Source: Phycisphaeraceae bacterium (GTDB lineage: Bacteria; Planctomycetota; Phycisphaerae; Phycisphaerales; UBA1924). From it: DNA of 64,000 bases. The position numbers and the translations under genes were made by a program. The stretch covers positions 124,001 to 188,000 of the forward strand of contig JAHBXL010000005.1 of NCBI GenBank assembly GCA_019636495.1, given 5' to 3'. The notes under the pieces are model-generated. The model was not told where the DNA came from and ran no database searches. It worked only from the letters and a program-made list of their open reading frames with translations. This document shows positions 1 to 64,000 of the stretch, piece after piece. How positions within the stretch are numbered: the stretch's first letter is position 1; each line of letters starts with the position of its first letter.

Positions 1-120
1 CGAATCGTCGCCAGCGGCACGCCCGAGGCCGTCATGTCCGCCGCGGCGTCGTACACGGGGCGATACCTGAAGAAGCACGTGGAGGCGGAGGCTCGCCGTG
101 CCACCGACCGCCGGCTCTGA
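1..120 (+). CDS. uvrA: UvrA (excinuclease ABC subunit A), C-terminal end only
   Basis: Frame 1 is open from the window edge to a TGA at 118-120 and gives 39 residues. They contain the ending typical of UvrA, with SGTPEAV followed by SYTGRYLKKH (family pattern GTPeev...S.TGryL). UvrA is the damage-sensing ATPase of nucleotide excision repair. Only the extreme C-terminus is present, so the ABC signature and zinc modules cannot be checked. Identification rests on this short tail, which is distinctive. A perfect hairpin overlaps its stop codon. Confidence 0.82.
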   Translation, partial: RIVASGTPEAVMSAAASYTGRYLKKHVEAEARRATDRRL

Positions 121-131
121 GGCGGTCGGTG
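102..131 (+). terminator. Hairpin overlapping the uvrA stop codon
   Basis: CACCGACCGCC (102-112) pairs perfectly with GGCGGTCGGTG (121-131) across an 8-nt loop that contains the TGA stop. No T-tract follows, so it is not a textbook intrinsic terminator. It may still act in 3'-end formation or protection. Confidence 0.4.
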
Positions 132-447
132 CTGATGACCGCCGCACGCCGCGTCTGTCCCGCCGTGACGAGGAAGGTCCCCAGAAGTCATGAAGAGAAC
201 GGAGGCACGGCGAGAGTGGGGCGAGCGAGGCGCGGTCCAAGCCGGGTACGCTGACCTTCGCCTGCTCTGCAGGCTGCAAGGCCATGCAAATGGGGTGGAG
301 TAAAGGCAGCGAAGCACCGGGCGAGCCCGGTGGCAATCGACCTGTGCCCGCTCCGCGGCTCAAGAAGAGGCAAGAGCCGTAGGGCACTGGCCACTCGGCC
401 CAAAGCGGCCGCGTGACCAGTGGCACTTCAAGTCAAAGAAGTCACCT
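121..447. other. Spacer without a convincing gene
   Basis: No gene is recognisable. A 37-codon frame starts at ATG 190 and stops at TAA 301-303. The same frame is then open from 304 into the next gene at 448. That next gene may therefore be an older, longer reading frame with an in-frame stop at 301, or may start at a non-canonical codon. I see nothing in the encoded residues that resembles a known family. Confidence 0.4.
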
Positions 448-945
448 GTGCCACCCGCCGATGCCGCGCTGCTTGAGATGATCGACAGGATCCTGGCTCG
501 CGACTCTGACGCTGTGCAAGAGGTTGTGACGCCACTCAGCAAGCCCGCCGAGCGCATGCACAACGTCGCCGAGCGATTGCGCACAGGCCGATTGGCCGAA
601 GAGTACTTTCTTGCGCACAGCCAAGCCATAGCGAGTGTCGCGCCGACGCTCATACTCGATCACCGCGCGCTGGCTCGGGGCTACGACTTCGGCATCCGCG
701 AGCGTGACGGCATCGCTATTGAGGTCAAAGGTCTCAAGCAGAAGCGCGGCGGCATCGCCTTTACCGATCGCGAGTGGCCTGAGGCCAAGGTGCGCCGCGG
801 CGACTTCTGGCTTGTCGTTGTCGGCAACATCGACACCAACCCGATCGCGCGCCTGATTCCCGATCCGGCAACTTCGTTGAATGCGGAGTGCCGGTATCAG
901 ACCACCATCGCTGCATCCTGGCGTGCGATGGTCGCGGTCGCCTGA
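448..945 (+). CDS. DUF3883 (NO VEIN C-terminal-like) domain protein
   Basis: 165 residues from a GTG start. The core GYDFGIRERDG...IEVKGLKQKRGGIAFTD...EW..A...GDFWLVVV fits the DUF3883 domain, a PD-(D/E)XK-like fold found in restriction- and defence-associated proteins. An upstream TGRLAEEYF helix is typical of the segment before it. No fused helicase or nuclease domain is present, so this is either a stand-alone domain or the 3' remnant of a larger protein. The frame stays open upstream to 304 without an ATG, and no good ribosome site precedes 448, so the start is uncertain. Codon use is less GC-biased than in the core genes. Family call fairly likely, biological role unknown. Confidence 0.55.
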   Translation: MPPADAALLEMIDRILARDSDAVQEVVTPLSKPAERMHNVAERLRTGRLAEEYFLAHSQAIASVAPTLILDHRALARGYDFGIRERDGIAIEVKGLKQKRGGIAFTDREWPEAKVRRGDFWLVVVGNIDTNPIARLIPDPATSLNAECRYQTTIAASWRAMVAVA

Positions 946-973
946 GTCAGTTGTCCCGAACGCCTCGCCCGTT

Positions 974-1112
974 CGCCCCAACGGGGCGATGGGTTGTAGC
1001 CACGGGTGGAGCGAAGCCGCTTTGGGCCTCGCGGAACCCGTGGCGAGGTTTCGTTATCCTCTTCCCGCCCCGGAGGGGCGGAGGAGGTTTCGCGGACAGC
1101 GAGAGGACCACG
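974..1112 (+). repeat. REP-type repeat, copy A (upstream of the transposase)
   Basis: Three inverted repeats follow one another: CGCCCC/GGGGCG (974-988), CCACGGGT (1000-1007) with ACCCGTGG (1036-1043), and CCCGCCCC/GGGGCGG near 1064-1082. GTAG (996-999) sits directly at the 5' foot of the central hairpin, the layout of REP elements recognised by REP-associated tyrosine transposases. The end of the repeat runs up to the transposase ATG. Confidence 0.75.
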
Positions 1113-1565
1113 ATGCCCGGCACCTACTCGCAGATTCTGCTGCACCTCGTCTTCTCCACCAAGCACCGCGAACCGTGGATCACCGCCGACATCGCGGAGC
1201 GTCTCTATCCCTACATGGGGGGCATCGTGCGGGGCGAGAAGGGAGTGCTGTACGACATCGGCGGCGTGGAAGACCACGTCCACATGTGTTTGCGGTGGCG
1301 GCCCGACGGAAGCGTGTCGGACCTGATGCGTGCCGTCAAGGCGAACTCGTCAAAGTGGCTCCATGACACGTTCCCGAATCTCGGCGCGTTCGCGTGGCAG
1401 GAGGGATACAGCGTGTTCTCAGTGAGCAAGTCGCAGGACGGAGCCGTCAAGTCGTACATCGCCGGACAGCACGAACATCACAAGAGAGACGACTTCAAGT
1501 CCGAGTTGCTGCGAATGCTCCGCCTGCATGAGATCGAGTTCGACGAGCGGTATGTCTTCGATTGA
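1113..1565 (+). CDS. Y1/HUH transposase, RAYT-like (IS200/IS605 superfamily)
   Basis: 150 residues, the usual size for a single-domain Y1 transposase. The HUH metal site is HVH at residues 55-57 (VEDHVHM). The nucleophile is probably Tyr115 in KSYIAGQ, followed by the family's HEHHK segment. Such enzymes cut and join single-stranded DNA at hairpin ends. The gene starts at ATG 1113, at the exact right edge of repeat A, and a second copy of that repeat follows at 1679-1834. No tnpB is present. The GTAG-plus-hairpin flanks favour a REP-associated (domesticated RAYT) rather than a self-mobile IS200. Intact, with both catalytic motifs present. Confidence 0.85.
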   Translation: MPGTYSQILLHLVFSTKHREPWITADIAERLYPYMGGIVRGEKGVLYDIGGVEDHVHMCLRWRPDGSVSDLMRAVKANSSKWLHDTFPNLGAFAWQEGYSVFSVSKSQDGAVKSYIAGQHEHHKRDDFKSELLRMLRLHEIEFDERYVFD

Positions 1566-1583
1566 TTTGCCGTGCGGCAGGAT

Positions 1584-1907
1584 GCTCCCTCCGCCCCGCC
1601 GGGGCGGGATGGAAAGACCGAACTCTGTTCCACGGGTTGCGCTTCGCCCGCGGAAGCGAGGCTTCATCATCCACTTTCCGCCCCAGCGGGGCGCAGGGTT
1701 GTAGCCACGGGTGGAGCGAGGCCGCTTTGGGCCTCGCGGAACCCGTGGAAGCGGAACCCGTGGAAGCATGGTTTCATTGTCCTCTTCCCGCCCCGGAGGG
1801 GCGGAGGCGGTTTCGCGTACTGCGAAAGGACCACGGTGCCGTCGTGCGCTCCCTCCGCCCCGCCGGGGCGGGATGGAAAGACCGAACTCTGTTCCACGGG
1901 TTGCGCT
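1584..1907 (+). repeat. 60-bp direct repeat pair linked to the RAYT
   Basis: A 60-bp sequence at 1584-1643 recurs at 1848-1907 with an offset of 264 bp. It contains the inverted repeat CCGCCCC/GGGGCGG and ends in TTCCACGGGTTGCGCT, one arm of the REP hairpin. The two copies frame repeat copy B and form a BIME-like composite. Confidence 0.7.
1679..1834 (+). repeat. REP-type repeat, copy B (downstream of the transposase)
   Basis: Same order of elements as copy A: CGCCCC/GGGGCG, GTAG (1701-1704), CCACGGGT (1705-1712) with ACCCGTGG (1741-1748), then the CCCGCCCC/GGGGCGG hairpin and the GAAAGGACCACG segment that precedes the transposase start in copy A. A short internal tandem of GGAACCCGTGGAAGC-like units is extra here. 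Confidence 0.7.
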
Positions 1908-1972
1908 CGCCCGCGAGGCGCGGGCCGCGCTTCACCCGTGGCTACACTCCGCGGCCCCGTTCGGGGCCGAAT
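1894..1972 (-). repeat. REP-type repeat, inverted copy D
   Basis: Read on the minus strand, GTAG (complement of 1942-1945) is followed by CCACGGGT (complement of 1934-1941), pairing with ACCCGTGG (complement of 1894-1901). The arm CGGCCCC/GGGGCCG at about 1952-1968 corresponds to the first hairpin of copies A and B. The HNH gene stop codon lies inside the GTAG foot. Confidence 0.65.
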
Positions 1973-2652
1973 GAAGCGCGCGGCAGTCTCTCCCGTCCCG
2001 CCCCGCGGCCGATATTGCAGTCCGAGCAGAGCGTACGCAGGTTCGAAGCATCGTTGGTCCCGCCGCGGGAGACGGGCACGATGTGATCGACGTGCAGCCC
2101 CGCGCGATGCCTCGACTTGGCGCACGCCCCGCATATCGAGCACGCGAACCCGTCTCGCTCCAGCACCTGCCAGCGCAGCCCGAGCCGCACCTGCTCCCGC
2201 CGCCGACGACGACCCGCCTTCTGCCCCATCTCGATCATCGCCTCTCGCGTCAGCGTCCCCCGATACACTCGCGCAAGCAACTTGCACGCCCGGCGGATGC
2301 TCCCCCATCGCTCGTAGTAGGCCTTGCCCGAGTACCGGCCGTACCGCTTCAACATCGTCTCCCCCGGCGGGTAGCCCACCTTCCGCCATACCCGCTCAAG
2401 GTTCCGGACCAGATCCGCGGCGTCGATCGGCTCAAGATGCGGCACGGCCGCGCCGCTCTTGATCAGCGTCTCCCGCCAGGTCCCGAACCGCTTCCGCAAC
2501 GTCTTCTGGCTACACGGCCGGTCCTTCCACCTTTGGTAGTTCTTGAACGAGGGCACCGTTCCCTTGTGCAGCCGCACAAACTTCCGGATCCCCTTCAGGA
2601 TCTCCTCATCCGATGGATGCCGCTTGGCGTGAATGTCAAACTCGAACGCCAT
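1942..2652 (-). CDS. HNH endonuclease with two homing-endonuclease-associated repeats
   Basis: 236 residues from ATG 2652, preceded by a purine-rich GGAAGGGGG ribosome site; a longer frame to 2796 lacks one. Residues 13-68 and 76-125 look like two helical repeats seen N-terminal to HNH domains (pattern ...W...R.A...G). The C-terminal nuclease has C171-x2-C174, HVDH (187-190) as metal and catalytic site, an Asn at about 204 and C209-x2-C212, all intact. Such proteins are free-standing homing-type or restriction nucleases. The last residues (after about 220) are encoded by the REP repeat, and the TAG stop is part of its GTAG. The partner or target is unknown. Confidence 0.75.
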   Translation of the reverse strand: MAFEFDIHAKRHPSDEEILKGIRKFVRLHKGTVPSFKNYQRWKDRPCSQKTLRKRFGTWRETLIKSGAAVPHLEPIDAADLVRNLERVWRKVGYPPGETMLKRYGRYSGKAYYERWGSIRRACKLLARVYRGTLTREAMIEMGQKAGRRRRREQVRLGLRWQVLERDGFACSICGACAKSRHRAGLHVDHIVPVSRGGTNDASNLRTLCSDCNIGRGAGRERLPRASFGPERGRGV

Positions 2653-2829
2653 GCGTTGCCCCCTTCCGGCGTGTGCCGGCAAGCGCGCAGACTGGAACGC
2701 GACCAAGGGGGAAAGTGTACCACGCAGTAAACTATCTGTCAACATTTTGTTTGGGTATCGTCCGACTCGCCTGCCGCACCAGCCGCGCGGTTCCAACTAT
2801 TTGCCATCACCGTATTTACGGCAACACCC

Positions 2830-2932
2830 GCGCCGGAGACCGAGCCCCGGACCCCGGAACCCGGAACCCGAGCCCCCCACATCCCACATCCCACATCCCA
2901 CATCGCACATCCGACATCCCACTTCCCACCTC
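2830..2932 (-). repeat. Heptamer tandem array, composite (CCCGG type then CCACATC type)
   Basis: From 2830 six 7-bp units of the form NNCCCGG/A run to 2871. After a phase slip, eight units of CCACATC and close variants run from 2877 to 2932. On the minus strand the second set reads GATGTGG, the same family as 7624-7791. The last unit overlaps the aminotransferase stop codon (2931-2933). Confidence 0.85.
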
Positions 2933-4169
2933 ACCCCCGCCCCAGGTTCTCGCGGCTCATCATCAACTCCAGCGTCCCGCAGACGATGTCGACATCGCGC
3001 TCCGTCAGGTCGTTGAAGAACGGCAGCGCGATGGTCCGCGTGCTGACGCTCTCGGCAATGGGGAAATCGCCCGCGCGGCCGCGCACCTGCCCCTCCCGCG
3101 CCAGCGCCTCGTAGAACGGCTGCGTGTGGATGCACGGGAAATAGTCCGATGCGCCGATCTCGTGCCGGCGCAGCCCCGCGATGATGCGGTCGCGCTCATC
3201 GCGCGTCCACGCGCCCGGCCCGCCCAGACGCACCACGAACACGAACCACGACATCTCCGTCTCGGGCAGCAGCGTCGGCAGGATCAGGTCGTGATGCCCC
3301 GACAAGCGCTTGAAATACATGTTCGCCACGTGCTGCCGCTTGCGGATGATCTCGTCGAGCCGGCGCATCTGCGCCACGCCCAGCGCGGCGTTCAACTCCG
3401 ACATTCGAAAGTTATATCCGAGCCGCTCGTGACTCAGCCACGAACCGACCGACCCGCCCCCGCCCCCGATCGCCCCCGCCGTCGGCGCTGCGCCCGCCTC
3501 CGCCGCGCTGGGCCGCTCGCGCGCATCGGCGATCGCGCGGCCCTGGTTCCGCATCGAGCGGCACAGGTTCGCCAGACGACGGTCATCGGTCACGATGCAC
3601 CCGCCCTCGCCCGTCGTGATCTGCTTGTTCGGATAGAACGCCAGAACGCCGATCCGCCCGAAACTCCCCGCGCGCCGGCCCCGATGCGACACCCCCAGCG
3701 CCTCGCAGCAGTCCTCGACCAGCGGGATCTCGTGCCGCTGCGCGATCGCCTCGTACTCGTCCATGTACGCCGGATTGCCGAACGTCTCCACCGCGACAAT
3801 CGCCTTCGTTCGCGGCGTGATCGCCGCGGCGAGTTTCTCGGGGTCCATGTTCAGCGTGCGCGGACAAACATCAACAAACACCGGCTTGGCCCCGACATAC
3901 AGAATGCAGTTCGCGGAGGCGACAAAGGAGAACGGAGTCGTAATGACCTCGTCGCCGGGGCCGATTCCGAGGGCGAGGAGCGCGAGGTGGAGGCCGGCGG
4001 TTCCGCTGGAGACGGCGACGCCGTGTGCGCGGTCGGCCGAAGCGGCGACGGCCTGCTCGAACCTCTCGGCCATGGGGCCGAGGGCGAGGCGGCCGGACTT
4101 CATCGTCTGCACGACGAGGTCGATCTCGGCGTTGGTGATGTCGGGGCGGGAGAGGGGGATTTCGTGCAT
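2931..4169 (-). CDS. DegT/DnrJ/EryC1/StrS-family PLP aminotransferase
   Basis: 412 residues. The family motifs are intact: SSGTAGLHLALLALGIGPGD (54-73), the TPFSFVASAN segment, VEDCCEALG (aspartate that contacts the PLP nitrogen, about 153) and the PLP lysine K182 in FYPNKQITTGEGG. These enzymes transaminate keto-sugars for surface-glycan or antibiotic sugar synthesis. A Gly/Ala-rich insert lies at about 218-243, where relatives are shorter. The ATG lies 2 nt after the dnaA stop, so the two are almost certainly co-transcribed, which is odd for this enzyme class. No other nucleotide-sugar gene is near, so the substrate cannot be assigned. Confidence 0.85.
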   Translation of the reverse strand: MHEIPLSRPDITNAEIDLVVQTMKSGRLALGPMAERFEQAVAASADRAHGVAVSSGTAGLHLALLALGIGPGDEVITTPFSFVASANCILYVGAKPVFVDVCPRTLNMDPEKLAAAITPRTKAIVAVETFGNPAYMDEYEAIAQRHEIPLVEDCCEALGVSHRGRRAGSFGRIGVLAFYPNKQITTGEGGCIVTDDRRLANLCRSMRNQGRAIADARERPSAAEAGAAPTAGAIGGGGGSVGSWLSHERLGYNFRMSELNAALGVAQMRRLDEIIRKRQHVANMYFKRLSGHHDLILPTLLPETEMSWFVFVVRLGGPGAWTRDERDRIIAGLRRHEIGASDYFPCIHTQPFYEALAREGQVRGRAGDFPIAESVSTRTIALPFFNDLTERDVDIVCGTLELMMSRENLGRG

Positions 4170-4171
4170 GC

Positions 4172-5911
4172 TCAGCCTCGGGCTGATTCGCGCACGACCG
4201 CTTCGGTCAGTTGCCGCACCAGCACGGAGATCGTAGTCGGCTCGGCGGAGTGCTCGAGGGCGACGGGCTCGTCGGCCTGGAGTTGCCTGGAGAACCGCTG
4301 GTAGGCGGTGATGACGGTGGAGTGGGCGGGACGGCCGATGGCGCGGGCAATGTCGGGGAAACTCTGCGTGGTGAGGGACCGTGCGATATAAGTTATAATC
4401 GCGCGGGCGAGGACGACGCGCTTGTGCCGGGTAGGGCCGGCGAGGTCGGCGGTGTCGACGGCGAGCGCGGCGCAGGTCTGCGAGACGATGGTGTGCATTC
4501 GGACGGGGCGTGCGGGTCGCTGCGCGGCGGGCGCGGAGCCATCGGCCGCGGGACCGCCGCCAAGGGCGCGCTCGACGGCGCCGGCGCCGATCCGGCCATC
4601 GGCGGCGACGAACTCGGGCGCGACGCGCCGGAGCGCATCGAGTTTGGTGAGCACGCCCTCGATGTCGCGCACCGAAGGCCCCGCCGACGCGGCGGGAAGC
4701 CAGCCTGTGCGCGAGGCGACGGCGCGGACCGCGCCATCGTCGAGTCGCAGGCCGCGACGCTGCGCGAACACGCGGATGATCCGCTCACGCAGTCCGCTCT
4801 CGGGCGGTGCGACGCCCGCGACGAGTCCGGCCATGAAGCGCGACACGAGGGCGGGGCTGAACTTCCGGAGGGCGCGTGGGTGCTGATCGCTGACGAGGAT
4901 CACTTTTGCGCCACCGCGTTCAATGTCGTCGAATGTGTGCAGCAGTTCGTCCTGGGTGGCTTGCTTTGCGGCGAGGAAATGGACATCGTCGATGCAGAGG
5001 AGGTCGCAGCGGCGGTAGGCGCGGCGGAAGCGGGCGATGCCGGCGGCGGGCTTTCCGGGGCCCGCGGGTCCGGTGTCGCGGATGGCGGCGACGAAGTCGT
5101 TCATGAACGCTTCGCCGCTGGTGACGCGCACGACGGCGCCGGGGTGTCGTTCGCGGAATCGGACCGCCGCGCCGTGCAGTAGGTGGCTTTTGCCCAGGCC
5201 GCAGGGTCCGTGGATGAAGAGGTGCCTTGGCGCATCATCGTCGGCGCTCTCGGCGAGTCGCGAGGCGGTGTCGTAGGCGACGCGGTTGGATTCGCCGACG
5301 ACGAAGTCTTCGAGGCGGTAGCGAGCGACGGGCGCGGGGCGGGGGCGCGCAGGCGGGGCGGGGCTCTCGGGGCGGTGCGCGGGGGCATGCGCGGCGTGGG
5401 CGGTGGAAGCGGGGAGGTCGTCGCCGATGAACTCGGCCTGTGCGCCGGCGGCCTGTCGGAGGGCGACGGCGAAGCGGCGACGCAGAACATCCGCCGCGGC
5501 GCGGCTTGGGGCGTGCACTTCGACGCGGCCATCGTTGAAGCGGATGCGAACGCGGTCGCGGAAGTAGCGGTCGAAAGCGGCGTGCCCGATGATGATCGCG
5601 AGGCGGGCGTGCAGCGCGTCGGCATCGTCGTTGGCCGGCGCGAGGGGGGCGGGCGCGGGCGACGGCGTGGATGTGATGACCGGGGCGGCGGCGGCGATGT
5701 TGGTCGGGGCCGGGAGGCGCGGCGGGAGCGCGTGTGCGCGGCGGGCGCGCACGTCACGGTCTCCGGCATCGCGTCCGGGGGTTCGGGGGGCGGGGCCGCG
5801 TGCTTCGGTCCAGACGAGGTCGCGGTTGGTGTCAGTGGATTCGCATCGTGCGCTCGGTTCTCTCTCGGTGGTCTGCTGGTGGGTTGGGTTCGAAGCGTGA
5901 CGTGTCTCCAC
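4172..5911 (-). CDS. dnaA: Chromosomal replication initiator DnaA
   Basis: 579 residues from a GTG start. Domain I-like helices lie at about 96-160, a proline-rich linker at 165-200, and the AAA+ domain follows with Walker A GPCGLGKS (235-242), Walker B LLCIDDVHF (304-312) and sensor I ILVSDQHP. The C-terminal helix-turn-helix carries a diverged DnaA signature, PAHSTVITAYQRF (usually KDHSTV.HA), so box recognition may differ from E. coli. The first ~90 residues are low complexity, and an internal GTG start is possible. Neither dnaN nor recF is adjacent; instead an aminotransferase follows after 2 nt. The non-coding region upstream may be the origin. Confidence 0.93.
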   Translation of the reverse strand: METRHASNPTHQQTTEREPSARCESTDTNRDLVWTEARGPAPRTPGRDAGDRDVRARRAHALPPRLPAPTNIAAAAPVITSTPSPAPAPLAPANDDADALHARLAIIIGHAAFDRYFRDRVRIRFNDGRVEVHAPSRAAADVLRRRFAVALRQAAGAQAEFIGDDLPASTAHAAHAPAHRPESPAPPARPRPAPVARYRLEDFVVGESNRVAYDTASRLAESADDDAPRHLFIHGPCGLGKSHLLHGAAVRFRERHPGAVVRVTSGEAFMNDFVAAIRDTGPAGPGKPAAGIARFRRAYRRCDLLCIDDVHFLAAKQATQDELLHTFDDIERGGAKVILVSDQHPRALRKFSPALVSRFMAGLVAGVAPPESGLRERIIRVFAQRRGLRLDDGAVRAVASRTGWLPAASAGPSVRDIEGVLTKLDALRRVAPEFVAADGRIGAGAVERALGGGPAADGSAPAAQRPARPVRMHTIVSQTCAALAVDTADLAGPTRHKRVVLARAIITYIARSLTTQSFPDIARAIGRPAHSTVITAYQRFSRQLQADEPVALEHSAEPTTISVLVRQLTEAVVRESARG

Positions 5912-6539
5912 AGGTCACACCTTTGCGCGAAGGGGCCTTGACCGGTCGCGGAAGAGCCGCGGCGGCGGGCACGGTGAACGCCGGTCAGCCGGCGGAGATG
6001 AGAACGCGAATCCGTTCTGACGCCGCCCAGAGTCCCTGCGAATCCGCCGCGACGGGGCGAGTGGGCGCCTCGTCGGGTCGGACACGCAGCCGAATGCTCC
6101 ACGATCGAGGATCGAAGTGGAGCAAAGAACGACGCGCGAACGTGGCCGGACACGGGGTCCGATTCCGGTCGCGAGCCGGGGAGAACACACAACAGTTCAT
6201 CATCGTGACGAGGGCGGTCGGCCGAGTCCCTGACCGAGTGGCAGAGCGTACCGGGTCGTGGATGCGGTCTCAAGTGCGGGTCGGGTCGCGGGTGGCCTGT
6301 GCGAGACGGAAAGCCGGTAAAACCGGGACTTGCGCGCGAGAAAAAAACTTGTCCACGGCGCGCGGCGGTTGGTCGCGTGAGTGGTGGAGAATGTTGTGGA
6401 AAACCGCGCGAAGCGAGGTCAAGCGCGGGCCTGTCGCGGGTCGTGGAGTGCGCGGAACGCGGCTCGATTCTGAGCGCAAGCGCGACACGCCGCGGAGCGG
6501 CGAGGCGCCCGGAGGCACGAGAACCTGCGGCGAAACGCC
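5912..6539. other. 628-bp gene-free region upstream of dnaA, candidate origin
   Basis: I see no supported gene. The stretch has scattered DnaA-box-like 9-mers, an A7 run at 6341-6347, and is bounded by the dnaA start and the stop of the acetyltransferase. Frames crossing it lack family resemblance. Position next to dnaA makes it the obvious oriC candidate, but box density is low and no clear AT-rich unwinding element is visible. Confidence 0.4.
6349..6403. promoter_or_regulatory. dnaA: DnaA-box-like sites
   Basis: On the minus strand 6395-6403 reads TTTTCCACA, an exact match to TTWTNCACA. On the plus strand 6349-6357 reads TTGTCCACG, two mismatches from TTATCCACA, and directly follows the A7 run. 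They could serve replication initiation or dnaA autoregulation. Confidence 0.4.
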
Positions 6540-7598
6540 TCACTCGCGCGCGAGCGCGCGGATCAAGGGGATTCGCACGCCGAACTGTGCGAACCCGGCG
6601 TGTGCGTAGAGGCGGAGCGCGGGCGTGTTGCGCTTGTCGACGGCGCAGGTGACCCCGCCGGACATGAGCAGAGTTCGTCCGAGCGCGCGGAGCGAGCGAT
6701 CGAGCAGAGCGGAGCCGACGCCGCGGCCGCGGCAGGAAGGGCCGAGTCCGAGGTAGACGAGTTCGACCGAATCGTGCTCGGGCGAGATGGAGAAGAGCGC
6801 GCACCCGCAGGGCTTGTGGTCGGCGAAGACGACCCACCACAGGGCGGGGTCGAACCGGCCGACGCTCTTGTGGGAATCGAGAACATCGGCGACAGCGCGG
6901 AGGCCGCAGAGTTCGGGGCAGTCGAGCGTGTCGATGTAGGACTCGCTGAGGGCATCGATGAGGATGCGGTCGGCATCGGCGTGGCTGTGGTTGGCGAGCA
7001 GTTCGGCGACCGATCGGACCTCGAACCCGGGGGGGAGGGAGATCGCCGAGGGGTGACCCGGCGCGGCGGGCATGGGTCCGGGCGGTCGGCGCATGTAGGC
7101 GAGGTCGCCGATGCGAGTGAATCCGGCAGCGCGGAGCGCTTCGAGCGCGGCGGTCTCGCGCGGTTCGAGCAGGGCCTGAGCGAGTCGAACACCCTTGTCG
7201 GTCTTGCCGGGGATGGGCCCGCTGAGCGCAGCGCACGCCGCGTGGACGAGGGCAGCGCGCTCGCGCAGGGCCTGTGCATCGGCGGGCGGTCGCCTTCGCG
7301 GCGGGTCACCTGAGAGGAAGATCATGGCGGTCCTTCCTGCGCCGATGACGGCGAGGCAGACCTGGCGCACGTGGGCGCCGCCCGCATCGAGGACCGCCCA
7401 GAGGAGGGAGAGGTCGATGTTGAGATCGTGGGCGGTTTCGATGAACCTCCGCGCGGCGGCGAGGGGCTCGCGGGCGCTGTCGGCGACAAGGCGTGCGCAC
7501 GCCGCGAGGCGCAGATGCTCGGGCACGAGGACCACGCGCGGGGCATCGGGGCCGGGCCCGAGCGGGGTCGGCGGAGACTCGCCGATGAAGGTGGTCAT
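6540..7598 (-). CDS. GNAT-family N-acetyltransferase (two GNAT-like halves)
   Basis: 352 residues from ATG 7598. The frame runs on upstream through the heptamer array to 8009, but that part is repeat-encoded, so the first ATG after the array is preferred. The C-terminal half carries the acetyl-CoA loop GLGPSCRGRGVGSALL and the VDKRNTPALRLYAHAGF end segment of GNAT enzymes; the N-terminal half looks like a degenerate second GNAT unit, as in mycothiol-synthase-like proteins. Substrate unknown. No Shine-Dalgarno is seen; TACCAT lies 9 nt upstream and the 24-unit array begins 26 nt upstream, so array length could affect its expression. Confidence 0.75.
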   Translation of the reverse strand: MTTFIGESPPTPLGPGPDAPRVVLVPEHLRLAACARLVADSAREPLAAARRFIETAHDLNIDLSLLWAVLDAGGAHVRQVCLAVIGAGRTAMIFLSGDPPRRRPPADAQALRERAALVHAACAALSGPIPGKTDKGVRLAQALLEPRETAALEALRAAGFTRIGDLAYMRRPPGPMPAAPGHPSAISLPPGFEVRSVAELLANHSHADADRILIDALSESYIDTLDCPELCGLRAVADVLDSHKSVGRFDPALWWVVFADHKPCGCALFSISPEHDSVELVYLGLGPSCRGRGVGSALLDRSLRALGRTLLMSGGVTCAVDKRNTPALRLYAHAGFAQFGVRIPLIRALARE

Positions 7599-7623
7599 TT
7601 GGGGAAGATGGTAGGGGCGGAGG

Positions 7624-7791
7624 GGATGTGGGATGTGGGATGTGGGATGTCGGATGTGGGATGTCGGATGTGGGATGTCGGATGTGGGATGTCGGATGTG
7701 GGATGTGGGATGTGGGATGTGGGATGTCGGATGTGGGATGTCGGATGTCGGATGTGGGATGTCGGATGTGGGATGTCGGATGTCGGATGTG
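7624..7791 (+). repeat. 24-copy perfect heptamer array, (GGATGTS)24
   Basis: 168 bp consist of 24 consecutive 7-bp units, all GGATGT followed by G or C; no other variation occurs. The seventh bases in order are GGGC GCGC GCGG GGCG CCGC GCCG. There are no spacers, so it is not CRISPR. All six frames are free of stops, and the plus strand offers an ATG every 21 bp in each frame. Confidence 0.97.
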
Positions 7792-8171
7792 GGAAGGGGG
7801 GTGGGGGATGGGAGAGCGGGTGGATTCTGGACTTTGGATCGGTGGAACTGAACTTGCCCACCGATTTCGGACACCGGCAAACCTCGGCCGGTAGCGCGTG
7901 TCAAGTTGCGCACATTGCCAAAGAGGTTCTCCCCAGGGAGGTTGAGTCCGGCTGCTGAGGCGGAGGGGGGCGTTGCGCCGCAGCCGAAGCAGCCGGAAAC
8001 GCGGCTCACGCGGCCGCGGTGATCGGCATCGTAGTGCCAGGTGATCCTTGCTGGTCGAGGTCACACGATGCGCGACTGTTCACTGTGCAAAGGGGCTTCG
8101 CCCCCTTGCGACCCCCAGAGGCAAAGACACCGCGCACAGGAAGCGCGCAGAGTGTCGATGATCGCCGCCGC
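7792..8171. other. Gene-free spacer with decayed heptamers
   Basis: The first ~55 bp continue the 7-bp rhythm in degenerate form (for example GGATTCT GGACTTT GGATCGG at 7822-7842, shifted by 2 nt from the main array). No gene is supported beyond that; a GGGGCTTCGCCCC hairpin lies at about 8092-8104. Confidence 0.5.
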
Positions 8172-8212
8172 GAAGTTCCGAATGCCGGGCCGGCGCTTGA
8201 GGCCAGCGCGAT
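8172..8212 (+). repeat. Dispersed repeat R, copy 1
   Basis: GAAGTTCCGAATGCCGGGCC followed by GCGCTTGAGGCCA recurs in the same orientation at 10637-10686 with a small internal insertion. It cuts the IS110-like reading frame on this side and the RHS frame on the other, bracketing the AT-richer island. Confidence 0.6.
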
Positions 8213-8284
8213 GCTCACCGTCCCCGCTCCGTCAACAACGCACAGCTGCACGCTCTTGCTGTGGTAGTCCAGCCCGACAAACAC
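8213..8284 (-). pseudogene. IS110-family transposase, N-terminal remnant
   Basis: From a GTG at 8284 the frame encodes [17 protein letters not shown], the first beta strand and catalytic-Asp segment of IS110-family DEDD (RuvC-like) transposases. After about 24 residues the similarity ends inside dispersed repeat R, and the remaining DEDD and Tnp20 parts are absent. What is left is the very 5' end of the gene plus, upstream, what would have been the element's non-coding end. Confidence 0.6.
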
Positions 8285-8320
8285 GGGTACATTCTCTATG
8301 GCCTGTTGCTCCTTGATGGG

Positions 8321-8444
8321 GTGTCAAGTCCCAACAGGAGTGTTCCCTGGTCAGGGGCAGCAGGTCTTCATACCCATCAGCCGTGTCAAGTCCCACCAGG
8401 AGTGTTCCCTGGTCAGGGGCAGCAGATCTTCATACCCAACAGCC
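8321..8444 (-). repeat. 62-bp tandem duplication upstream of the IS110 remnant
   Basis: 8321-8382 and 8383-8444 are near-identical 62-bp units differing at a few positions. Each contains CCAGG/CCTGG arms around AGTGTTC in the second copy. They lie just upstream (5') of the remnant transposase start, where IS110 elements carry a structured non-coding end. Confidence 0.75.
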
Positions 8445-8462
8445 AGAGCAGCTACCGAGACA

Positions 8463-9149
8463 CTATTGATGTCGTCCACATTCGGAACATCTAGACCCAG
8501 GAACCAAGTCCCGTCCATAACCACAGTACATACACGAGCCTCGCAAGACAGCGCTCTTTAGGTGCTGCAACGCTCCATATGCCGTGATCAGACATACGCC
8601 AGAAAGCAGCCAACAGATTAGTATCACAGCGGCAACAACGAGGTTACTCCAAATAATATAATGTCGCGGATTATCTACTAACTCGACTAACTCTTGCACC
8701 CTTCGTTGTGGCTGTCCACTAATCTGAATGCTAGCTATATGAGGCTCATGTACGATGTAATCTTTGAGCGCGGGAGTGATCGTCGAACCGACAGTACCCG
8801 ATTGTGTTACCCGATCGGGGAACGCCGGAGTTAGATCGATCAATACCGCTTCGGTCAGATAGATCGGCCAAACAGTCTGGTCTGGCGCCAACTTCCACGT
8901 CACATTGATAAACCACGCCGACTGTCTCGAGTCGCTACTTAAATCTGACCAAGCACGAGACCTGCGATCAGCATCTACCCTGATCTGTCCAGCATTGTCA
9001 CGATAGACGAAAAACGCTTTGGCTCTTGTGAATGACTCGCTAGAGAACTCTTTGCGCCAAGTCCATGCTATTATTGAAGCAATAAGCAATAATACGGCCA
9101 ACAATACAAAGCCCGCGATGCGAGTCCGTACATCGCGACGTTTCAGCAT
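8463..9149 (-). CDS. Membrane protein with C-terminal zinc ribbon; possible immunity partner of the RHS tip
   Basis: 228 residues. ATG 9149 is chosen because GGAGGG precedes it by 7 nt. A transmembrane helix lies at about 10-30 (IAGFVLLAVLLLIASIIAW), a second at about 170-195, and the tail holds CMYCGYGRDL...RCSECGR, a planctomycete-style ribbon. The extracytoplasmic middle has no known domain. It starts 66 nt after the stop of the RHS gene, on the same strand, and like the RHS tip it is far richer in A+T than its surroundings. Position, size and composition are those expected of an immunity gene in a polymorphic toxin cassette, but no homology supports that. Confidence 0.5.
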   Translation of the reverse strand: MLKRRDVRTRIAGFVLLAVLLLIASIIAWTWRKEFSSESFTRAKAFFVYRDNAGQIRVDADRRSRAWSDLSSDSRQSAWFINVTWKLAPDQTVWPIYLTEAVLIDLTPAFPDRVTQSGTVGSTITPALKDYIVHEPHIASIQISGQPQRRVQELVELVDNPRHYIIWSNLVVAAVILICWLLSGVCLITAYGALQHLKSAVLRGSCMYCGYGRDLVPGSRCSECGRHQ

Positions 9150-9215
9150 GAACTTCCCTCCAAAAAACACCACCGATTGCGCCTCTCGCCACGATGTCTA
9201 TAGCAATACCGCATC

Positions 9216-10679
9216 TCATCCAGGCGGTTCATCGTCATCGGGTATCTCTGGATTCGGAGGTGTGCCCGGTGCCATCACCGGCCCTCTATTGCTTCCTCGA
9301 TGACGATTGCGACCACAACGATCCTCGATTCGGCCATCAGGCGTATGACGCCACTTACAGCAATAGCACCTCCAAGTACTCTCGGGCGGAGTGTCCTGAG
9401 CGCCCTCTTGCGCACCCGATATCATATAGGTTACGCCAATCACGACTGTGACGGTGACAGTAACCGATCCACGTGAAGTAAACCAACCGGCCACACCAAA
9501 GCCATGCAGTACCTCTGCATGATCTTGGGTGTACTGCGCCGGTGTTATGTCGGCCCTCACGCCGAATGCCGATGCTGAGCCGCCATTGGTGCTGCCCAGA
9601 GACTTGGATGAGTAGATCCGGGATACCAATACACCTTCTTCAATTGAATCGCGGCAACTAAACTTGGCGTCCGTCAGGGCTGACGTTCTATCGATGCGAC
9701 TTGCTGTCGCCTTGAGCTCCACTGCATTGTCCCAGACTGTCTTGACCCATTCCACGGACAGTCGCCCGTTTCTAACGCTTCCTCTTGTGGTAGCCCCATC
9801 GACCAAGTATGGTTCTGTTTTCAAGCACTCCCACGCCCACGCTGTAAGCCCTGCAGGATCCACCTGCCTGATTGGCTGTGATTGTACATAAGAGATCAGC
9901 GTCACCCCATCCACATACCCCATCGGGTCTCGTCGCGTCCACCTGCCCAGGCCGAAGTGCAGGACCCTGTGCCGCACGTGCGCGAGTTCCGGCGCGGCGA
10001 GGTCGTTGCCGAATCCCTCGTGCTCGTAGCCGGCGTAGCCCTTGCGGTTGGCGACGTTGGCCGAGAGTTTCCACCTTCCGCCCACCGCCGCGGCGTTGTA
10101 GGAAGTGGTAAACAGCGTCTGGTCCGCCGTCGTCCACGCGCCATCGCGGTTCAGGTCTGCCCGCGCGTTGTTCGCGGCGTAATCCGCATTGAACGCCGTC
10201 TGGTCCGCCGCGGAGATGCCGCCATCTTTGCCATGGTCACCCGGCGTCAGCAGGAACGGCACGCCGTACGCGCTGTACTTCTGCCACTCGATGACCGCGC
10301 CCGAGTTGTCGAAGATGGCGGAGACGTCCGCCCGCCCGAGCGTGAAAAGGGCCCCCTCATCCCCCTCGCTGCGCTCGGGTACTTCTCCCCGGCGACCGGG
10401 GAGAAGGGAACCCTTCGACAGTTTCCGCGAAGCGGCGCTGTCCCAGTCTCGCAGGGTCACAAGGTCAATGTACGTCCATTTGGCCACTGTCGCAAGCATC
10501 TCGGCAGTCAGGTGCAGCCTCTGCGGTCGGGCGAGGTCGAAGAGGCTTCCTTGCTGCCGGTGCAGGGGGCGTGCCGCCCCCCCTCCCAGACCCCTGCAAC
10601 CCCCGGCCCGGAGCCGAGCCCCTTCGCGCCCGCCTCGAAGTTCCGAAAGCCGGGCCCCCCACCCAGCGCTTGAGGCCAC
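9216..10679 (-). CDS. RHS-family protein, 5'-truncated, with a unique C-terminal tip
   Basis: The frame encodes an RHS core end: YIDLVTLRDWDS, IFDNSGAVIEWQKYSAYG, GYAGYEHEGF, the HFGLGRWTRRDPMGYVDG segment and the boundary motif VDPAGL. Two dockerin/EF-hand-like loops (DLNRDGAWTTADQ and a sister) are inserted. After the boundary (about 9845 downward) comes a ~210-residue tip unrelated to anything I recognise, with a Cys-rich CYCCKWRH part, encoded by AT-richer DNA. RHS proteins export such tips as toxins. The N-terminal shell is missing: the frame begins in dispersed repeat R, so this is a 3' fragment, possibly silent or a recombination donor. A palindromic element interrupts it in frame. Confidence 0.7.
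   Translation of the reverse strand: MASSAGWGARLSELRGGREGARLRAGGCRGLGGGAARPLHRQQGSLFDLARPQRLHLTAEMLATVAKWTYIDLVTLRDWDSAASRKLSKGSLLPGRRGEVPERSEGDEGALFTLGRADVSAIFDNSGAVIEWQKYSAYGVPFLLTPGDHGKDGGISAADQTAFNADYAANNARADLNRDGAWTTADQTLFTTSYNAAAVGGRWKLSANVANRKGYAGYEHEGFGNDLAAPELAHVRHRVLHFGLGRWTRRDPMGYVDGVTLISYVQSQPIRQVDPAGLTAWAWECLKTEPYLVDGATTRGSVRNGRLSVEWVKTVWDNAVELKATASRIDRTSALTDAKFSCRDSIEEGVLVSRIYSSKSLGSTNGGSASAFGVRADITPAQYTQDHAEVLHGFGVAGWFTSRGSVTVTVTVVIGVTYMISGAQEGAQDTPPESTWRCYCCKWRHTPDGRIEDRCGRNRHRGSNRGPVMAPGTPPNPEIPDDDEPPG
10346..10413 (-). repeat. Palindromic element inserted in frame in the RHS gene
   Basis: CCCCCTCGCTGCGCTCGGG is followed by a hairpin of CTTCTCCCCGG and CCGGGGAGAAGG. The same two modules occur at 16821-16949. 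Here they encode the residues SLLPGRRGEVPERSEGDEG between RHS core segments. Confidence 0.75.
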
Positions 10680-10686
10680 AGCGATT
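10637..10686 (+). repeat. Dispersed repeat R, copy 2
   Basis: Same order of blocks as 8172-8212 (GAAGTTCCGAA, GCCGGGCC, GCGCTTGAGGCCA), with about 9 extra bases CCCCCACCC in the middle. The truncated RHS frame begins in it. Direct orientation relative to copy 1. Confidence 0.6.
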
Positions 10687-10699
10687 GCTGCTCGTCAGA

Positions 10700-10733
10700 G
10701 CACGGGCCCCGCTCAAAGCAGCGGGACCCGTGC
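10700..10733. repeat. Strong hairpin next to repeat R
   Basis: GCACGGG (10700-10706) and CCCGCT (10708-10713) pair with AGCGGG (10720-10725) and CCCGTGC (10727-10733), 13 base pairs with one mismatch and a 6-nt loop. It directly follows repeat R and may be part of the same element. Confidence 0.6.
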
Positions 10734-10831
10734 CACGTCTAAGGAAAGGGAGGCTCATCGGCCGTGCCATCAGCCGCTGCGCGGGCGGAGAGGTAGCCCC
10801 CTCTGTCGGTTGCGCCGACATCTCCCCTGTC

Positions 10832-10897
10832 GCCCCCCCCCCACCCCCACCCCCCCACCCCCACCCCCCACCCCCACCCCCCACCCACACCCCCACA
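10832..10897 (+). repeat. C-tract array upstream of psd, 13-bp period
   Basis: Runs of C5 to C8 separated by single A. After the first interval, A-to-A distances of 6 and 7-8 alternate, giving a rough 13-bp period. The minus strand is a series of G5-G6 runs with strong quadruplex potential. Confidence 0.8.
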
Positions 10898-10944
10898 CCC
10901 AGGCGGGGGAGAGGGGCGCTGAGGCGCATCGTGGGTTCGGCCGC

Positions 10945-10950
10945 TACGCT
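10945..10950 (+). promoter_or_regulatory. psd: -10-like TACGCT for psd
   Basis: TACGCT ends 5 nt before the psd ATG (10956), which would place transcription start at or just by the start codon. No Shine-Dalgarno is seen. No clear -35. Confidence 0.35.
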
Positions 10951-10955
10951 TGCCC

Positions 10956-11720
10956 ATGGCCGAGTTGGGACCGCAGCGGCGAGGAGAGCGCGACTACCCG
11001 ATGGTCGCCCGTGAGGGGTGGCCGATCGTGGCGTGCTTCGTGCTCGCGGCGGGGATTCTGACGGGCCTGGCGTGGTACGTTCTCGGGTCGGTGGGCGGGC
11101 CGCTGGTGGGAACGCTGACGGGCGTGCTGGCGTTGTGGGCGGTGTGGTTCTTCCGCGATCCGGTGCGGGAGGTGCCGCGGGGCGAGAGCGTGGTGATCAG
11201 CCCGGCCGATGGGGTGTGCTGCCACGCGGGGCCGGGGGCTCCGCCGGCGGAGTTGGGGCTGACGGGCGGTTGGACGCGGGTGTCGGTGTTCATGAACGTG
11301 TTCAACGTGCACGTGAACCGTGCGCCGATCGGCGGGGAGGTCGAGCGTGTGGAGTATCGGGCGGGCAAGTTTTTCAACGCGTCGTTCGACAAGGCGAGCG
11401 AGCACAACGAGCGTTGCGGGATGGTGATCCGCAGCGGGAGCGGGGAGCGGGTGGGGTGCGTGCAGATCGCGGGGCTGGTGGCGCGGCGGATCGTGTGCCG
11501 CGTGGAGCGCGGGGCGCACCTGGAGAGGGGCGAGCGGTACGGGCTGATCCGATTCGGCTCGAGGGTGGATGTGTACCTTCCGGAGGGAGTGGCGGCGGGG
11601 GTGCGTGTGGGGCAGCGGATGGTGGCGGGGGAGACGATCATCGCGACATTGCCGGCGCACGGGCGGTCCCAGGGGCGCGAGGGGGCATTCGCGGGGTCGG
11701 CGCACGGGGTGGAGGGCTAG
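10956..11720 (+). CDS. psd: Phosphatidylserine decarboxylase
   Basis: 254 residues from ATG 10956 (a TTG at 10950 is the alternative). Two hydrophobic segments near residues 22-65 are followed by WFFRDP, ISPADGVC, the VFMNVFNVHVNRAP core and the autocleavage site FGS at Gly201-Ser202 (FGSRVDVYLP), where Ser becomes the pyruvoyl cofactor. Short-form membrane-associated enzyme that makes phosphatidylethanolamine from phosphatidylserine. pssA starts 5 nt after its stop, so the two steps of PE synthesis form one operon. The C-terminal Gly/Ala/Arg-rich tail is non-conserved. Confidence 0.92.
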   Translation: MAELGPQRRGERDYPMVAREGWPIVACFVLAAGILTGLAWYVLGSVGGPLVGTLTGVLALWAVWFFRDPVREVPRGESVVISPADGVCCHAGPGAPPAELGLTGGWTRVSVFMNVFNVHVNRAPIGGEVERVEYRAGKFFNASFDKASEHNERCGMVIRSGSGERVGCVQIAGLVARRIVCRVERGAHLERGERYGLIRFGSRVDVYLPEGVAAGVRVGQRMVAGETIIATLPAHGRSQGREGAFAGSAHGVEG

Positions 11721-11725
11721 CGCGC

Positions 11726-12586
11726 GTGTTCATTCGATATCCATCGCGTCAGCGCGAGGTCCCGCTGCGGGTGATCGTGCCGAACCTGCTGACGACGTGC
11801 GGGCTGTGCAGCGGGCTGGCCTCGCTGCACTTTTCGATCAAGGGGGACTTTGACAGGGCGGTTGGGGCGATCCTGGTCGCGGCGGTGTTTGACATGCTGG
11901 ATGGTCGGGCGGCGCGGCTGCTGCGGGCCTCGTCGAAGTTCGGAGCGGTTCTGGATTCGCTGTCGGACTTTCTGTGCTTCGGGGTCGCGCCCGCGCTGCT
12001 GATGCACCAGTGGATGCTGAGGGACTCGGTGCCGGAGCCGGGGGTTCGGAAACTGATCGAGGCGCTGGTGCTGGGGGCGATCATGCTGTTTGCGCTGTGC
12101 AGCGCGCTTCGGCTGGCGCGGTTCACGGCGGCGGCGAACTCGGCGAAGGAATCGCCGCGGGGCGCGCGGCCCAACCCGCTGACGGCGAAGTTCTTTGTCG
12201 GTCTGCCGACGCCCGCGGCGGCGCTGGCGGTGCTGATACCGGTGATGCTGGAGATGTCGCGGTTCGTGGGGACTGCGCCCAACGCGTTGGCGATTGTTCC
12301 GTACACGGTCGCGCTGGCGTGGCTGATGGTGAGCCGTCAGCCGATGTTTTCGTTCAAGCAGGTTCGGATCGGTCGGCCGCTGGTGGTGCCGCTGATGCTG
12401 GGGGTTGGGCTGTGGATCGCGCTGGCGGCGAAGGATTTCTGGCTGGCGATCGCGCTGGTGGGCGGGGGGTATCTGGCGACGCTGCCGGTGAGCCTGGTGT
12501 CGTATGCGCGGACTGCGCGGCGGCTGACGGCGCAGGGGGAAGGGGGCGCGGAAACACCGGAGCCCGCGGCGGCGGCGGGCGAGTGA
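11726..12586 (+). CDS. pssA: CDP-diacylglycerol--serine O-phosphatidyltransferase
   Basis: 286 residues from GTG 11726, 5 nt after psd. The CDP-alcohol phosphotransferase signature D-G-x2-A-R-x8-G-x3-D-x3-D is complete (DGRAAR...G...D...D, about residues 58-81). Roughly seven to eight hydrophobic helices follow, consistent with the integral-membrane PssA type. It transfers the phosphatidyl group to serine, feeding Psd. The tail after about residue 265 is Ala/Glu-rich and non-conserved. The next gene is convergent 27 bp away. Confidence 0.92.
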   Translation: MFIRYPSRQREVPLRVIVPNLLTTCGLCSGLASLHFSIKGDFDRAVGAILVAAVFDMLDGRAARLLRASSKFGAVLDSLSDFLCFGVAPALLMHQWMLRDSVPEPGVRKLIEALVLGAIMLFALCSALRLARFTAAANSAKESPRGARPNPLTAKFFVGLPTPAAALAVLIPVMLEMSRFVGTAPNALAIVPYTVALAWLMVSRQPMFSFKQVRIGRPLVVPLMLGVGLWIALAAKDFWLAIALVGGGYLATLPVSLVSYARTARRLTAQGEGGAETPEPAAAAGE

Positions 12587-12613
12587 ATCGGGGGACGGGT
12601 TGCGGGGGAACGA

Positions 12614-13528
12614 TCAGGCCTGCTGCGAGTTGTGCTCGGCGATGGCCGCATCGGCTGGGGCGGAGGACTGGGACGCGGCCTGCATGAGATCGACGTGTCC
12701 GAGCGCCTTGGCGACGAGTTCGCCGCGGCTGTTGGCGCGGAGTTTTCGGTGCAGGCTCTTGACGTGGTCGTGTACGGTGTGCGGGCTGCGTCCGAGTTCG
12801 TCGGCGATTTCGCGGACGGACTTGCCGAGGAGGAGGTGCTGGAGGATGACCTGCTCGCGCGCGGTGAGCCAGTGCGCGCCATCGGTTGGATCGGAGCCGA
12901 CGGCGAGGAGAGCGCGGCGTGCCATGGGGACGAGGACAGCGCGCAGGAGGTCGGCATCGGACTCAGGGTCGGTCGGGCCGGGTCCGGTGCGCGCGAACTC
13001 GACGATGAGGGAGCGGCCGTTGGCGGCGGAGCCGAGCGCGGCCAGTCCGAGCGTGAGCGAGGTGTAGGGGACATCGGCCCAGCGTTTGCCGAGGCCGGAC
13101 ATCTGCCAGTTGGGGCCGAGTCCGAACTGCTCGGGCGAGCCTGTGACGATGCTGCCGGGTCCGATGGGCCCGGGGGCCCAGGAGAGATCGCGGGCCTGCG
13201 CGAAACTGGTGCGCACGCGGGCGAGCGTCGCATCGTTGGGATCGAAGGCGACGATCGCGGCGGAGGAAGCGGGACGGCCGACGGTGGTGGTGACTTCGGC
13301 GACGTAGCAGCCGGCGACTCCGGTGGCCTCCTGTCGGGCGATGTTCCCGCGGGAGTCCGCCTCGCCGATCATGCAGACGCAGATGGAGGGCTGATGGATC
13401 CCGAGGAGCGCGGAGGCGGCGCGGTCGCACCAGTCCTGCGTTGCAACGGCCGGGAGCGAGCAGACGCTCTCGGTGATCTTGATGCACGCAGCAAGGGCGT
13501 TCGATCCCTCTCGCGCCAATGTGCTCAT
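12614..13528 (-). CDS. LuxR-family transcriptional regulator
   Basis: 304 residues; ATG preceded by GGAGG at good spacing. The C-terminal helix-turn-helix (LTAREQVILQHLLLGKS...IADELGRSPHTVHDHVKSLH, about 217-262) is a clear GerE/LuxR domain. The preceding ~200 residues form a sensor-like region with no domain I can name; no receiver Asp pocket is evident, so it is not a standard response regulator. No inducer synthase is nearby. Ends convergently with pssA. Targets unknown. Confidence 0.85.
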   Translation of the reverse strand: MSTLAREGSNALAACIKITESVCSLPAVATQDWCDRAASALLGIHQPSICVCMIGEADSRGNIARQEATGVAGCYVAEVTTTVGRPASSAAIVAFDPNDATLARVRTSFAQARDLSWAPGPIGPGSIVTGSPEQFGLGPNWQMSGLGKRWADVPYTSLTLGLAALGSAANGRSLIVEFARTGPGPTDPESDADLLRAVLVPMARRALLAVGSDPTDGAHWLTAREQVILQHLLLGKSVREIADELGRSPHTVHDHVKSLHRKLRANSRGELVAKALGHVDLMQAASQSSAPADAAIAEHNSQQA

Positions 13529-14087
13529 CCAGACCTCCTGCGCCCCGCGTCACGGAAGGGCAAAACGTGAACCCACGTGAATCATCCACCTTGTTCCGAC
13601 GAACGCCGACCGACCGGAACAGGGCGAACGCAGAGTACCATAGCGACGTGTTGTGCACACACGCGTTCCTCGTCCAGGTTTTTCGACCCCCGAAGTGGGT
13701 CTGTAGGACCTGGAACAACAAAACGGGAACGCGGACGCGCGTGAGCATACAGACTTCCGCGGCGGTTCGCCAGTGCCTTCGTCGGCGCAGTTGCCCAAGT
13801 TTGCTGCGCGCTGGGGTTTGCGCGGCAAGAAAAATGCGATCGAGGTGAAAGTGCTGGAAAAGTCGCCCGGGTGAGGCGCTTCGCGGGTTGCGCGATCGGG
13901 CCGCACATCAAGCAACTGAGGGGACAACAGTTGCGCGATGCGCGCGGCGCGCAAGTGGTGTCGAAACGGGCGGGAGCGGGTTTTCGCGTGCAATGCCGGA
14001 TGGGCACGCTATCCTCAACGCCCGTGTCCATGTTGGGCCTCGGGCGGCCATTGAGCGCAAAACCGACGCACTCCGGAGTTGTCCACG
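13529..14087. other. 559-bp divergent intergenic region
   Basis: Lies between the divergent LuxR gene and the FAD protein. No gene is supported. TATCCT at 14010-14015 is a possible -10 for the rightward gene, leaving a ~65-nt leader. No tandem array is present here, in contrast to several other spacers. Confidence 0.4.
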
Positions 14088-15797
14088 ATGTCGAGCGGCC
14101 AGAACCACACCATTTCTGGGGATTGCCGAGTCCTGATCATCGGGGCTGGCCCGACCGGACTGGGCGCGGGCTACCGACTCAAAGAGTTGGGGCACAAGAC
14201 CTTCCGGCTGTATGACCGCAACCCCTATATAGGTGGCTTGGCACATTCGTTCGTCGATTCGGCGGGGTTCACGTGGGACATCGGCGGGCACGTGATGTTC
14301 AGCCACTACGCGTACTACGACCGGGTGTTCGACCGGTTGATGGGCGAGGAGTTCACGCTGAACAACCGGGAATCGTGGGTGCGGATGTTTGACCGGTGGG
14401 TGCCGTATCCGTTCCAGAACAACATCCGGTATCTGCCGAGGCAGGCCGCGTATGAGTGCCTGTCGGGGTTGATTCGGGCGCAGCACGGCAAGGGCAAGGT
14501 CGCTTCTCCCGCCGCGGCGAGGAACTTCGGCGAGTTCATCGATGCGGTGTTCGGGGAGGGGATCGCCAAGCACTTCATGCGTCCGTACAACTTCAAGGTG
14601 TGGGCGCATCCGCCGGAGATGATGAACAAGCAGTGGATCGGCGAGCGCGTCGCGGTGCTGGATGTCGACCGCGCGCTGCGCAACGTCCTGCTCGAGCAGG
14701 ACGACTTCGGCTGGGGCCCGAACAACCAGTTCAAGTTCCCGCTTCGCGGCGGCACGGGCGAGTTCTATCGACGCTTCGGGCCTGCGCTGGGGCTGCGCGC
14801 CGGCGAGACCGAGAGCGAACACATCGCGCTCAACAAGAAGATCGTGTCGATCGACGTCGATGCGAAGGTGGTGCGGTTTGCCGATGGGACGACCGACACG
14901 TACGACGTGCTGATCAGCGCGATGCCGCTCGATGTTTTGTGCCGCGATGTGCTGAAGGGCGATGTGCCGGATTCGATCCGTGCCGCGGCCGCGCGGCTGC
15001 TGCACTCATCGGGGTACATGGTGGGCATCGGGCTGCGCAGCCGCGCGCCGGGCGCGGGGACGCCGGACACGAAGAGTTGGATGTACTTCCCCGAGGACAA
15101 CTGCCCGTTCTACCGCGTCACGTATCTCTCGAACTACTCGCCGAACATGACGCCCGACAAGGACAACTACTACTCACTCTTGTGCGAGGTGAGCGAGAGC
15201 GCGTTCAAGCCCACGCCCGGGCGCGAGGGGCAGAACAACGATGCGGTGATCGACGAGGTGATCACCGGCCTTGAGAACGCCGGGCTACTCGAGCCCGGCG
15301 AGCGGGCGAACATCGTTTCCCGCTGGTGCTACTACGCCGATTACTCGTACCCGACGCCGAGCGTCGAGCGCGATGACATTCTCGCCGAGGTCATCCCGTG
15401 GCTGGAATCCCGCGGCATCTATTCCCGCGGCCGATTCGGCATGTGGAAGTACGAGGTCTCCAACACCGACCACACGCTCATGCAGGGCGTCGAACTCGTG
15501 AACCGCCTGCTGGTGGGCGAGCCGGAGACGACGATCGGCATGCAGTACCAGGTGACGGCCGATGGGCGGAACGCCGCGGTGCACGAGCGGAGCACGCACG
15601 CGGGGAGCGGGGAGAAGAAGTTGGCAGCGGCGGCGCCAAGCGGCGCCTCGGCAAAGGCTGCCGCGGCGGCGAGTGCACCCGGGGCCGCGGCTGCGCCCGA
15701 GGTGGTCGTTCGCGCGGCCAGCGGCTCGCGCATCGGCGACCGGGACGAGGCGGATGTGTCGGAGGAGGAGTTGGGGGTGACGCAGAGGAGGGGGTGA
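14088..15797 (+). CDS. FAD-dependent amine oxidase / UDP-galactopyranose-mutase-like protein
   Basis: 569 residues from ATG 14088, with GGAG about 9 nt upstream. The N-terminus holds the FAD Rossmann motif (VLIIGAGPTGLGAGYRL) followed by RNPYIGGLAHS and a DIGGHVMFSHY loop, as in Glf and protoporphyrinogen-oxidase-like enzymes. The WVPYPFQNN segment resembles the Glf-like substrate region. Such proteins often sit in polysaccharide loci, but no glycosyltransferase is close. The last ~75 residues are an Ala-rich tail. Exact reaction not assignable from sequence. Confidence 0.8.
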   Translation: MSSGQNHTISGDCRVLIIGAGPTGLGAGYRLKELGHKTFRLYDRNPYIGGLAHSFVDSAGFTWDIGGHVMFSHYAYYDRVFDRLMGEEFTLNNRESWVRMFDRWVPYPFQNNIRYLPRQAAYECLSGLIRAQHGKGKVASPAAARNFGEFIDAVFGEGIAKHFMRPYNFKVWAHPPEMMNKQWIGERVAVLDVDRALRNVLLEQDDFGWGPNNQFKFPLRGGTGEFYRRFGPALGLRAGETESEHIALNKKIVSIDVDAKVVRFADGTTDTYDVLISAMPLDVLCRDVLKGDVPDSIRAAAARLLHSSGYMVGIGLRSRAPGAGTPDTKSWMYFPEDNCPFYRVTYLSNYSPNMTPDKDNYYSLLCEVSESAFKPTPGREGQNNDAVIDEVITGLENAGLLEPGERANIVSRWCYYADYSYPTPSVERDDILAEVIPWLESRGIYSRGRFGMWKYEVSNTDHTLMQGVELVNRLLVGEPETTIGMQYQVTADGRNAAVHERSTHAGSGEKKLAAAAPSGASAKAAAAASAPGAAAAPEVVVRAASGSRIGDRDEADVSEEELGVTQRRG

Positions 15798-15840
15798 GTT
15801 GGGCATTCGGCCAATCGCGGATGACGAGCGGAGGCGACCC

Positions 15841-16719
15841 ATGTTCAACGCTGTCGAACGAGCAGCCAAAGCGGAACTATCCGAGCGGTGCATCTACACA
15901 CTCAGCGGGTATGCGTGGGATGGACCGGATAGCCCGAATCCTGACTATTGGGGGCTCAATGCGCGTGAGTTGCACGGCTACTCAAACTGGCTCCGGTATC
16001 TTCCAAGCGATCTCATGGAAGGCCCGATCAACAGGAGGCCCACAGACAACGAATGCCAGTTGGCCGGGCTGGAGGAGGACTTTGTCGGCTTCATGCGGTT
16101 GGCATTGACCTCGATTGGCATCTGCGTAGTCACAGGTCGCACGATCCGAGATCCACAGACCGACTTCCCTTCGCTCCAGAACGACTTGTTCGTAATCCAT
16201 GGTCACTACGTCTTGGTCGCCCTGGCTGCTTCTTTCGATCGACTCTTCCAGATCAGCGGCTTCCTACCACAAAACCCGCCACCTGCAAATCCTCCGCCAA
16301 AGAGAACGCAGGTACTCCTCTCGCGTCTCCGAGAGAACGCGAAGCACCAAGACCAGAGCCACCGGCTCGTTTCGCTCATCGACCGCGCAGAGATGCACTG
16401 TGAACGACTCCAGCGCTTTCTTGATGCTCGAAATAACCTGGTCCACGATGAGAAGCGCGGCGATCTGATAGACGACTTTGATACACCAGAGTCGTTGGGC
16501 ACTCGGGAGATGTTCAAATTGCTGATCAGCCAGTTCGAAACGGGGCGTCGGGACGTTGGTCCATCTGGGTCCGAATCTCACGATCCGAGGATTGATCGGG
16601 AAGCGGCGAGCATCGCCATCTGCAGGCGGGTGGACGTATTGTGCGACGCCTATCGCTGCCTTGTTGAACTCGCCAACGCCGTCTTCGCGGTAGACTCTGT
16701 TTTGGTTCCCAAGCCGTAG
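15841..16719 (+). CDS. HEPN-like protein of unknown function
   Basis: 292 residues from ATG 15841, with GGAGG 6 nt upstream; a TTG at 15799 would add 14 residues. No catalytic domain is recognised. Near residue 205 LDARNNLVHDE contains R-N-x3-H, the HEPN ribonuclease signature, set in a helical region. The gene is visibly less GC-rich than its flanks and has no operon partner; a large palindromic repeat lies downstream. HEPN proteins are often toxins or abortive-infection factors, but a nucleotidyltransferase or antitoxin partner is absent, so the role is open. Confidence 0.5.
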   Translation: MFNAVERAAKAELSERCIYTLSGYAWDGPDSPNPDYWGLNARELHGYSNWLRYLPSDLMEGPINRRPTDNECQLAGLEEDFVGFMRLALTSIGICVVTGRTIRDPQTDFPSLQNDLFVIHGHYVLVALAASFDRLFQISGFLPQNPPPANPPPKRTQVLLSRLRENAKHQDQSHRLVSLIDRAEMHCERLQRFLDARNNLVHDEKRGDLIDDFDTPESLGTREMFKLLISQFETGRRDVGPSGSESHDPRIDREAASIAICRRVDVLCDAYRCLVELANAVFAVDSVLVPKP

Positions 16720-16820
16720 GCGAATAGCCAAGAGCCGGCGCCTCGATAGATGTGCCTAGGTAGAGGCGGTGTGCCGAATCGGCGCGGCCACCGTGACAGC
16801 CCGCGGCCGGCCCTTGCATT

Positions 16821-16949
16821 CCCCTCTCCCCGGTCGCCGGGGAGAGGTGGCGAGGCCGAAGGCCGAGACGGTGAGGGGATTTTCAAGCAGCCCCTCACCC
16901 CCCTCGCTGCGCTCGGGGACCTCTCCCCGCTATGGCGGGGAGAGGGGAA
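16821..16949. repeat. BIME-like palindromic repeat pair
   Basis: Two hairpins, CCTCTCCCCGG/CCGGGGAGAGG (about 16822-16848) and CCTCTCCCCGC/GCGGGGAGAGG (about 16920-16945), flank a GTGAGGGG/CCCCTCAC inner stem (about 16871-16898) and the CCCTCGCTGCGCTCGGGG module. The shared modules recur inside the RHS gene at 10346-10413. No gene is supported in 16720-16981. Confidence 0.8.
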
Positions 16950-16981
16950 GCAACTGCAGCAGCCCTGCCAGTTGCCAGCGC

Positions 16982-19900
16982 TCACTGCTTCATCTCCCCC
17001 ACCCCCCTCCCCACAAACTCCACCCAGTTCACATTGAAAAGCGAGCCTGTTCCGCCGCGGAAGTGGAGGAAGAGGGTGGCGGTGCCTGCGGCGCGGGCGG
17101 GGTCGTCGAGGGGGGCTTCGATCGTCGTCCACTTCTGCCAGCCGCCGGTGCCGGGGATGGTGACGGTGGCGAGCAGCGTGCTGTTCTCGATGGATTCACC
17201 AAGGCGGACATCGATCGTGCCGCCCTCGGTTGCGGAGGCGACGCGGAAGCGCAGGGCCTCGATGTTCAGCAGGTTGATGGGGGCGTAACTGGTCCAGTCG
17301 CCGTTTTCGATGTAGGCGCACGCCGCGAGGCCGCCCTCGGGGTCTTCGCACTTTTCGATGACGATGCCGTGGTGGCTGGTGAAGTGCTCGGCTTCTTTCC
17401 GCCGCGGCTGCAAGATCACCTCGGCGCGGGAGGAGAGCGGGTTGACGCCGGGCGCGCCGGCATCGGTGTAGGCCGCGCTGAGGACGGTGAACACGTTGGC
17501 CCCCTCGCCGTGTCCCTCGCCCGCGGCATCGCGCTCGATAGCGATCTCGCCGGTGCGGGTGTGCACCTGGCGCATGGGGTGGGCGTGCGTGTCGTGGCCG
17601 AGCAGCGGCTGCACGGTGAGTCGCGAGTCGTCGATCGACTCATCTTCATCATCTTCGATCTGCACCTCGAAGCGGATGCGCTCGCCGATGTCGGCGATGC
17701 CGCCGTTGGGCGGCCACGCGAACGACACGCGCGGGGCGGTGTTGCCCGCGGCGATGGGGATGTTGGCGACCGCGCTGGAAGCCTCGCCGCGGCGGTGATC
17801 GGTGATGGTCAGCCGCGCGGTGAAGTTCCCCGCGCGCTCGAAGGTGAACGAGGCGTTCATCTCGCGCGAGTCGGTGACGCCATCACCATCAAAGTCCCAC
17901 GCGTAGTCGATGGATGATCCGGCGTTGCGGCTCTTTGAGCCCGCGGCGGAAAACTCGATGCGCAGCGGGACCGGGCCATCGGTCCTGTCCGCCGCGGCGG
18001 AGACGATGGGCGGCCGGACGCCGTCGCGGTAGTGCTCGATGCGGAAGATGGTGGAGTCGGCGTTGCCGCCGCCGAAGCCGGTTCCCCACTCGATGCCGTA
18101 GAGGCATCCATCGGGTCCGAGTTCGAGGTCCATGGGGCGGGTGAAGGTCTCGTGGGCCATGAACGGCGCGACGTGGAGGATGTCGCCCTGCGCATCAAAG
18201 TGGACGGCCTTGATCCAGTTGCGGGTCCACTCGTAGATGAACAGCGTGTTGTCGAAACACTCGGGCAGGCGGAAGGGGCTGCCGGTTGCGCGCTGGAAGG
18301 TGTACACCGGCCCGGCCATGGCGGTGCGCCCGCCCTCGCCGACCCACGGGAACTCCTTGGATTCGCCGTAGGGGTACCAGATCCACGCGGGCTTGGCTGG
18401 GGGGAGTTCGCGCGGGCCGGTGTTGCCGGGGGCGGAGTTGATGGGGCGCGCGGGGTCGAACGCCGCGCCGCTTGTTGACGTTGCGAAGTCGTATTCGTGA
18501 TAGGCGTGGTTGGGGCCGATGAAGAGCGGCCAGCCGAAGTAGCCGGGCTCGCGGGTGCGGTTGAACTCGTCGTATCCGGCGGGGCCGCGGGCATCGCGCG
18601 GCGTGCTGGCATCGGGCCCGACATCGCCCCAGAAGAGCGTGCCGCGGCGGTCGATGCTGATGCGGAAGGGGTTGCGGCAGCCCATGACGTAGATTTCGGG
18701 CGCGCCGGGTCCGTTGGAGCCATCGCGCGGGAAGAGGTTTCCCTCGGGGATTTCGTAGGTGCCATCGGCGCGCGGTCGGATGCGGAGAATCTTGCCGCGA
18801 AGATCGGCGGAGTTGGAGGAGGTGACGCGTGCATCCCAGGGTTCGCGGCCGGGCCGGCCATCGATCGGCGCGTAGCCATCGGAGGCGAAGGGGTTGACGT
18901 TGTCGCCGGTGGAGAGGAAGAGGCAGCCATCGGGACCGAAGGCGAGCGATCCGCCGGAGTGGCAGCACTCCAGGCGCTGGGTGGGAACGGTGAGGAGAAT
19001 GCGCTCGCTGGACGTGTCCACTTCGTCGCCCTTGAGCGTGAAGCGGGAGAGGTGCTGGACCGCGCGGTCGCCCGCGGGCGAGTAGAAGACGTAGAACCAG
19101 CCGGTCTGGGCGAACGAGGGATCGTGCGTGACGCCGAGGAGTCCGTCTTCTATTTGAGTCGAGACGTTGAGGAACGCGGCGGCGACGGTGGAGCGGGTAT
19201 CGGGCTTCCAGAGTTTGATCGCGCCTGCGCGCTCGACGAAGAGCACGCGGCCATCGGGCAGGACGGTGAGTTCCATCGGGTCGGAGGTGTGATCATCGAG
19301 GATCGTCTTCTGCCAGCAGGACTCGATGGTGCCGGAGGCATCGCCGGGGAGGAGGCCTGCGGCCCAGAGAATGCCGCCGAGGAGGTGATCGCGGAAGGCG
19401 GGCTCGGCGAAGGTCTCGGCGGTGTGTCCGAGCCCGGTGTAGAAGGCGCGGCCGCCATCGTACTCGTGGCACCAGGCGATGGGGTGGTCCAGCGCGCCGC
19501 CCTTCATGGATGCGCCCTGATAGGTTGACTCATCGAGGGTCATGAGGATGTGGACGCGGCCGCGCGGATTGGTGGTGAAGTCGTACCACTCATCGGTGCG
19601 GACCCAGCGCGCGGGGAGATGCCGCGTGGCGGGGTGGGTGCGGTCGGTCACGAGGATGGTGGCCTTCTGCACGGCTGGGTGGCTCTTGAAGTAGGCCCCG
19701 ATGAGGCCGCCGTACCAGGGCCAGTCGTACTCGGTGTCCGCCGCGGCGTGGATGCCGATGAATCCGCCGCCCGCGCGGATGAACCGCTGCATGGCCTCCT
19801 GCTGCGGATCGTTCAGGATGTTGCCGGTGGTGTTGAGGAAGATGATGGCGCGGTAGCGCTTGAGGTTGTCATCGGAGAAGTCGCTGGGGTCATCGGTGGG

Positions 19901-20089
19901 ATCGACCTCGAACTGGCCGCGGGCACCGAGTTGCACGATGGCCTCGGCGCCGGCGACGATGGAGTCGTGCCGGAAGCCGGTGGTTCGGGTGAAGAGGAGT
20001 ACTCGGGGCGGTTCGGCCGCGGCAGACGGCCCGCCGAACGGCAGAAGCGCGGCGAGAAGGACGAGCACGACTATCGGGGAGCGTGGCAT
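16982..20089 (-). CDS. Secreted ThuA / PQQ-type sugar dehydrogenase / PKD / CBM6 fusion
   Basis: 1035 residues with a clear signal peptide (VVLVLLAALLPFGGPSAAA). Order: ThuA-like domain (about 28-245, with GIHAAADTEYDWPWYGG), a glucose/sorbosone dehydrogenase beta-propeller (about 265-640, with RNPFRISIDRRG), a PKD domain (about 655-765, with YAWDFDGDGVTDS), a linker domain, and a C-terminal CBM6/CBM35-like module (about 905-1030, with AEHFTSHHG and YIENGDWTSY). This multi-domain layout is typical of planctomycete and related polysaccharide-degrading secretomes. Likely periplasmic or extracellular carbohydrate oxidation; substrate unknown. TAGTCT lies 9 nt before the ATG. Confidence 0.88.
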   Translation of the reverse strand: MPRSPIVVLVLLAALLPFGGPSAAAEPPRVLLFTRTTGFRHDSIVAGAEAIVQLGARGQFEVDPTDDPSDFSDDNLKRYRAIIFLNTTGNILNDPQQEAMQRFIRAGGGFIGIHAAADTEYDWPWYGGLIGAYFKSHPAVQKATILVTDRTHPATRHLPARWVRTDEWYDFTTNPRGRVHILMTLDESTYQGASMKGGALDHPIAWCHEYDGGRAFYTGLGHTAETFAEPAFRDHLLGGILWAAGLLPGDASGTIESCWQKTILDDHTSDPMELTVLPDGRVLFVERAGAIKLWKPDTRSTVAAAFLNVSTQIEDGLLGVTHDPSFAQTGWFYVFYSPAGDRAVQHLSRFTLKGDEVDTSSERILLTVPTQRLECCHSGGSLAFGPDGCLFLSTGDNVNPFASDGYAPIDGRPGREPWDARVTSSNSADLRGKILRIRPRADGTYEIPEGNLFPRDGSNGPGAPEIYVMGCRNPFRISIDRRGTLFWGDVGPDASTPRDARGPAGYDEFNRTREPGYFGWPLFIGPNHAYHEYDFATSTSGAAFDPARPINSAPGNTGPRELPPAKPAWIWYPYGESKEFPWVGEGGRTAMAGPVYTFQRATGSPFRLPECFDNTLFIYEWTRNWIKAVHFDAQGDILHVAPFMAHETFTRPMDLELGPDGCLYGIEWGTGFGGGNADSTIFRIEHYRDGVRPPIVSAAADRTDGPVPLRIEFSAAGSKSRNAGSSIDYAWDFDGDGVTDSREMNASFTFERAGNFTARLTITDHRRGEASSAVANIPIAAGNTAPRVSFAWPPNGGIADIGERIRFEVQIEDDEDESIDDSRLTVQPLLGHDTHAHPMRQVHTRTGEIAIERDAAGEGHGEGANVFTVLSAAYTDAGAPGVNPLSSRAEVILQPRRKEAEHFTSHHGIVIEKCEDPEGGLAACAYIENGDWTSYAPINLLNIEALRFRVASATEGGTIDVRLGESIENSTLLATVTIPGTGGWQKWTTIEAPLDDPARAAGTATLFLHFRGGTGSLFNVNWVEFVGRGVGEMKQ

Positions 20090-20143
20090 GGGCCGCGCAG
20101 ACTACGGCGGCGCGTCGGCGGTCGCAATCCCGAGTGCGCGGAA

Positions 20144-20773
20144 TCAGGGCGGTTCGGCGGTGGTGCCGGCATCGGACATGGGTGTGCCGTCGCCGGGTCG
20201 CGGGCCGGTGGGCGGGGGCTCGCTGGTCTGGTCGGGGGGGAGGTCCTGCGGCGCGACGGGGACCCTTGGCATGGGCGATTCGGGCTGGGGGACGGCCTTT
20301 TCTTCGTAGAAGATGGAGGGGATGCCGGTCCCGTTGACGCGGTTGTAGAGGTCGGTCGCCTGGTCGTCGTTCACCATGACCGGGACGCGGGCGCGGACCA
20401 CGCCCTGGTAGGGGTTGTACCAGAAGGCGGCGTAGGTCTCGTCGATGGCCATGCGGATGGGCGGGTGCAGGAGTCCGGCCTCGTCGGGCGAGGCGACCTC
20501 GACCCACGGGCGGTGGACACTGAGGAGCGCGTTGACGGGGGGATGCGGGAGGAACCACTCGGGGTCGACGGTGACGGGCCAGCCGCGGGCGTTGACCTCG
20601 ACGTCGCCGGAGGCGGCGCGGTATTTGAGTTCGAGTTCGAGGCGGCGCATGTCGGCGCCGACCTGGATGATGGTGGCTTCGCGGTCGCGCCGGGCGCGCT
20701 CGTGCAGGAGGATTCCGGCCCCGAGCGCGAGGACGACGACCAGCGCGGCGATGTCGGCCAACCAACGGAACAC
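20144..20773 (-). CDS. Membrane-anchored protein of unknown function
   Basis: 209 residues. GTG 20773 is chosen because GGAGG lies 5 nt upstream; in-frame GTGs exist at 20776 and 20779. A single N-terminal transmembrane helix (WLADIAALVVVLALGAGILL) is followed by a soluble part with WVEVASPDEAGLLHPPIR and FWYNPYQGVVRARVP, then a Pro-rich tail. The layout resembles pseudopilin or minor-pilin-like proteins, but the prepilin cleavage motif is absent. No family recognised. Confidence 0.55.
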   Translation of the reverse strand: MFRWLADIAALVVVLALGAGILLHERARRDREATIIQVGADMRRLELELKYRAASGDVEVNARGWPVTVDPEWFLPHPPVNALLSVHRPWVEVASPDEAGLLHPPIRMAIDETYAAFWYNPYQGVVRARVPVMVNDDQATDLYNRVNGTGIPSIFYEEKAVPQPESPMPRVPVAPQDLPPDQTSEPPPTGPRPGDGTPMSDAGTTAEPP

Positions 20774-21033
20774 GACCACCTCCGGCGACCGGCGGGCTGG
20801 ATCGGACGGGCGGGGAGTTTCCCCGCGCGCGGCCGCGGGCCCGTCCGGCGGGCGCGCCGGAGGAGAGGATCGGCCGGTATGGACCGCCGCGGCGGCCCAA
20901 GTTGACGGGCGGGGCGTGGGCGGTGGGTTTATGCCGGGTGTGCGGGGTGCGCGGGCTCATAGACTCCAGCCCTGACGAGCGGCCCGTTGGGCCATCGGCG
21001 GGGGCGACCGCGCATCCAGCACAAGGGAGGACC

Positions 21034-22302
21034 ATGCCCGACATCCGCACGATCGATCTTGCCTGCGGCCTGCCGCTGATCCTGGAACCGATGCCGGGTG
21101 TGCGGTCGATCGGGCTGACGATGCTCCTGCCGGCGGGGACAGCGCAGGAGCCGGAGGATCGGCAGGGCCTGAGCGCGATGTGGTCGGAGTTGCTGATGCG
21201 CGGCGCGGGGGGTCTTGATTCGCGGGGTCAGGCGGATGCGTGGGACCGGATCGGGGCATCTCGATCGGCGGACGCCTCGACGATGCACATGCGGATTTCG
21301 TGCACGACGCTGGGGACGCGGCTGCACGAGGCGTTGCCGCTGCTGGCGGACATGGCGCTTCGGCCGCGGTTTGATGAGGCATCGATCGAGCCTGCGCGGG
21401 ACCTTGCGCTGCAGGCGATCGAGTCGCTGAAGGATGACCCGCACGAGCGCGCGGCGATCATCGCCAAGCAGACGCACGCGGACCCGCCGCTGAACCGGTC
21501 GGGGCTGGGGACGGTGGAGGGGCTGAGGGCGATCACGCGCGATGACCTGGTGAACGGGTGGGGCGCGCGGGCGCGCCCGGGCGGTTCGATCCTGGCGATC
21601 GCGGGCGATGCGGATGTGCTGGGGGGCACGGGCGGAGATGACATTGCGCGGACGATCGACCGGCTGTTCTCGGGATGGCGGGGCGAGGCGGAGCCTGTGC
21701 GCATCGGCGCTACGACGACGCGCGGTACGTATCGGCACGAGCCCGATGACACAGCGCAGGTGCAGATTCTCGCGCTTCACGAGGCTCCATCGGAGCGCGA
21801 CCCGGACAGCCGGCTGGAGCGCGTGGCCGCGTCGGTGCTGTCGGGCGGGATGTCGGCGCGGCTGTTTACGGAGGTTCGCGAGAAGCGCGGTCTGTGCTAC
21901 AGCGTGAGCGCTTCGTACGCGACGGACCGGGACTTCGGCCGGTGCTCGGCGTATGTGGGCACGACGCCGGAGCGAGCGCAGGAATCGCTGGACGTGCTGA
22001 TGTCGGAACTGGAGCGGATCAACACTCCGGCGGGCGCGGCGACGGCGGAGGAAGTGGAGCGCTCGCTGATCGGCATTCGCGCGGGTCTGGTGCTGAGCGG
22101 GGAATCGACCGCGGCGCGTGCCGCGGCGCTGGCGACGGACCACTACCGGCTGGGCCGGGCGCGGTCGCTGGACGAGGTGGCAGCGCAGTACGCGAACATC
22201 ACGGTGCGGCACGTGAACGACTACCTGTCGCGGCGGTCGCTGGGGAAGGTGACGATCGTGACGCTGGGCCCGACATCGCTGCGTGCGCCGGTGCGCGGGT
22301 GA
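21034..22302 (+). CDS. M16-family peptidase homologue lacking the zinc motif
   Basis: 422 residues from ATG 21034, with GGGAGG immediately upstream. The fold markers of M16 (pitrilysin/MPP) proteins are present: the opening VRSIGLTMLLPAGTAQEPED strand, the middle QILALHEAP strand and SGGMSARLFTEVREKRGLCY, the conserved C-terminal-half motif. The active-site H-x-x-E-H expected after GL at about residue 46 reads SAMWSE here, so metal binding is lost. It is likely a non-catalytic subunit, but the usual catalytic partner is not adjacent. The divergent neighbour is a membrane protein; a TPR protein ends 2 bp from its stop, convergently. Confidence 0.82.
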   Translation: MPDIRTIDLACGLPLILEPMPGVRSIGLTMLLPAGTAQEPEDRQGLSAMWSELLMRGAGGLDSRGQADAWDRIGASRSADASTMHMRISCTTLGTRLHEALPLLADMALRPRFDEASIEPARDLALQAIESLKDDPHERAAIIAKQTHADPPLNRSGLGTVEGLRAITRDDLVNGWGARARPGGSILAIAGDADVLGGTGGDDIARTIDRLFSGWRGEAEPVRIGATTTRGTYRHEPDDTAQVQILALHEAPSERDPDSRLERVAASVLSGGMSARLFTEVREKRGLCYSVSASYATDRDFGRCSAYVGTTPERAQESLDVLMSELERINTPAGAATAEEVERSLIGIRAGLVLSGESTAARAAALATDHYRLGRARSLDEVAAQYANITVRHVNDYLSRRSLGKVTIVTLGPTSLRAPVRG

Positions 22303-22304
22303 CC

Positions 22305-23963
22305 TCAGGGCGCCGTGCCCCAGACTTTGCTGAGCAGTTCGTGGAGCGCGGCCTCGGCATCATCGGCCTCGGCGATGCGGGACTTCCACGCGGCGAGACC
22401 CTCGCTGCGCATCGCGGCATCGTCGTGCAGGCGGCCGAGATAGGCGAGGAGGAGGGATGCATCGGCGGCCATGCGGTCGGAGCCGCGCTCGATCTCCTGC
22501 CGGAGTTGCTCGGCGATCTTGAGCGACCGGGCCTCGGACGGGGCGAGCGCGACGTTGAAACGTGCCGCGGAGATCTCGGGGTTGGCGCGCAGGACATCGC
22601 GCAGATTGGATGCGGCGGAGAGGAACAGTCCCGCGCCGATCTGTGCGTGCACGCGCGCGATGGCGGCCATGGGGTCTCGCGGGAGAGCGGAGAGGGCCCG
22701 CGTGAAGCGGTCCTCGGCATCGAAGAACCTGCCGGCGCGCAGGAGTTCCTGGCCCGCTTCCATGTGCGCGACGTAGGCGGTCTGATCGACCGGCGGCGAG
22801 GCGGGGCGGAGGGTGTCGATGCGGACGCCCGAATCGCGCAGGATGCGGACCATCTCGGGGCTGAGGACGGTGCGGCGTTCGCGGTCGGCGCGTTCGCGCT
22901 CGGTGCGGGTGGCTCCGACATCCTGCCCGGGGAAGGGCATGGGCGCGCCGGGGTCGAAGGCGGGGCGGGCATCGGGATCATCGACGCGTGAAGGGGCGCG
23001 GTCGTCGCGGCGGGTGCCATCGATCCCGACGCGGAGCGACTCGCGGAGGCGGTCGAGTTCGGTGCGCCAGGGGGCATCCTTGTCGTCGAGGGCGAGGGCG
23101 GAGGGCTGGGCGGCATCGCCTTCGGCGCCGAGGATCCGCTGGTAACTGGTGCGGAAGGAATCGAGGACGCGGGTGTAGTTCTCGCTGCGGCTGTCGATTC
23201 GCGCAGTGGCCGGCGCGGGCGCGGTGGGCCGGCCCATGCCGGTGATATCGAGCGGGGAGGGCATGCCCGCGACGGTAGGTTCGAGGCCGGTCAGGGAGTT
23301 GGGACGGGCGTTGATGTCGGTCCGCGCGCCGGGCGTCTGGGGTCGCACGCCGGTATCGACGGGCTGCCAGGTGATGCCCACGAGCGGCGAGGCGGAGGCG
23401 GTCATCACGGTGCCATCGTCGTTCTCGCGGTATCCGATGAGTGTGGGGCGCAGCGACTGGGCCGAGAGGAACTCGGAGGTGCTGCGGAGCGCGCTGGAGG
23501 TGGTGCTGCGCGGCTGATACGCGGGTGTCGCGCCGGCACGGGGGACGACCAGCCCCACGCCGCCCGAGAGCGCGCTGGGCACGGCCTGGCCGGTCGAGAG
23601 CGCGAACTGGTAGCGGAGCGCGTCGGATGCGCGAACGCCGGTGCCCGCGAACGCGCTGGTCGCGGTGTCGCGGCGGAAGGTGTAGAGCGAGTTGGACCCG
23701 AGGTAGCCGGCGAACTCGTCGGTGGCGCGGTAGCCCACCGACCCGTGGAACGACCGCCCCGCGACGCTCCCGGTGATGATGGCGTTGTTGAAGCGGATCT
23801 GGGACTGGAGATCGAGCATCTGGGTGTTGCGCCCGCCGGAGCCGACCTGCAGATTGCGGTCGAGGATGGTGCCATCGCCGATGGTGTTCTGGCCGTGGAC
23901 CGTGCCGGCGAGCGAAAGAACCGCCGCGATGCTCAGGACTGACCATGCTTTTCTGATGCCCAT
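22305..23963 (-). CDS. Exported protein with C-terminal TPR-like region
   Basis: 552 residues from ATG 23963, supported by GGAGGT upstream; a longer frame to 24008 lacks one. A signal peptide (AWSVLSIAAVLSLAGTVHG) is followed by a long low-complexity, Asn/Gly/Thr-rich region and then helices at about 390-540 with AGQELLRAGRFFDAEDRFTRAL, a tetratricopeptide-like repeat, and a leucine-rich continuation. No known family. Probably periplasmic or cell-surface. Convergent with the M16 homologue. Confidence 0.6.
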   Translation of the reverse strand: MGIRKAWSVLSIAAVLSLAGTVHGQNTIGDGTILDRNLQVGSGGRNTQMLDLQSQIRFNNAIITGSVAGRSFHGSVGYRATDEFAGYLGSNSLYTFRRDTATSAFAGTGVRASDALRYQFALSTGQAVPSALSGGVGLVVPRAGATPAYQPRSTTSSALRSTSEFLSAQSLRPTLIGYRENDDGTVMTASASPLVGITWQPVDTGVRPQTPGARTDINARPNSLTGLEPTVAGMPSPLDITGMGRPTAPAPATARIDSRSENYTRVLDSFRTSYQRILGAEGDAAQPSALALDDKDAPWRTELDRLRESLRVGIDGTRRDDRAPSRVDDPDARPAFDPGAPMPFPGQDVGATRTERERADRERRTVLSPEMVRILRDSGVRIDTLRPASPPVDQTAYVAHMEAGQELLRAGRFFDAEDRFTRALSALPRDPMAAIARVHAQIGAGLFLSAASNLRDVLRANPEISAARFNVALAPSEARSLKIAEQLRQEIERGSDRMAADASLLLAYLGRLHDDAAMRSEGLAAWKSRIAEADDAEAALHELLSKVWGTAP

Positions 23964-24090
23964 TGCCGCACCTCCGTTGTGCCCCAACTCTACAGGTAGT
24001 ACCGGCACGGGGCCGGGTGCGTTCGCCGCGGCCTGTTATCGGCGTGTTCGGCACGCGGCTTTGCCCGACCCCTGACAGGTCCCTGCTGGG

Positions 24091-24096
24091 TACACT
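24091..24096 (+). promoter_or_regulatory. metG: -10-like TACACT for metG
   Basis: TACACT ends 6 nt before the metG ATG (24103), consistent with a leaderless transcript. There is no Shine-Dalgarno. A -35 at standard spacing is not obvious. Confidence 0.4.
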
Positions 24097-24102
24097 CCGG
24101 CC

Positions 24103-25746
24103 ATGTCGAACGCGGGCGCGTACTACATCACGACGCCGATCTACTACGTGAATGATCGGCCGCACATCGGGCATTGCTACACGACGGTGCTGGCGGATGT
24201 CGCCGCGCGGTTCCACCGGCTGATGGGGCGGGAGGTGTTCTTTCTGACGGGGACGGATGAACACGCGGACAAGGTGGTGACCAGCGCGGCCGAGCACGGG
24301 GTGTCGCCGCAGGCATGGGCGGATCGGAACGCGGCGGCGTTCAAGGAGGCGTTCGCGTTCCTTGGGTGCACCAACGACGATTTCATCCGGACGACGGAGG
24401 CGCGACACCGCGAGAAGGTGTCGGCGTACATCTCGCGGCTGATCGAATCGGGCGCGGTGTACAAGGGGGAGTACACCGGGTGGTATGACGCGGGTCAGGA
24501 GGAGTATGTCACCGATACGGCGGCGCGCGAGGCCGATTACAAGAGCACGGTCAACGGCAAGGCTCTGATCAAGCGGACCGAGCCGTGCTATTTCTTCCGG
24601 CTGTCGCGGTATCAGGGCAAACTGAGGGCGCTGATCGAGGAGCGGCCGGAGTTCATCCGGCCCGATGCGCGGCGGCAGGAGGTACTGGGGCGGCTCCGCC
24701 CGCCGGCGGAACTGCACGACGTGCCGATCTCGCGTCCGGTGACGGATGACCCGGCGACGCAGTGGGGAATCCGCATCCCCGGCGACGATGCGCACCGCGT
24801 GTATGTGTGGATCGATGCGCTGTTCAACTATCTGTCGGTGGTGGACACGTCGGAGCGGCGGAAGTTCTGGCCGGCGACGGTGCACCTGATCGGCAAGGAC
24901 ATCCTGTGGTTCCACGCGGTGATCTGGCCGGCGGTGCTGCTGGCGCTGGGCGAGCCGCTGCCGCGGACGGTCTTCGGGCACGGGTGGTGGATCGCCGAAG
25001 GCCAGAAGATGAGCAAGAGCCTGGGGAACTTCATCGACCTGGAGAAGGTGAGGGCGTATGCCTCGCGCTACAGCCTGGATGCGCTGCGGTGGTTTCTGTC
25101 GACGCAGGGCCCGCTGACGGGGAACGATGCGGACTTCGGCCACGCGAAGTTCGTGGAGACCTACAACGCGGACCTTGCGAACGGGATCGGCAACTGCGCC
25201 TCGCGGGTGGCGAACATGATCGACAAGTACTTCGGCGGGGCGGCGCCGGATGCGCAGGGCGTGACCGCGCTGGCGGGGCATGACTGGCCGCGGATCGTCG
25301 GGGAACTGACGACCGGCGCCGATGGCGCTGCGCACCTGGCATCGCGGTTCGACCTGCACGGGGCGCTGCGCAGCGGGGTGGAACTGGTGCGGAAGATTGA
25401 TGGGTACATCAACACGACCGCGCCGTTCAAACTGGCCAAGCACGCGGACGATGACCCGCTCAAGAAGCGGGAACTGGCGGTGATTCTGTATCACTGCGCG
25501 GAGGCGATCCGGATCGCGGCGTATCTCTTCTGGCCGGCGATGCCGTGGAAGATGGACGAACTGCTGACGCGCTGGGGCTGCCCGACGGGCACGCAGGCGG
25601 TGCAGCGCGGGCTGACGCTGGCGGACCTTGCCGCGTGGGCGGGCGAGCACGGGCTGAAGGCGGGCGCGCCGATCTCCAAGGGCGAGGCGGGGGCGGGGGG
25701 ACTGTTCAACCGGGCGGATGCGGCGGAGGTGCCGCCGGGGACTTGA
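24103..25746 (+). CDS. metG: Methionyl-tRNA synthetase
   Basis: 547 residues. Class I signatures are intact: HIGH at 21-24 (DRPHIGHCYTT) and KMSKS at 302-306 (GQKMSKSLGN). The anticodon-binding helical domain follows (FVETYNADLANGIGN, KLAKHADD). The connective-peptide knuckle (GEYTGWYDAGQEEYVTD) lacks the paired cysteines, so this is the zinc-free type, and the C-terminal EMAP-like tRNA-binding domain is absent. It charges initiator and elongator tRNAMet. Monocistronic by layout. Confidence 0.95.
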   Translation: MSNAGAYYITTPIYYVNDRPHIGHCYTTVLADVAARFHRLMGREVFFLTGTDEHADKVVTSAAEHGVSPQAWADRNAAAFKEAFAFLGCTNDDFIRTTEARHREKVSAYISRLIESGAVYKGEYTGWYDAGQEEYVTDTAAREADYKSTVNGKALIKRTEPCYFFRLSRYQGKLRALIEERPEFIRPDARRQEVLGRLRPPAELHDVPISRPVTDDPATQWGIRIPGDDAHRVYVWIDALFNYLSVVDTSERRKFWPATVHLIGKDILWFHAVIWPAVLLALGEPLPRTVFGHGWWIAEGQKMSKSLGNFIDLEKVRAYASRYSLDALRWFLSTQGPLTGNDADFGHAKFVETYNADLANGIGNCASRVANMIDKYFGGAAPDAQGVTALAGHDWPRIVGELTTGADGAAHLASRFDLHGALRSGVELVRKIDGYINTTAPFKLAKHADDDPLKKRELAVILYHCAEAIRIAAYLFWPAMPWKMDELLTRWGCPTGTQAVQRGLTLADLAAWAGEHGLKAGAPISKGEAGAGGLFNRADAAEVPPGT

Positions 25747-25779
25747 GTCGCAGAGACCGATCGCGGCGAAGATCGGGCC

Positions 25780-25936
25780 GCAGATCAACGCAGACCAAAG
25801 GCTTGGGCGGAAGCACACACCCGCACGGCCCGGCTTCTGCCGCCTCTCTTCTTGACGAAGAACCGATTTGTTTGGTTGCTGATGCTCGTGCTCTTTGATC
25901 TTTCTGTCCTCTGATCTGCGTTGGTCTGCGTTGATC
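25780..25936. repeat. Inverted pair of 10-bp tandem repeats between metG and dnaE2
   Basis: GCAGATCAAC GCAGACCAAA (25780-25799) is mirrored by TGCGTTGGTC TGCGTTGATC (25917-25936). Both read as 10-bp tandem units based on AACGCAGATC. The 225-bp spacer 25747-25971 holds no gene. Confidence 0.7.
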
Positions 25937-25971
25937 GGCGGCTTCTTGTTCTCCGGCTCTTCTTCCGCGGC

Positions 25972-28900
25972 TCAGTGAAAATCCCGCGAGCGCGAGACAA
26001 GTTCGGGCACGAGGTGGTCGAGGCACTCGACGTGGTCGGCGTGGACGTGCACGACCTCGCCCTGGCGCTCGACGCGGCCCGTGGCGAGCATGACCGCGCT
26101 GAGGCGGACGATCTTGCGGAAGCGCTCGAAGACGCGGGGCCAGATGACGAGGTTGGCGGTGCCGGTTTCGTCTTCGAGCGTGGCGAAGACGACGCCTGAG
26201 GCGGTGCCGGGGCGCTGCCGCACCAGCACCACGCCGGCGACGGTGATGCGTGTGCCCTGCGGGCAGGCGCGCTGGTCGCGGAGCACTTCGCTGCACGCCG
26301 CGCCGCGTTCGTGCAGCGTGGCGCGCATGAAACTGACGGGGTGGGCGCGGAGCGACAGGCCGAGGTGGGCGTAGTCCTGCAGCACATGGCGGCCGGGCGC
26401 GAAGGCGGGCAGGTCCGCAGCCCCCCCACCCCCATCGCCCTCGTCGTCCGTTTCCGCCCCATCGAACAGCGGGAGGCGTTCATCGCGCAGGGCCCGCACC
26501 TGCCAGAGCGCGGCCTGGCGGTCCATGCCCATGGAGGCAAACGCATCGGCCCGGGCCAGGCACCGCAGCGCGCTGACCGATGCGCCGCTGATGCGGTGCA
26601 GCGCGGCGATGGAGTTGAATGGGCCGTGCGTGCGCACCGCCGCGGCGATGCGGTCGGCCTGCTGCTCGCTCAGCCCGCGGACCAGCCGCATGCCCAGGCG
26701 CACGGCGGGGCCGGAGAGGCCCCAACTCTGTGGCACGGGCGTCCCGCCCGTGGGTGTCTCTGCTTGCTCATGGCCGGGACGGCCATGCCACATGCCGGAC
26801 TCATGGCCGGGACGGCCATGCCACTCCAACGTGCAGTCCCACCGGCTGCGGTTCACATCCACCTCTCGGACGGTCACCCCGTGATCGCGCAGGTCGCGGA
26901 CGATCTGCGCCGGCGCGTAGAAGCCCATGGGCTGGCTGTTGATGAGCGCTGCGCCGAATGCCGCGGGGTGGTGGCGCTTCAGCCAACAGGAGACGTAGAC
27001 CAGCAGCGCGAAACTCGCGGCGTGGGACTCGGGGAATCCGTACTCGCTGAAGCCCTTGATCTGCTCGAAGCAGCGTTCGGCGAACTCGCGCGGGTAGCCG
27101 TTGGCGATCATGCCGTCGATGAGCCGTCGGCCGAAGGCGAGGATCTTGTCGCCCTTGCGTCGCCAAGCGGCCATGGCACGGCGGAGGGCGTCGGCCTCAT
27201 CGGGCGTAAAGCCCGCCGCGACGATGGCGATCTGCATCGCCTGCTCCTGAAAGAGCGGCACGCCGAGGGTTCGGCCGAGGACGTCTTCGATCTCGGGTCG
27301 CGGGAAGGTGACGGGTTCCTCGCCGCTGCGGCGGCGCAGGTAGGGGTGGACCATGCCGCCCTGGATGGGCCCGGGGCGGACGATGGCGACCTCGATGACC
27401 AGGTCGTAGAAGACCTCGGGCTTGAGGCGCGGGAGCATGGACATCTGGGCGCGGGACTCGATCTGGAAGACGCCGATGGTGTCGGCTCGCTGGATCATTT
27501 CGTAGACGTGCTGGTCGGTCGGGTCGGTGGCGATGCGCGCATAGAGCGCATCGGTGCGCGGCTCGCCGAGCGTCGGGCCGATGAGTTCCAGCGACTTGCG
27601 GATGCACGTGAGCATCCCCAGCCCGAGCACATCGACCTTGAGCATGCCCATCGCATCGATGTCGTCCTTGTCCCACTCGATGACGGTGCGGTCCTCCATC
27701 GCGGCGTTCTCGATGGGGACGAGGTGCGAGAGCGGCGAGCGGGTGATGACAAACCCGCCGACGTGCTGCGACAGATGCCGCGGGAAGCCGGCGATCTGGT
27801 TGGCCAGTTCCAGCGTGGCGCGGATGGTGGGCTCGGTGGGGTCGATGCCGGCATCGCGGGCCCAGGCGAGGGTGCGTGCATCGCGCTCATCCTCGGGCGG
27901 GGCGGGCCAGCGGCTGAGGTTGCGCGCCATCGAGTCGATGCAATCGGCCGAGAGGCCCATGGCCTTGCCGACATCGCGCACCGCGCTGCGGCCGCGATAG
28001 GTGATCACCTCCGCCGTCAGCGCCGCGTGCTCGCGCCCGTACTTGGCGTAGAGGTGCTGGATCACCTCCTCGCGCCGCTCGTGCTCGAAGTCGATGTCGA
28101 TGTCGGGCGGCTCGCGCCGTTCGCGGCTGACAAAGCGGGCAAAGAGCAGGCTGAAGGTGGCCGGGTTCACCTCGGTGATGCCGAGGCAGTAGCAAACGGC
28201 GGAGTTGGCCGCGCCGCCGCGGCCCTGGCAGAGGATGCCGCGTGACCGCGCGAAATCGACGATGTCGTGGCAGGTGAGGAAGTAGGCCTCGTACTTGAGT
28301 TCCTCGATGAGGGCGAGTTCGCTGTCGAGGTCGCGCTGCACCTTCTCGGGCACGCCGCGGGGATAGCGGCGCAGCGCGCCGGCGGCGGTGAGTTGCCGCA
28401 GGTGCTGCGTGGGCGAGACGGCGGGTGGGCAATCGGGCGCGGGATACTCGTAGCGGAGTTCATCGAGGCTGAACGCCGCGGCGCGGAGCGCGACCTGGGC
28501 CGCACGCGACAGGGCGTGCGGGTGGCGTGCGAAGAGTGCGGCCATCTCGGCGGGGCTCTTGAGTCGGCGCTCGGCGTTGGCGTGCAGGCGGCGGCCGGCC
28601 TCGTGGATGGTGCAGCCGTGGCGGATGCAGGTGAGCACATCCTGCAGCGGTCGGCGGGCGGGGTCGTGGTAGTGGGCATCGTTGTGGGCCAGCATGGGCA
28701 CGCGGGTGTGGCGCGAGAGGTCGTCGATCTGCCGGAGGCGCTGCGCATCGCGGCCGCTCAGCGCGCACGAGGCGCCCAGCGAGAGCCGGTCATCGTTCAT
28801 GCGGTCGCGCAGGCCGCGCAGCGCGGCGACGTAGTCATCATCGATGGTTCGCGGCGGGAGCGCGATGGCGAGCATGCCTTGCTCATGATCGAGGAAGTCG

Positions 28901-29334
28901 TGCAGCGACAGGTAGCACTCGCCCTTGGGGGCGCGGCGCTTGCCGAGGGTGAGCAGGGTGCAGAGTCGCGCGTAGGCCTCGCGGCAGGTGGGGAAGACCA
29001 GCATCTGGAACCCGGCTGGCTCGATGAGCGAGAGGCGGCAACCGACGGCGAGCGGAATGCCGGATTCTTTCGCCGCGACGTGGGCGCGGACGATGCCGGC
29101 GAGCGTGTTGCGGTCGGCGATGGCGGCGGCGGCGTGTCCGAGTGCGGCGGCGTGCTGGACCATTTCCTCGGGCTGGCTGGCGCCGGTGAGGAAGGTGTAG
29201 TTGGTGGTGATGGCGAGTTCGGCGTAGGCGGTGGGCGCGCTCGCAGCGCGCGCGATGATCGGCGCGAGCGGGCCGGCCTTGCCGGGGTGGGGACGGATCT
29301 TGGTCTCGGGGACATCGGGCATGAACAGATTCAC
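25972..29334 (-). CDS. dnaE2: Error-prone DNA polymerase III alpha subunit DnaE2 (ImuC)
   Basis: 1120 residues. PHP domain at the N-terminus (TTNYTFLTGASQPEEM, IADRNTLAG), C-family palm with the catalytic acids in PDIDIDFEHERR, the FQEQAMQIAI and GFPESHAASFA segments, helix-hairpin-helix and OB fold at the C-terminus. The DnaE2 form lacks a tau-binding tail and acts with ImuA and ImuB in SOS translesion synthesis. The GTG at 29334 has AAGG just upstream; ATG 29322 is an alternative. Residues ~837-868 (WHGRPGHESGMWHGRPGHEQ...) are encoded by a palindromic repeat inserted without loss of frame. imuB lies 59 bp upstream. Confidence 0.93.
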   Translation of the reverse strand: MNLFMPDVPETKIRPHPGKAGPLAPIIARAASAPTAYAELAITTNYTFLTGASQPEEMVQHAAALGHAAAAIADRNTLAGIVRAHVAAKESGIPLAVGCRLSLIEPAGFQMLVFPTCREAYARLCTLLTLGKRRAPKGECYLSLHDFLDHEQGMLAIALPPRTIDDDYVAALRGLRDRMNDDRLSLGASCALSGRDAQRLRQIDDLSRHTRVPMLAHNDAHYHDPARRPLQDVLTCIRHGCTIHEAGRRLHANAERRLKSPAEMAALFARHPHALSRAAQVALRAAAFSLDELRYEYPAPDCPPAVSPTQHLRQLTAAGALRRYPRGVPEKVQRDLDSELALIEELKYEAYFLTCHDIVDFARSRGILCQGRGGAANSAVCYCLGITEVNPATFSLLFARFVSRERREPPDIDIDFEHERREEVIQHLYAKYGREHAALTAEVITYRGRSAVRDVGKAMGLSADCIDSMARNLSRWPAPPEDERDARTLAWARDAGIDPTEPTIRATLELANQIAGFPRHLSQHVGGFVITRSPLSHLVPIENAAMEDRTVIEWDKDDIDAMGMLKVDVLGLGMLTCIRKSLELIGPTLGEPRTDALYARIATDPTDQHVYEMIQRADTIGVFQIESRAQMSMLPRLKPEVFYDLVIEVAIVRPGPIQGGMVHPYLRRRSGEEPVTFPRPEIEDVLGRTLGVPLFQEQAMQIAIVAAGFTPDEADALRRAMAAWRRKGDKILAFGRRLIDGMIANGYPREFAERCFEQIKGFSEYGFPESHAASFALLVYVSCWLKRHHPAAFGAALINSQPMGFYAPAQIVRDLRDHGVTVREVDVNRSRWDCTLEWHGRPGHESGMWHGRPGHEQAETPTGGTPVPQSWGLSGPAVRLGMRLVRGLSEQQADRIAAAVRTHGPFNSIAALHRISGASVSALRCLARADAFASMGMDRQAALWQVRALRDERLPLFDGAETDDEGDGGGGAADLPAFAPGRHVLQDYAHLGLSLRAHPVSFMRATLHERGAACSEVLRDQRACPQGTRITVAGVVLVRQRPGTASGVVFATLEDETGTANLVIWPRVFERFRKIVRLSAVMLATGRVERQGEVVHVHADHVECLDHLVPELVSRSRDFH
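26730..26823 (-). repeat. Palindromic repeat cluster inserted in dnaE2
   Basis: Two copies of CATGGCCGGGACGGCCATG (26769-26787 and 26802-26820) and one GGCACGGGCGTCCCGCCCGTG (26732-26752) stand close together. They are translated as about 32 extra residues. The palindromes resemble intergenic REP-like elements but here lie in an essential-looking domain region. Confidence 0.85.
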
Positions 29335-29336
29335 CC

Positions 29337-29393
29337 TTCATGGCCGGCACGGAGTGCCGGCCCACCAGAGACCGGCCCACCAGAGACAGGGCC
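29337..29393. repeat. Palindromic repeat between imuB and dnaE2
   Basis: GGCCGGCAC/GTGCCGGCC arms at 29342-29362 are followed by tandem CCGGCCCACCAGAGA units (about 29357-29387) and GGGCCTCAGGCCC overlapping the imuB stop. This fills nearly the whole 59-bp spacer. Confidence 0.7.
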
Positions 29394-30983
29394 TCAGGCC
29401 CACACGCCGTGCACGAACCACCGGCCGGTGTCGGGCTCGTATGCGAGCCAGAGCACGCGGCCGGATCGATCCGCCGCGCGGAGGTAGTCGCGCTCGGGAC
29501 GGGCCGATCGCCACCACTCGCAGGCGATGCGCTCGCGCTCGGCGGGGACGTGGTCGATCTCGACGCCGTTCCACAACAGCCGTGCGGGCACGGGCGCATC
29601 GCCGTTGCCGGGCACGAGGCGTGCCGCGTGCACCGCTCGCGGCGGGAAGAACAGCACCGCCGGCCGCTCGCCCGGGGCGGGCGCATCGGAGTCGGTGGGT
29701 GCGGGCGCATCGGCCGCGTGCATTCGCGGCGGAGATTCCATCGCGGGCCGCCACATCCAGGCGCGTTCGGGCAGGTGCGATTCGACCGGCTCGGCGGTGC
29801 GGATGCGCTGCGGGCCGAGCCGGTTTGCCAGCGTGTCGATCAGTTCGTCGGCGGCGCGGCTTGCATCGGGCGCGCTTGTTCGCCCTTGTGCATCGCTCGC
29901 GGCCTCGCGCCAGCGTTCGGCCTGCTCGTGGCGCAGTTGCGCGGTCCACGGGGCGGCGAGGGCGATGCGCTCGACGCCGTAGCCCAGGTGCACGCGCTCC
30001 AGCCGCGGGCGGATGAGCCGCCAGAGGTGGCGCGGGTCGCGGGCGGGGCGTCCGAGGCTGATGGTCAGGCGGGCGGGCTCGAGGTCGGCGCGGTCGAGCG
30101 TGATCTCGATGCGCCGCGCGCCGCGCTGGTGCGCGGTGAGTTGCGCGCACAGTTGCTCGAGCAGTTCGCGGGTGCAGAGTTCGATCGCCGCGGCCTGCGT
30201 GGTGGGCCCGTCAAACCCGCGCTCGACGGCGATGCGCGCGGCCTCTCGCACGGGCAGGATGGTCTCCATCGCGCTGCCCAGCGCCTGATCAATCCGCAGG
30301 AGCAGATCGGGCGCAAAGCGCGCTGGGAGCGCACCGCGCGGCAGGGCGAGCGCCTCGCCGATGCGCGTGACGCCGAGTTCGGCCAGGGCCTCGCGGGTCG
30401 CGGCCTCGATGCGCAGCGCGGCCACCGGCAGGGGCGCGAGCGCGGCGCGTTGGCCGTTCTCGGGCACGATCGCCGCGGGCTGGGGCGCGAAGCGCGACAG
30501 GGCCCACGCGCAGCCGAAGGTGGGGGCGACCGCCGTGCGGGCCGCAAAGCCCAGCGCGGCTAGGCCCGAGAGGGCGCGATGGAGCATCCGCTCCTCGCCG
30601 CCGTGGGCCTGTGCGCACCCGCGGATATCGAGCATCAGGCCGTCGGGCGGATCGAGCCCGACCAGCGGCGAGAGGCGCGAGCACCACGCCGCGAGCGCGC
30701 GGAGGAGCGCGGCCTCGCGGTCGGGCCGGGCCGGCAGCACGCGCACGCCCTCGGCGCGCTCGCCGCGAGTGGGCAGAACGGCCATGGCCTCGGCGGCGGG
30801 CATCCCTGGCCGTGCGCCCGCCGCGGCGGCGCGGGCGCAGCAGAAGGCCACCACGCGTCGGCGCTTCTCGGTGCGCACCAGCAGCACCGGGCCCCGCTCA
30901 GGCGGTGCGCCGCTGCGGCGGCTGGCCCGCTGCACCATCTCGAGCGGGAGATTCGGGAACCAGATACACATCGCCCGTCGCAT
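29394..30983 (-). CDS. imuB: ImuB, Y-family polymerase homologue without catalytic residues
   Basis: 529 residues from ATG 30983 (MRRAMCIWFPNLPLEMVQR). It overlaps imuA by 86 bp. The fold follows Y-family polymerases (the LPTRGERAEGVR palm region, FAPQPAAIVPENG, helix-hairpin-helix ELGVTRIGEALALP), but the acidic residues of the active site are replaced: the first is in CIWFPN and the second pair region reads DIRGC. This matches ImuB, which bridges DnaE2 to the sliding clamp instead of polymerising. The order imuA-imuB-dnaE2 is the classical mutasome cassette. Confidence 0.9.
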   Translation of the reverse strand: MRRAMCIWFPNLPLEMVQRASRRSGAPPERGPVLLVRTEKRRRVVAFCCARAAAAGARPGMPAAEAMAVLPTRGERAEGVRVLPARPDREAALLRALAAWCSRLSPLVGLDPPDGLMLDIRGCAQAHGGEERMLHRALSGLAALGFAARTAVAPTFGCAWALSRFAPQPAAIVPENGQRAALAPLPVAALRIEAATREALAELGVTRIGEALALPRGALPARFAPDLLLRIDQALGSAMETILPVREAARIAVERGFDGPTTQAAAIELCTRELLEQLCAQLTAHQRGARRIEITLDRADLEPARLTISLGRPARDPRHLWRLIRPRLERVHLGYGVERIALAAPWTAQLRHEQAERWREAASDAQGRTSAPDASRAADELIDTLANRLGPQRIRTAEPVESHLPERAWMWRPAMESPPRMHAADAPAPTDSDAPAPGERPAVLFFPPRAVHAARLVPGNGDAPVPARLLWNGVEIDHVPAERERIACEWWRSARPERDYLRAADRSGRVLWLAYEPDTGRWFVHGVWA

Positions 30984-31764
30984 GTTCGTGCCGCACGACC
31001 CAGCGTCGTGCATCCTCCGGTGTGGGCCGCACTCCCTTGCAGCGCAGCAGGTCGATGGACCATCCTGGTCCGTGCTCGTTGAACGATGCGGGACAGACGA
31101 GCCAGCGCGTCCGCGCGGCGGAGAGATGGGCCCGCTCGCGCGAAGGGCGCGCCAGCAGCGCGAGCGCCCCCCCGTTTCCCTCTGCCGCGCCCGCCGCGGC
31201 GGCGAGTTGGCAGCGGCGCGATTCGGCCATGGTCAGGCCGGAGGCATCGGCGATGATGGCGCAGACGCCGGCGCAGCGGAGCGAGAGATCGATCGCCCAG
31301 ATGCGCTGGTCGCGCGTGTCGCAGGAGACAAAGAGGCTGCGCGAGAGGAGATCGCGCGGCATCGCCGGCGGGGAGGGATGGCAGCGCGCGCCGATCCACA
31401 CCACCAGCCCCGCGCGGTGCATGGTCGCGCGGTGCGCCAGGTGCAGCAGGATCGTCAACGGCGGGAGCCACCCCCCCCCACTCCCCCCTTGCTCCACCCC
31501 CCCACTCCCCCCTTGCTCCACCCTCCCACTCGCCTCGGCGCTCTCGTGCAGGCCGAACCACTCGTGCACCGAGTTCAGCGCAAGGCCGCCGCCGAGCGCG
31601 CGGTCGATGTCGGGCCATCCGGTGGGGATGCGCGCGGTGCGCGGCGAGGCTTCAGCGCCCTCGCGGCATTCGACGGCCTCGATCGCCGCGCGAAGGGCGA
31701 GACGATCGGATGCGGTTGCGGCAGGGGTAACGGCGGCCGGGAGGTCTCCGACGATTGATAGCAT
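30898..31764 (-). CDS. imuA: ImuA (RecA/SulA-like mutasome subunit)
   Basis: 288 residues with ATG 31764. The frame extends to 31824, but a consensus promoter ends 6 nt before 31764, favouring the shorter form. The opening TGWPDIDRALGGGLALNSVHEWFG is the hallmark of the ImuA/RecA-like family; the Walker motifs are degenerate. It is required with ImuB and DnaE2 for SOS mutagenesis. A 24-bp tandem duplication gives VEQGGSGG twice (about residues 83-98). First gene of the operon. Confidence 0.88.
   Translation of the reverse strand: MLSIVGDLPAAVTPAATASDRLALRAAIEAVECREGAEASPRTARIPTGWPDIDRALGGGLALNSVHEWFGLHESAEASGRVEQGGSGGVEQGGSGGGWLPPLTILLHLAHRATMHRAGLVVWIGARCHPSPPAMPRDLLSRSLFVSCDTRDQRIWAIDLSLRCAGVCAIIADASGLTMAESRRCQLAAAAGAAEGNGGALALLARPSRERAHLSAARTRWLVCPASFNEHGPGWSIDLLRCKGVRPTPEDARRWVVRHEHATGDVYLVPESPARDGAAGQPPQRRTA
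31474..31521 (-). repeat. imuA: 24-bp tandem duplication inside imuA
   Basis: 31474-31497 and 31498-31521 are identical 24-bp C-rich units; on the coding strand each encodes VEQGGSGG. The period is a multiple of three, so copy-number change would keep the frame. Confidence 0.85.
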
Positions 31765-31770
31765 TGTGTT

Positions 31771-31804
31771 AGGATATCGCCCAAACGAATGCCGATCAAC
31801 GAAT
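31771..31804 (-). promoter_or_regulatory. imuA: imuA promoter with direct-repeat operator candidate
   Basis: On the minus strand TTGATC (complement of 31794-31799), a 17-bp spacer and TATCCT (complement of 31771-31776) form a sigma70-type promoter. The predicted start coincides with the A of ATG 31764. ATTCGTT occurs twice in direct orientation 14 bp apart (complements of 31784-31790 and 31798-31804), overlapping the -35 and spacer, where an SOS repressor could bind. Confidence 0.55.
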
Positions 31805-31893
31805 CGGCGGACCGAATCCGTCACAATGACATAAACGTTTGTTGATAATGAACTTGCGCCGGTCTGGCGGGGCGCTCGGCCGGGCTCATCCGC

Positions 31894-33186
31894 TCAATCG
31901 TGCCGCAGGGCAACGATCGGGTCTTTGCGGCTGGCCATGATGGCGGGGTAGAGGCCGAAGACGATGCCGGTGAGTGCGGCGACGGCGAACGAGAGCGCGA
32001 TGGACCACGTGGTGAGGTAGGTGGGCATGTTGAGTCGGGCGACGGCGCCGATGGCGATGCTGCCGGAGATGCCCAGGGCGACGCCGATGAGCCCGCCCAG
32101 GACGCTGAGGACGCTGCACTCGATGAGGAACTGGAGGGTGATGGCCCGGCGGGTGGCGCCCAGGGCGCGTCGGATGCCGATCTCGCGGGTGCGCTCGGTG
32201 ACGTTGGCGAGCATGATGTTCATGATGCCGATGCCGCCGACCAGCAGCGAGATGCCTGCGATGGCGCCGAGCACGGCCTGCCAGGTGAGCGCCTCGCGCT
32301 TGGCCTCGGCGAGGAGTTCGTAGGGGACGATCACGCCGACATCGGTCATGCCGGGGTGGCGGACTTCCATGATTCGGCGGGCGGTCTCGGCGTACGCCGC
32401 GACATCGTCGCGGGTGGGCGCGACGATGTAGAGTTCGCTGATCTGCACCTCGGAACTGGAGAAGTTGCCGCTGGTGCGTCGGATGACGCGGTCGCCAAAG
32501 GCGAGCGCGGCGGTGGAGATGGGGATGTGGACATCGAGGTTGAGATCGCGTCCGACCTGGGCTGCGCCCGCGCCGCCCGCAAGGCCGAGGGGCGCGAGGA
32601 TTCCGACGACGCGGAGGGTCTTGTCGTCGATGCGGAGGGTCTGTCCGAGGGGGTCTTCGAGGGGGAACATCTCCTTGGCGACCTCGGAACCGATGACGGC
32701 GACCATGGCGCGCTGCTCGATGTCGTCGGGGGTGATGTATCGGCCGCGGGCGACGCGGATGCGCGCGGCGTCGAGCAGGTCGGGCGTGACGCCGTGGGCC
32801 TGGCTGACCTGCCTTCGCTCGTTGCGGAGGACCTGCCCGCCGACTTCCTTGAGGGGGACGATCGCCTCGGCGCCGGGGAAACTCTGGGAGAGGACCTCGG
32901 CATCGGCGCGGGTGATCCCGTAGCGGATGCTGCGGCCGCGCTGCTGCCCGCCGCCGGCCTGCTGGCTCTCGGGGGGCCGTTGCGAGCGGATGATGATGTT
33001 CTTGGCGCCCATGCGCTCGATGCGCTCCAGGGCATCGCGCTCCTTGCCCTTGCCGATGCTGACCATGGTGATGACGGCGGCGATGCCGAAGATGATGCCC
33101 AGGGCGGTGAGGACGCTGCGGAGTTTGTGCCGCAGGAGGTTGCCCAGCCCGAGGCGGATCATTTCGTTGAGGAACGACAGGTTCAT
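31894..33186 (-). CDS. MacB/FtsX-type ABC transporter permease
   Basis: 430 residues from ATG 33186. N-terminal helix after LGNLLRHKLRSVLTALGIIFGIAAV, a large MacB-type periplasmic domain (about 50-280), and three C-terminal helices with GGIGIMNIMLANVTERTREIG followed by IRRALGATRRAI, the coupling segment of this family. Such permeases drive macrolide, lipoprotein or peptide export with a LolD-like ATPase; the nearest ATPase gene is at 36169-36999. No Shine-Dalgarno; degenerate heptamers lie upstream. Cargo unknown. Confidence 0.88.
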   Translation of the reverse strand: MNLSFLNEMIRLGLGNLLRHKLRSVLTALGIIFGIAAVITMVSIGKGKERDALERIERMGAKNIIIRSQRPPESQQAGGGQQRGRSIRYGITRADAEVLSQSFPGAEAIVPLKEVGGQVLRNERRQVSQAHGVTPDLLDAARIRVARGRYITPDDIEQRAMVAVIGSEVAKEMFPLEDPLGQTLRIDDKTLRVVGILAPLGLAGGAGAAQVGRDLNLDVHIPISTAALAFGDRVIRRTSGNFSSSEVQISELYIVAPTRDDVAAYAETARRIMEVRHPGMTDVGVIVPYELLAEAKREALTWQAVLGAIAGISLLVGGIGIMNIMLANVTERTREIGIRRALGATRRAITLQFLIECSVLSVLGGLIGVALGISGSIAIGAVARLNMPTYLTTWSIALSFAVAALTGIVFGLYPAIMASRKDPIVALRHD

Positions 33187-33231
33187 GGGAAGGGGGAGTG
33201 CGGAGTGGGAGTTGAGGGAGAAGTTGGTTTT

Positions 33232-33259
33232 GGATTGCGGATCTGGGATTCTGGATGGC
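33232..33259 (+). repeat. Degenerate heptamer array (GGATNNN x4)
   Basis: GGATTGC GGATCTG GGATTCT GGATGGC, four in-register 7-bp units, lies in the 144-bp spacer between the divergent permease and the small gene at 33331. Confidence 0.75.
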
Positions 33260-33316
33260 CGAGAACCGAGATCGAGAAGTCGAGCCGGTCTGGGCCCGGC
33301 CCCCGGAGCGCGCCGA

Positions 33317-33322
33317 TAGACT
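33317..33322 (+). promoter_or_regulatory. -10-like TAGACT for the small gene at 33331
   Basis: TAGACT ends 8 nt before ATG 33331, without a Shine-Dalgarno match of normal spacing. Possible leaderless start. Confidence 0.3.
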
Positions 33323-33330
33323 GAGGATCG

Positions 33331-33657
33331 ATGGTACCGGAGCGGGACAACACGGTCGCGGCGGGCGGGGTGAAGGTCGAGGCCCTGAGCGAGCGCGAGG
33401 GGGTGCGCGGGTGGGTGTTCGACGTGGTCATCCGGCGCGGGGCGGATGCGGAGCCATCGCGGCACGCGGTGTCGCTGTCGTGGGCCGACTATGAGTACTG
33501 GTCGCACGGACAGGCATCGCCATCGCGGGTGGCGGAGGCGGCCATTGCCGCGTTGCTGGGGGCGCGGCCGGATGTCGCGCTGCCGGAGCGTCTGGACTGC
33601 TCGACGTGCCGGCGGTGGACGCGGGACTTTGATGCGCGGATCGCCGCCGCGCTGTGA
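33331..33657 (+). CDS. Small conserved-looking protein of unknown function
   Basis: 108 residues. The sequence VSLSWADYEYWSHGQASP..VAEAAIAALL..RPDVALPERLDCSTCRRW resembles a small soluble protein family of planctomycetes I recall only loosely. No catalytic motif. The gene lies alone on the plus strand between two minus-strand permeases, ending 2 bp from the stop of the larger one. Confidence 0.6.
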   Translation: MVPERDNTVAAGGVKVEALSEREGVRGWVFDVVIRRGADAEPSRHAVSLSWADYEYWSHGQASPSRVAEAAIAALLGARPDVALPERLDCSTCRRWTRDFDARIAAAL

Positions 33658-33659
33658 CG

Positions 33660-36218
33660 CTACCCCCGCACCGCGCCGAGCAGTTCGCGCGGCTTGCGGC
33701 GGGAGAGCGCGAGGACGGCGGGCGCGGCGGCGCCGAGGGTGATGAGCAGGACGGTGGCCCATCCGGCGACGGTCGGGCCGATGGGGATGCGCACGCTGAG
33801 CAGGATGCCGAGGAGGATCTCGTACATGTGCTGCCCGCCCCACGAGGCGTGCACGCCCATGGCGGTGCCGACGATGCAGGCGGACAGGGCGATGAGCAGG
33901 GCCTCGCCCATGACCAGCCGCGCGACGAGGCCGCGCTGCGCGCCGATGGCCCGCAGCACGCCGAACTCGAACTGCCGGGCCTGGATGCCGGCGACGATGA
34001 GGTTCGCGACGCCGAAGCACGCGACGAGCATCGCGGCGATGGCGACCGCGGAGGAGACGACCAGCGAGCCGGTGAGGAACTTCTGAATCTCGGCCTTGAT
34101 CTGCCTGCCCGAGCCCGCGGCGACGACGTCGAACCCGCCGGCGCGGCGGATGTCCTTCATGGCCTGCTCGTCGGAGACGCCGGGCGCGAGGGTGATCTGG
34201 ATGAGTTGGATGCCGGTGTTGCCGAAGAGGCGTTTGAGGTCGGCGCGGGAGCCGAAGACGGCGTTGACGGCCTGGTCGAGGTATTCCTCGCCGATGTCGA
34301 AGAACTTGCTGGCGATGTCGAGCCCGGGCGAAGCGACGACGCCGACGACCTCGAACTCGACGGGCTTGTCGTTCCACGTGAGCGTGAGCGTGTCGCCGAC
34401 GCCGACACCCTTGGCGACGCGGTACTCGTTGGCGACGATGACGGCCCCGCCGCGGTTGAGGGCGGCCAGCGCGACCTGCGGATCGCCCTCGACCCAGGTG
34501 AGGGAGGTCATGCGGAAGAAGGGCTCGGGCTCGAAGGCGACGAAGGAGGTGGTCGGGGGCGAGAGTGCGCGGACGCCGAACGCATCGGTGCGGAAGTTCT
34601 GGATGGTGATGGCGCAGGTATCGGTGACGAACGGGAGCGCGGCGATGCGCTGCTGGGTGCGTTCGGTCATGGAGAGGCCGCTGGCGAAGGCGTCGGGGAA
34701 GGCGAGGGTGCCGAGCCAGTCGCGCATGATGGCGCGGCCGTTGGTCCAGATGGCGACCATGATCGCCAGTCCGAGCATCATCGCGCCGGCGGTGAGGCCG
34801 AAGCGGTACGGCGCGGCGAGAACGGTGCGCACGAGGACGCCCGGCGGGAGTCGCAGGGCGCGGGAGACCAGCGGCCCGAGCATCGCGGTGACGGCGACGG
34901 TGACGGGGATGCTGAGCAGGAAGTAGCCGGTGAACAGCGCGGGCAGGCCGAGGGTGACATCGAGCCAGAAGACGACCTGCGCATCGTCGGGCACGGTGAG
35001 CACGCCGACATGGAACGCGGCGAGCGCGAGGCCGACGACGCCCGCGAGCACGATGCCGCGGAAGGTGGGCGGGCGGGCGCGGATGGCCATGGCCTCGAGC
35101 GGGCTGGTGCGCGAGGCACGGAGCGCGGGCCAGAGCGCGCCGAGCAGACCGGCGACGATGGAGCCGCCCGCGGCGAGCGCAAGGCCGAGGGTGTTGATGG
35201 CCAGCCCGCCGGGGAGTTGCTCGGGGAAGACGCGGACCATGACCCACGCGCCGAAGACGCCCAGCGGGATGCCGATCGCGGCGCCCAGCGCGCCGACGAT
35301 GAACCCGACGGCGAACTGGCTCTCGGCGAGTTGAGCGCGTGTGCCGCCGATGCAGCGGAGCACGGCCAGTTCGCGCTGGCGCTCGTTCACGTTGGTGCTG
35401 AGGCCGGTGAGGATGATGAACGCGGCGGAGAGGAAACTGAGCATGGACGCGATGACCATGCCGATCTGGCTGGACTGGAGGTTCTTGTTGAGGCCGGAGG
35501 TGATCTTGCTCGCGGCGCGGAGGACGATGCCCTTGTCGAGTTCGCCCGCGCGGGACTCGGCGATGGCCTCGGCGCGCGAGGGGTCGCGGATCAGGACGTC
35601 GATCTCGCGGAGTTTGCCGGGCTTGTCGGCGATGCCGCCCATGGTGGCGAGGGTGGTGAAGACCTCGGGGCGGCTGAGCATGCCCAGGGGCGGGCGCTTG
35701 CAAATGCCGACGACGCGCAGTTCTACGGGCTCGCCGAAGCGCTGGACGGTGAGCGAGTCGCCGACCTGCGCGGCCAGTTCCTCCGCCGCGAGCGCGTCGA
35801 GGACGACTTCGCCATCGGCCTGCACGGGCCTTCCGTCGAGGAGGTCCATGGGCCGGATGCGGTACTCGCGGTCGGGCATGAGGCCGTTGCCGATGGCGGT
35901 GACTTCGCCGCCGGAGCGGGCGTTGATGAGGGTGAGCGCGCCCTGCAGTCGGCCGACGGCGAGCGAGGTCTCGGGCCACTGCTCGATCTGTTCGAGGACG
36001 GCGAGATCGAAGACGTCTTTGCCGACGCGCTGGACGCGGAGATCGGCCGCGCCGACGGTCTGCTCGACCTTGGTGCGGATCCCGGCATGGAGCGAGGCCA
36101 TGGCGCAGGCGACCGCGGCGATGAGCCCGGCGGAAAGCGCGACCGAGGCGACGAGCAGCGCGGTGCGGCTACGCCGAACGGACAAGGTGCTGATAGCAAG
36201 ACGCCACGCCGGCCGCAT
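33660..36218 (-). CDS. FtsX-like ABC transporter permease (two-permease-domain type)
   Basis: 852 residues from ATG 36218; a longer frame to 36257 is less likely. Helix at about 14-40, MacB-type periplasmic domain, then several helices with the family coupling segments NVNERQRELAVLRCIGGTRAQL and, near the C-terminus, ARQFEFGVLRAIGAQRGLV. Two FtsX domains in tandem, the LolCE/DevC-like large permease layout. The start overlaps the ATPase gene by 50 bp, so the two are translationally coupled. Likely exports or extracts a lipoprotein or lipid; no partner adaptor is adjacent. Confidence 0.9.
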   Translation of the reverse strand: MRPAWRLAISTLSVRRSRTALLVASVALSAGLIAAVACAMASLHAGIRTKVEQTVGAADLRVQRVGKDVFDLAVLEQIEQWPETSLAVGRLQGALTLINARSGGEVTAIGNGLMPDREYRIRPMDLLDGRPVQADGEVVLDALAAEELAAQVGDSLTVQRFGEPVELRVVGICKRPPLGMLSRPEVFTTLATMGGIADKPGKLREIDVLIRDPSRAEAIAESRAGELDKGIVLRAASKITSGLNKNLQSSQIGMVIASMLSFLSAAFIILTGLSTNVNERQRELAVLRCIGGTRAQLAESQFAVGFIVGALGAAIGIPLGVFGAWVMVRVFPEQLPGGLAINTLGLALAAGGSIVAGLLGALWPALRASRTSPLEAMAIRARPPTFRGIVLAGVVGLALAAFHVGVLTVPDDAQVVFWLDVTLGLPALFTGYFLLSIPVTVAVTAMLGPLVSRALRLPPGVLVRTVLAAPYRFGLTAGAMMLGLAIMVAIWTNGRAIMRDWLGTLAFPDAFASGLSMTERTQQRIAALPFVTDTCAITIQNFRTDAFGVRALSPPTTSFVAFEPEPFFRMTSLTWVEGDPQVALAALNRGGAVIVANEYRVAKGVGVGDTLTLTWNDKPVEFEVVGVVASPGLDIASKFFDIGEEYLDQAVNAVFGSRADLKRLFGNTGIQLIQITLAPGVSDEQAMKDIRRAGGFDVVAAGSGRQIKAEIQKFLTGSLVVSSAVAIAAMLVACFGVANLIVAGIQARQFEFGVLRAIGAQRGLVARLVMGEALLIALSACIVGTAMGVHASWGGQHMYEILLGILLSVRIPIGPTVAGWATVLLITLGAAAPAVLALSRRKPRELLGAVRG

Positions 36219-36999
36219 CGAGGCCCTCCGTGTCGATGGAACCGTGCACGCGACCATCGCGCAGCACGAAGACTCGCCCGCAGTGCACCGCCGCGGCGGG
36301 CTCGTGGGTCACCATGAGGACCGTAGTGGAGTGCTCGCGCGCGATGCGAGCGAGGAGTTCCCACAGGCGTGCGGAGGAGGCGGAGTCGAGGTTGCCGGTG
36401 GGCTCGTCGGCGAGGAGAATGCGGGGTTCGAAGAGCAAGGCGCGGGCGATGGCGACGCGCTGCTGCTCGCCGCCGGAGAGGGCATCGGGGCGGTGGCCGG
36501 CGCGCTGGGCGACGCCGAGTGCCTCGAGCAGTTCGCTTGCTCGGGCGCGGAGATCGGCGCCGTTGCGGCCGGCGAGCATTCCGGGCAGTTCGACGTTCTC
36601 TCGCGCGGTGAGCGTGGGGATGAGGTTGAACTGCTGGAAGACGATGCCGATGTTGTCGCGGCGAAAGTCGGTGAGTTCGCGCTCGCTCAGGCGCGAGAGC
36701 GGCTTTCCGGCGACGAGCACCTCGCCCTGGTCGGGCGTGTCGAGCGCGCCGAGCAGGTGCAGCAGGGTGCTCTTGCCCGAACCGGAGGCGCCCATGATGG
36801 CATAGAACCCGGGCTCGGCGATGTCGAGATCGACGCCGCGGAGCGCGTGCACGTCTTCGCCGCCGAGGTGGTAGGACTTGTGGACGCCGACGCAGCGGAC
36901 GGAGTTGATCGGGTCGGGCGCGGGGCGAGCGGGCCCGCCGTTCTCATGGCGCGCAGCGGCGGCGGTCGGGGCGGCGGCGGATGTCTGGGCGGGGCTCAC
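36169..36999 (-). CDS. ABC transporter ATP-binding protein, LolD/MacB type
   Basis: 276 residues from GTG 36999, which overlaps the gcvH stop as GTGA. Walker A GASGSGKST, Q-loop FQQFNL, signature LSGGEQQR, Walker B ILLADEPTG and the switch VTHEP are all intact. A ~35-residue Ala-rich N-terminal extension precedes the core. It powers the FtsX-like permease downstream, and possibly the second permease at 31894. Confidence 0.93.
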   Translation of the reverse strand: MSPAQTSAAAPTAAAARHENGGPARPAPDPINSVRCVGVHKSYHLGGEDVHALRGVDLDIAEPGFYAIMGASGSGKSTLLHLLGALDTPDQGEVLVAGKPLSRLSERELTDFRRDNIGIVFQQFNLIPTLTARENVELPGMLAGRNGADLRARASELLEALGVAQRAGHRPDALSGGEQQRVAIARALLFEPRILLADEPTGNLDSASSARLWELLARIAREHSTTVLMVTHEPAAAVHCGRVFVLRDGRVHGSIDTEGLDAAGVASCYQHLVRSA

Positions 37000-37376
37000 G
37001 AATACTGCTTCGAGTACGCCGCGGCGTCGATGCACTTGGAGAGGCCGGACTTGTCGGAAACACGGATCTTGACCAGCCATCCGCGTCCGTAGGGGTCGGA
37101 GTTGAGAATGGAGGGGTCCTCGACGACGGCCTTGTTGACCTCGACGATCTCGCCGCCCGCGGCGGAATAGACATCGCTGGTGGTCTTGACGCTCTCGACC
37201 TCGCCGATGGGGCCGCCGGGTGCGACCTTGGTGCCAACGGGCTTGAGTTCGGCGTAGGTGACGTCGGTGAGTTGGTCGACGGCGAACTGCGTGAGGCCGA
37301 GCGTGAGGGTTTCGCCTTCGAGTTTGTGCCACTCGTGGCTCTCGGAGTAGACGCGGTCGGCGGGGGCAGTGGCCAT
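36996..37376 (-). CDS. gcvH: Glycine cleavage system H protein
   Basis: 126 residues, the usual length. The lipoyl-attachment lysine is K64 in VESVKTTSDVYS, flanked by the standard beta-barrel with an N-terminal SESHEWHKLEGE strand. H protein shuttles the aminomethyl group between the P, T and L enzymes; none of their genes is in the window. It leads the ABC operon, sharing GTGA with the ATPase start, so its expression is tied to the exporter. A role in lipoate transfer rather than glycine cleavage is also possible. Confidence 0.95.
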   Translation of the reverse strand: MATAPADRVYSESHEWHKLEGETLTLGLTQFAVDQLTDVTYAELKPVGTKVAPGGPIGEVESVKTTSDVYSAAGGEIVEVNKAVVEDPSILNSDPYGRGWLVKIRVSDKSGLSKCIDAAAYSKQYS

Positions 37377-37508
37377 GGTCGGATGGGTCCTTGCGAGTCT
37401 TGGGGCACGCCGCGGGCCGTTCCGGGCGTGGGGTTTCATGCTAGGCGACGGGCCAAAGAGCCGATATGGAAGGCGAACGGGGCGCGAACGGGACGGTCCG
37501 GAGTTTGC

Positions 37509-37514
37509 TACAGT
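37509..37514 (+). promoter_or_regulatory. -10-like TACAGT for the isomerase gene
   Basis: TACAGT with a TTTGC lead ends 7 nt before ATG 37522, no Shine-Dalgarno; consistent with a leaderless transcript. It lies in the 145-bp divergent spacer shared with gcvH. Confidence 0.4.
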
Positions 37515-37521
37515 CCGCACC

Positions 37522-38391
37522 ATGCTGCTGACGCTCGCTGCCAGTTCGATGCGCGCCCGGCTCCATCTCAAGCCCGGCCGCGCGCCCGCCGGGCAGATGC
37601 GGCTGACCGACCTGCCGCGGCACGCGCGGGACGCGCTGGGGCTGTATGGCCTGAACATCTCGACGGATTTGCTGGCGGGCGCGGATGTGCCGCAACTGGA
37701 CGCGCTGCGCGATGCGGCGGATAAGGCGTCGTGCCCGTGCCTGGTGCTGATCAAGCCGGATGCGCTGCCGTTCTTCACCGACGACGACACGAAGGGGGAT
37801 GCCGCGGTCGAACGGATGACGCGGGTGGTGCAGGCGGCGCACCGGCTGGGGTGCAATGCGGCGGCGATGTTCATCGCGGGCGAGGGGTTCGAAGCCGGAA
37901 CCGACACGGCGGACCTCGCCGCGGAGCGGTTGCGGAAGGTGATGGCGGTTGCGGAGAAGCGCGAGGTGAACCTGCTGATCGGGAGCGGGACAGCGCCGGG
38001 GGACGTGCAGCCGGGCCCGACGAGCAACCCGGAATCGCTGACGGAACTGATCAAGCGCGTCGGCGGGTTCCGCATCGGGACATTTCCGGATTTTGAGACG
38101 GCGTCGAAGTCGGACGACCCGCTGATGTACCTGCGCCGGCTGACGCCGTATGCCGCGGCGGTGACGGCGGCGGTGGGGAACTTCAAGAAGACCAGGAAGG
38201 GCATGGAGCACGAGGGGTACGACCTGACGGAGTATGCCAAGACGGTGCTGAGCGTCGGGTACACGGGGACGCTCGCGCTGGACTATCGTGGTGTTGGAGA
38301 CGCTGATGCGGCGATCCGCCTTGCCCGGGCCGCGCTGGAGACGGTCTCGGGCGTGGAGGGGGCCGAGAGCGTGGAGGTGACGGAAGAATGA
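37522..38391 (+). CDS. TIM-barrel sugar phosphate isomerase/epimerase-like protein
   Basis: 289 residues. Pattern of the AP-endonuclease-2/xylose-isomerase-like superfamily: YGLNISTDLL early, regular beta-alpha units, TPYAAAVTAAVG and a closing GYTGTLALDYRG strand. The metal ligands are not obvious (a DFE and an E near 210), so catalytic competence is uncertain. It overlaps cmk by ATGA, so both are co-transcribed. Substrate unknown. Confidence 0.7.
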   Translation: MLLTLAASSMRARLHLKPGRAPAGQMRLTDLPRHARDALGLYGLNISTDLLAGADVPQLDALRDAADKASCPCLVLIKPDALPFFTDDDTKGDAAVERMTRVVQAAHRLGCNAAAMFIAGEGFEAGTDTADLAAERLRKVMAVAEKREVNLLIGSGTAPGDVQPGPTSNPESLTELIKRVGGFRIGTFPDFETASKSDDPLMYLRRLTPYAAAVTAAVGNFKKTRKGMEHEGYDLTEYAKTVLSVGYTGTLALDYRGVGDADAAIRLARAALETVSGVEGAESVEVTEE

Positions 38392-39206
38392 CCGAGCCCG
38401 ACCCCACGACGAAGGCGGCCGGCGCGGTCGGCCGGACGCTGCTGGATTCGATGGGTGCGAACATCGTCGAGGTGGAAGTGATGCCCAAGCGTCCGACAGC
38501 GGGTGCCGCGAAGGGGAGCGGCGCGGGGCTGATCGTCACGATCGACGGCCCGGCGGGGACGGGCAAGAGCACGGTGGCGCGTCTGCTGGCCAAGCGGCTT
38601 GGTGTGGAGTTTCTGGACACGGGGGCGATGTACCGTGCCGCGGCGGCGGTGGCGATCGACGCGGGCATCGGCATGGGCGCGCCCGACAAGATCGTCGCGC
38701 TGGTGGCGTCGCAGGACATGCACTTTGAGTGGGAGTCGGACCCGCCGGAACTGGTCTGCGGCGGCAAGTCGATGATGAAGCGGATCCGCGAGGCGGATGT
38801 GACGCGGATCGTCTCGCCGGTCGCATCCATCCCCGGTCTGCGGCGGGACATGGTGCGGAAGCAGCGGGCCATCGCGCGAGCCCACCCGCGGCTGGTGACG
38901 GAGGGCCGCGACCAGGGGAGCGTGGTGTTCCCGGATGCGGATGTGAAGTTCTATCTGGACGCGTCGGCGCAGGTGCGTTCGCGGCGGCGGTTCGAGCAAC
39001 TGGTTGCGCAGGGCACGATCAAGGGTGAACCGGCCGAAGAGCGCGCCCTTCTGCAGGAGATCGTGGCGCGGGACCTCTCGGACTCGACGCGGCGCGATGG
39101 GCCGCTGATCTGCCCGGAGGATGCGGTGCGGATCGATACATCCGACATGACGCTCGAACAGGTCGTCGATGAACTGGAGAAGCGTGTGAGGGCACGGGTG
39201 AGGTGA
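38388..39206 (+). CDS. cmk: Cytidylate kinase
   Basis: 272 residues, start ATGA-coupled to the isomerase. A ~45-residue N-terminal extension precedes the core. P-loop GPAGTGKST, LDTGAMYRAAA, and the EGRDQGSVVFPDADVKFYLDA segment (usually EGRDIGTVVFPdA) identify (d)CMP kinase. It phosphorylates CMP and dCMP for nucleotide supply. The I-to-Q and T-to-S changes in the EGRD motif are notable but conservative overall. A heptamer array overlaps its stop codon. Confidence 0.92.
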   Translation: MTEPDPTTKAAGAVGRTLLDSMGANIVEVEVMPKRPTAGAAKGSGAGLIVTIDGPAGTGKSTVARLLAKRLGVEFLDTGAMYRAAAAVAIDAGIGMGAPDKIVALVASQDMHFEWESDPPELVCGGKSMMKRIREADVTRIVSPVASIPGLRRDMVRKQRAIARAHPRLVTEGRDQGSVVFPDADVKFYLDASAQVRSRRRFEQLVAQGTIKGEPAEERALLQEIVARDLSDSTRRDGPLICPEDAVRIDTSDMTLEQVVDELEKRVRARVR

Positions 39207-39267
39207 TGTGGGACGTGGGATGTCCGATGTGGGATATGGGATGTGGGATGTCGGATGTGGGAGGTAT
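39205..39267 (+). repeat. Heptamer array, 9 units (GATGTGG type)
   Basis: Nine 7-bp units from GATGTGG to GAGGTAT, with GACGTGG, GATGTCC and GATATGG variants. The first unit begins inside the cmk TGA stop (39204-39206). Confidence 0.85.
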
Positions 39268-39277
39268 GGCCCGTCGA

Positions 39278-39283
39278 TATGCT
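39278..39283 (+). promoter_or_regulatory. -10-like TATGCT for the four-helix gene
   Basis: TATGCT ends 7 nt before ATG 39291, immediately after the heptamer array; consistent with a leaderless start. Confidence 0.4.
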
Positions 39284-39290
39284 GTGATTC

Positions 39291-39653
39291 ATGAACGAAC
39301 AACAGATGATTGCTCGGACCCGTGATTTTGCATTGCGGGTCATTCGACTTGTGAACTCTCTGCCGCCGGGCCGCACTGAGGAAGTGCTTGGACGACAGTT
39401 GCTTCGTTCAGCGACTTCCGTCGGCGCGAACTACCGTGCGAGCCGCCGCGCCAAGTCTCCGGCAGATTTCATCAGCAAACTGGCGATTGTCGAAGAAGAG
39501 GCCGACGAGTGCGGATACTGGCTTGACCTGCTGGGAGCATCCGGAGTGATCCGGCACAAGCGCCTTGCCGCCCTCGTCGCGGAGTGCGACGAGATCACCG
39601 CCATCATCGTGGCCAGCATCAAGTCCGCCAAGCGTCGCCGCGCTGTCAAGTAG
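39291..39653 (+). CDS. Four-helix-bundle protein (23S rRNA intervening-sequence protein family)
   Basis: 120 residues, normal length. The pattern RTRDFALRVIRLVNSLP...LGRQLLRSATSVGANYRAS and the later FISKLAIVEEEADECGYWLDLL is the S23/IVP four-helix-bundle family, widespread and of unclear function. It sits between two heptamer arrays (39205-39267 and 39658-39776). Confidence 0.88.
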   Translation: MNEQQMIARTRDFALRVIRLVNSLPPGRTEEVLGRQLLRSATSVGANYRASRRAKSPADFISKLAIVEEEADECGYWLDLLGASGVIRHKRLAALVAECDEITAIIVASIKSAKRRRAVK

Positions 39654-39657
39654 CCCC

Positions 39658-39776
39658 CCCCATCCCACATCCCCCATCCCCCATCCCACATCCCACATCC
39701 CACATCCCACATCCGACATCCGACATCCGACATCCGACATCCGACATCCGACATCCGACATCCGACATCGAACATG
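39658..39776 (-). repeat. Heptamer array, 17 units, containing the plsC start codon
   Basis: Plus-strand units are CCCCATC, CCACATC and CGACATC (minus-strand GATGTSG). There are eight consecutive CGACATC, and the last unit is GAACATG, whose ATG (39774-39776) starts plsC. It begins 5 bp after the stop codon of the previous gene, so it is the entire spacer. Confidence 0.95.
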
Positions 39777-40442
39777 CCTCTTCGCTCTCTCGATCCCACG
39801 CAGCCGCTGTCGCAGATCCTGTTCTACAGGTTCTGCTACTGGCTGGTGATGTTGCCGGTCACGCTGCTGTATCGCTTCCGCATTTTCGGAGCGGGAAACC
39901 TGCCGCGGCGGGGAGGTCTGCTGGTGGTGTGCAATCACCAGTCGCACTGGGACCCGCCGATCCTCGGCATCTCCTTCCGCACGCGCAACATGGCGAGCAT
40001 CGGGCGCGAGGGCCTCTTCCGCGTGCCGATCTTGTCGCAGATCATCCGCGGGCTGGGGTGCATCCCGATCAAGGAAGATGAGGGCGATGCGGGCGCGATC
40101 CGCGCGGCGATCGCGGAACTGAAGCGGGGCCGGGTGATGCTGATCTTTCCGGAGGGCACGCGCACGCCCGATGGCGAGATCAAGGAGTTCAAGCGCGGCG
40201 CGTGGGTGCTGCTGTCGCGCGCCAAGGGCGATGTGCTCCCCGCGGCGATCGAGGGGGCCTTTGACTCCTGGCCGCGAAGCAACCACCTGCCTTCTCTCTT
40301 CGGCCATCGCATCGCCGTCTCGCTCGGCAAACCCATCCCGTTTGAGGAACTCAAAGCGCTCGGCCCCGAACGCGGCCTGGCTCGCCTGCGCGAAGAGGTG
40401 CAGCGCCTGCACACCGAACTGGCGGAGAAGATGGGACGGTGA
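39774..40442 (+). CDS. plsC: 1-acyl-sn-glycerol-3-phosphate acyltransferase
   Basis: 222 residues. Acyltransferase motif I NHQSHWD (H-x4-D catalytic pair), motif III FPEGTR and the IPIKEDEGDAGAIR segment are complete; a hydrophobic helix lies at about 20-35. It acylates lysophosphatidic acid to phosphatidic acid, upstream of CDP-DAG and PssA/Psd. The start codon is the last unit of a heptamer array, with no Shine-Dalgarno. Confidence 0.92.
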   Translation: MPLRSLDPTQPLSQILFYRFCYWLVMLPVTLLYRFRIFGAGNLPRRGGLLVVCNHQSHWDPPILGISFRTRNMASIGREGLFRVPILSQIIRGLGCIPIKEDEGDAGAIRAAIAELKRGRVMLIFPEGTRTPDGEIKEFKRGAWVLLSRAKGDVLPAAIEGAFDSWPRSNHLPSLFGHRIAVSLGKPIPFEELKALGPERGLARLREEVQRLHTELAEKMGR

Positions 40443-40451
40443 GGGGGAGTT

Positions 40452-40500
40452 GGGTCCTGGCCTTTGGAAGTTGGATCTCGGATGGAGGGAAAAGGACTGG
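40452..40500 (+). repeat. Degenerate heptamer array (GGNNNNN x7)
   Basis: Seven in-register units all begin with GG: GGGTCCT GGCCTTT GGAAGTT GGATCTC GGATGGA GGGAAAA GGACTGG. It starts 10 bp after the plsC stop. Further down, CAGCCTGC (40641-40648) pairs with GCAGGCTG (40652-40659), a possible bidirectional terminator between the convergent genes. Confidence 0.65.
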
Positions 40501-40684
40501 GAACATGAGAGCCGAGACGGCCGGGGCGAAGAGCAGATCAAGCGATTGCGGGCGCGGATGGGGACAGATGGACACCGACCGATCCGGCCAGCGCGGCGAT
40601 TCGAGGTCTTCGGTGGTCTCCTGTTCCCCCGGGGGCATTTCAGCCTGCGAAGCAGGCTGGCAGGCGAGAATGGATCGGCGACGG

Positions 40685-41455
40685 TCAACCGCCGCCGCAA
40701 CCGCCACCGCAACCGCCACCGCAACCGCCACCACAGCCGCCGCAACCACCGAATCCACCAGTTTTGCTGCTGCGGCCGAGCGTGTGCGACACGATCGGGC
40801 CCGCGATGAGACTGCCCAGGATCATGACGAGGACGCCCGCAGCGCCGACAAACCCGACCCAGCGTCCCGGTCCTGCCGTCGTTCCGAGTCCCATGAACAC
40901 GCCGATGACTGCGGTTGCACACAGGGCCACCCCGGCAAACACGACGAGCCCGCCGGTGCTCCGCCGCGAGAGCACGAAGTGATCCGCGGTGTTCACCCGC
41001 CGCCACTTCAGGTCGTGCTCGAATCTCGTCGCGGCGTCGGGCCAGATGTCCCGCGGCGGGGTGCTGCCGAACTCTCGCTCGTAGGAGTGCAGGGTCTTGG
41101 CGTACCAATCCTCGAACTTGTCGCTTTCCGTGTCTCCGCCGCGGGTGGGCGTGTGCTCGAGGGCCCGCGGCAGCACGTGCGTGCATAGTCGCTTCCAGTA
41201 GGAGTCGGTGTAGGTCAGGTGCAGGTGCCAGGCCTGATCGACGTGCTCGGACGGCGTCACGCGATGGCCGGCGACCATGGCCAGGTACACGAACCGCCGA
41301 TACTCGTTCACCACGCGCTGCGCGAACATCTGCGTCCAGCCGTTCTCGCGTGCCAGCCGCGCGGAAAAAGTCAACGTCGGCGCGCCCTCATCAATCTCGA
41401 ACGACTCGATCCTCCGCCACAGATCCGGGTTGCTGAGCGTGATCAGTGTGCTCAT
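40685..41455 (-). CDS. Membrane protein with Gly/Cys-rich tail
   Basis: 256 residues from ATG 41455. The N-terminal region has VNEYRRFVYLAMVAGHRVTPSEHVDQAWHLHL, the D-Q-x-W-H-L-H pattern of glycine-rich-domain (COG4278/TIGR04222-like) proteins. Two transmembrane helices lie at about 170-215, and the C-terminus is a run of GGC repeats ending in GGCGGGCGGG. Function unknown; Cys-rich tails suggest metal binding or crosslinking at the membrane. Confidence 0.7.
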   Translation of the reverse strand: MSTLITLSNPDLWRRIESFEIDEGAPTLTFSARLARENGWTQMFAQRVVNEYRRFVYLAMVAGHRVTPSEHVDQAWHLHLTYTDSYWKRLCTHVLPRALEHTPTRGGDTESDKFEDWYAKTLHSYEREFGSTPPRDIWPDAATRFEHDLKWRRVNTADHFVLSRRSTGGLVVFAGVALCATAVIGVFMGLGTTAGPGRWVGFVGAAGVLVMILGSLIAGPIVSHTLGRSSKTGGFGGCGGCGGGCGGGCGGGCGGG

Positions 41456-41610
41456 GCCGCTCTCCCTGGCGAGCCGGGCCGCGGAATGCGCCCCGCACTC
41501 ACCCAAGTGTGCGCCATGGCGCGAGCGGTCGGAGCCTGTGGGGCCCAAGGCCTTGTGGGGCCATTGTCAAGAATAGATGAAGGAGGTGCGGTGAGCGAAG
41601 AAAGCAATGC

Positions 41611-41638
41611 GGACTTTGGATTCCGGATTGCAGGACCA
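41611..41638 (+). repeat. Degenerate heptamer array (GGANNNN x3-4)
   Basis: GGACTTT GGATTCC GGATTGC then AGGACCA, in the 289-bp spacer 41456-41744, which otherwise has no gene. Confidence 0.6.
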
Positions 41639-41744
41639 AGACCCCGTACCCCGAGAAAAGCGACCCGCCCGCACCTTGCGCCTTGGTGCGCCTCCAAGTT
41701 TGAAGCGGATTGGCTCCGAGAGCCTACCCGCCTCCTCGACTTCT

Positions 41745-42446
41745 TCACCAAAGATACGCCACGAAGTTCAACGCGGTGTGGGCAACGACCAGCGGCCAGA
41801 GCCTTCGCGACTGCCAGAAGATCGCGCCGTGCAGGAGCCCGATGCTCATGACGGCCAGCGCGCCGGCCGGTCCCTGGTAGATGTGATACGAAGCGAACAC
41901 TGCCGCGCAGATGAACACGACCCGTGCTCCGCCGCCAATGAGCGCGGACAACCGTGTGAACAGCAAGCCCCAGATGACGACCTCCTCGGCGATGCTGTTG
42001 GCGGTGATCATCAGCGCCAGCACGGAGAAGTCGGCGACGGTCCGCGGCCGCGCGACCTGCTCCGGTCGCCAGGGCGCTGCGCCGAAGACGCTCTGCGCGG
42101 CGGAGTACACGGCGATGCTGAGCATCCAGCCCGCGATGACCAGGACGGCGGCGAGCGGCACATCGATGCGCCACTCCCACCGCGCAAAGCCGAACGCCCG
42201 CCGCGGCTCGCCGCTTCGCCACATGATGAAGAACGCGACTGCGCACACGGTGAGGGACCGCTGCGCGAGCATGAGCCCGTCGAGCCAGAAGGGCTGGGTT
42301 GCACGCTGCGGGTATGCCAGCAACGCCGCGGCGTTGACGATGTCGGGCACGACCGCGACGATCACGATCACAGCGGCCTCGATCCAGAGACGCCGGCGGT
42401 CGATGGTCGAGGCCTGGGACGCGGGCATGTCCGTGGGGTGGTTCAT
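41745..42446 (-). CDS. CPBP-family intramembrane protease (Rce1/CAAX-like)
   Basis: 233 residues, about seven to eight transmembrane helices. Motifs: EEVVIWG (E-E-x3, with W in place of the usual R), FASYH (F-x3-H) and HTALN (H-x3-N). These glutamate-dependent membrane proteases are often linked to peptide maturation or immunity to self-made peptides. The missing Arg is unusual. Neighbours offer no clear substrate. Confidence 0.85.
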   Translation of the reverse strand: MNHPTDMPASQASTIDRRRLWIEAAVIVIVAVVPDIVNAAALLAYPQRATQPFWLDGLMLAQRSLTVCAVAFFIMWRSGEPRRAFGFARWEWRIDVPLAAVLVIAGWMLSIAVYSAAQSVFGAAPWRPEQVARPRTVADFSVLALMITANSIAEEVVIWGLLFTRLSALIGGGARVVFICAAVFASYHIYQGPAGALAVMSIGLLHGAIFWQSRRLWPLVVAHTALNFVAYLW

Positions 42447-42538
42447 CAGGCGCGGCGATGCTCGCCGCGCTGGGCATGTTGAACGAAGCAGGGTGCGATG
42501 TCAACCACCGGACTTTCAGCGTCGCGTTGCCCGCTTCA

Positions 42539-43243
<705 letters not shown>

Positions 43244-43414
43244 TCACCACGCTCGATCGCGGGAGTATGCGGCGTGATGGGCCCTCATCGCTCGACACCA
43301 GGGTGGTCTCCACCGGCATCAGGACAGCAAGACGGTCAGTCCGGCCTGCATGAAGTGGTGATCCTGGGTAGGCACGCGCTGAATATCCCGCGAGCGGCAG
43401 GCGGCTCGTGTCCT

Positions 43415-43621
43415 CTATGCACGCTTGGGCGTGCCGTAGGTGTAGTGATGGTGCTCGGCCGCGACATCGGTCGGCAACGAAGGATCATCCGCCGCATCTT
43501 CGCCGGGGTGAAAGATCGGGTCGTCCTCCACCGGCTCGATGCGCACCCGCATCCCTTCCGGCAACTGCGCAGGGGACTCCGGTTCGATCTTCCCACCCTT
43601 GATCTTCCCGAAGTACACCAT
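43415..43621 (-). CDS. Small protein resembling antitoxins paired with PIN toxins
   Basis: 68 residues from ATG 43621, with GGAG upstream. VYFGKIKGGKIEPESPAQLPEGMRV and the ending HHHYTYGTPKRA match a small family I recall as often lying just before a PIN-domain toxin. No PIN gene is downstream, so it may be an orphan. The resemblance is from memory of the pattern and needs a search. Confidence 0.5.
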   Translation of the reverse strand: MVYFGKIKGGKIEPESPAQLPEGMRVRIEPVEDDPIFHPGEDAADDPSLPTDVAAEHHHYTYGTPKRA

Positions 43622-43667
43622 CGCGGCGCTCCAGCCAATCCTACGCACCGCTCGCGGCCCAAGCCCC

Positions 43668-44660
43668 TCAGTCAATCCCGCTCGCCGCGAGCCAGCGTTC
43701 GGCATCGAGCGCCGCCTGGCACCCCATCCCCGCCGCGGTCACCGCCTGGCGGTAGTGCTCATCGGCGACATCGCCCGCGGCGAAGACACCGGGAATGTTC
43801 GTGTAACTGTTCCGCTGCTTGAGCGCGATGTAGCCGCTGGAATCAAACTCGATCCCCGAGTCCTTCAGGAACCTGGTCGCCGGCGTGTGGCCAATGGCGA
43901 TGAACAGGCCGCCGAGTTCGAGCGTGCTGCGCTGCTTCGTGACCGTGTCCTCGAGCAGCACGCCGGAGATGTGCGATTCGCCCAGCACGTCGACGACGAC
44001 CTTGTTCCACAGCACCTTGGCGTTGGGGCGCGAGAGGAAGCGGTCCTGCATGATCTTGCTGGCGCGGAGCGAATCGCGCCGGTGGATGATGTACACCGTC
44101 GAGGCGAACTTGGTGAGGTAGGTGGCCTCCTCCATGGCGGTGTCGCCCCCGCCGATCACGCCCAGCGGCTTGCCGCGGAACGCGGGCAGCGCGCCATCGC
44201 ACACCGCGCACGCCGAGACGCCGCCGCCGGTCGTCGCCAGTCGCATCTCGTTGGGCAGGCCGAGCCAGTTGGCCGTGGCGCCCGTCGCGATGATCACGGC
44301 GTGCGCTTTGACCACCCTGCCCTCGGCGGTGTGCAGCGCGTGGGGCGTGCCGGGGGTGCGCGAGAACTCGCACCGCGCGATGTCCTCCATCAGAACCTTG
44401 GTGCCGAAACGCTCGGCCTGCTTCTGAAACTGGCTCATCATCTCCGGGCCCTGGATGCCCTCGGGGAAGCCGGGGTAGTTCTCGACCTCGGTGGTGAGCA
44501 TCAACTGCCCGCCGGGCAGGATGGGGCCGGGGTCCTGCTTGGGCACGCCCGAATACACCACCGGATCGAGACGGGCCCGCGCGGCGTAGATCGCCGCGGT
44601 CCACCCCGCGGGCCCGGAACCGATGATCACGACTTTGTGAACGCCTGCAATGTTGGACAT
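43668..44660 (-). CDS. trxB: Thioredoxin reductase
   Basis: 330 residues. FAD motif VVIIGSGPAGWTAAIYAAR, redox pair CAVC (ACAVCDG), NADPH motif VIGGGDTAMEEA and HRRDSLRASK, and the C-terminal [21 protein letters not shown]. Reduces thioredoxin with NADPH. A G-x-x-x-A change at the A-x-G site is not evident; all core motifs are intact. The 3' end is duplicated 1.1 kb away. Confidence 0.96.
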   Translation of the reverse strand: MSNIAGVHKVVIIGSGPAGWTAAIYAARARLDPVVYSGVPKQDPGPILPGGQLMLTTEVENYPGFPEGIQGPEMMSQFQKQAERFGTKVLMEDIARCEFSRTPGTPHALHTAEGRVVKAHAVIIATGATANWLGLPNEMRLATTGGGVSACAVCDGALPAFRGKPLGVIGGGDTAMEEATYLTKFASTVYIIHRRDSLRASKIMQDRFLSRPNAKVLWNKVVVDVLGESHISGVLLEDTVTKQRSTLELGGLFIAIGHTPATRFLKDSGIEFDSSGYIALKQRNSYTNIPGVFAAGDVADEHYRQAVTAAGMGCQAALDAERWLAASGID

Positions 44661-44687
44661 GTGCCGGTCAACTCCCTTGGCGCGTGC

Positions 44688-46304
44688 TCAGCGCAACTGT
44701 CCGCGCTCGATGAGCAGCGTGCGCTCGAGCGACATGAGCGGCGGCCAGAGGAGATAGTCGCCGGGCACGCCGCGCCGGTCCTGGGTGATGGTCGCCGCCA
44801 TGCCCGGCTGTGCGCTGGGTCCTGCGGAGTAGAGAATGAACTGGTCGCGTCCGAAGGGCACTTCGAACTCGGGGTGCGGTGCGGGCGGGAAGAGCGCGAC
44901 GCGGTACAACCTCTCGCGGCCGTGCTCATCGCGCGGCGTGTCGCGCATGGGCACGAAGAACTGGATGTCGGCCCGCTGCCTGGTGTAGGGGTCGGTGTCG
45001 AGGGGTGCGCCCTTGTTGAACTGCGGACGGATCGCGGCCAGGCCGGGCGGCATGTTGCGGTTGGTGAGGATGAACGCGTAGACGGCCAGGCCCATGCGCG
45101 TGCCGGCGGACTCGACGCGCAGTCGCTGCCGCAAGGGGAAGAGGTCCTCGAGCGTGCCGACGCCTGCATCGAGCAACGCGAACTGCGGGCGGCCGCGGAC
45201 GTTCTTCTGGTAGTCGGTGCGGTTGTCGAGAATCGGGTCGAAGATCGACAGGCTCCAGCGCCGGAGCCAGTCGTCGCGGATGCGCTGCAGTTGGCGGCGC
45301 GTGTCGAGGTCGCCGGCGTGTCCGGCGGCCATGCCGTCCCAGTAGGCCGCGGCGGCGAACCGGCGGAGCGGACGATCGACGGTGGTGATGCGGGCCAGTT
45401 CGCGTGCGAACTCGGCGTTGGCTGCGCCGCCCGGGGTCATGACGCGGTCGATGAGTTGGGTCTTGGCGGCGAACTCGCCGACGGGGAGTTGCAGGCGGTC
45501 GATGTCGAGGAAGCCGTTGCGCACCTTGAACCGGTCGACGGTGTCGACGAGCACGCCGGGAGTCATCTTGCGGTCGCTGGAGCGGAAGTCCTCATAGGCG
45601 AGGTCGCGCATACGCACGAGCGCGAGTTCCAGGGCGTTGAGGGCCCACTGCTTCTCCCTGAGCATGGGGCGGTCGGCGAACTGCCGCGTGAACATGGCCC
45701 AGTCGGACATGAGTTTGAGGGCGTCGTCGGCACGGCCGTCCTCCATCAACCGGGAGGCCTCGACGTGCACGAGCGTTTCGAAGTGCTCCATCTTGGGCAT
45801 GTACAGGTGCTGGGCCCGCGCAAGGAGAGGCGGGTCGCCCAGATCGGTGTACATGCCCTTGGCGATCAGGTCGATGCTCACGCCCTCGATGCCGTAGGGC
45901 TGCGCAAAGGCGTAGGCGCGGCGGTAATCGGTCTCGGCGGTGATGTCGGGCAGCACCGCCAGCACGGCCTGCTGCGTCGGGCCCTGGGCCCAGGCTTTCC
46001 AGTCGGACCAGTTCGGACCCTTCCAAGCCAGGATCGCGGCGCGCTCGGCCGGCCGGGTGACCCAGGCGGGGGCGCGCGTCTCGACGGACCGCGGCGGGTC
46101 CTGGAGGTCCGCCAGCGGGGGAAGGACCTTGAGGTCTGACCTTCGGGACTCGGGCACGGCGCGGAACTGCGCGTTGATGGACTGGAGGGAGTCGTCGGCC
46201 CGCGCGGGAGGGGCGATGCTGGCAACGGCGAGGACCGCCGCGACCGAGGCGTGCGCGAGGCGGGAGAAGAAGGCGTGACGGACCATCGATCGGGTGCGCG
46301 GCAT
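44688..46304 (-). CDS. Secreted protein of unknown function
   Basis: 538 residues from ATG 46304 (GAGGAG about 12 nt upstream); an internal ATG at 46286 is an alternative. A signal peptide (HASVAAVLAVASIAPPARA) precedes a long helical, Trp/Arg-containing region without known domains; patterns such as LIDRVMTPGGAANAEFA and DIQFFVPMRDTP give no hit in memory. Lies 27 bp before trxB in the same direction, so possibly co-transcribed. Probably planctomycete-specific. Confidence 0.6.
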   Translation of the reverse strand: MPRTRSMVRHAFFSRLAHASVAAVLAVASIAPPARADDSLQSINAQFRAVPESRRSDLKVLPPLADLQDPPRSVETRAPAWVTRPAERAAILAWKGPNWSDWKAWAQGPTQQAVLAVLPDITAETDYRRAYAFAQPYGIEGVSIDLIAKGMYTDLGDPPLLARAQHLYMPKMEHFETLVHVEASRLMEDGRADDALKLMSDWAMFTRQFADRPMLREKQWALNALELALVRMRDLAYEDFRSSDRKMTPGVLVDTVDRFKVRNGFLDIDRLQLPVGEFAAKTQLIDRVMTPGGAANAEFARELARITTVDRPLRRFAAAAYWDGMAAGHAGDLDTRRQLQRIRDDWLRRWSLSIFDPILDNRTDYQKNVRGRPQFALLDAGVGTLEDLFPLRQRLRVESAGTRMGLAVYAFILTNRNMPPGLAAIRPQFNKGAPLDTDPYTRQRADIQFFVPMRDTPRDEHGRERLYRVALFPPAPHPEFEVPFGRDQFILYSAGPSAQPGMAATITQDRRGVPGDYLLWPPLMSLERTLLIERGQLR

Positions 46305-46479
46305 CGGCGGGTCGCTCCTCGGTCCAGGGGTTTGAAGGTCCCGGCGGGGCGCGAAGGCGAGCCGCGGGGAGGGGCCTTGAGGTGGGGCGAAGTCTAGGAC
46401 AACGGGCACAGCACCGGCGCGGCGCGGGCCCGGCGTCGGCGGCTCGGAAGGGGGACGGGGGAGGCGGTCAAAGGCCGGC

Positions 46480-47640
46480 TCAGCCGAGTTTCTTGAGGCG
46501 CATCTGCAGTTCGTCGACGTTGGGCGAGGCCTCGATCGCGGTGCGGACGTGGATGTACTCGCCCTCGACCAGTTCGACCAGCGACTGGTTGAAGTCTTTC
46601 ATGCCGGCCTGCTGGGCCTCGATGGTGTTGAAGTACTCGCGGAGTTCGCCCTCGCGGCCTTCGAGAATGTGCTTGCGGACGACGGAGTTGTTGATGAGGA
46701 TCTCGATCGCGGGGATGCGGTGGATCTCGGGGCGGAGCGTGGGGAGGAGTTTCTGGTAGACGAAGGCGCGCATCTGGTAGCCCAGAATGCGGCGCACCTG
46801 CTCGACTTCCTCCTGCTCGAAGAGGCCGTAGATTCGGCTGAAGGTCTGGGTGGTCGATGAGGCGTGGATGGTTCCGTACACCAGGTGGCCGGTCTCGGCG
46901 GCGTGGAGGGCGGCCTCGAAGGTTTCCTTGTCGCGCATTTCGCCGACGAGCACGATGTCCGGATTCTCGCGGACCAGCGCGCGGAGAGCGATCTTGAAAT
47001 CGAGGCAGTCGATGCCGATCTCGCGCTGGTTGACGGTCGCTTTCTTGTCGTTGAAGATGTACTCGATGGGGTCTTCGATGGTGACGATGTGCACGGGCTT
47101 GCGCTCGTTCACGTAGTCGAGCATCGCGGCGATGGTGGTGGACTTGCCCGAGCCCGTCACGCCGCAGAGGAGCACGATGCCCTGCGGCTGCATGGCGATC
47201 TCGGACATGATCGGGGGCAGGTAGAGTTCATCGAACCGGCGGATCTTGGACGTGATGAGACGCGCGGCGACGGCGAGTTTGCCGCGGGCCTGGAAGAGGT
47301 TCACGCGGAAACGGTTGCTCTCGTCGTAGTCGTAGGCGAAGTCCACCGAGCCGAAGTGCCGCAGGTCCTTGAACTGCTCCTCGTCGAGGATGTGCTTGGC
47401 GATCGAGAGGAACTCCTCGGGGCTGACGGGGGTGGTGTCGAGGGGCTTGAGTGCGCCGCGCAGACGGATCTTGGGCTTCTGCCCCGACTTCATGATCAGG
47501 TCCGACGCCTCGAACTTGATCGCGGCCTTGAGGAAGTCGCCGAACCGCGTCTCGTGTGGGTCGTGCTTGGCATCGGGGTCGAGCGTGACGTGCGCGGCAT
47601 GATGCGGCGCGGCGGAATGGGCATCGGAGGAAACACTCAT
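46480..47640 (-). CDS. pilT: Twitching motility ATPase PilT/PilU
   Basis: 386 residues from ATG 47640 (the frame continues upstream; a GTG at 47721 is possible). Walker A GVTGSGKSTT, Asp box TIEDPIEY, Walker B VLVGEMRDKETF (about 243) and the His box HLVYGTIHAS are intact. Retraction motor for type IV pili. The AIRNLIRE signature of PilT is not evident, which leans to PilU-like. The assembly ATPase and pilMNOP lie at 52.8-58.4 kb, not in the same operon. Confidence 0.9.
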   Translation of the reverse strand: MSVSSDAHSAAPHHAAHVTLDPDAKHDPHETRFGDFLKAAIKFEASDLIMKSGQKPKIRLRGALKPLDTTPVSPEEFLSIAKHILDEEQFKDLRHFGSVDFAYDYDESNRFRVNLFQARGKLAVAARLITSKIRRFDELYLPPIMSEIAMQPQGIVLLCGVTGSGKSTTIAAMLDYVNERKPVHIVTIEDPIEYIFNDKKATVNQREIGIDCLDFKIALRALVRENPDIVLVGEMRDKETFEAALHAAETGHLVYGTIHASSTTQTFSRIYGLFEQEEVEQVRRILGYQMRAFVYQKLLPTLRPEIHRIPAIEILINNSVVRKHILEGREGELREYFNTIEAQQAGMKDFNQSLVELVEGEYIHVRTAIEASPNVDELQMRLKKLG

Positions 47641-48238
47641 GGCGGACCCGTTCTTGCCTTCGTGCCCGGCCGCGCCGTTGGCCTGGCCGGTGGACACGCC
47701 GGCGGTTTGATCGTTCAACACAGCATCGTCGGCCCCGCGGGCCGCTCCATGATCAGTGTACCCGAGCCGCCGCCCGAACGGCGCGCAACACCACGCCGCG
47801 GACCGACCCGCAAACCGGGCCGCGGCCGGGAACAACGGCCGGGGAGACTCGGGACCCGAAAGCCGATTCGCACGGCGTCGGGCCCGGGTTCCGGGCGGGA
47901 TTGCCGCGGGGCGTTGGGGAGGTCCGACCAAGTGGGCGCAGGTTCGGGGCCAGACCCGGACAGGTCTGGAACGCGGATGGGCGGCGGATGGGGCGGATCG
48001 AGGCCGTCGACTTGGCTTCGGCCCGGCACGAAAATTGGTTCTGGCCAGGAGACGAATCCAGACTCCCTCAATCCCAATCTTCTTGTTACCCGCCCGGCGG
48101 TTTCCCCACCGGCGCCTGGGGTCGGGCCCGGCGCGTGGGGTAGCACAACCGACCCGGTGCCCTTAGCATTGCCTCCACCCCGGGCGGTACTGGCCTCTTC
48201 CCGCCTCGAGATCCCCCTGCCCGCAGGAACTCCCCCAC
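47641..48238. other. 598-bp divergent spacer between pilT and the phosphoesterase
   Basis: No gene is supported; long frames here have no family resemblance. A possible pilT promoter -10 is TACACT on the minus strand (complement of 47755-47760). There are no heptamer units. Confidence 0.35.
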
Positions 48239-49021
48239 GTGCCGAACGATCAGGTCGCCGTCATATCGGATGTCCATGGCAACGCCGAGGCGCTCAGGAC
48301 CGTGCTTGCGGACATCGACCGCCGCGGCATCGAGCGGATCATCTGCCTGGGGGACATCATCGGGTACGGGCCTGACCCGTTGGAGTGCGTGGACCTTGTG
48401 CGTGAGCGGTGCGCGTGGTCGCTGATGGGGAACCACGATTTCTCGGTGCTGTACGAGCCGACGAACTTCAACCCCGGGGCGGAGCAGGCGGCGTACTGGA
48501 CGCGGCAGCAGTTTGACGCGGAGCCCGACCCCGACAAGCGCAAGTCTCGTTACGAGTTTCTGGGGCAGTTGCGTGTGCGCGTGGTGGAGAGCACGCCGGA
48601 GACGAACCTGCCGATTCTCGCGGTGCACGGATCGCCGCGAAGACCGATCAACGAGTACATCTTCCCGGATGACTGCCACACCGCGCCCGACAAGGTGACG
48701 ACGATCTTCGAGCGCGTGCAGAAGTTGTGCATCGTCGGACACACGCACGTGCCGGGCGTGTTCACCGATGAGCCGGACTTTTACCCGCCCGCGGAACTGA
48801 CCGAGGGCGCGTACAAGTACATGGACGAGAAGGCGATCGTGAACGTGGGCTCGGTCGGTCAGCCGCGCGACCTCGACCCCCGCGCGTGCTATGCCATCAT
48901 CCGCCCGGATCGCATCGAGTTCGTGCGACTGGAGTACGACGTCGCGGCGACGGCCGGCAAGATCAAGGCCATTCCGGAACTCTCAGACTGGCTCGGCGAT
49001 CGGCTGTTCGAGGGGCGGTGA
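48239..49021 (+). CDS. Metallophosphoesterase
   Basis: 260 residues from GTG 48239. All calcineurin-like motifs: SDVHGN, GDIIGYGPDP, GNHD, VHGSPRRP and GHTHVPG. Probably a soluble YfcE/MJ0936-like phosphodiesterase with two metals; substrate not predictable. A composite heptamer array begins 5 bp after its stop. Confidence 0.88.
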   Translation: MPNDQVAVISDVHGNAEALRTVLADIDRRGIERIICLGDIIGYGPDPLECVDLVRERCAWSLMGNHDFSVLYEPTNFNPGAEQAAYWTRQQFDAEPDPDKRKSRYEFLGQLRVRVVESTPETNLPILAVHGSPRRPINEYIFPDDCHTAPDKVTTIFERVQKLCIVGHTHVPGVFTDEPDFYPPAELTEGAYKYMDEKAIVNVGSVGQPRDLDPRACYAIIRPDRIEFVRLEYDVAATAGKIKAIPELSDWLGDRLFEGR

Positions 49022-49026
49022 TGGAG

Positions 49027-49110
49027 GTTCGGGTTCCGGGTCTCGGGATCCGGGGTTCGGGGCTCTCAATCCCACATCCGACATCCGACATCCGACTTCC
49101 CACATCCCGC
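49027..49110. repeat. Composite heptamer array, 12 units in one register
   Basis: Five units of the NTCCGGG type (GTTCGGG TTCCGGG TCTCGGG ATCCGGG GTTCGGG), one spacer unit, then ATCCCAC and three ATCCGAC, TTCCCAC and ATCCCGC, all on an exact 7-bp period from 49027. It is almost the entire spacer before yidC. Confidence 0.88.
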
Positions 49111-49114
49111 CCCG

Positions 49115-49120
49115 TATCAT
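49115..49120 (+). promoter_or_regulatory. yidC: -10-like TATCAT for yidC
   Basis: TATCAT ends 8 nt before ATG 49129, directly after the heptamer array. No Shine-Dalgarno. Consistent with a leaderless transcript. Confidence 0.4.
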
Positions 49121-49128
49121 CCGCCCCT

Positions 49129-51498
49129 ATGCCCGAAGCCCGGAAGAAGAAGAGTCCGCTGCGGCTGCTTGTGCCGCTCGGTGTCCTGATGCTCGGCATC
49201 GGGTTGTTCTACCTGATCGCGACCTCGAACTCGCGCCAGGCCCCACCGAAGACGCCCCCTCCGGCGCCCGCGACCGCATCGTCTGACGCCGCGAAGCCCG
49301 CCGCCCCCGACGCATCGGCCCCGGGTTCGCCGGCGGGCACACCGGCATCTGAGCCGGTGCCGATCGCCGCGGAGCCGAGCGCTCCGGCACAGCAGACCGC
49401 GCCGGCCGAACCCGTGGCCGCGCCGCCGGTCGCACCGCCGGGCGCGCTTTCGGCACGGCGGTTTCCCGCCGCGGCGGCCGACCCGATCGGCGGCCTGACA
49501 CCCGCGAGCGAGGGCGGTCAGTATCGGATGCGTCTGGAGTTCTCGCCGTTTGGCGCGGGGCTGCACAGCCTGGCGCTGGCCGACTACTTCGAGCACGTCG
49601 ACCGGGCCGACCACGAGACGATCCAGCGGTTTTACTCGCTGGGCGGGAGCGACCGCATCGGGGCTTCGCCGTTTGCCGCGGCGAGTGTGACCATCGACGG
49701 CACTGCGGTGGACCTGTCGCTGGACACGCGCGACGCCGATGTGACGCTGTGGCGGCCGAAGGGGCCGGGCGCGTTCGAGGCGGTGATCATCGAGCGCGGG
49801 GAGGACGGGACGGAGCGGGACATCGCGCGCATCACGCGCACCTACCGCCTTGCGCCCAACTCGCACGAGTTCACGATCGACCAGCGTTTTGAGAACCTCT
49901 CGGGGCGCGGACTCTCGGTGGTGTGGAGCCAGTACGGCCCGGCGGACCTGCCGCAGGGCGTGCTGCGCTACGGGGGCGACGTTCGGCGGGTGCGCTTCGG
50001 GTATCTGCCGCCGCCGAACATCAACGACGTGCGCGACGTGCTGGGCAAGGAGTACCGCATCAGCCACGATGCCGCGCTGGGCAAGGCGTCGTGGGGGCCG
50101 GGCGGGCGTTTCTACCCGATCAAGGAACTCTGGCCCGACGAGCAGGCGGTCAAGGAGAACTACGGCATCGCGTGGGCCGCGATGACCAGCCGCTACTTCG
50201 CAGTGGCGGTGCACCCGCCGCTGCCGGCGGGGGCGGAGCCGTCGCAGCCTCGCGGCGTGGAGAAGACGTTTCCGCTGCTGTCGCGCATCGAGCGGCTGGC
50301 GCTGCCGATTCCCGGTCCTGATGAGCGCGCGGGGGCGATGATCCTGCGCATGACCTCGCCGGCGGTGACCATCGCGCCCGGCGCGGTGCACGACCTGTCG
50401 ATGGTGGTGTATGCCGGGCCGCTGAGCAGGCGGTTCATCGAGGCCGAGCCGACGGCGGCGTTCTTCAACCTTCCCGCGCTGGTGATCTTCACCTTCGGCG
50501 GGCCGTGCGCGCCGTGCACGTTCCAGCCGGTGGCGTACTTCCTGCGTTGGTTCCTGGGGACGCTGCACGACTACGTGGTGTTCGACTGGGCGCTGGCGAT
50601 CATCGTGCTGGTGGTGTGCGTGCGCGGCGTGCTGCACCCGGTGACGCGCTGGAGCCAGTTGAGCATGCTGCGCTTCGGCAAGCAGATGCAGGCGCTGGCC
50701 CCCAAGCAGAAGGCCATTCAGGAAAAGTACAAGAATGACCCCGCCAAGATGCGCGAAGAGGTCACGCGGCTGATGAAGGAGGAGCACGTCGACTACGGCG
50801 CGGCGGCCCGCGGCTGCCTGCCCCCCTTCCTGCAGATGCCCATCTGGATCGCGCTGTACGCGATGATCTACTTCACGTTTGAACTGCGGCACCAGGCGGC
50901 GTTCTTCGGCCTGTTCCAGAAGATCACGGGCGGCGCGTGGATGTTCCTGGGCGATCTGGCCGAGCCGGACAACTTCATCAACTTCCACCAGGCCTTCGGG
51001 TGGAGCAAGGAGGGCTTCCACGTCCCGCTGCTCTCGAGCATGATGGGCGGCATCCAGGGGCTGAACATCCTGCCGCTGCTGCTGGGCGTGGTGTTCTACA
51101 TCCAGCAGAAGTACATGACGCCGCCCTCGGCCACGCCGCTGACACCCGAGCAGCAGCAGCAGCAGAAGATCATGAAGATCATGATGGTGGTGATGTTCCC
51201 GCTGTTCATGTACAACGCGCCGGCGGGTCTGTCGCTGTACTTCATGATCAACTCGACGCTGGGCATTCTCGAGAGCAAGTGGATCCGCGCTCATGCGGAG
51301 GAACTGGAGAAGCGCCGCGAGGCGCACGCCGCCGCGGCGGGAGTCGATGCGAGGGCGAATGACCGCAAGCCCAAGGGAGCCGGCGGCAAGCCCGCCAAAC
51401 CCGGCTTCTTTGCGCGCATGCAGGCCGAGGTCGAACGGCGTCAGAAACTCATCGAAGAGCAGAAGCGGCAGGCCGAGAAGAAGAACCGGCGGAAGTGA
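49129..51498 (+). CDS. yidC: Membrane protein insertase YidC
   Basis: 789 residues, long for the family because of a Pro/Ala-rich linker (about 35-115) and a charged C-terminal tail. N-terminal helix 10-30, periplasmic P1 domain (about 125-440), then the Oxa1 core with hydrophilic hairpin QKAIQEKYKNDPAKMREEVTRL, LPPFLQMPIWIALYAMI and the FPLFMYNAPAGLSLYFMINS helix. Inserts and folds inner-membrane proteins with SecYEG. rpmH-rnpA are not adjacent. Confidence 0.95.
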   Translation: MPEARKKKSPLRLLVPLGVLMLGIGLFYLIATSNSRQAPPKTPPPAPATASSDAAKPAAPDASAPGSPAGTPASEPVPIAAEPSAPAQQTAPAEPVAAPPVAPPGALSARRFPAAAADPIGGLTPASEGGQYRMRLEFSPFGAGLHSLALADYFEHVDRADHETIQRFYSLGGSDRIGASPFAAASVTIDGTAVDLSLDTRDADVTLWRPKGPGAFEAVIIERGEDGTERDIARITRTYRLAPNSHEFTIDQRFENLSGRGLSVVWSQYGPADLPQGVLRYGGDVRRVRFGYLPPPNINDVRDVLGKEYRISHDAALGKASWGPGGRFYPIKELWPDEQAVKENYGIAWAAMTSRYFAVAVHPPLPAGAEPSQPRGVEKTFPLLSRIERLALPIPGPDERAGAMILRMTSPAVTIAPGAVHDLSMVVYAGPLSRRFIEAEPTAAFFNLPALVIFTFGGPCAPCTFQPVAYFLRWFLGTLHDYVVFDWALAIIVLVVCVRGVLHPVTRWSQLSMLRFGKQMQALAPKQKAIQEKYKNDPAKMREEVTRLMKEEHVDYGAAARGCLPPFLQMPIWIALYAMIYFTFELRHQAAFFGLFQKITGGAWMFLGDLAEPDNFINFHQAFGWSKEGFHVPLLSSMMGGIQGLNILPLLLGVVFYIQQKYMTPPSATPLTPEQQQQQKIMKIMMVVMFPLFMYNAPAGLSLYFMINSTLGILESKWIRAHAEELEKRREAHAAAAGVDARANDRKPKGAGGKPAKPGFFARMQAEVERRQKLIEEQKRQAEKKNRRK

Positions 51499-51505
51499 GC
51501 CGTTC

Positions 51506-51756
51506 ACCACGGAGCGCACGGAGAACGCGGAGTTCGAGGCAGGAATGCGGATGAAACAGATGGATGACGAATCTCGCTGATGGACATCACTCCGTCTCGC
51601 GGCTTCGTGCTGGTCGAACGAACTGAATCCCGGCCTGTGCTTCGAGCCGTCGCACCCGCAACTCGTCTGATGCCTTTGGGTCGTGTTCCATTCGCAGTTC
51701 AATCTGTCTTCGCGGCACACTCGATCACTCTCCGTGTTCTCCTTGCTCTCCGTGGT
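51506..51756. repeat. Inverted pair of 9-bp tandem repeats around the mutY upstream region
   Basis: ACCACGGAG CGCACGGAG AACGCGGAG (51506-51532) is mirrored by CTCCGTGTT CTCCTTGCT CTCCGTGGT (51730-51756). The latter contains the mutY GTG start codons (51752 and 51755). The spacer 51499-51754 between them has no gene. Confidence 0.8.
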
Positions 51757-52846
51757 GAACGCCCGAACCATCGACACCCTGGCCCGCTGGTTCCGCGCCA
51801 ATGCGCGAACGCTGCCGTGGCGCGGGCCGATCGGCGCTCCGCGCGACCCGTGGGCCGTGCTCGTTTCGGAGACCATGCTGCAACAGACTCAGGTCGCGCG
51901 AGTGCTCGAGCGATTCCCGCGGTTCATTCGGCGATTCCCGACCGCCCAATCGCTGGCCGCCGCGCCCGATCACGACGTGCTGGCGGAGTGGGCGGGCATG
52001 GGGTATTACCGGCGCGCCCGCAACCTGCACGCCGCGGCGAGGATGATCGTCGATCGCTTCGATGGCGCGGTGCCGCGAACCGTGGAGGATCTGCTTGCGC
52101 TTCCCGGCGTGGGCCGCTACACGGCCGGTGCGGTCGCGTCGATCGCCTTCGGGGATGTCGCGCCGATCGTGGATGGCAACGTGGCGCGGGTGCTGCTGCG
52201 CGTGCATGGGCGCAAGGCTCGTGTGGATGACCGTGAGACGCAGCGGTTCCTGTGGGAACAGGCTGCGAATCTCGCCGCGGCGGGCGCGAAAGGACGACAA
52301 GGCGCGGGCGTTGTGAACGAGGCGATCATGGAACTGGGCGCGACGGTGTGCCTGCCCGCGCCGGCGATGCCGCGATGCGAGGAGTGTCCGTTGGCGCGAT
52401 GGTGCGTTGCGCGGCGGGCGGGCGCGCAGGCCCGCATCCCGCTTCCCAGGGCCGCCGCGAACAAGAAGACGGTGTACTGCGCTTCGGCGGTGGTGGTCGA
52501 TTCCCGCGGGCGCGTGCTGCTGGAGCAGCGCGGCGACGGGGGGATGTGGGCGGGGCTGTGGCAAACGCCGACCATCGAGCGAACGGACCGCGCGCCCACG
52601 CGGGCGGAGTTGGCCCGGGCCGCGGGAATCGCCGCGCGCCAGTTGCACGCGTGCGGCGGCTTCACGCACACCACCACGCACCGCGAGGTGGAGTTTCGCG
52701 TGTACGCCGGAGCAGCGAAGCCGGTTCGCGAACGCGGCCGGTGGGTCGCGCCGGGGCGGCTTGGTGAGTTGGGATTATCGAGCGCGCAGCGCCGGGTGTT
52801 GTCGATCGGAGCGGGTGTTCTCAGGACCCCGACTCGGTCGCGCTGA
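51755..52846 (+). CDS. mutY: A/G-specific adenine DNA glycosylase MutY
   Basis: 363 residues from GTG 51755 (51752 is equivalent). LPWRG, ETMLQQTQV, the helix-hairpin-helix LPGVGRYTAGAV with catalytic Asp in VDGNVARV, and the iron-sulfur loop. The cluster spacing here is C-x8-C-x2-C-x5-C; the family usually has C-x6-C-x2-C-x5-C. A NUDIX-like C-terminal domain (GRVLLEQR...MWAGLWQTPT) reads 8-oxoG. Converges on pilB with a 26-bp overlap. Confidence 0.93.
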   Translation: MNARTIDTLARWFRANARTLPWRGPIGAPRDPWAVLVSETMLQQTQVARVLERFPRFIRRFPTAQSLAAAPDHDVLAEWAGMGYYRRARNLHAAARMIVDRFDGAVPRTVEDLLALPGVGRYTAGAVASIAFGDVAPIVDGNVARVLLRVHGRKARVDDRETQRFLWEQAANLAAAGAKGRQGAGVVNEAIMELGATVCLPAPAMPRCEECPLARWCVARRAGAQARIPLPRAAANKKTVYCASAVVVDSRGRVLLEQRGDGGMWAGLWQTPTIERTDRAPTRAELARAAGIAARQLHACGGFTHTTTHREVEFRVYAGAAKPVRERGRWVAPGRLGELGLSSAQRRVLSIGAGVLRTPTRSR

Positions 52847-54887
52847 GGACTTCCTGGATGGTCGTGAGGCCGCGCGCGACCTTGGACATGCCGTCGTTGC
52901 GGAGCGTGACCATGCCGCGCTCGATGCACAGTCGTCGGAACTCGGCGACGTTGGGGTTGCGGGCGATGATGTCGCGGAGTTGGTCATCCACGCTGAGCAG
53001 TTCGTAGATGCCGACGCGCCCGGAGTAGCCCGTGTTGCGGCACCTGTCGCATCCTTTGGCGACCCACACGCCGTCGGCGTCCATGCCGTTCATGCCGAGG
53101 AACTCGGCGAGTTCCTCGCCGGGCGGCTCGTTGGCCTTGCAGTGCGTGCAGAGGCGGCGGACCAGCCGCTGGGCCAGCACGGCGCGGACCGCCGCGCCGA
53201 TGAGAAACGGCTCCATGCCGATGTTCACCAGCCGGGTGATCGAGCCGGGCGCATCGTTGGTGTGCAGCGTGGAGAGCACCAGGTGGCCGGTGAGCGCGGC
53301 CTGCACGGCGGTCTGCGCGGTTTCCAGGTCGCGGATTTCGCCGAGCATGATGACGTCGGGGTCCTGGCGCAGCAGGGCCTTGAGCGCCTTGGCGAAGGTC
53401 ATGCCGATCTTGTCGTGCGTCTGCGTCTGCGTGATGCCGTCGAGGTGGTACTCGATGGGGTCTTCGACGGTTGAGACGTTCATGGACTGCTTGTCCATCT
53501 GCCGCAGCGAGGCGTAGAGCGTGGTGGTCTTGCCCGAGCCGGTGGGGCCGGTGACCAGCACGATGCCGTGGGGCTCGTCGATGGCTTTCTTCCAGATGAC
53601 CAGCGCTTCCTCGGAGAAGCCCAGGTCGTCGAGCCCGACGCTGATCGACTTGGTGTCGAGGATGCGGAGCACGGTCTTCTCGCCCGCGCCGTTGGGGAGC
53701 GTGGACATGCGGAGGTCGAGTTTGCGACCGGCGACGGTGCATCGGATGCGGCCGTCCTGCGGCAGACGGCGCTCGGAGATGTCCAGATTGGCCATGATCT
53801 TCAGTCGCGAGGTGATCGCGTTGGCCATTCCCGCGGGCGGGTGCATCATCTCGAACAGCACGCCGTCGATGCGGAAGCGCACCTTGAGTTTCTTCTCGGC
53901 CGGCTCGATGTGGATGTCCGATGCGCCTTCCTTCACGGCGGTCTGGATGATGTAGTTCACGTAGCGGATGACCGGGCTTTCTTCCGCGGCCTTCTCGAGG
54001 TCGACTTCCTGCGATTCCTTGGCCTTCTCGACCTGGACATCGCCCTCTTCGACCTCGTCGAGAATCTGCGAGAGATCGACCTCGCCGGCCTGATCGCCGC
54101 CGCCGACGATCTCGATGGCCCCGCGGATGTCGCTGGGCGGCACGACCACGAGTTTCACGCCGGTGACGCTCAGTCGGCGGCGGACCTCGTCGAGCAGGAA
54201 GACGTCGTCGGGGTTGGCCGCGCCGATCACGACGCGGGTCGGCGCGTTCGGGCCGCCGCCGACCTTGACGGTGCGGAGCGGCAGCACCAGGTTCTGCTTG
54301 CAGAACTCGGCGGTCAGGCGCTGCAGCATCACGCCATCGAACCCGCCATCGAGGCCCTTGTCCATGTCGACGCGCTCGAAGGGCACGCCCGCGAACGCCG
54401 CGACGCCCGCGCACAGTTTCACCTCGTCCCCGCCCTGCTCGATGAGCACGTCCATCAGCCGGCGGCCGGGGGAGGCCTTGAGGACGGTCTGCGCCGCGGT
54501 GTGCTGCTGGGGGGTGATCGCGCCGGTCTGCACGAGAAACTCGCCCAGCGGCGTCGCGGGCGCGTTGGCCTGGGCCCCGTCGGGCTGGTACACCGTGGAC
54601 ATCGCCGCGCCGACGTTGGGGCCGGTATGCGCCGGCCCTCGGACGGGCACGCTCGGGTCGTTCTCGACCGTCACAGACTCGCTGAACGATCGCTGCCCGC
54701 TTGGCACGGCGGGCAGTGTGGCAAACGACTGCTCCGCGGCGTCCACCGTGTGACGGCGCGCCGGCTCGGGCTCGGCGCTGGGAGATGCGGGCGGCGCGGG
54801 CCGCGTGCGCGGACGCGCGGGCGCATCGGCCTCCTGGCCTTCCACGCCGAGTTCGGTCAGGATGTCGTCGATGTCGAACTTGCCCAC
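52821..54887 (-). CDS. pilB: Type IV pilus assembly ATPase (PilB/GspE)
   Basis: 688 residues from GTG 54887. N-terminal GspE-N domain (about 112-260, LGEFLVQTGAITPQQ), then the motor domain with Walker A GPTGSGKTTTLYA, Asp box, GEIRDLETAQ Walker B, LSTLHTNDA His box, and a tetracysteine zinc site (CTHC...CDRC). Drives pilus extension or a type II-like secretion. Starts 7 nt after pilP, closing a pilM-N-O-P-B operon. Confidence 0.94.
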   Translation of the reverse strand: MGKFDIDDILTELGVEGQEADAPARPRTRPAPPASPSAEPEPARRHTVDAAEQSFATLPAVPSGQRSFSESVTVENDPSVPVRGPAHTGPNVGAAMSTVYQPDGAQANAPATPLGEFLVQTGAITPQQHTAAQTVLKASPGRRLMDVLIEQGGDEVKLCAGVAAFAGVPFERVDMDKGLDGGFDGVMLQRLTAEFCKQNLVLPLRTVKVGGGPNAPTRVVIGAANPDDVFLLDEVRRRLSVTGVKLVVVPPSDIRGAIEIVGGGDQAGEVDLSQILDEVEEGDVQVEKAKESQEVDLEKAAEESPVIRYVNYIIQTAVKEGASDIHIEPAEKKLKVRFRIDGVLFEMMHPPAGMANAITSRLKIMANLDISERRLPQDGRIRCTVAGRKLDLRMSTLPNGAGEKTVLRILDTKSISVGLDDLGFSEEALVIWKKAIDEPHGIVLVTGPTGSGKTTTLYASLRQMDKQSMNVSTVEDPIEYHLDGITQTQTHDKIGMTFAKALKALLRQDPDVIMLGEIRDLETAQTAVQAALTGHLVLSTLHTNDAPGSITRLVNIGMEPFLIGAAVRAVLAQRLVRRLCTHCKANEPPGEELAEFLGMNGMDADGVWVAKGCDRCRNTGYSGRVGIYELLSVDDQLRDIIARNPNVAEFRRLCIERGMVTLRNDGMSKVARGLTTIQEVLSATESGS

Positions 54888-54894
54888 GCGCGGC

Positions 54895-55629
54895 TCACTT
54901 CTTTCTCACGGACTTTCTGGGGTCGGACTGGTCGAGCGAGAGGGTGTAGGTCTGGCCGTCGGACTCGAGATCGACCTCGCGGGCGCGGATGGCGGTGACG
55001 GTGAACTCGCCGACGGTGTCGCCGACGCGGTACAGGTCGCCGCCGAGTCGCGCCACCGGCGTCGAACCGCCCATGATGGCGTTGACCTTGAGCGAAGCCA
55101 GTTCGCCGGCGACGCGCTTGGCGCGGGCCTCGGCGTCGCGGCGGACCCGCTCGGCGCGGGCACGCTCGGCCGCCTCGCTCGCGCCGTCGTCCACGGGTCC
55201 GCCATCGGTCGACAGGAGGTCGGCGAGGCGGAAGGGGTTCTTCTGCACCTGGTCCGCGGGGACTTGTGCGCCGGTGGTGGTCGCCTCCAGTTGCGCGAGC
55301 ACGCGCTTGTGGTCGGCGGTCTTGGAGCCCGGGGCCTTGGTCACGTCGTAATCGGGCATCTTGGTCGTGGCGAGCGCGCCCATGGGGCCAATGCCCGCCT
55401 GGCGCATGCCGTAGACCACGCCGCCCGCCGCGACGACCAGGAGGGCCAGCGCGATGGTCTGGGTCGAGCGCAGGCCCTTGCGCGCCGGGGCGACGGAGGG
55501 ATCCAAAGGGGGCGCATCGCCGGAGGCGGACATGGCCTCGAGGCGGAAGGTGCCGCCGACGACGCCGTCGGGCGCGGCTTCGGGCTTGTCGGCGGGGCCC
55601 TGGGGCGCGGTGGGGTTCAGGTTGGTCAT
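54895..55629 (-). CDS. PilP-like pilus assembly protein
   Basis: 244 residues with one transmembrane helix (about 60-80) and a C-terminal domain SLKVNAIMGGSTPVARLGGD..VGDTVGEFTVTAIRAREVDLES, the beta fold of PilP/GspC homology regions. A preceding NPFRL segment is also family-typical. PilP links the PilNO inner-membrane complex to the outer-membrane secretin. It has no lipobox, unlike proteobacterial PilP. The start overlaps pilO by 4 bp. Confidence 0.72.
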   Translation of the reverse strand: MTNLNPTAPQGPADKPEAAPDGVVGGTFRLEAMSASGDAPPLDPSVAPARKGLRSTQTIALALLVVAAGGVVYGMRQAGIGPMGALATTKMPDYDVTKAPGSKTADHKRVLAQLEATTTGAQVPADQVQKNPFRLADLLSTDGGPVDDGASEAAERARAERVRRDAEARAKRVAGELASLKVNAIMGGSTPVARLGGDLYRVGDTVGEFTVTAIRAREVDLESDGQTYTLSLDQSDPRKSVRKK

Positions 55630-56174
55630 TTGGCGTCGCTCCCTTCGCCCTCGTAGAAGATCGACAGGACGAGTTTGGTCTTCATCTCGCCGTCGACCTT
55701 GTCCGAGCGCACGATGGAGAAGTCGGGGATGCGCATGATGCGCGGCAGTTGCTCGAGTTCGAGCAGGAACTGGTAGAAGCCGTCGAAGTCGCCGGTGATC
55801 TCGAGGTCGATGGGTTGCTCCATCGCGAGCCCGGCGGTCGTGACCTTGTCGGACTTCTTGAACTGGGGGACGCGCAGGCTGCTCTTGCCCGCCAGGCCCG
55901 AGACCTGGCGGAGGACGTTGTCCATCTCCTTGGTGCTGGGCAGGCGGGACTGGATGGCCTCGATGGCGCGTTTGACCTGGTCGTTGGCGCGGGCGAGGTC
56001 CTCGGTCTGCGAGGTCGCCTGGCGCAGTTTCTCGAGCATGGCCTGCTTGTGCTCGATCTCCTTCTTGGCCTTGGCGATCTCCTCGTTCTGAGGCTTGAAC
56101 ACCAGGAAGTATGAGGCGATCGGCAGCGCGAGCAGCACGCCGAGGAAGAGCAGTTGTCGGATGGCGGCGTTCAT
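55626..56174 (-). CDS. pilO: Pilus assembly protein PilO
   Basis: 182 residues: N-terminal helix (QLLFLGVLLALPIASYFLVF), coiled coil (about 30-85) and a ferredoxin-like domain with PIDLEITGDFDGFYQFLLEL, typical of PilO. Forms an inner-membrane heterodimer with PilN. 7 bp after pilN, ATGA-overlap with the pilP gene. Confidence 0.88.
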   Translation of the reverse strand: MNAAIRQLLFLGVLLALPIASYFLVFKPQNEEIAKAKKEIEHKQAMLEKLRQATSQTEDLARANDQVKRAIEAIQSRLPSTKEMDNVLRQVSGLAGKSSLRVPQFKKSDKVTTAGLAMEQPIDLEITGDFDGFYQFLLELEQLPRIMRIPDFSIVRSDKVDGEMKTKLVLSIFYEGEGSDAK

Positions 56175-56181
56175 GGGTGGG

Positions 56182-57039
56182 TCAGTCCTTTCCGCCGGAT
56201 TGCGCCGCGTCGGTAAGTTCGCGCGGCTGGGTCGGGTCCATGGGATCGACGTTCAGGATGCGTCCGCCGCCGGCCATGCCCGGTCGCGGCGGGAGGCGGG
56301 GCACCTGCAGGGGCTCGATGTGCCGGGCATCCGCGTTGGTGCGGACCATGCACTCGATGCGGAACTTGCGCATGCGCAGTTCTTCAACCTTCACGTCGCC
56401 CGAGTACAGGATCTCGACCTTCTCGAGGAGCGGGCAGTCGACCAGGGCCCGGTGGTAATCGGCGATCTCCTCGTCGGCTCCGGCCAGGCCGAGGATCTCG
56501 ACCTTGAACTCGAATCGTGGCGGCGCGGGCTTGGGCGGCGGCTCGGGCTTCTCGCCGGGCTTGGGCGCGCCGGGGCGCGCCGTGGCGAGGGTTCGGGGCT
56601 GGCCCGCCCTGGGCTGGTTGGCCGCGGGCCTGGGCTTGGGCTCGGCCAGGCGCTTGCTCTTCAGGTTCAACTCGGTGAGGGTGAGTTCCTGCGGCATGCG
56701 GTTGATGAGTTCGGCCAGCAGGATCGACCGGGGCACCTTCTCGATCAGCGCGGTCGTCACTTCCGCCTTCTCCAGCATCTCCTGCTTCTGAGCCTCGAGC
56801 ACCTTGAGTTGCTCGATCTTGGCGGTCTCGGTCGCGTAGTGGCGGTTGATCTCCTGCTGTCGGGCCTTGACGGTCGACCATTGGCGGTTGGTCACGAAGA
56901 ACGCGCCCACGACGCCGAGTGTCACAACGATGAACAGGAAGACCGCGATGAACAGGTTCCTGTTCTCCGCCTTCTTCTCGATGTAGTCCTCCGGCAGGAA
57001 GGACCCGCCCGTGCCCGGGCGGCGGTGATAGAAACTCAT
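56182..57039 (-). CDS. pilN: Pilus assembly protein PilN
   Basis: 285 residues: short cytoplasmic part with FLPEDYIEKKAENR, one helix (FIAVFLFIVVTLGVVGAFFV), coiled coil (about 60-105) and the LLAELINRMPQELTLTELNL segment of PilN. A Pro-rich insert (about 130-185) extends it beyond the usual ~180 residues. Links cytoplasmic PilM to the periplasmic PilO/PilP. Confidence 0.87.
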   Translation of the reverse strand: MSFYHRRPGTGGSFLPEDYIEKKAENRNLFIAVFLFIVVTLGVVGAFFVTNRQWSTVKARQQEINRHYATETAKIEQLKVLEAQKQEMLEKAEVTTALIEKVPRSILLAELINRMPQELTLTELNLKSKRLAEPKPRPAANQPRAGQPRTLATARPGAPKPGEKPEPPPKPAPPRFEFKVEILGLAGADEEIADYHRALVDCPLLEKVEILYSGDVKVEELRMRKFRIECMVRTNADARHIEPLQVPRLPPRPGMAGGGRILNVDPMDPTQPRELTDAAQSGGKD

Positions 57040-57094
57040 GCCTTGCTCCTTGGCGATGCGGCGATCCGGCGATCCATGCGTTCAACTCCGGGGT

Positions 57095-58387
57095 CTACAG
57101 GTCCGGCGGGCACAGCGACAGGCCGAACGCGACGGTCCAGCCCGGCTGCGGCTGCGAGAAATCCACTCCGATGCACGCCTCGTGGCCGGTTCGGGCCATC
57201 CGCGCCACCGGGTCGGCGACCTGCGCGGCAAGGCGGATCCGCCGCGCCACCTGCTGGCACAGCCCGCGGTGGCGCGACTCGCCCCCGAACAGGATCGCCC
57301 GCTGCACTTTGCGGCCGGGGAAGATGGCCTCGTAGTACCGCAGGCAACCCGCGACTTCGTCGGTCAGCACTTCCAACTGGTCGCAGAGGTCGAACTCCTC
57401 GGTCGAGACGGTCGCCGGCGGCTGGCTCAGCACGTCGCCGCTTGCGCCGGGCGCGGGCAGGCCGATACGGCGCTCGTCCTCGACGGCGACCGTCGCATCT
57501 GCTTGGCCGGGCTCGTCACTCTCCGCGGTGCGCCGCCGGCCGGCGTTCATCAGCGCCAGACCCGCCGCGCCGGGTGTCTTGGGCGACGGCGCGGGGTGCG
57601 CGACCAGTTCCGCGGCGGAAAGCCGGCGGGCACGTGCCTCGACGATCTGCACGTCCAGCGCGCGGGCGACGGCCTCGTCGAACTCGGCCCCCGCCATCGG
57701 CACGGTCTTGGCGAACACCAGATTGGTGCCGTGGCCGATGGCGACCTTGGTCGTCCCGTGGGCCAGGTCCAGATACAGCGTCGCGAGATGGGCATCGTCG
57801 GCACGCCGGTTGATGTGCGCGAACGCCGCCATCGTCGTCGAGAACTCCGGATGCATCCCCACGCACTCCAGCCGGGCCTCGCGCAGCGCGATCATCATGC
57901 GGCCGACCATCTCCCTCGCCGCGGCCAGGCAGATGACCTCGGTCTTGCCCGCGCCCGAGCCGACGGGCTGAGCGCCTTCGACGGGCACGTGGCGGTAGAT
58001 CAGCGCCTCGGGCGGACAGGCCAGGTGCTGGTGCACGGCGGCCTCGACCAGCGACTTGAGTTCCACGCCCTCGGCCCGGGGGAACTGCATGTGCTTGCAG
58101 AACATGTGGGCCGCGGGGATCGCGCACATCGCGCGGCGACCCTTGAACCCGGCCGAGCGGATGAGTTTCGGCAGCGCCTGAAACTGGAAGGCGAAGCGCT
58201 TGCCCGCGTCGTGGCGGATGTTGTCGGGCACTTCGACCGCCGCCGCGGCGATCAACGACGGAGCCTCGCCGCCCTCGAGTTGGAGAACCTTGAGGCTTGA
58301 GGCGCCGAAATCGATGGCGATCGGCAGCGTCCCGAGGGCCAGTTGGCCCATCGCGGCGGACTTCATGCGGCCGAACGAGAACGCCAT
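57095..58387 (-). CDS. pilM: Pilus assembly protein PilM (actin-like ATPase)
   Basis: 430 residues from ATG 58387, GGGAGG upstream. Actin-like fold with PIAIDFGASSLKVLQL, YLDLAHGTTKVAI and the phosphate-2 region, then AILFGGESRHRG. A ~70-residue disordered insert (about 275-340) separates the subdomains. First gene of the pil operon. Confidence 0.9.
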   Translation of the reverse strand: MAFSFGRMKSAAMGQLALGTLPIAIDFGASSLKVLQLEGGEAPSLIAAAAVEVPDNIRHDAGKRFAFQFQALPKLIRSAGFKGRRAMCAIPAAHMFCKHMQFPRAEGVELKSLVEAAVHQHLACPPEALIYRHVPVEGAQPVGSGAGKTEVICLAAAREMVGRMMIALREARLECVGMHPEFSTTMAAFAHINRRADDAHLATLYLDLAHGTTKVAIGHGTNLVFAKTVPMAGAEFDEAVARALDVQIVEARARRLSAAELVAHPAPSPKTPGAAGLALMNAGRRRTAESDEPGQADATVAVEDERRIGLPAPGASGDVLSQPPATVSTEEFDLCDQLEVLTDEVAGCLRYYEAIFPGRKVQRAILFGGESRHRGLCQQVARRIRLAAQVADPVARMARTGHEACIGVDFSQPQPGWTVAFGLSLCPPDL

Positions 58388-58571
58388 GAACAAACGCCTC
58401 CCGGCGCGATGCCCAGCGCCGACCTCGGCGCGCGGGAACCGCACCGGGCGAGCATCGACGCGCGGAGCGGGGGTGTTGAGAGAGGCTGTGCCGGGAAGGG
58501 CCGGGCGTACCGTCGGTGACGGAACATCCCGACCAGAGCGCGCCGCCGCGCACGTCGCTCGCGGGCGAGGA

Positions 58572-59300
58572 TCAGGTCCGAGAACCGGCGATGGCCGCGG
58601 CGATATCTGTCAGGCGGGCGAGTGCGCCGCGCAGGTCCCACCGCTGGAGCGCGCGGTCGCCGGTGGTGTTGCTGACGGTGCGCAGTTCGGCGAAACGCGT
58701 CTGGGGAGAGACGCGGGCCAGCACATGTCCGATCGCCGCGCCCTCCATCGCCTCGGCCGCCGCGCCGGTTCGCAGGGCCACCGCGCGAGCCAGCGCATCG
58801 GTGCCCGAGCACGTCGAAACCGTTGCCACCGGCGCGATGCGTGCTGCCAGCGGCGCGAGCGCCCCGCGCAGAACCTCGTCGCACGCGATGCCCACCCCCG
58901 CGAACGGGCCGAGCGCAAAGCCCATCCCGGGCAGGGTCTGCCAGCCCGCTTCCGTCTGCACGCCCTCGTCGGCATAGACCGAGACCGAAGCCAGAACGGC
59001 CTCGCCGATCCGGGGCGCGTTGTCGATCGGCAGCGACCCGCACACGCCGAGGTTCACGACGACTCCGAAATCCGGCCCGCGGATCGCCGCGGCCGCGCCG
59101 GCGTTGACCTTTCCGACCCCCGTCTCCACCAGGTCGATGCCCTCGGCCAACGGCCGGAGCGGCCAGCCCCACGCTGCATCTGCCCGGGCCTCGATCGATG
59201 CGACGCGAAATCCCGATTCGACCGCGCGGGCCTCGGCCGGGGCGGCGACGACCAACAACACCCGGCCGTTCTTCGATATCTCGCGGAGCAATGCGGCCAT
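58572..59300 (-). CDS. mqnB: Futalosine hydrolase / nucleoside phosphorylase-like (MqnB)
   Basis: 242 residues from ATG 59300. TGVGKVNAGAAAA, VNLGVCGSLP, EAMEGAAIGHV and RTVSNTTGDRALQRWD are the MqnB/MTAN pattern; STCSGTDALA favours futalosine hydrolase. It would act in the futalosine menaquinone pathway; other mqn genes are not in the window. 271 bp from the pilM start. Confidence 0.75.
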   Translation of the reverse strand: MAALLREISKNGRVLLVVAAPAEARAVESGFRVASIEARADAAWGWPLRPLAEGIDLVETGVGKVNAGAAAAIRGPDFGVVVNLGVCGSLPIDNAPRIGEAVLASVSVYADEGVQTEAGWQTLPGMGFALGPFAGVGIACDEVLRGALAPLAARIAPVATVSTCSGTDALARAVALRTGAAAEAMEGAAIGHVLARVSPQTRFAELRTVSNTTGDRALQRWDLRGALARLTDIAAAIAGSRT

Positions 59301-59307
59301 GCGGCCT

Positions 59308-59313
59308 AGGGTA
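59308..59313 (-). promoter_or_regulatory. mqnB: -10-like TACCCT for mqnB
   Basis: On the minus strand TACCCT ends 7 nt before ATG 59300, without a Shine-Dalgarno, consistent with leaderless transcription. It lies in the 123-bp divergent spacer with the adaptor gene. Confidence 0.35.
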
Positions 59314-59423
59314 CCGCCGCAAACGCCCGGACAAGCCCCTGACCTGTCAACCGAGCCGCGTCCGAGCGGTTGAATCCTCCATCGGCGGCGCACATTCCGC
59401 CGATTCCCGTTTCGGAGACCACG

Positions 59424-61259
59424 ATGCCCACGAACGACCGATCCGGCCCTGCAACCCAGCCCCGAGCCCGCGGCACAGCGCTGCGCCGCGGGCTGTTCGG
59501 CCTGTGCGCCGCGGTGGTCCTCGTCGGGGCGGGCGTGCTGGTGGCGATGTCACCGATGCCGGCGCAGCCGGCCAAGACCAGGGCACAGGCCGCGGCGGTG
59601 GACGTGGCGACGGTCTCGCGGATGGACTTTGACGTGACGACGACGGCGACGGGGGACCTGCGCACGCGCAACCAGATCGAGATCCGCAACCGGATCGATT
59701 CGGACACGACGATCATCGAGATCATCGAGGAGGGTCGGCGGGTGCGGGCCGGCGACGTGCTGGTGCGGCTGAACGCCGAGCCGATGCAGGAGCGGCTGGA
59801 CACCGAGTCGCTGGAGATCGACTCGGTCCGTGCCGCGTTGGTGGAGGCTGAGCAGGGCTACGCGATCCAGATTTCGGAGAACGACTCGGCGCTTCGCGCG
59901 GCGAAACTCAAACTCGCGCTGGCGACTCTCGATCTTGAGAAGTGGCGCTCCGGGCAGGTCGTCAGCAAGAGGATGGAACTGGCGCACAGCCACGACCGCG
60001 CGGAAAAGGAAGAGAAGCGTCTGGGCGAGAAGTTCGAGAGGAGCAAGAGTCTCTACGAGCGCGGCTACTACAGCAAGGACCTGCTGCGACAGGACGAACT
60101 TGCGTGGGAGCAGTCGGTCTCGGACCTGGCCCGTCGCAAACTGGACATCCGCGTGTACGAGGAGTTTGAGCACATCCGCGACGAGCGGCAGAAACTCTCC
60201 GACGTCGAGGAGGCGGAAGCGGAGGTCGATCGCGTCGAGCGGCAGAACATCAGCCGGCTGGCCAGCAAGGAGGCGACGCTCAACAACCGGCGCCAGGCGC
60301 TGGTCATCCGCGATCAGCGGTTGACCAAACTGCGCGAGCAACTGGCCGCGGCGGAGATCCGCGCGCCGTCCGACGGCCTGGTCGTATATGGCACGAGCAT
60401 CGAGCAGAGTCGCTGGGGCGGTGACGAGGGACCGATGCAGGTCGGTACGCGCGTGTTCCCCAACCAGTTGCTGATCGTCCTGCCCGACACCAGCGAGATG
60501 ATCGCGGCGGTGAAGGTGCACGAGAGTCTGGCCGGTCGGGTGCGGCCGGGGCAGGCGGTGACGGTGAAGGTCGACGCGGTCGGCGATGCGCGATTCCCCG
60601 GGCGTGTCGAGTCCATCGGCGTTCTGGCCGAGCAGACCTCGCGCTGGATGGACCCGAACCTTCGCGAGTACACCGTGCGCATCGCGCTGGACCGCGAGGT
60701 GATCTCCTCCGGGCGCGGCGCGGACCTGAAGCCCTCGATGCGTTGCGAGGCCGAGATCACCCTCGGCCACGTGGCCGATGCGCTGGCCGTGCCGGTGCAG
60801 GCGGTCTTCAACGAGGGCCCGGTGCGCTACGTGCACGTTCAGGAAGCGGGATCGTCGCAGTTTGTGCGCAGACCGGTGCTGCTGGGTCAGCGTTCGGATC
60901 GGTTTGCCGAGGTTCGCGCCGGGCTTTCCGTCGGCGAGCGTGTGCTGGCGCGCAGGCCGACGCCCAACGAGATCCGTGCGCGACCGTGGGACGAGAAGGA
61001 ACTCGCCGCGGTCGGCCTGAAACTCGGCGAGCAGGGACAGGTTGTTTCCATCGCGGGCGGCGAGGGCGACGGTCGCGGGGCGGGCCGCCCGGGCGGACCG
61101 GCCGGTCCCAACGCGCGGCCGCAGCGACCCGGTCCGGCCCGCGTGCCGGCCGAGCCCCAGGAGAACGGCGGTTCGGGCGGTGCGCCCGCGGCCAGCGCGG
61201 CGCCTCAGCCCGCCGCGGCCGGCGTCAGCGCCGACCCGAGCACGCCGCCGACAAACTGA
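59424..61259 (+). CDS. HlyD/RND-type periplasmic adaptor protein
   Basis: 611 residues from ATG 59424, GGAG 6 nt upstream. One N-terminal helix (LFGLCAAVVLVGAGVLVAMS), lipoyl halves (TTTATGDLRTRNQIEIRN; APSDGLVVYGT), a long coiled coil (about 130-310), beta-barrel and a Pro/Gly-rich C-terminal tail (about 550-611). Adaptor of a tripartite or ABC export system; the pump gene is not in the window. Overlaps the convergent HD-GYP gene by 55 bp. Confidence 0.87.
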   Translation: MPTNDRSGPATQPRARGTALRRGLFGLCAAVVLVGAGVLVAMSPMPAQPAKTRAQAAAVDVATVSRMDFDVTTTATGDLRTRNQIEIRNRIDSDTTIIEIIEEGRRVRAGDVLVRLNAEPMQERLDTESLEIDSVRAALVEAEQGYAIQISENDSALRAAKLKLALATLDLEKWRSGQVVSKRMELAHSHDRAEKEEKRLGEKFERSKSLYERGYYSKDLLRQDELAWEQSVSDLARRKLDIRVYEEFEHIRDERQKLSDVEEAEAEVDRVERQNISRLASKEATLNNRRQALVIRDQRLTKLREQLAAAEIRAPSDGLVVYGTSIEQSRWGGDEGPMQVGTRVFPNQLLIVLPDTSEMIAAVKVHESLAGRVRPGQAVTVKVDAVGDARFPGRVESIGVLAEQTSRWMDPNLREYTVRIALDREVISSGRGADLKPSMRCEAEITLGHVADALAVPVQAVFNEGPVRYVHVQEAGSSQFVRRPVLLGQRSDRFAEVRAGLSVGERVLARRPTPNEIRARPWDEKELAAVGLKLGEQGQVVSIAGGEGDGRGAGRPGGPAGPNARPQRPGPARVPAEPQENGGSGGAPAASAAPQPAAAGVSADPSTPPTN

Positions 61260-62491
61260 TACCGCAGGTCAAACTCGGTCGGGTTCCTCGCGTGGAATGA
61301 GTCCGTGCCGACGTTCTCGCCCTCGGCGAATGCCACGGCGACGTCGCGCCGATTGCGCAGGTCGATGATGTGCCCCAGTCGCGGCGGGTCATCGAGAGCG
61401 GCGCGGGGGCGGAGAAAGTCGGCCGGATCGGGCACGATCTGCACCACCGGCTCGCACGGGCGCGTGGGGTCCCACATCACCACGACGCACACCGTTCCGT
61501 CGCTCAGTTCCACGAGCGAGCCGGGCGCGAACGCCGGGACCACCGCGAGCAGCGCCTTGAACACGACCGGATCGAGTTTGCCCGCGCGCACCAGGGCGAG
61601 TGTCTGTCGCAGCGCGCGCACCGTCGGGACGCGCACCTGCTCGCTTCCCTTCGGCACGGGCGGCGCGCGGAGCCGATCGAACACGTCGGCCACCGCGATG
61701 ATCCGCGCGAAGACGTGGATCTCGCCGCCGGCCAGCGGGCGCGGCGGGCCCATGATCCGCGGGCGCCTGGGGAACCCCGTGCCGTCCATGCGCTGGTGGT
61801 GGTGCAGCACCGCCGCCGCGGCGGTCGGCGCGACCTTGCCGCGCACCGTGTCAAAGCCCAGCGCGGCGTGCTTCTGCCATCGCGGGTCGGACTCGTCGCG
61901 TGTGCGTTCCCAGTCGGCCACGACCTCGGGCGCCAGCCGGAGCATCCCGACATCGTGCAGCATGGCGCCGACGCCGAGATTCTCGACGTTCTGCGCGCGA
62001 CGCGCACCGATCAGCGGGCGCTCGCTGATCAGGTAGCCATCGAGTTTCAGGGCCATGAGCAGGCTGAGGTAGCACACGTTCGACGAGTGCGCGACCAGCG
62101 GGCCGGAAGAGTCGAGTATGTCGCCGAGGAAGACCGCCGCGCTCGGCTCATCGAGCATCGCCTGCGCGAAGGACCGTACGGTCGCGGCGTAGTCGTTGAA
62201 CTCGAGATCGGCGTGGGTGTCGGAAGCGACCGTGTCGAAGCACCCGGCCAGGCGGGAGGCCATCTTGCCGTGTTCGGCGACGATGCGCGGGCTGGCGTAG
62301 CGGAGCAGGAAGTCCGTCGGCGGGTAGCGGATCCAGATGCGGCGGACGCCCATCTGCCGCATTTTCTGGATCGAATGGGTGTCCAGTTCGGCCCCGGGCT
62401 TGAGCAGCAGGTGCTCGGGCTTCTCAGGATGCAGGACGGGCAGCGCCAGCGTCATATGCGGGACAGCCTTGTCGACGGAGATTCTCAGCAT
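61205..62491 (-). CDS. HD-GYP domain phosphohydrolase
   Basis: 428 residues from ATG 62491, AAGGG upstream. HD motif LHDVGMLRL and the extended HHHQRMDGTGFPRRP (GYP replaced by GFP), with AHSSNVCYLSLL before it. Likely a c-di-GMP phosphodiesterase without a receiver domain; an N-terminal DUF3391-like segment is possible. The C-terminal ~130 residues look like a PilZ-unrelated beta region. Overlap with the adaptor gene at the 3' end. Confidence 0.88.
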   Translation of the reverse strand: MLRISVDKAVPHMTLALPVLHPEKPEHLLLKPGAELDTHSIQKMRQMGVRRIWIRYPPTDFLLRYASPRIVAEHGKMASRLAGCFDTVASDTHADLEFNDYAATVRSFAQAMLDEPSAAVFLGDILDSSGPLVAHSSNVCYLSLLMALKLDGYLISERPLIGARRAQNVENLGVGAMLHDVGMLRLAPEVVADWERTRDESDPRWQKHAALGFDTVRGKVAPTAAAAVLHHHQRMDGTGFPRRPRIMGPPRPLAGGEIHVFARIIAVADVFDRLRAPPVPKGSEQVRVPTVRALRQTLALVRAGKLDPVVFKALLAVVPAFAPGSLVELSDGTVCVVVMWDPTRPCEPVVQIVPDPADFLRPRAALDDPPRLGHIIDLRNRRDVAVAFAEGENVGTDSFHARNPTEFDLRYQFVGGVLGSALTPAAAG

Positions 62492-62675
62492 GGAGATCCC
62501 TTCGCATGGCAAGGTTCCGCATGGAACATCGCCGCGGCCGAGCGCACGAACGCGGCGCGGCACCGGCGGAGCGGGCCAAACGGACCCGCGTTCAAGGTAT
62601 CGGCATCGGGACCCGCACGATTCCGCGTCTGCGAGTTCTCGGGCGTCAGGACGGGGAGAGGTTGCCGATCGCCCC

Positions 62676-63770
62676 TCAGGGCAGCAGCGTGTAGCCGTCG
62701 GGCAGGCGCGGCACCAGCACCACGATCGTTCGTCGCGTGACTGGCGGGCGGGCGGCGGCCTGCTCGGCCGCGGCGTCGGACGAGGCGGGCGCGCGGGGCG
62801 CGTGCACGGTTGAGAGCAGCATGGCCTCGCCGATCGTCGGGATGGTCGCCGCGAGCGGACCAGTGCCCGGCCCGATGCTCTCGACAGACGGACCGGGAGC
62901 GGTCGATTCGTCGCGCGATCCGGCGCGGACGACCTGACCGATGCCCGTGGGCGCGCCGGCGGCGGCCGCATCGGCGGCGCGCTGCGCGCTATCGGCGAGT
63001 TGGTCGAGATCGGTCCCCGGAGGCACGGCGATCAGCACGACGGCCTCGTCGGCGCTGCGCGCTGTGTAGCGGACCCACAACCGCGTGAACAACTGTCCTT
63101 GATCGGTCGCCGCGATGCTCGGCGCGGCGAAGAGCGATTCGCCCGACATCGGGCGCGATGCGTCATGGTGCTGGGGCATGAGTTCGACGTGCAGAACGGG
63201 TGCGACGCCGCGCTCGCCGGGCTCGGGCGCGACCCATGAACGCACAAGGAGCCGCAGCCGGCCCGGCCCAAGCCGGAGTCGCTCGGCCTCCAGCGCGACG
63301 GTCTGCCCGGTCCGGCTCTCGGGCGCGCCGACCGCTTCGGTCCAGACCAGCGCCTGCCCGAGCCAGTTTCGTACGGCCCGCGGCGGCGCGCCTGCCGCGA
63401 CGCGCAGACGCTCGAGTTGCGACACCGGCACGCGGTACGCACGGAAGCCGTGCGCCTCCCACAAAGCACCGGCCTCGGGGGGCAACGGGGCATCGGCGTT
63501 GCGCGACACCTCGCGGAGCGCGGCCGCGATCCTCGCCAGCGGCGCATCGGTGGACCACGCGACCACTTCGATTCCCGGTTCGACGCGTCCGGCGACCGGC
63601 GCGGCGGTCACATCCTGCGGGCCCGATGCGCCGCGCTGGGCGGATGGACTCCCGCACGACGCGACGGCGGCGCAGAGCAGCACGAGCACAAGACCGGGGA
63701 AGCGCGTCCTCACGCACACCGGTACGGCCCGCCCGCGGCGGGGTTTCGCCGTTGGGGCACGTGCGCTCAC
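62676..63770 (-). CDS. Lipoprotein of unknown function
   Basis: 364 residues from GTG 63770, which overlaps the upstream gene stop as GTGA; GTG 63776 is the alternative. A lipobox (LLCAAVASC) gives a lipidated Cys at about residue 39. The rest has a repeated beta pattern with RLRLLVRSWV and VVLIAVPPGTDLDQLAD but no recognised family. Coupled translation with the following partial gene suggests a joint function. Confidence 0.65.
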   Translation of the reverse strand: MSARAPTAKPRRGRAVPVCVRTRFPGLVLVLLCAAVASCGSPSAQRGASGPQDVTAAPVAGRVEPGIEVVAWSTDAPLARIAAALREVSRNADAPLPPEAGALWEAHGFRAYRVPVSQLERLRVAAGAPPRAVRNWLGQALVWTEAVGAPESRTGQTVALEAERLRLGPGRLRLLVRSWVAPEPGERGVAPVLHVELMPQHHDASRPMSGESLFAAPSIAATDQGQLFTRLWVRYTARSADEAVVLIAVPPGTDLDQLADSAQRAADAAAAGAPTGIGQVVRAGSRDESTAPGPSVESIGPGTGPLAATIPTIGEAMLLSTVHAPRAPASSDAAAEQAAARPPVTRRTIVVLVPRLPDGYTLLP

Positions 63771-64000
63771 GGGCACTCGTTGATGCGGTCGATCAGGATG
63801 CGGACCAGCCCGAACTTGTGCCGCGTGTGCGGGAAAACCAGCCGCGGCAGGTCGAGGTGGTCATCTTCCTCGGGCAGCGGGCCGCGGAGCATCATCACCG
63901 CCTTGCCGCCTGTCGCGCCGTTTGGCACAGGCGAGGGGCGGATGAGGACCTTGAACTCCTCGGTCAGGCGCTCGACATCGCGCTGCGCGATGGGCCGCTT
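63767..64000 (-). CDS. C-terminal end of an unidentified protein
   Basis: 77 residues are open from the right window edge to TGA at 63767-63769. They include VERLTEEFKVLIRPSP and PRLVFPHTRHKFGLVR, ending INECP. The family is not recognised from this fragment. It precedes the lipoprotein gene with a GTGA overlap. Confidence 0.6.
   Translation of the reverse strand, partial: KRPIAQRDVERLTEEFKVLIRPSPVPNGATGGKAVMMLRGPLPEEDDHLDLPRLVFPHTRHKFGLVRILIDRINECP

Follow-up and report, generated by a model that had tools for sequence, protein, structure and literature searches.

A probable IS200-class transposon of Phycisphaerae with inverted, composite REP-like units as its termini

Positions 974-1972 of the window (the whole stretch of 64,000 nucleotides analysed here, from a Phycisphaeraceae bacterium) encode an intact Y1 (HUH) transposase of 150 residues, with GTAG-footed CCACGGGT hairpins on both sides, and also hold a second copy of the ends from which the gene is deleted. 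We consider that the element is probably an IS200-class transposon of Phycisphaerae (Planctomycetota) whose inverted termini are composite REP-like units, in each of which a small hairpin H1 is followed after 6-9 nt by a GTAG foot and the large hairpin H2 and then, about 20 nt further on, by a second small hairpin, H3. At the level of sequence, the anatomy of the element, the spread of its units (whole, gene-less and paired, or solo) and the link between repeat and transposase are established.

The window contains the word CCACGGGT 12 times, where dinucleotide shuffles predict 3.05 (0 of 100 shuffles reached 12), and 8 of the 12 copies fell in 974-1972. An earlier sequence-only reading had placed GTAG directly before the hairpin in copies A and B and, inverted, in copy D, on both sides of an intact transposase of 150 residues; both statements were confirmed (Table 1). 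Beyond that reading, each hairpin copy was found to be part of a larger unit, in the order small H1, GTAG, large H2, small H3, and 974-1972 was seen to hold two copies of the element. In the first, the gene stands between a left end and a decayed right end. The second, at 1679-1972, has an internal deletion: up to and including the start codon it agrees with the first left end (133/162 identical), and from there it passes straight into right-end sequence, 68/69 identical to that of the first copy. Neither this deleted copy nor the degenerate inverted unit at 1585-1696 was part of the earlier reading.

Table 1. Features of the element and of its internally deleted copy, in window coordinates
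Feature	Position	Strand	Basis
Left end, small terminal hairpin H1 (CGCCCC-AAC-GGGGCG)	974-988	+	Sequence; homology with the C18 copy begins at window 972
GTAG foot, copy A	996-999	+	Sequence, pattern search
H2, large hairpin CCACGGGT...ACCCGTGG, copy A	1000-1043	+	Sequence, word counts, pattern search
Left end, small inner hairpin H3 (CCGCCCC-GGA-GGGGCGG)	1065-1081	+	Sequence; model R1 match at window 971-1087, 110.4 bits
tnpA, Y1 HUH transposase, 150 aa	1113-1565	+	Pfam 89.5 bits; NCBIfam IS200 74.1 bits; catalytic motifs intact
Degenerate right-end unit, inverted; H3 and first H2 arm retained, second arm gone	1585-1696	-	Model R1 46.7 bits; sequence
Copy B, the second unit of left-end type; GTAG 1701-1704, ACCCGTGG arm duplicated	1676-1810	+	Model R1 94.4 bits
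Left-end remnant through the tnpA start codon, then deletion joint to the right end	1811-1848		Identities 133/162, then 68/69
Copy D, the unit of the right end; minus-strand GTAG 1942-1945, H1 1953-1968	1849-1971	-	Model R1 88.3 bits; sequence

Among the neighbours of the element, a NOV_C gene (PF13020, window 448-945) ends 28 nt before H1; a gene 73% identical to it lies directly upstream of the element at locus L036 (841-1326), in a genome from another family of the class. An HNH endonuclease with homing-associated repeats (PF18780, PF01844) is called on the minus strand at 1942-2796, its frame as called extending into the right-end unit, and a run of imperfect CCCACATC repeats lies between genes at about 2875-2935. 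No tnpB was recognised among the ORFs listed beside tnpA. A search for phage carriage gave 0 matches in 50,697 phage records, and PADLOC, used to look for a defence function, returned no match for the transposase.

The sequence-only reading had named the enzyme a RAYT, and this label did not hold. The protein belongs to the Pfam family Y1_Tnp and passed the NCBIfam IS200/IS605 transposase model (74.1 bits against a cut-off of 55), whereas it failed the RAYT model (15.2 bits against 80), and it has YIAGQHEHH with no Y---NP motif. Two other Y1 proteins of the same genome fitted the RAYT model far better, at 94.2 and 77.5 bits. The closest solved structures by sequence were ISDra2 and IS608, which were also the nearest fold neighbours in Foldseek (E 5e-9, against 5.9e-5 for the E. 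coli TnpAREP 4er8), and in a 40-row tree, in which long branches were flagged, three RAYTs stood apart from the rest with a starred support of 97/95. On these grounds a RAYT (TnpAREP, class 2) identity was rejected. The motifs DHVH, WQ and YIAGQHEHH match the signature of TnpAY1 subclass 1.2 (DH[IV]H, WQ, Y---Q--HH, about 148 aa), and the protein has a C-terminal extension with a predicted helix at residues 128-138, which may correspond to the C-terminal domain of about 30 aa described for that subclass. By its motifs, the window enzyme is assigned to TnpAY1 subclass 1.2 of Quentin et al.

Further Y1 relatives were seen in the same genome. In L003 (C18:25777) and L004 (C23:245979) the catalytic Tyr is replaced by His and Asp, respectively, with the ORF still open. 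Four Y1_Tnp proteins (L006, L008, L009 and L010) carry NHVH or THVH with YVLEMQ-like motifs; judged by eye from these motifs, they are similar to class 3 (YV[VI]xEQ) in the scheme of Quentin et al. A distant IS200-like transposase, L005 (C9:53775), lies among many CACCGCTTCAGCGGTG hairpins that have GTAG on the 3' side instead.

The genome-wide count of GTAG hairpins proposed in the sequence-only reading was carried out with a pattern for the whole hairpin with its foot, and gave 6 places in the 4.08-Mb genome against 0 in the backwards control. A covariance model, R1, was built from 52 units, and half of its pairs (10/20) have two-sided changes. When 150 of 4794 first-look candidates were scored, at least 11 R1 units were found in the genome; three transposase loci (C31, which is the window, C18 and C5) account for 9, and the other 2 lie elsewhere (C1 and C12). 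Among the candidates scored, the repeat is low copy in its own genome. Homology with the C18 copy begins at window 972, at the foot of H1, and 546 of 690 columns are identical. A solo unit with an altered stem (GTAGCCGGGGGG...; L213, C12:1162) was overlooked by the strict pattern.

The strict pattern was then found in 53 of the 298 genomes of the class, with 374 copies in total, 40 at most in any one genome, and 0 control matches in the 298. The repeat occurs there solo, in inverted pairs and around the gene. It was present in 28 of the 32 genomes with a close transposase and in 25 of the 266 without (Fisher 1.3e-20, kinship ignored), the copies summing to 293 and 81, respectively. Eleven repeat-bearing genomes of the class had no transposase at 1e-20; at 1e-5, fragments appeared in one of them (G216) and nothing in the other 10. 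In a phylum-wide sample the repeat occurred in 14 of 392 genomes, 7 of them outside the class, and of these 7, four had a transposase at least 69% identical, two had more distant ones only and one had none. The sequence-only reading had asked whether the repeat was found only here, or was common in genomes without the transposase. It is neither private to its own genome nor independent of the enzyme, and relics remain in some genomes without the enzyme. These results indicate that the earlier interpretation stood in part: REP-like GTAG hairpins inverted around a Y1 gene do occur in many genomes and are tied to the transposase, but the enzyme is not a RAYT.

Relatives of the transposase were present in 106 of the 298 class genomes at 1e-20, and 80 loci were added from named records, mostly of Planctomycetota, followed by Acidobacteriota, Verrucomicrobiota and others. 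Because the loci were found by protein only, their flanks are unbiased towards hairpins. Of 110 loci given, 7 without an ORF and 5 with flanks too short were set aside, leaving 98, from which 91 were kept for counting stems after duplicate proteins, L105 and L106 were dropped. The flanks of these 91 relatives held 483 perfect stems of at least 7 bp, with GTAG as the 5' foot in 72 and NTAG in 109; on the 3' side the figures were 20 and 26. The same foot was found on both inverted flanks at 46 of the 91 loci, compared with 10 of 91 when the downstream flank was read direct. A further 72 loci were added, 60 of them more distant relatives, and the 187 loci then given were reduced to 158 distinct proteins by removing 12 without an ORF and the duplicate proteins. 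Their flanks contained 400 composite units (GTAG 110, ATAG 39, TTAG 37, GTTG 20), and an NTNG-footed unit was present in 135 of the 158 relatives and absent in 23. In the relatives' units a small hairpin is separated by 6-9 nt from the foot (GTAG, ATAG, TTAG or GTTG), after which come a large hairpin and another small one, and the units are inverted between the two ends.

A relative on a Persicobacter plasmid (Bacteroidota) has the inverted composite with TTAG/ATAG feet, and the plasmid carries 5 TTAG hairpins of that kind; in Bernardetia, also of Bacteroidota, no unit was common to both sides of the gene. The hairpin of locus L147 occurred 7 times in its Pyrinomonadaceae genome (Acidobacteriota), with a control of 0. 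A loose pattern, NTAGCCNNNNNC..., told nothing when searched in 8 distant genomes, since in 7 of them its backwards control scored more matches. Among 186 loci searched, 7 distinct ones (L025, L030, L034, L037, L041, L080 and L089) have a small unannotated protein with a tail like ALALASAMQIEDGEAGL just before the left end. It is sometimes a C-terminal remnant and also adjoins a gene-less pair (L199); two such proteins tested against Pfam had no match. This protein may be a landing site or a passenger of the element.

Whole units were found at unrelated sites in four genomes (G124, G021, G169 and G203), and homology mostly stopped at the small terminal hairpins. Genome G124 has four gene-bearing copies, 90-94% identical, and 5 of the 6 copy pairs align over 728-741 columns. 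These alignments have both limits in or at H1, and the flanks beyond are unrelated, whereas the remaining pair aligns over 1150 columns, having an upstream stretch in common. The gene-bearing pairs of G021 (86% alike), G169 (81%) and G203 (93%) have ends that behave in the same way, save in G203, where about 14 nt of homology lie outside H1 on the left and one copy stops at the edge of the fetched stretch. Gene-less units are dispersed too: a pair of such paired units in G203 is identical at 258 of 271 positions, with unrelated flanks, and among the listed places sharing a contig, a subset of all copies, those at most 320 nt apart were convergent in 19 cases and divergent in 2. A search for an empty site, made with the joined flanks of one G124 copy, gave no match in two genus-mates, an empty answer that is uninformative.

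Three other explanations were weighed against the transposon. The hairpins could be transcription terminators or other host elements that lie beside the gene by chance, and GC-rich hairpins are indeed common near gene ends. Against this, foot and H1 keep a fixed register (a gap of 6-9 nt in 187 of 192 NTAG units), H1 was present in 164 of 176 GTAG hairpins though it was not in the search pattern, and near-identical pairs have unrelated flanks. In addition, 33 NTAG composites were counted in the 82 flank segments of 41 long named loci, while 328 strand-segments distant from the gene had 2, no T run follows H2 in the aligned units, and Rfam gave no family match in window 1-4000 at E 0.5. We therefore regard a chance association with host elements as highly improbable. 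A true RAYT-REPtron, in which a domesticated, single-copy TnpAREP spreads REPs and is itself immobile, is favoured by several features of the repeat: as in REP, BIME and REPIN systems of class 2, the hairpin has a GTAG foot on its 5' side, is inverted around the gene and occurs solo and in convergent, REPIN-like pairs, and passages of PMC6006769 and PMC8266576 give GT[AG]G feet as the RAYT substrate. It is nevertheless unlikely. Besides the lack of Y---NP and the score below the RAYT cut-off, which place the protein in another class, the unit here is about 115 nt long with three hairpins, compared with 20-40 nt, and its low copy number (at most 40 per class genome) differs from that of RAYT REPs, for which a passage of PMC2817692 gives usually more than 100. 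The gene-bearing unit is itself dispersed over several unrelated sites, which is IS-like and unlike REPtrons; according to a passage of PMC6006769, RAYT-REP units seem not to move by transposition as a whole.

The remaining alternative is an ordinary IS200/IS605 element of subclass 1.1, whose subterminal hairpins would be the GTAG hairpins and whose decayed ends would be the solo copies. The match to the IS200 model, the fold and the multicopy units of some genomes speak for it, and the protein family, the fold and the end hairpins with a tetranucleotide on their 5' side are shared with elements such as IS608 and ISDra2. However, the ends here are inverted repeats with the same foot, whereas IS200/IS605 elements are described in a passage of PMC2817692 as being without terminal inverted repeats; the hairpins lie on one strand there and are inverted on both ends here. 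The extra small hairpins H1 and H3, and the lack of a recognised tnpB nearby, are further differences. HH after the Tyr and WQ in place of W[TS] depart from subclass 1.1, and gene-less convergent pairs recur across many genomes. An element of the ordinary kind thus seems improbable to us.

Within the known Y1 groups, the enzyme agrees with TnpAY1 subclass 1.2 in its DH[IV]H, WQ and Y---Q--HH motifs, its length of about 150 residues and its IS200-related class 1 character, and perhaps in its C-terminal extension. The passages of Quentin et al. 2018 on this subclass (PMC6006769) describe it as without REPs and without IS properties and as mostly from Cyanobacteria and Bacteroidetes, whereas we observed inverted GTAG-type ends and multicopy units, and relatives mainly from Planctomycetota and Acidobacteriota. 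A Y1 transposase between terminal inverted repeats also recalls the TIRYT/TIRtron elements treated in passages of Di Nocera et al. 2013 (PMC3733652), but, by passages of PMC6006769, 20 of the 26 described fall in subclass 2.1 with an HTH domain, unlike the window protein, and most of their repeats are GGGG[AT][CG]A[CG], which is not the window motif. GTAG repeats are themselves known in Planctomycetes: passages of PMC3733652 report many tyrosine transposase genes with flanking repeats in R. baltica and refer to a figure of GTAG families that includes those of R. baltica. In the literature searched we found no report of REP-like ends on subclass 1.2; the known R. baltica families may overlap with the repeat described here.

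For the transposon favoured here, a mechanism can be proposed by analogy with the family, in which, as set out in passages of PMC8266576, HUH/Tyr enzymes cleave ssDNA and a hairpin with its foot is the recognition signal. At an ssDNA stage the transposase would bind H2 and the foot and would cut beside the unit, perhaps in a pyrimidine tract 5' of H1. It may in this way move whole elements as ssDNA, as well as gene-less paired ends (REPIN- or MITE-like, such as 1679-1972) and single units. The circle pathway of IS608 is not simply transferable, because with inverted ends the recognised form would be present at one end only on each strand; the two ends might be handled separately, each on its own strand, or they might, being inverted, fold back on each other. 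A CT-bearing pyrimidine tract was found at most 7 nt 5' of H1 in 96 of 161 GTAG units, whereas shifted windows gave 43, 40 and 32; this tract is a candidate cut site. The guide rule, by which an AG foot calls for a CT cut and a TG foot for a CA cut, was not borne out in 192 xTAG and 31 xTTG units: CT 5' of H1 was moderately raised for xTAG (78/192, versus 49/192 and 48/190 in shifted windows), and xTTG units, where CA is expected, had CT in 19/31 and CA in 12/31. A pyrimidine tract may be all that lies behind the CT excess.

Few bacterial repeats are as common as REPs, and their origin from transposons is open, the RAYTs looking domesticated and immobile. Tagged hairpins of this kind have so far been tied to that other group of transposases; their presence at the ends of a class 1 gene, with the gene-bearing unit at several sites within one genome, makes the step from IS to REP testable, and would correct the published view of subclass 1.2 as lacking REPs. 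The element would also be a candidate source of many hairpins of the GCCCC-NNNN-GGGGC type near genes in Planctomycetota, Acidobacteriota and Verrucomicrobiota. We tentatively suggest, as a possibility that falls somewhat short of even chances, that it is a living intermediate between IS200/IS605 and RAYT-REP systems, in the form of a class 1 transposon that is autonomous and still mobile, has GTAG-tagged REP termini and sheds solo and paired REPs. If so, either REP systems had two or more separate origins, or the GTAG foot would be older than the split between class 1 and class 2. The element may show how genome-wide hairpin repeats began.

Follow-up and report, generated by a model that had tools for sequence, protein, structure and literature searches.

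Organization of the cassette

A cassette on the minus strand of the window (the whole 64,000-nucleotide stretch of DNA analyzed here) is probably an orphan RHS polymorphic toxin/immunity module, comprising a candidate toxin and a candidate immunity protein, that would become usable after recombination into a full RHS gene. Judged from its sequence, the variable C-terminal tip of the RHS protein and the membrane protein encoded behind it (the partner) appear to be a new pair within the known RHS toxin/immunity type. This reading gains support from recognizable toxins in other RHS cassettes of the genome and its family, one of them with a recognizable immunity protein. The cassette and its flanks comprise the following features.

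10679..9216, minus strand: open reading frame of RHS shell plus tip, 487 aa
9846..10679, minus strand: truncated RHS shell, with a GC-dockerin-like segment and a C-terminal RHS-associated core ending in VDPAGL (TIGR03696, NF041540, DNA identity with sibling shells)
9902..10336, minus strand: left recombination arm, common to sibling shells (blastn)
9216..9845, minus strand: variable tip, candidate toxin domain, 209 residues (position after the VDPAGL boundary)
8463..9149, minus strand: partner, candidate immunity protein, 228 aa, two transmembrane helices, ~130-residue outside loop, C-terminal zinc ribbon (ribosome-binding site, open frame, hydropathy, zinc-ribbon alignment)
8030..8447, minus strand: right recombination arm, or flank repeat (81-97% identical pieces at four sibling loci)
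10630..10777, minus strand: remnant-like segment upstream of the shell, resembling the ends of other cassettes (blastn to L018, L019, L020, L021 and, over a shorter length, L024)

A preliminary description of this DNA had proposed an RHS shell end, a tip of ~210 residues after VDPAGL and, 66 nt past the tip, a 228-residue membrane protein with two helices; coordinates and hydropathy bore out all three, with the tip at 209 residues. VDPAGL ends at 9846, and the tip is encoded by 9845..9219 with its stop codon at 9216-9218. A gap of 66 nt separates this stop from the start of the partner gene (ATG at 9149, coding 8466..9149, stop at 8463-8465), whose ATG is preceded by the ribosome-binding site GGAGGG. 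GC content falls from 67.0% in the shell to 55.7% in the tip and 49.1% in the membrane gene. The drop first described is therefore real, but the values for tip and partner differ, contrary to the earlier statement that they are the same.

Third-position GC (shell 78%, tip 54%, membrane gene 48%) is not adapted to the host in tip and partner. This would suit a decaying relic, that is, a once-functional cassette in which shell fragment, tip and partner are no longer expressed and now drift, yet unadapted GC is general among tips and partners of the family: across 61 family cassettes, mean GC was 64% for the shell, 55% for the tip and 51.5% for the partner, with the tip below the shell in 59 of the 61. 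Such a relic would also account for the lost N-terminus of the shell and for a repeat-derived insertion in it (KGSLLPGRRGEVPERSEGDEG) that is common to L017, but stored RHS tips normally sit on orphan shells. Moreover, the ribosome-binding site of the partner is good and both frames are open over their full length, beyond the longest found in 1000 mononucleotide shuffles (244 codons versus a maximum of 160 for the partner; 229 versus 206 for the tip). We regard decay as very unlikely.

The RHS shell and the unit of exchange

Residues 209-278 of the shell matched the Rhs_assc_core model TIGR03696 of NCBIfam at 35.5 bits (cutoff 32.5), and this RHS-associated core ends in a DPxG-type boundary, VDPAGL. 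Residues 148-196 were GC-dockerin-like (NF041540, 24.1 bits, below the cutoff of 29). At 278 residues against the 2245 codons of a sibling, the shell is truncated, as had been recognized at the outset. The orphan shell has neither an export signal nor a full RHS cage, both of which belong to the main gene and not to orphans. Lacking an N-terminal signal and the greater part of the cage, the orphan would not be exported as it stands.

Six sibling shells reside in the same genome at five loci (L017-L021), on contigs C34, C2, C1, C22 (two) and C31, and are 71-88% identical to the orphan shell in protein. The preliminary description had missed these siblings, together with the C-terminal zinc ribbon of the partner and the repeat after the membrane gene. 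The sibling on C2 is a 2245-codon RHS gene with a secretion-signal-like start (MSRPLSGMFVSALVLAALAGVPMRASGQQ), and the remaining siblings are fragments. The siblings whose sequence was followed past the shell have wholly different tips and different downstream genes. The left arm of 435 nt is 82-91% identical to the sibling shells, the value for the full-length gene being 91%.

By blastn, DNA similarity to the six sibling shells stops at 9902-9907, which is 57 nt or marginally more ahead of the tip. Beyond the partner gene, L019 and L021 match again from 8447 onward, and L018 and L020 match deeper in this flank. The distance from the partner stop to the right repeat is 18 nt here and 0-2 nt in L019; in L018, the shared flank piece begins 45 nt past the stop. 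Within the flank repeat, a 62-nt unit occurs twice at 8321-8444 and is followed by a conserved stretch at 8030-8320; 22 copies or pieces of the repeat are present in the genome, several of them beside RHS cassettes. Because similarity to sibling DNA stops before the tip and resumes after the partner, tip and partner together make up one exchanged unit. Siblings and exchange unit together lend support to the earlier idea that the cassette may be an orphan donor.

No tip separates the shell fragment of L021 from the two-helix zinc-ribbon gene behind it, which is in turn succeeded by the right repeat. Here a partner has been retained after loss of its tip, in line with expectation for immunity genes. 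The segment at 10630..10777 has blastn matches that sit just after or near partner genes at other loci, and is probably the remnant of a preceding cassette. Two further sequence features were observed nearby: a long tract rich in C (in G on the minus strand) at 10833-10901, just upstream of the orphan shell, and an array of approximately 27 copies of the heptamer GGGATGT at 7623-7810 of the window. A small open reading frame at 8006-8284 on the minus strand, which goes with the conserved stretch of the flank repeat, was considered as the start of a transposase, but it had no Pfam match and that reading was dropped.

The tip

Searches of Pfam, NCBIfam, PADLOC and the PDB gave no match to the tip beyond chance, the PADLOC search for defense systems included, and no recognizable toxin fold or catalytic motif was found in it. 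Relatives were likewise absent from 163 genomes of the family, 392 genomes of the phylum, 85,000 species genomes, viral contigs and plasmids, where scans of the large collections were seeded by exact matches to short peptides and are able to detect only close relatives. When 397 genomes of the class were searched less strictly, the best matches had E 0.003 or worse. These class-level matches (E 0.003 to 0.1) were rejected; the three checked in DNA (L046, L047 and L052) lay neither in RHS genes nor in plausible reading frames. Likeness of the tip end to a CW-type zinc finger (MORC3, E 1.5; phrog_32136, E 0.08) was judged to be chance, and single-sequence AlphaFold models (pLDDT 41 for the tip and 55 for a second model) were too poor for a fold search. 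A search for the tip fused to a full RHS protein or to other exporters had been suggested; in the collections covered, the tip turned up neither on a full RHS nor in another genome. The tip thus appears to be a wholly new sequence with no relative in any of these collections.

By hydropathy, residues 127-145 of the tip form a stretch of borderline hydrophobicity, of a kind that occurs in 9 of 65 tips. It would fit membrane insertion, and we treat it as a lead only.

Toxins in other RHS cassettes

The lack of a toxin fold in the tip, along with the GC-dockerin-like segment of the shell, would accord with a different role, in which the tip would be a structural or surface terminus of a secreted protein of the RHS/dockerin type and would be exported or anchored with help from the membrane protein. 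Shells of the same kind, however, carry recognizable toxins. Within this genome, L022 encodes a DddA-like deaminase tip (47.9 bits, cutoff 25) with an Imm1 partner (35.3 bits, cutoff 22.4), and L017 (contig 34, at ~167 kb) encodes a Peptidase_M76 tip (48.7 bits) with a small lipoprotein-like gene behind it. Peptidase_M76 is the family of the mitochondrial protease Atp23. Elsewhere in the family, HNH and phospholipase A2 tips were found. Tip and partner also vary jointly between shells, as in toxin/immunity pairs. A structural role is very unlikely, and the least probable of the alternatives weighed here. The layout of toxin tip plus immunity gene initially proposed for this cassette is instead supported by these recognizable toxins, the other tips and partners behind sibling shells and the joint unit of exchange.

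The phospholipase A2-like tips of L088, L101, L115 and L155 are mutually related; L088, the one scanned, best matches the animal group XII enzyme (37.2 bits). Among family cassettes, the partners of cysteine-rich tips tend to be membrane proteins or lipoproteins (Fisher p 0.004), with the proviso that motif and hydropathy rules are simple, that single assignments may err and that related cassettes are not independent.

The membrane partner

Hydropathy placed two hydrophobic helices at approximately residues 6-33 and 163-195 of the partner, with a loop of ~130 residues between them and basic residues before helix 1 and after helix 2. Because of these basic ends, the loop is predicted to lie outside the cytoplasm. 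The C-terminal zinc ribbon (CMYCGYGRDLVPGSRCSECG) aligns with partners of other RHS tips. Searches against the Pfam immunity and toxin models and NCBIfam gave no match above curated cutoff. No orthologue was found, weak matches being limited to the last helix and the zinc ribbon; the loop matched no other partner, and similarity vanished once the zinc ribbon was removed. Of the earlier claim that both proteins are new, the part on the tip stands, but the tail of the partner is common to ~53 other membrane proteins of the genome. The preliminary description had also counted occurrence of the membrane gene without the tip in relatives against an immunity function. Such occurrence was seen for the loose zinc-ribbon class only, and not for an orthologue.

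Several of these ~53 proteins are clustered away from RHS genes. Clusters of stand-alone two-helix G-W-P zinc-ribbon proteins occur at 56-59 kb of contig 33 and 106-108 kb of contig 4 of the genome (L168-L176); they are possibly stored immunity genes, or else an unrelated membrane family.

Abundance of the tail in the genome raises the question of whether the tip is a real polymorphic toxin beside which one of the lineage's ordinary membrane proteins with a zinc ribbon, unrelated to immunity, has landed. No relative of the partner loop was detected, and the gene stands 66 nt from the tip, whereas many cassettes have a -4 nt overlap, and both facts would favor such a chance arrival. On the other hand, the gene belongs to the exchanged unit bounded by the two repeats, and is of low GC relative to the host, as is the tip. 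Furthermore, membrane-anchored zinc-ribbon proteins are the partner in 13 of 63 cases versus ~1.5% of genes (~14-fold enrichment behind RHS tips; binomial p 1e-11; baseline of ~55 such genes per estimated 3,600 in the genome), and in one family of HExxH-like tips they are the rule (11/11). We consider chance arrival unlikely, although it is the most credible of the three alternatives.

The HExxH-like family comprises cysteine-rich tips. Six such tips share the two-helix zinc-ribbon type of partner, and a profile built from them recovered five more in four genomes, each with a partner of this type, such that the partner stands behind an HExxH-like tip in 11 of 11 cases from 10 genera (L018, L093, L108, L127, L131, L161 and L212-L216). 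The one match of this profile (A2) in the own genome is the full-length RHS in contig 2. These partners are related to each other over the loop, and also to stand-alone proteins, and most contain G[WFY]P. HExxH-like tip and two-helix zinc-ribbon partner likely represent a new toxin/immunity pair.

The partner in the window has the build of this class, with two helices and a C-terminal CxxCGY...CxxCG. Like the HExxH-tip partners, which have 189-268 aa, it combines two helices, an outside loop and a C-terminal CxxCGY...CPECG, and is encoded directly behind an RHS tip. Unlike them, it has no G[WFY]P and no similarity in the loop, and its tip lacks both the HExxH-like motif and the conserved cysteines. 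Demonstrable kinship of the window partner to the class is limited to the tail, its matches consisting of the zinc ribbon and last helix only.

Comparison with known RHS systems

An orphan-to-main route of recombination has been demonstrated for the rhs-CT orphan of Salmonella LT2 (PMC3967940). As in the orphan rhs-CT/rhsI modules of Enterobacteriaceae, the cassette described here has a shell fragment with a DPxGL boundary, a unique C-terminal tip and a linked candidate immunity gene. The arm matching a full-length RHS gene of the same genome is 522 bp at 95% identity in Salmonella (PMC3967940) and 435 bp at 91% here. Enterobacterial orphans differ in lying directly behind the main gene, whereas here orphans are scattered over several contigs, a repeat flanks the partner side, and the full-length protein has a predicted Sec-type start.

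The cassette also shares with the RHS polymorphic toxin systems of Zhang et al. 2012 (PMC3482391) a variable C-terminal toxin position after a constant shell and an adjoining immunity gene. The portion of that study available to us records RHS toxins of planctomycetes as well as immunity proteins with two helices (Imm17, Imm-CdiI), and does not contain the term 'zinc ribbon'. The window tip and its two-helix zinc-ribbon partner differ from the systems in that portion by matching no Pfam immunity or toxin model.

Proposed function and significance

The tip and partner would constitute a stored spare warhead. Homologous recombination via the 435-nt shell arm would transfer the pair jointly to the full-length RHS; as a toxin, the tip would then reach neighboring cells by way of this protein. 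The partner would reside in the inner membrane, with the zinc ribbon on the cytoplasmic side and the ~130-residue loop exposed on the other, and may protect the cell that makes it by binding the tip, or blocking it, at the membrane. Judging by partner topology alone, action at the envelope or insertion into the membrane, as opposed to action in the cytoplasm, is quite possible for the toxin, if somewhat short of probable. We would propose only tentatively, and with considerable doubt, that the tip founds a new family of toxins attacking or inserting into the inner membrane, and that it is blocked by a new two-helix zinc-ribbon immunity class, built from the large membrane-protein family of the planctomycete lineage itself.

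The host is probably a planctomycete, judging by its zinc-ribbon and dockerin types, and RHS systems of planctomycetes have hardly been studied. The genome described here displays a full-length RHS together with a store of spare tip/partner pairs, and the unit of exchange is legible from its flanking repeats. The more general outcome is a class of two-helix zinc-ribbon partners of RHS tips in this clade; with two helices and a cytoplasmic zinc ribbon as its common build, this class makes a whole candidate class of immunity proteins testable.

Follow-up and report, generated by a model that had tools for sequence, protein, structure and literature searches.

The locus examined lies within a 64,000-nt stretch of DNA from a Phycisphaeraceae bacterium (hereafter the window), in which cmk is followed on the same strand by a G-rich array of heptamers, a gene of the S23 family, a C-rich array of heptamers and a plsC-type acyltransferase gene (Table 1). 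The original prediction had concerned the second of these arrays, which was said to comprise 17 units, to fill the 120-nt spacer upstream of plsC and to end in the plsC ATG; this description was borne out by TRF and by listing of the units. TRF reported a repeat of period 7 (39657–39769; 16.1 copies, 96% matches). In register, the 17 units run from eight of the CCCCCAT/CCCACAT type through eight of CCGACAT to a degenerate CGAACAT, followed by a G. The ATG called as the plsC start (39774–39776) stands where the array ends and shares its AT with the last unit (GAACATG phase), and nearly all of the 120 nt between the stop codon of ORF 39291–39653 and this ATG is array. Dinucleotide shuffles predict 0.00 three-unit matches in the window, where 45 were observed.

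Two components of the locus had been missed: the gene upstream of the plsC array, which encodes an S23/IVP protein, and, beyond it, an inverted array of the plsC-side heptamer. The first unit of this 5′ arm is overlapped by the TGA stop codon of cmk (39204–39206). When the 5′ arm was aligned with the reverse complement of the 3′ arm, the two matched over 58 nt with no gap (score 40.5), and folding of the insertion region as RNA gave a minimum free energy of −249 kcal/mol (z = −6.6 relative to 100 shuffles). TRF, the fold and the arm alignment thus place an inverted-repeat stem enclosing the S23 ORF at the cmk/plsC junction.

Table 1. Features of the cmk–plsC locus and solo heptamer arrays in the window.
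Feature	Coordinates	Strand	Evidence
cmk, (d)CMP kinase	38388–39206	+	PF02224 E 2.4e-63; TIGR00017 190.5 bits
Whole insertion, predicted long RNA hairpin with S23 ORF in loop	39204–39776	+	RNA folding; absence in relatives
5′ arm, ∼8 heptamers of GATGTGG type, G-rich on sense strand	39205–39262	+	TRF, 8.3 copies
S23 / 23S rRNA intervening-sequence protein gene (IVP, four-helix bundle), 120 aa	39291–39653	+	PF05635; TIGR02436
3′ arm, 17 heptamers CCSACAT, C-rich on sense strand, plsC leader	39657–39773	+	TRF score 149; unit listing
plsC-type acyltransferase, start at array end	39774–40442	+	PF01553 E 1.9e-25; likewise in sister G001
Solo array, CCSACAT heptamer, beside stop codon of minus-strand gene	2881–2922	+	TRF
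Solo array, CCSACAT heptamer, 23 units	7628–7788	−	TRF
G-rich GGGTTCC-type array directly followed by C-rich ATCCSAC array, no S23 gene between	49026–49107	+	TRF

The S23 ORF scored 66.6 bits against PF05635 (cut-off 33.8) and 92.6 bits against TIGR02436 (cut-off 24). The AlphaFold model of its product (pLDDT 95.5) is a four-helix bundle that matched 2rld best (Z 17.8) and also 2gsc (Z 16.5). S23/IVP proteins are common, and structures have been solved since 2006; to our knowledge, they have no known function. The model also matched Avd, a protein of diversity-generating retroelements (Z 14.4–14.5; 4dwl and 8ub8), and since the fold is that of Avd, binding of the hairpin by the S23 protein is a fair guess. 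A search for reverse transcriptases (RVT_1, PF00078) returned no match in the window genome or in five relatives. An Avd-like reverse-transcriptase route thus has no support in these six genomes; retromobility of the Avd type, if it occurs, would have no visible enzyme.

The cmk loci of 30 genomes were compared, and at 24 of these cmk is followed by a plsC-like gene. Apart from the window genome and its sister (G001), the genes overlap in most cases (TGATG, ATGA) or are no more than ∼50 nt apart (in one case 120 nt), and their junctions bear neither arrays nor an S23 gene; among the 30 cmk loci, an S23 insert at cmk/plsC was found in the window genome only. Since cmk and plsC overlap or nearly touch in relatives lacking the arrays and the S23 gene, the intervening segment is an insertion. 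A Shine–Dalgarno sequence had been predicted to be lacking before plsC, and none is visible; none is apparent at the junctions of the relatives either. As their plsC genes start at or beside the cmk stop, this absence is not a product of the array, and it fits a coupling of plsC to cmk. In sister G001, one heptamer unit (GATGTGGGA) follows the cmk stop and two stand at the plsC start (...CCCACATCCCACATG), the last of them running into the ATG. The slot between them is filled by a DUF559 (PF04480) gene on the minus strand (L035, 962–1384), flanked by the inverted repeats CCCTCTCCCC...GGGGAGAGGG. Strong inverted flanks with no heptamer period were also seen at 6 of 12 Planctomycetota DUF559 loci, which suggests that these represent a second single-gene hairpin element. 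As for the window genome, the array before plsC is likely to be the 3′ arm of an inserted element, made up of a G-rich heptamer array, an S23 gene and a C-rich inverted array, whose hairpin would act in the transcript.

The arrangement is not confined to this locus. The two remaining S23 genes of the window genome also stand between inverted heptamer arrays, of other sequence (GGGTTTC-like and GGGGAAG-like), and S23 genes were present in 151 of 294 Planctomycetota genomes. Complementarity of the arms was assessed by aligning the 150 nt upstream of each gene with the reverse complement of the 150 nt downstream, the 99th percentile of mispaired flanks serving as threshold. This threshold was exceeded at 20 of 32 and 75 of 119 S23 loci in two sets. 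In a merged set covering ∼20 phyla, it was exceeded at 99 of 160 S23 loci but at none of 28 ParE loci, and the arms of the remaining ∼38% of S23 loci were short, decayed or absent. A period of 7 (or 14) on both sides was found at 87 of the 160 S23 loci and at 0 of the 28 ParE loci; at a few S23 loci the period was 8 or 9. Different loci have different heptamers, and arm polarity is nearly constant: among 95 arm pairs, the 5′ arm was G-rich in 88 and C-rich in 6. Chance matching of the arms was ruled out by controls using mispaired flanks, pseudo-ORFs, ParE loci and permutation of orthologous sites. At 20 S23 loci, most of them with weak arms, Rfam detected no rRNA context. The layout of a gene inside inverted repeats is general for S23. 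These elements lie between co-directional genes (median distances of 5.5 nt after the stop codon and 16.5 nt before the start codon), and an array serving as the leader of the next gene is thus common, plsC being one case. Searches of the open-access literature found no publication that connects heptamer arrays to S23 genes, and an earlier description may exist elsewhere.

The arms change together. At the sdhA–S23–sdhB site, the element was found in nine Bacteroidota genomes (L119, L121, L127, L138, L146, L151, L172, L175 and L189) with differing arm units, and at groES–S23–groEL it was found in two Planctomycetota, the same site being devoid of the element in two congeners (the names of these and other host genes were read from translated sequence). 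Over these and further orthologous sites the unit differed between species, yet 5′ arms paired better with their own 3′ arm (mean 18.9) than with swapped arms (11.3; permutation P = 5 × 10–5), and the sdhA–S23–sdhB set taken alone gave P = 1.6 × 10–4. These results support the idea that the feature kept is the pairing of the arms, whether through selection or through correction by template switching, which the data do not separate. Some orthologous sites may have received independent insertions with different units, and mutation bias alone could have kept the arms matched.

At 15 of 162 loci (13 when one duplicate and one doubtful case are left out) the element apparently lies within a host gene. 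In genome G073 (L232), dnaE2 contains an S23 element of ∼140 codons in an open frame, while dnaE2 is uninterrupted in its congener G024 (L253), which makes a clean pair of occupied and empty sites; other hosts include N6/N4 DNA methylases. In every intragenic copy the host frame is open through the element, and relative to the S23 ORF it is always the same alternate frame. That these copies contain no stops is partly a selection effect, since openness defined the set. By a fairer measure, open alternate frames numbered 17 of 324; in 15 of the 17 the host frame was open on both sides, always in the same frame, against ∼1.6 open cases expected in that frame after synonymous shuffling. As the host frame stays open, the host protein is probably translated through the element, by analogy with the palindromic elements of Rickettsia. 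The S23 copy of the window is intergenic and involves no in-frame insertion into a gene, whereas related loci such as dnaE2 of G073 do.

Heptamers of the plsC type also occur on their own. Pattern searches, on which the genome-wide array counts rest, located CCSACAT at ∼20 further sites of the window genome with no S23 gene, including those starting at 2881, 7628 and 49069 in the window; the double array at the last of these looks like a collapsed or mosaic element. Many solo arrays occupy one of the two arm positions, with a G-rich sense strand just after a stop codon or a C-rich sense strand just before a start codon, and some lie inside open frames. In L076, two CCSACAT arrays (1978–2005 and 2270–2297) fall in a long carB-like open frame and are apparently translated within the protein. 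Tandem arrays that are likewise C-rich but have periods of 13 and 24 were noted in the window at 10833–10901 and 31473–31531. A search for S23 relics beside the solo arrays of the window genome returned one weak match only, which does not establish that solo arrays are always decayed S23 elements. Given that ∼20 arrays of this genome have no S23 gene, arrays must persist or spread without one.

The nearest known thing is the intervening sequence (IVS) of 23S rRNA genes, as in Coxiella (PMC4990558), with which the window element shares its core anatomy, i.e. an ORF of the S23 family in an inverted-repeat stem within a transcript. In Coxiella, three heptamer repeats (GACAGAT) even precede S23p directly (PMC4990558). 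The window element differs from rRNA IVSs in that it lies between the protein genes cmk and plsC rather than in a 23S rRNA gene, and in that its arms are tandem heptamer arrays. Heptamers are among the commonest longer simple repeats of bacteria, and their role has been called unresolved in the literature. Those of Xanthomonas (GGGNATC) and Nostoc (GGGGAYT) form G-rich intergenic arrays, often as inverted pairs in Xanthomonas (PMC4692102); their G-rich strand is sense after stop codons and antisense before start codons, which is the polarity of the arms described here. That study ties them to G-quadruplexes, and neither S23 nor four-helix-bundle genes were found to be mentioned there. The TAACTGA repeats of Beggiatoaceae and cyanobacteria stand, like the plsC array, directly before start codons with no Shine–Dalgarno sequence, but the study describing them presents them as direct repeats, proposes a regulator of translation and mentions no S23 gene (PMC4679880). 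Hairpin insertions are also known in the form of Rickettsia palindromic elements, tolerated in frame in genes and also in RNA genes, and of NEMIS/Correia elements, NEMIS being cut by RNase III in mRNA (PMC2229807). Both kinds are short and have their own frame fused to that of the host, whereas intragenic S23 copies carry a separate S23 ORF in another frame. The best reading of the window element is that of a hairpin element resembling a 23S rRNA IVS, but residing in operons and protein genes.

We infer that such an element acts and spreads at the RNA level. In the cmk–S23–plsC transcript, the arms would pair into a single long hairpin whose loop contains the S23 ORF, as in rRNA IVSs, and cleavage of the RNase III type, or the fold itself, would separate the messages. 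The leader from which plsC is then translated would be rich in C and form one half of the hairpin. The S23 protein, which resembles Avd, might bind the hairpin and so favour its retention or spread; the arms would drift in length by slippage, with template switching, or selection for pairing, maintaining their match.

The original prediction had attributed to the array a control of plsC by repeat length, similar to phase variation, in which slippage alters the distance of an upstream promoter or regulator site to the start codon. The position of the start codon at the array end stands, in the sister genome too, and array length differs between the two genomes (2 units in G001 and 17 here, a comparison of two species only); the eight CCGACAT units, being a homogeneous block, point to recent expansion. 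Precedents exist in hmw1A of Haemophilus, where expression is known to be controlled by heptamer number and is lowered by it (PMC8262952), and in the aforementioned TAACTGA heptamers of Beggiatoaceae (PMC4679880). However, nothing that was found favours such a control of plsC over the hairpin reading. A simple scan for sigma-70-like promoters detected none between 38300 and 40500, and plsC is coupled to cmk in relatives. Moreover, the array has an inverted counterpart on the far side of an S23 gene, and its CCSACAT unit recurs at ∼20 unrelated places, beside many unrelated genes; it is thus not specific to plsC. The array is not a stand-alone control region of plsC, control by repeat length is improbable, and any effect on plsC would stem from the hairpin rather than from promoter spacing.

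It might also be argued that the arrays are a neutral by-product, in which polymerase slippage grows the heptamers, template switches that correct palindromes invert the copies, and S23 genes are passengers. Units that are locus-specific and fast-changing, the many solo arrays, and the report that, among longer simple repeats, most genomes have heptamers as their commonest class (cited in PMC4679880) agree with this; yet the arrays are strongly linked to S23 and not to ParE genes, their polarity is fixed (G-rich 5′, C-rich 3′), and filled and empty sites show the whole unit together with its gene, all of which makes this explanation unlikely. Inverted ends, a single ORF and empty sites would suit an element resembling a DNA transposon, with the heptamer arrays as its ends and with the S23 protein or a transposase of the host moving it at the DNA level, and another single-gene element (DUF559) occupies the same cmk–plsC slot in G001. 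The end sequences, however, are not conserved even within one genome, the S23 protein, a small bundle of helices, bears no resemblance to transposases, and no clear target duplication was seen, such that movement of this kind appears unlikely. The hairpin element acting in the transcript is preferred to these alternatives. As a wider proposal, put forward tentatively, S23 genes in heptamer-armed hairpins may belong to a single, widespread class of RNA-hairpin elements, selfish or regulatory, of which rRNA IVSs would be a special case. The scattered heptamers of Xanthomonas, Nostoc, Beggiatoaceae and the window genome would be detached arms, and some copies would invade host genes, the host frame being kept open across the nested S23 ORF.

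The link between S23 genes and heptamers ties together two long-unexplained features of bacterial genomes, giving the repeats a likely origin and the S23 protein a likely substrate, namely its own arms. It also predicts where such elements should be sought: between co-directional genes, after stop codons, before start codons, and in frame inside genes. For plsC, a story of phase variation is replaced by a testable hairpin in the cmk–plsC transcript.
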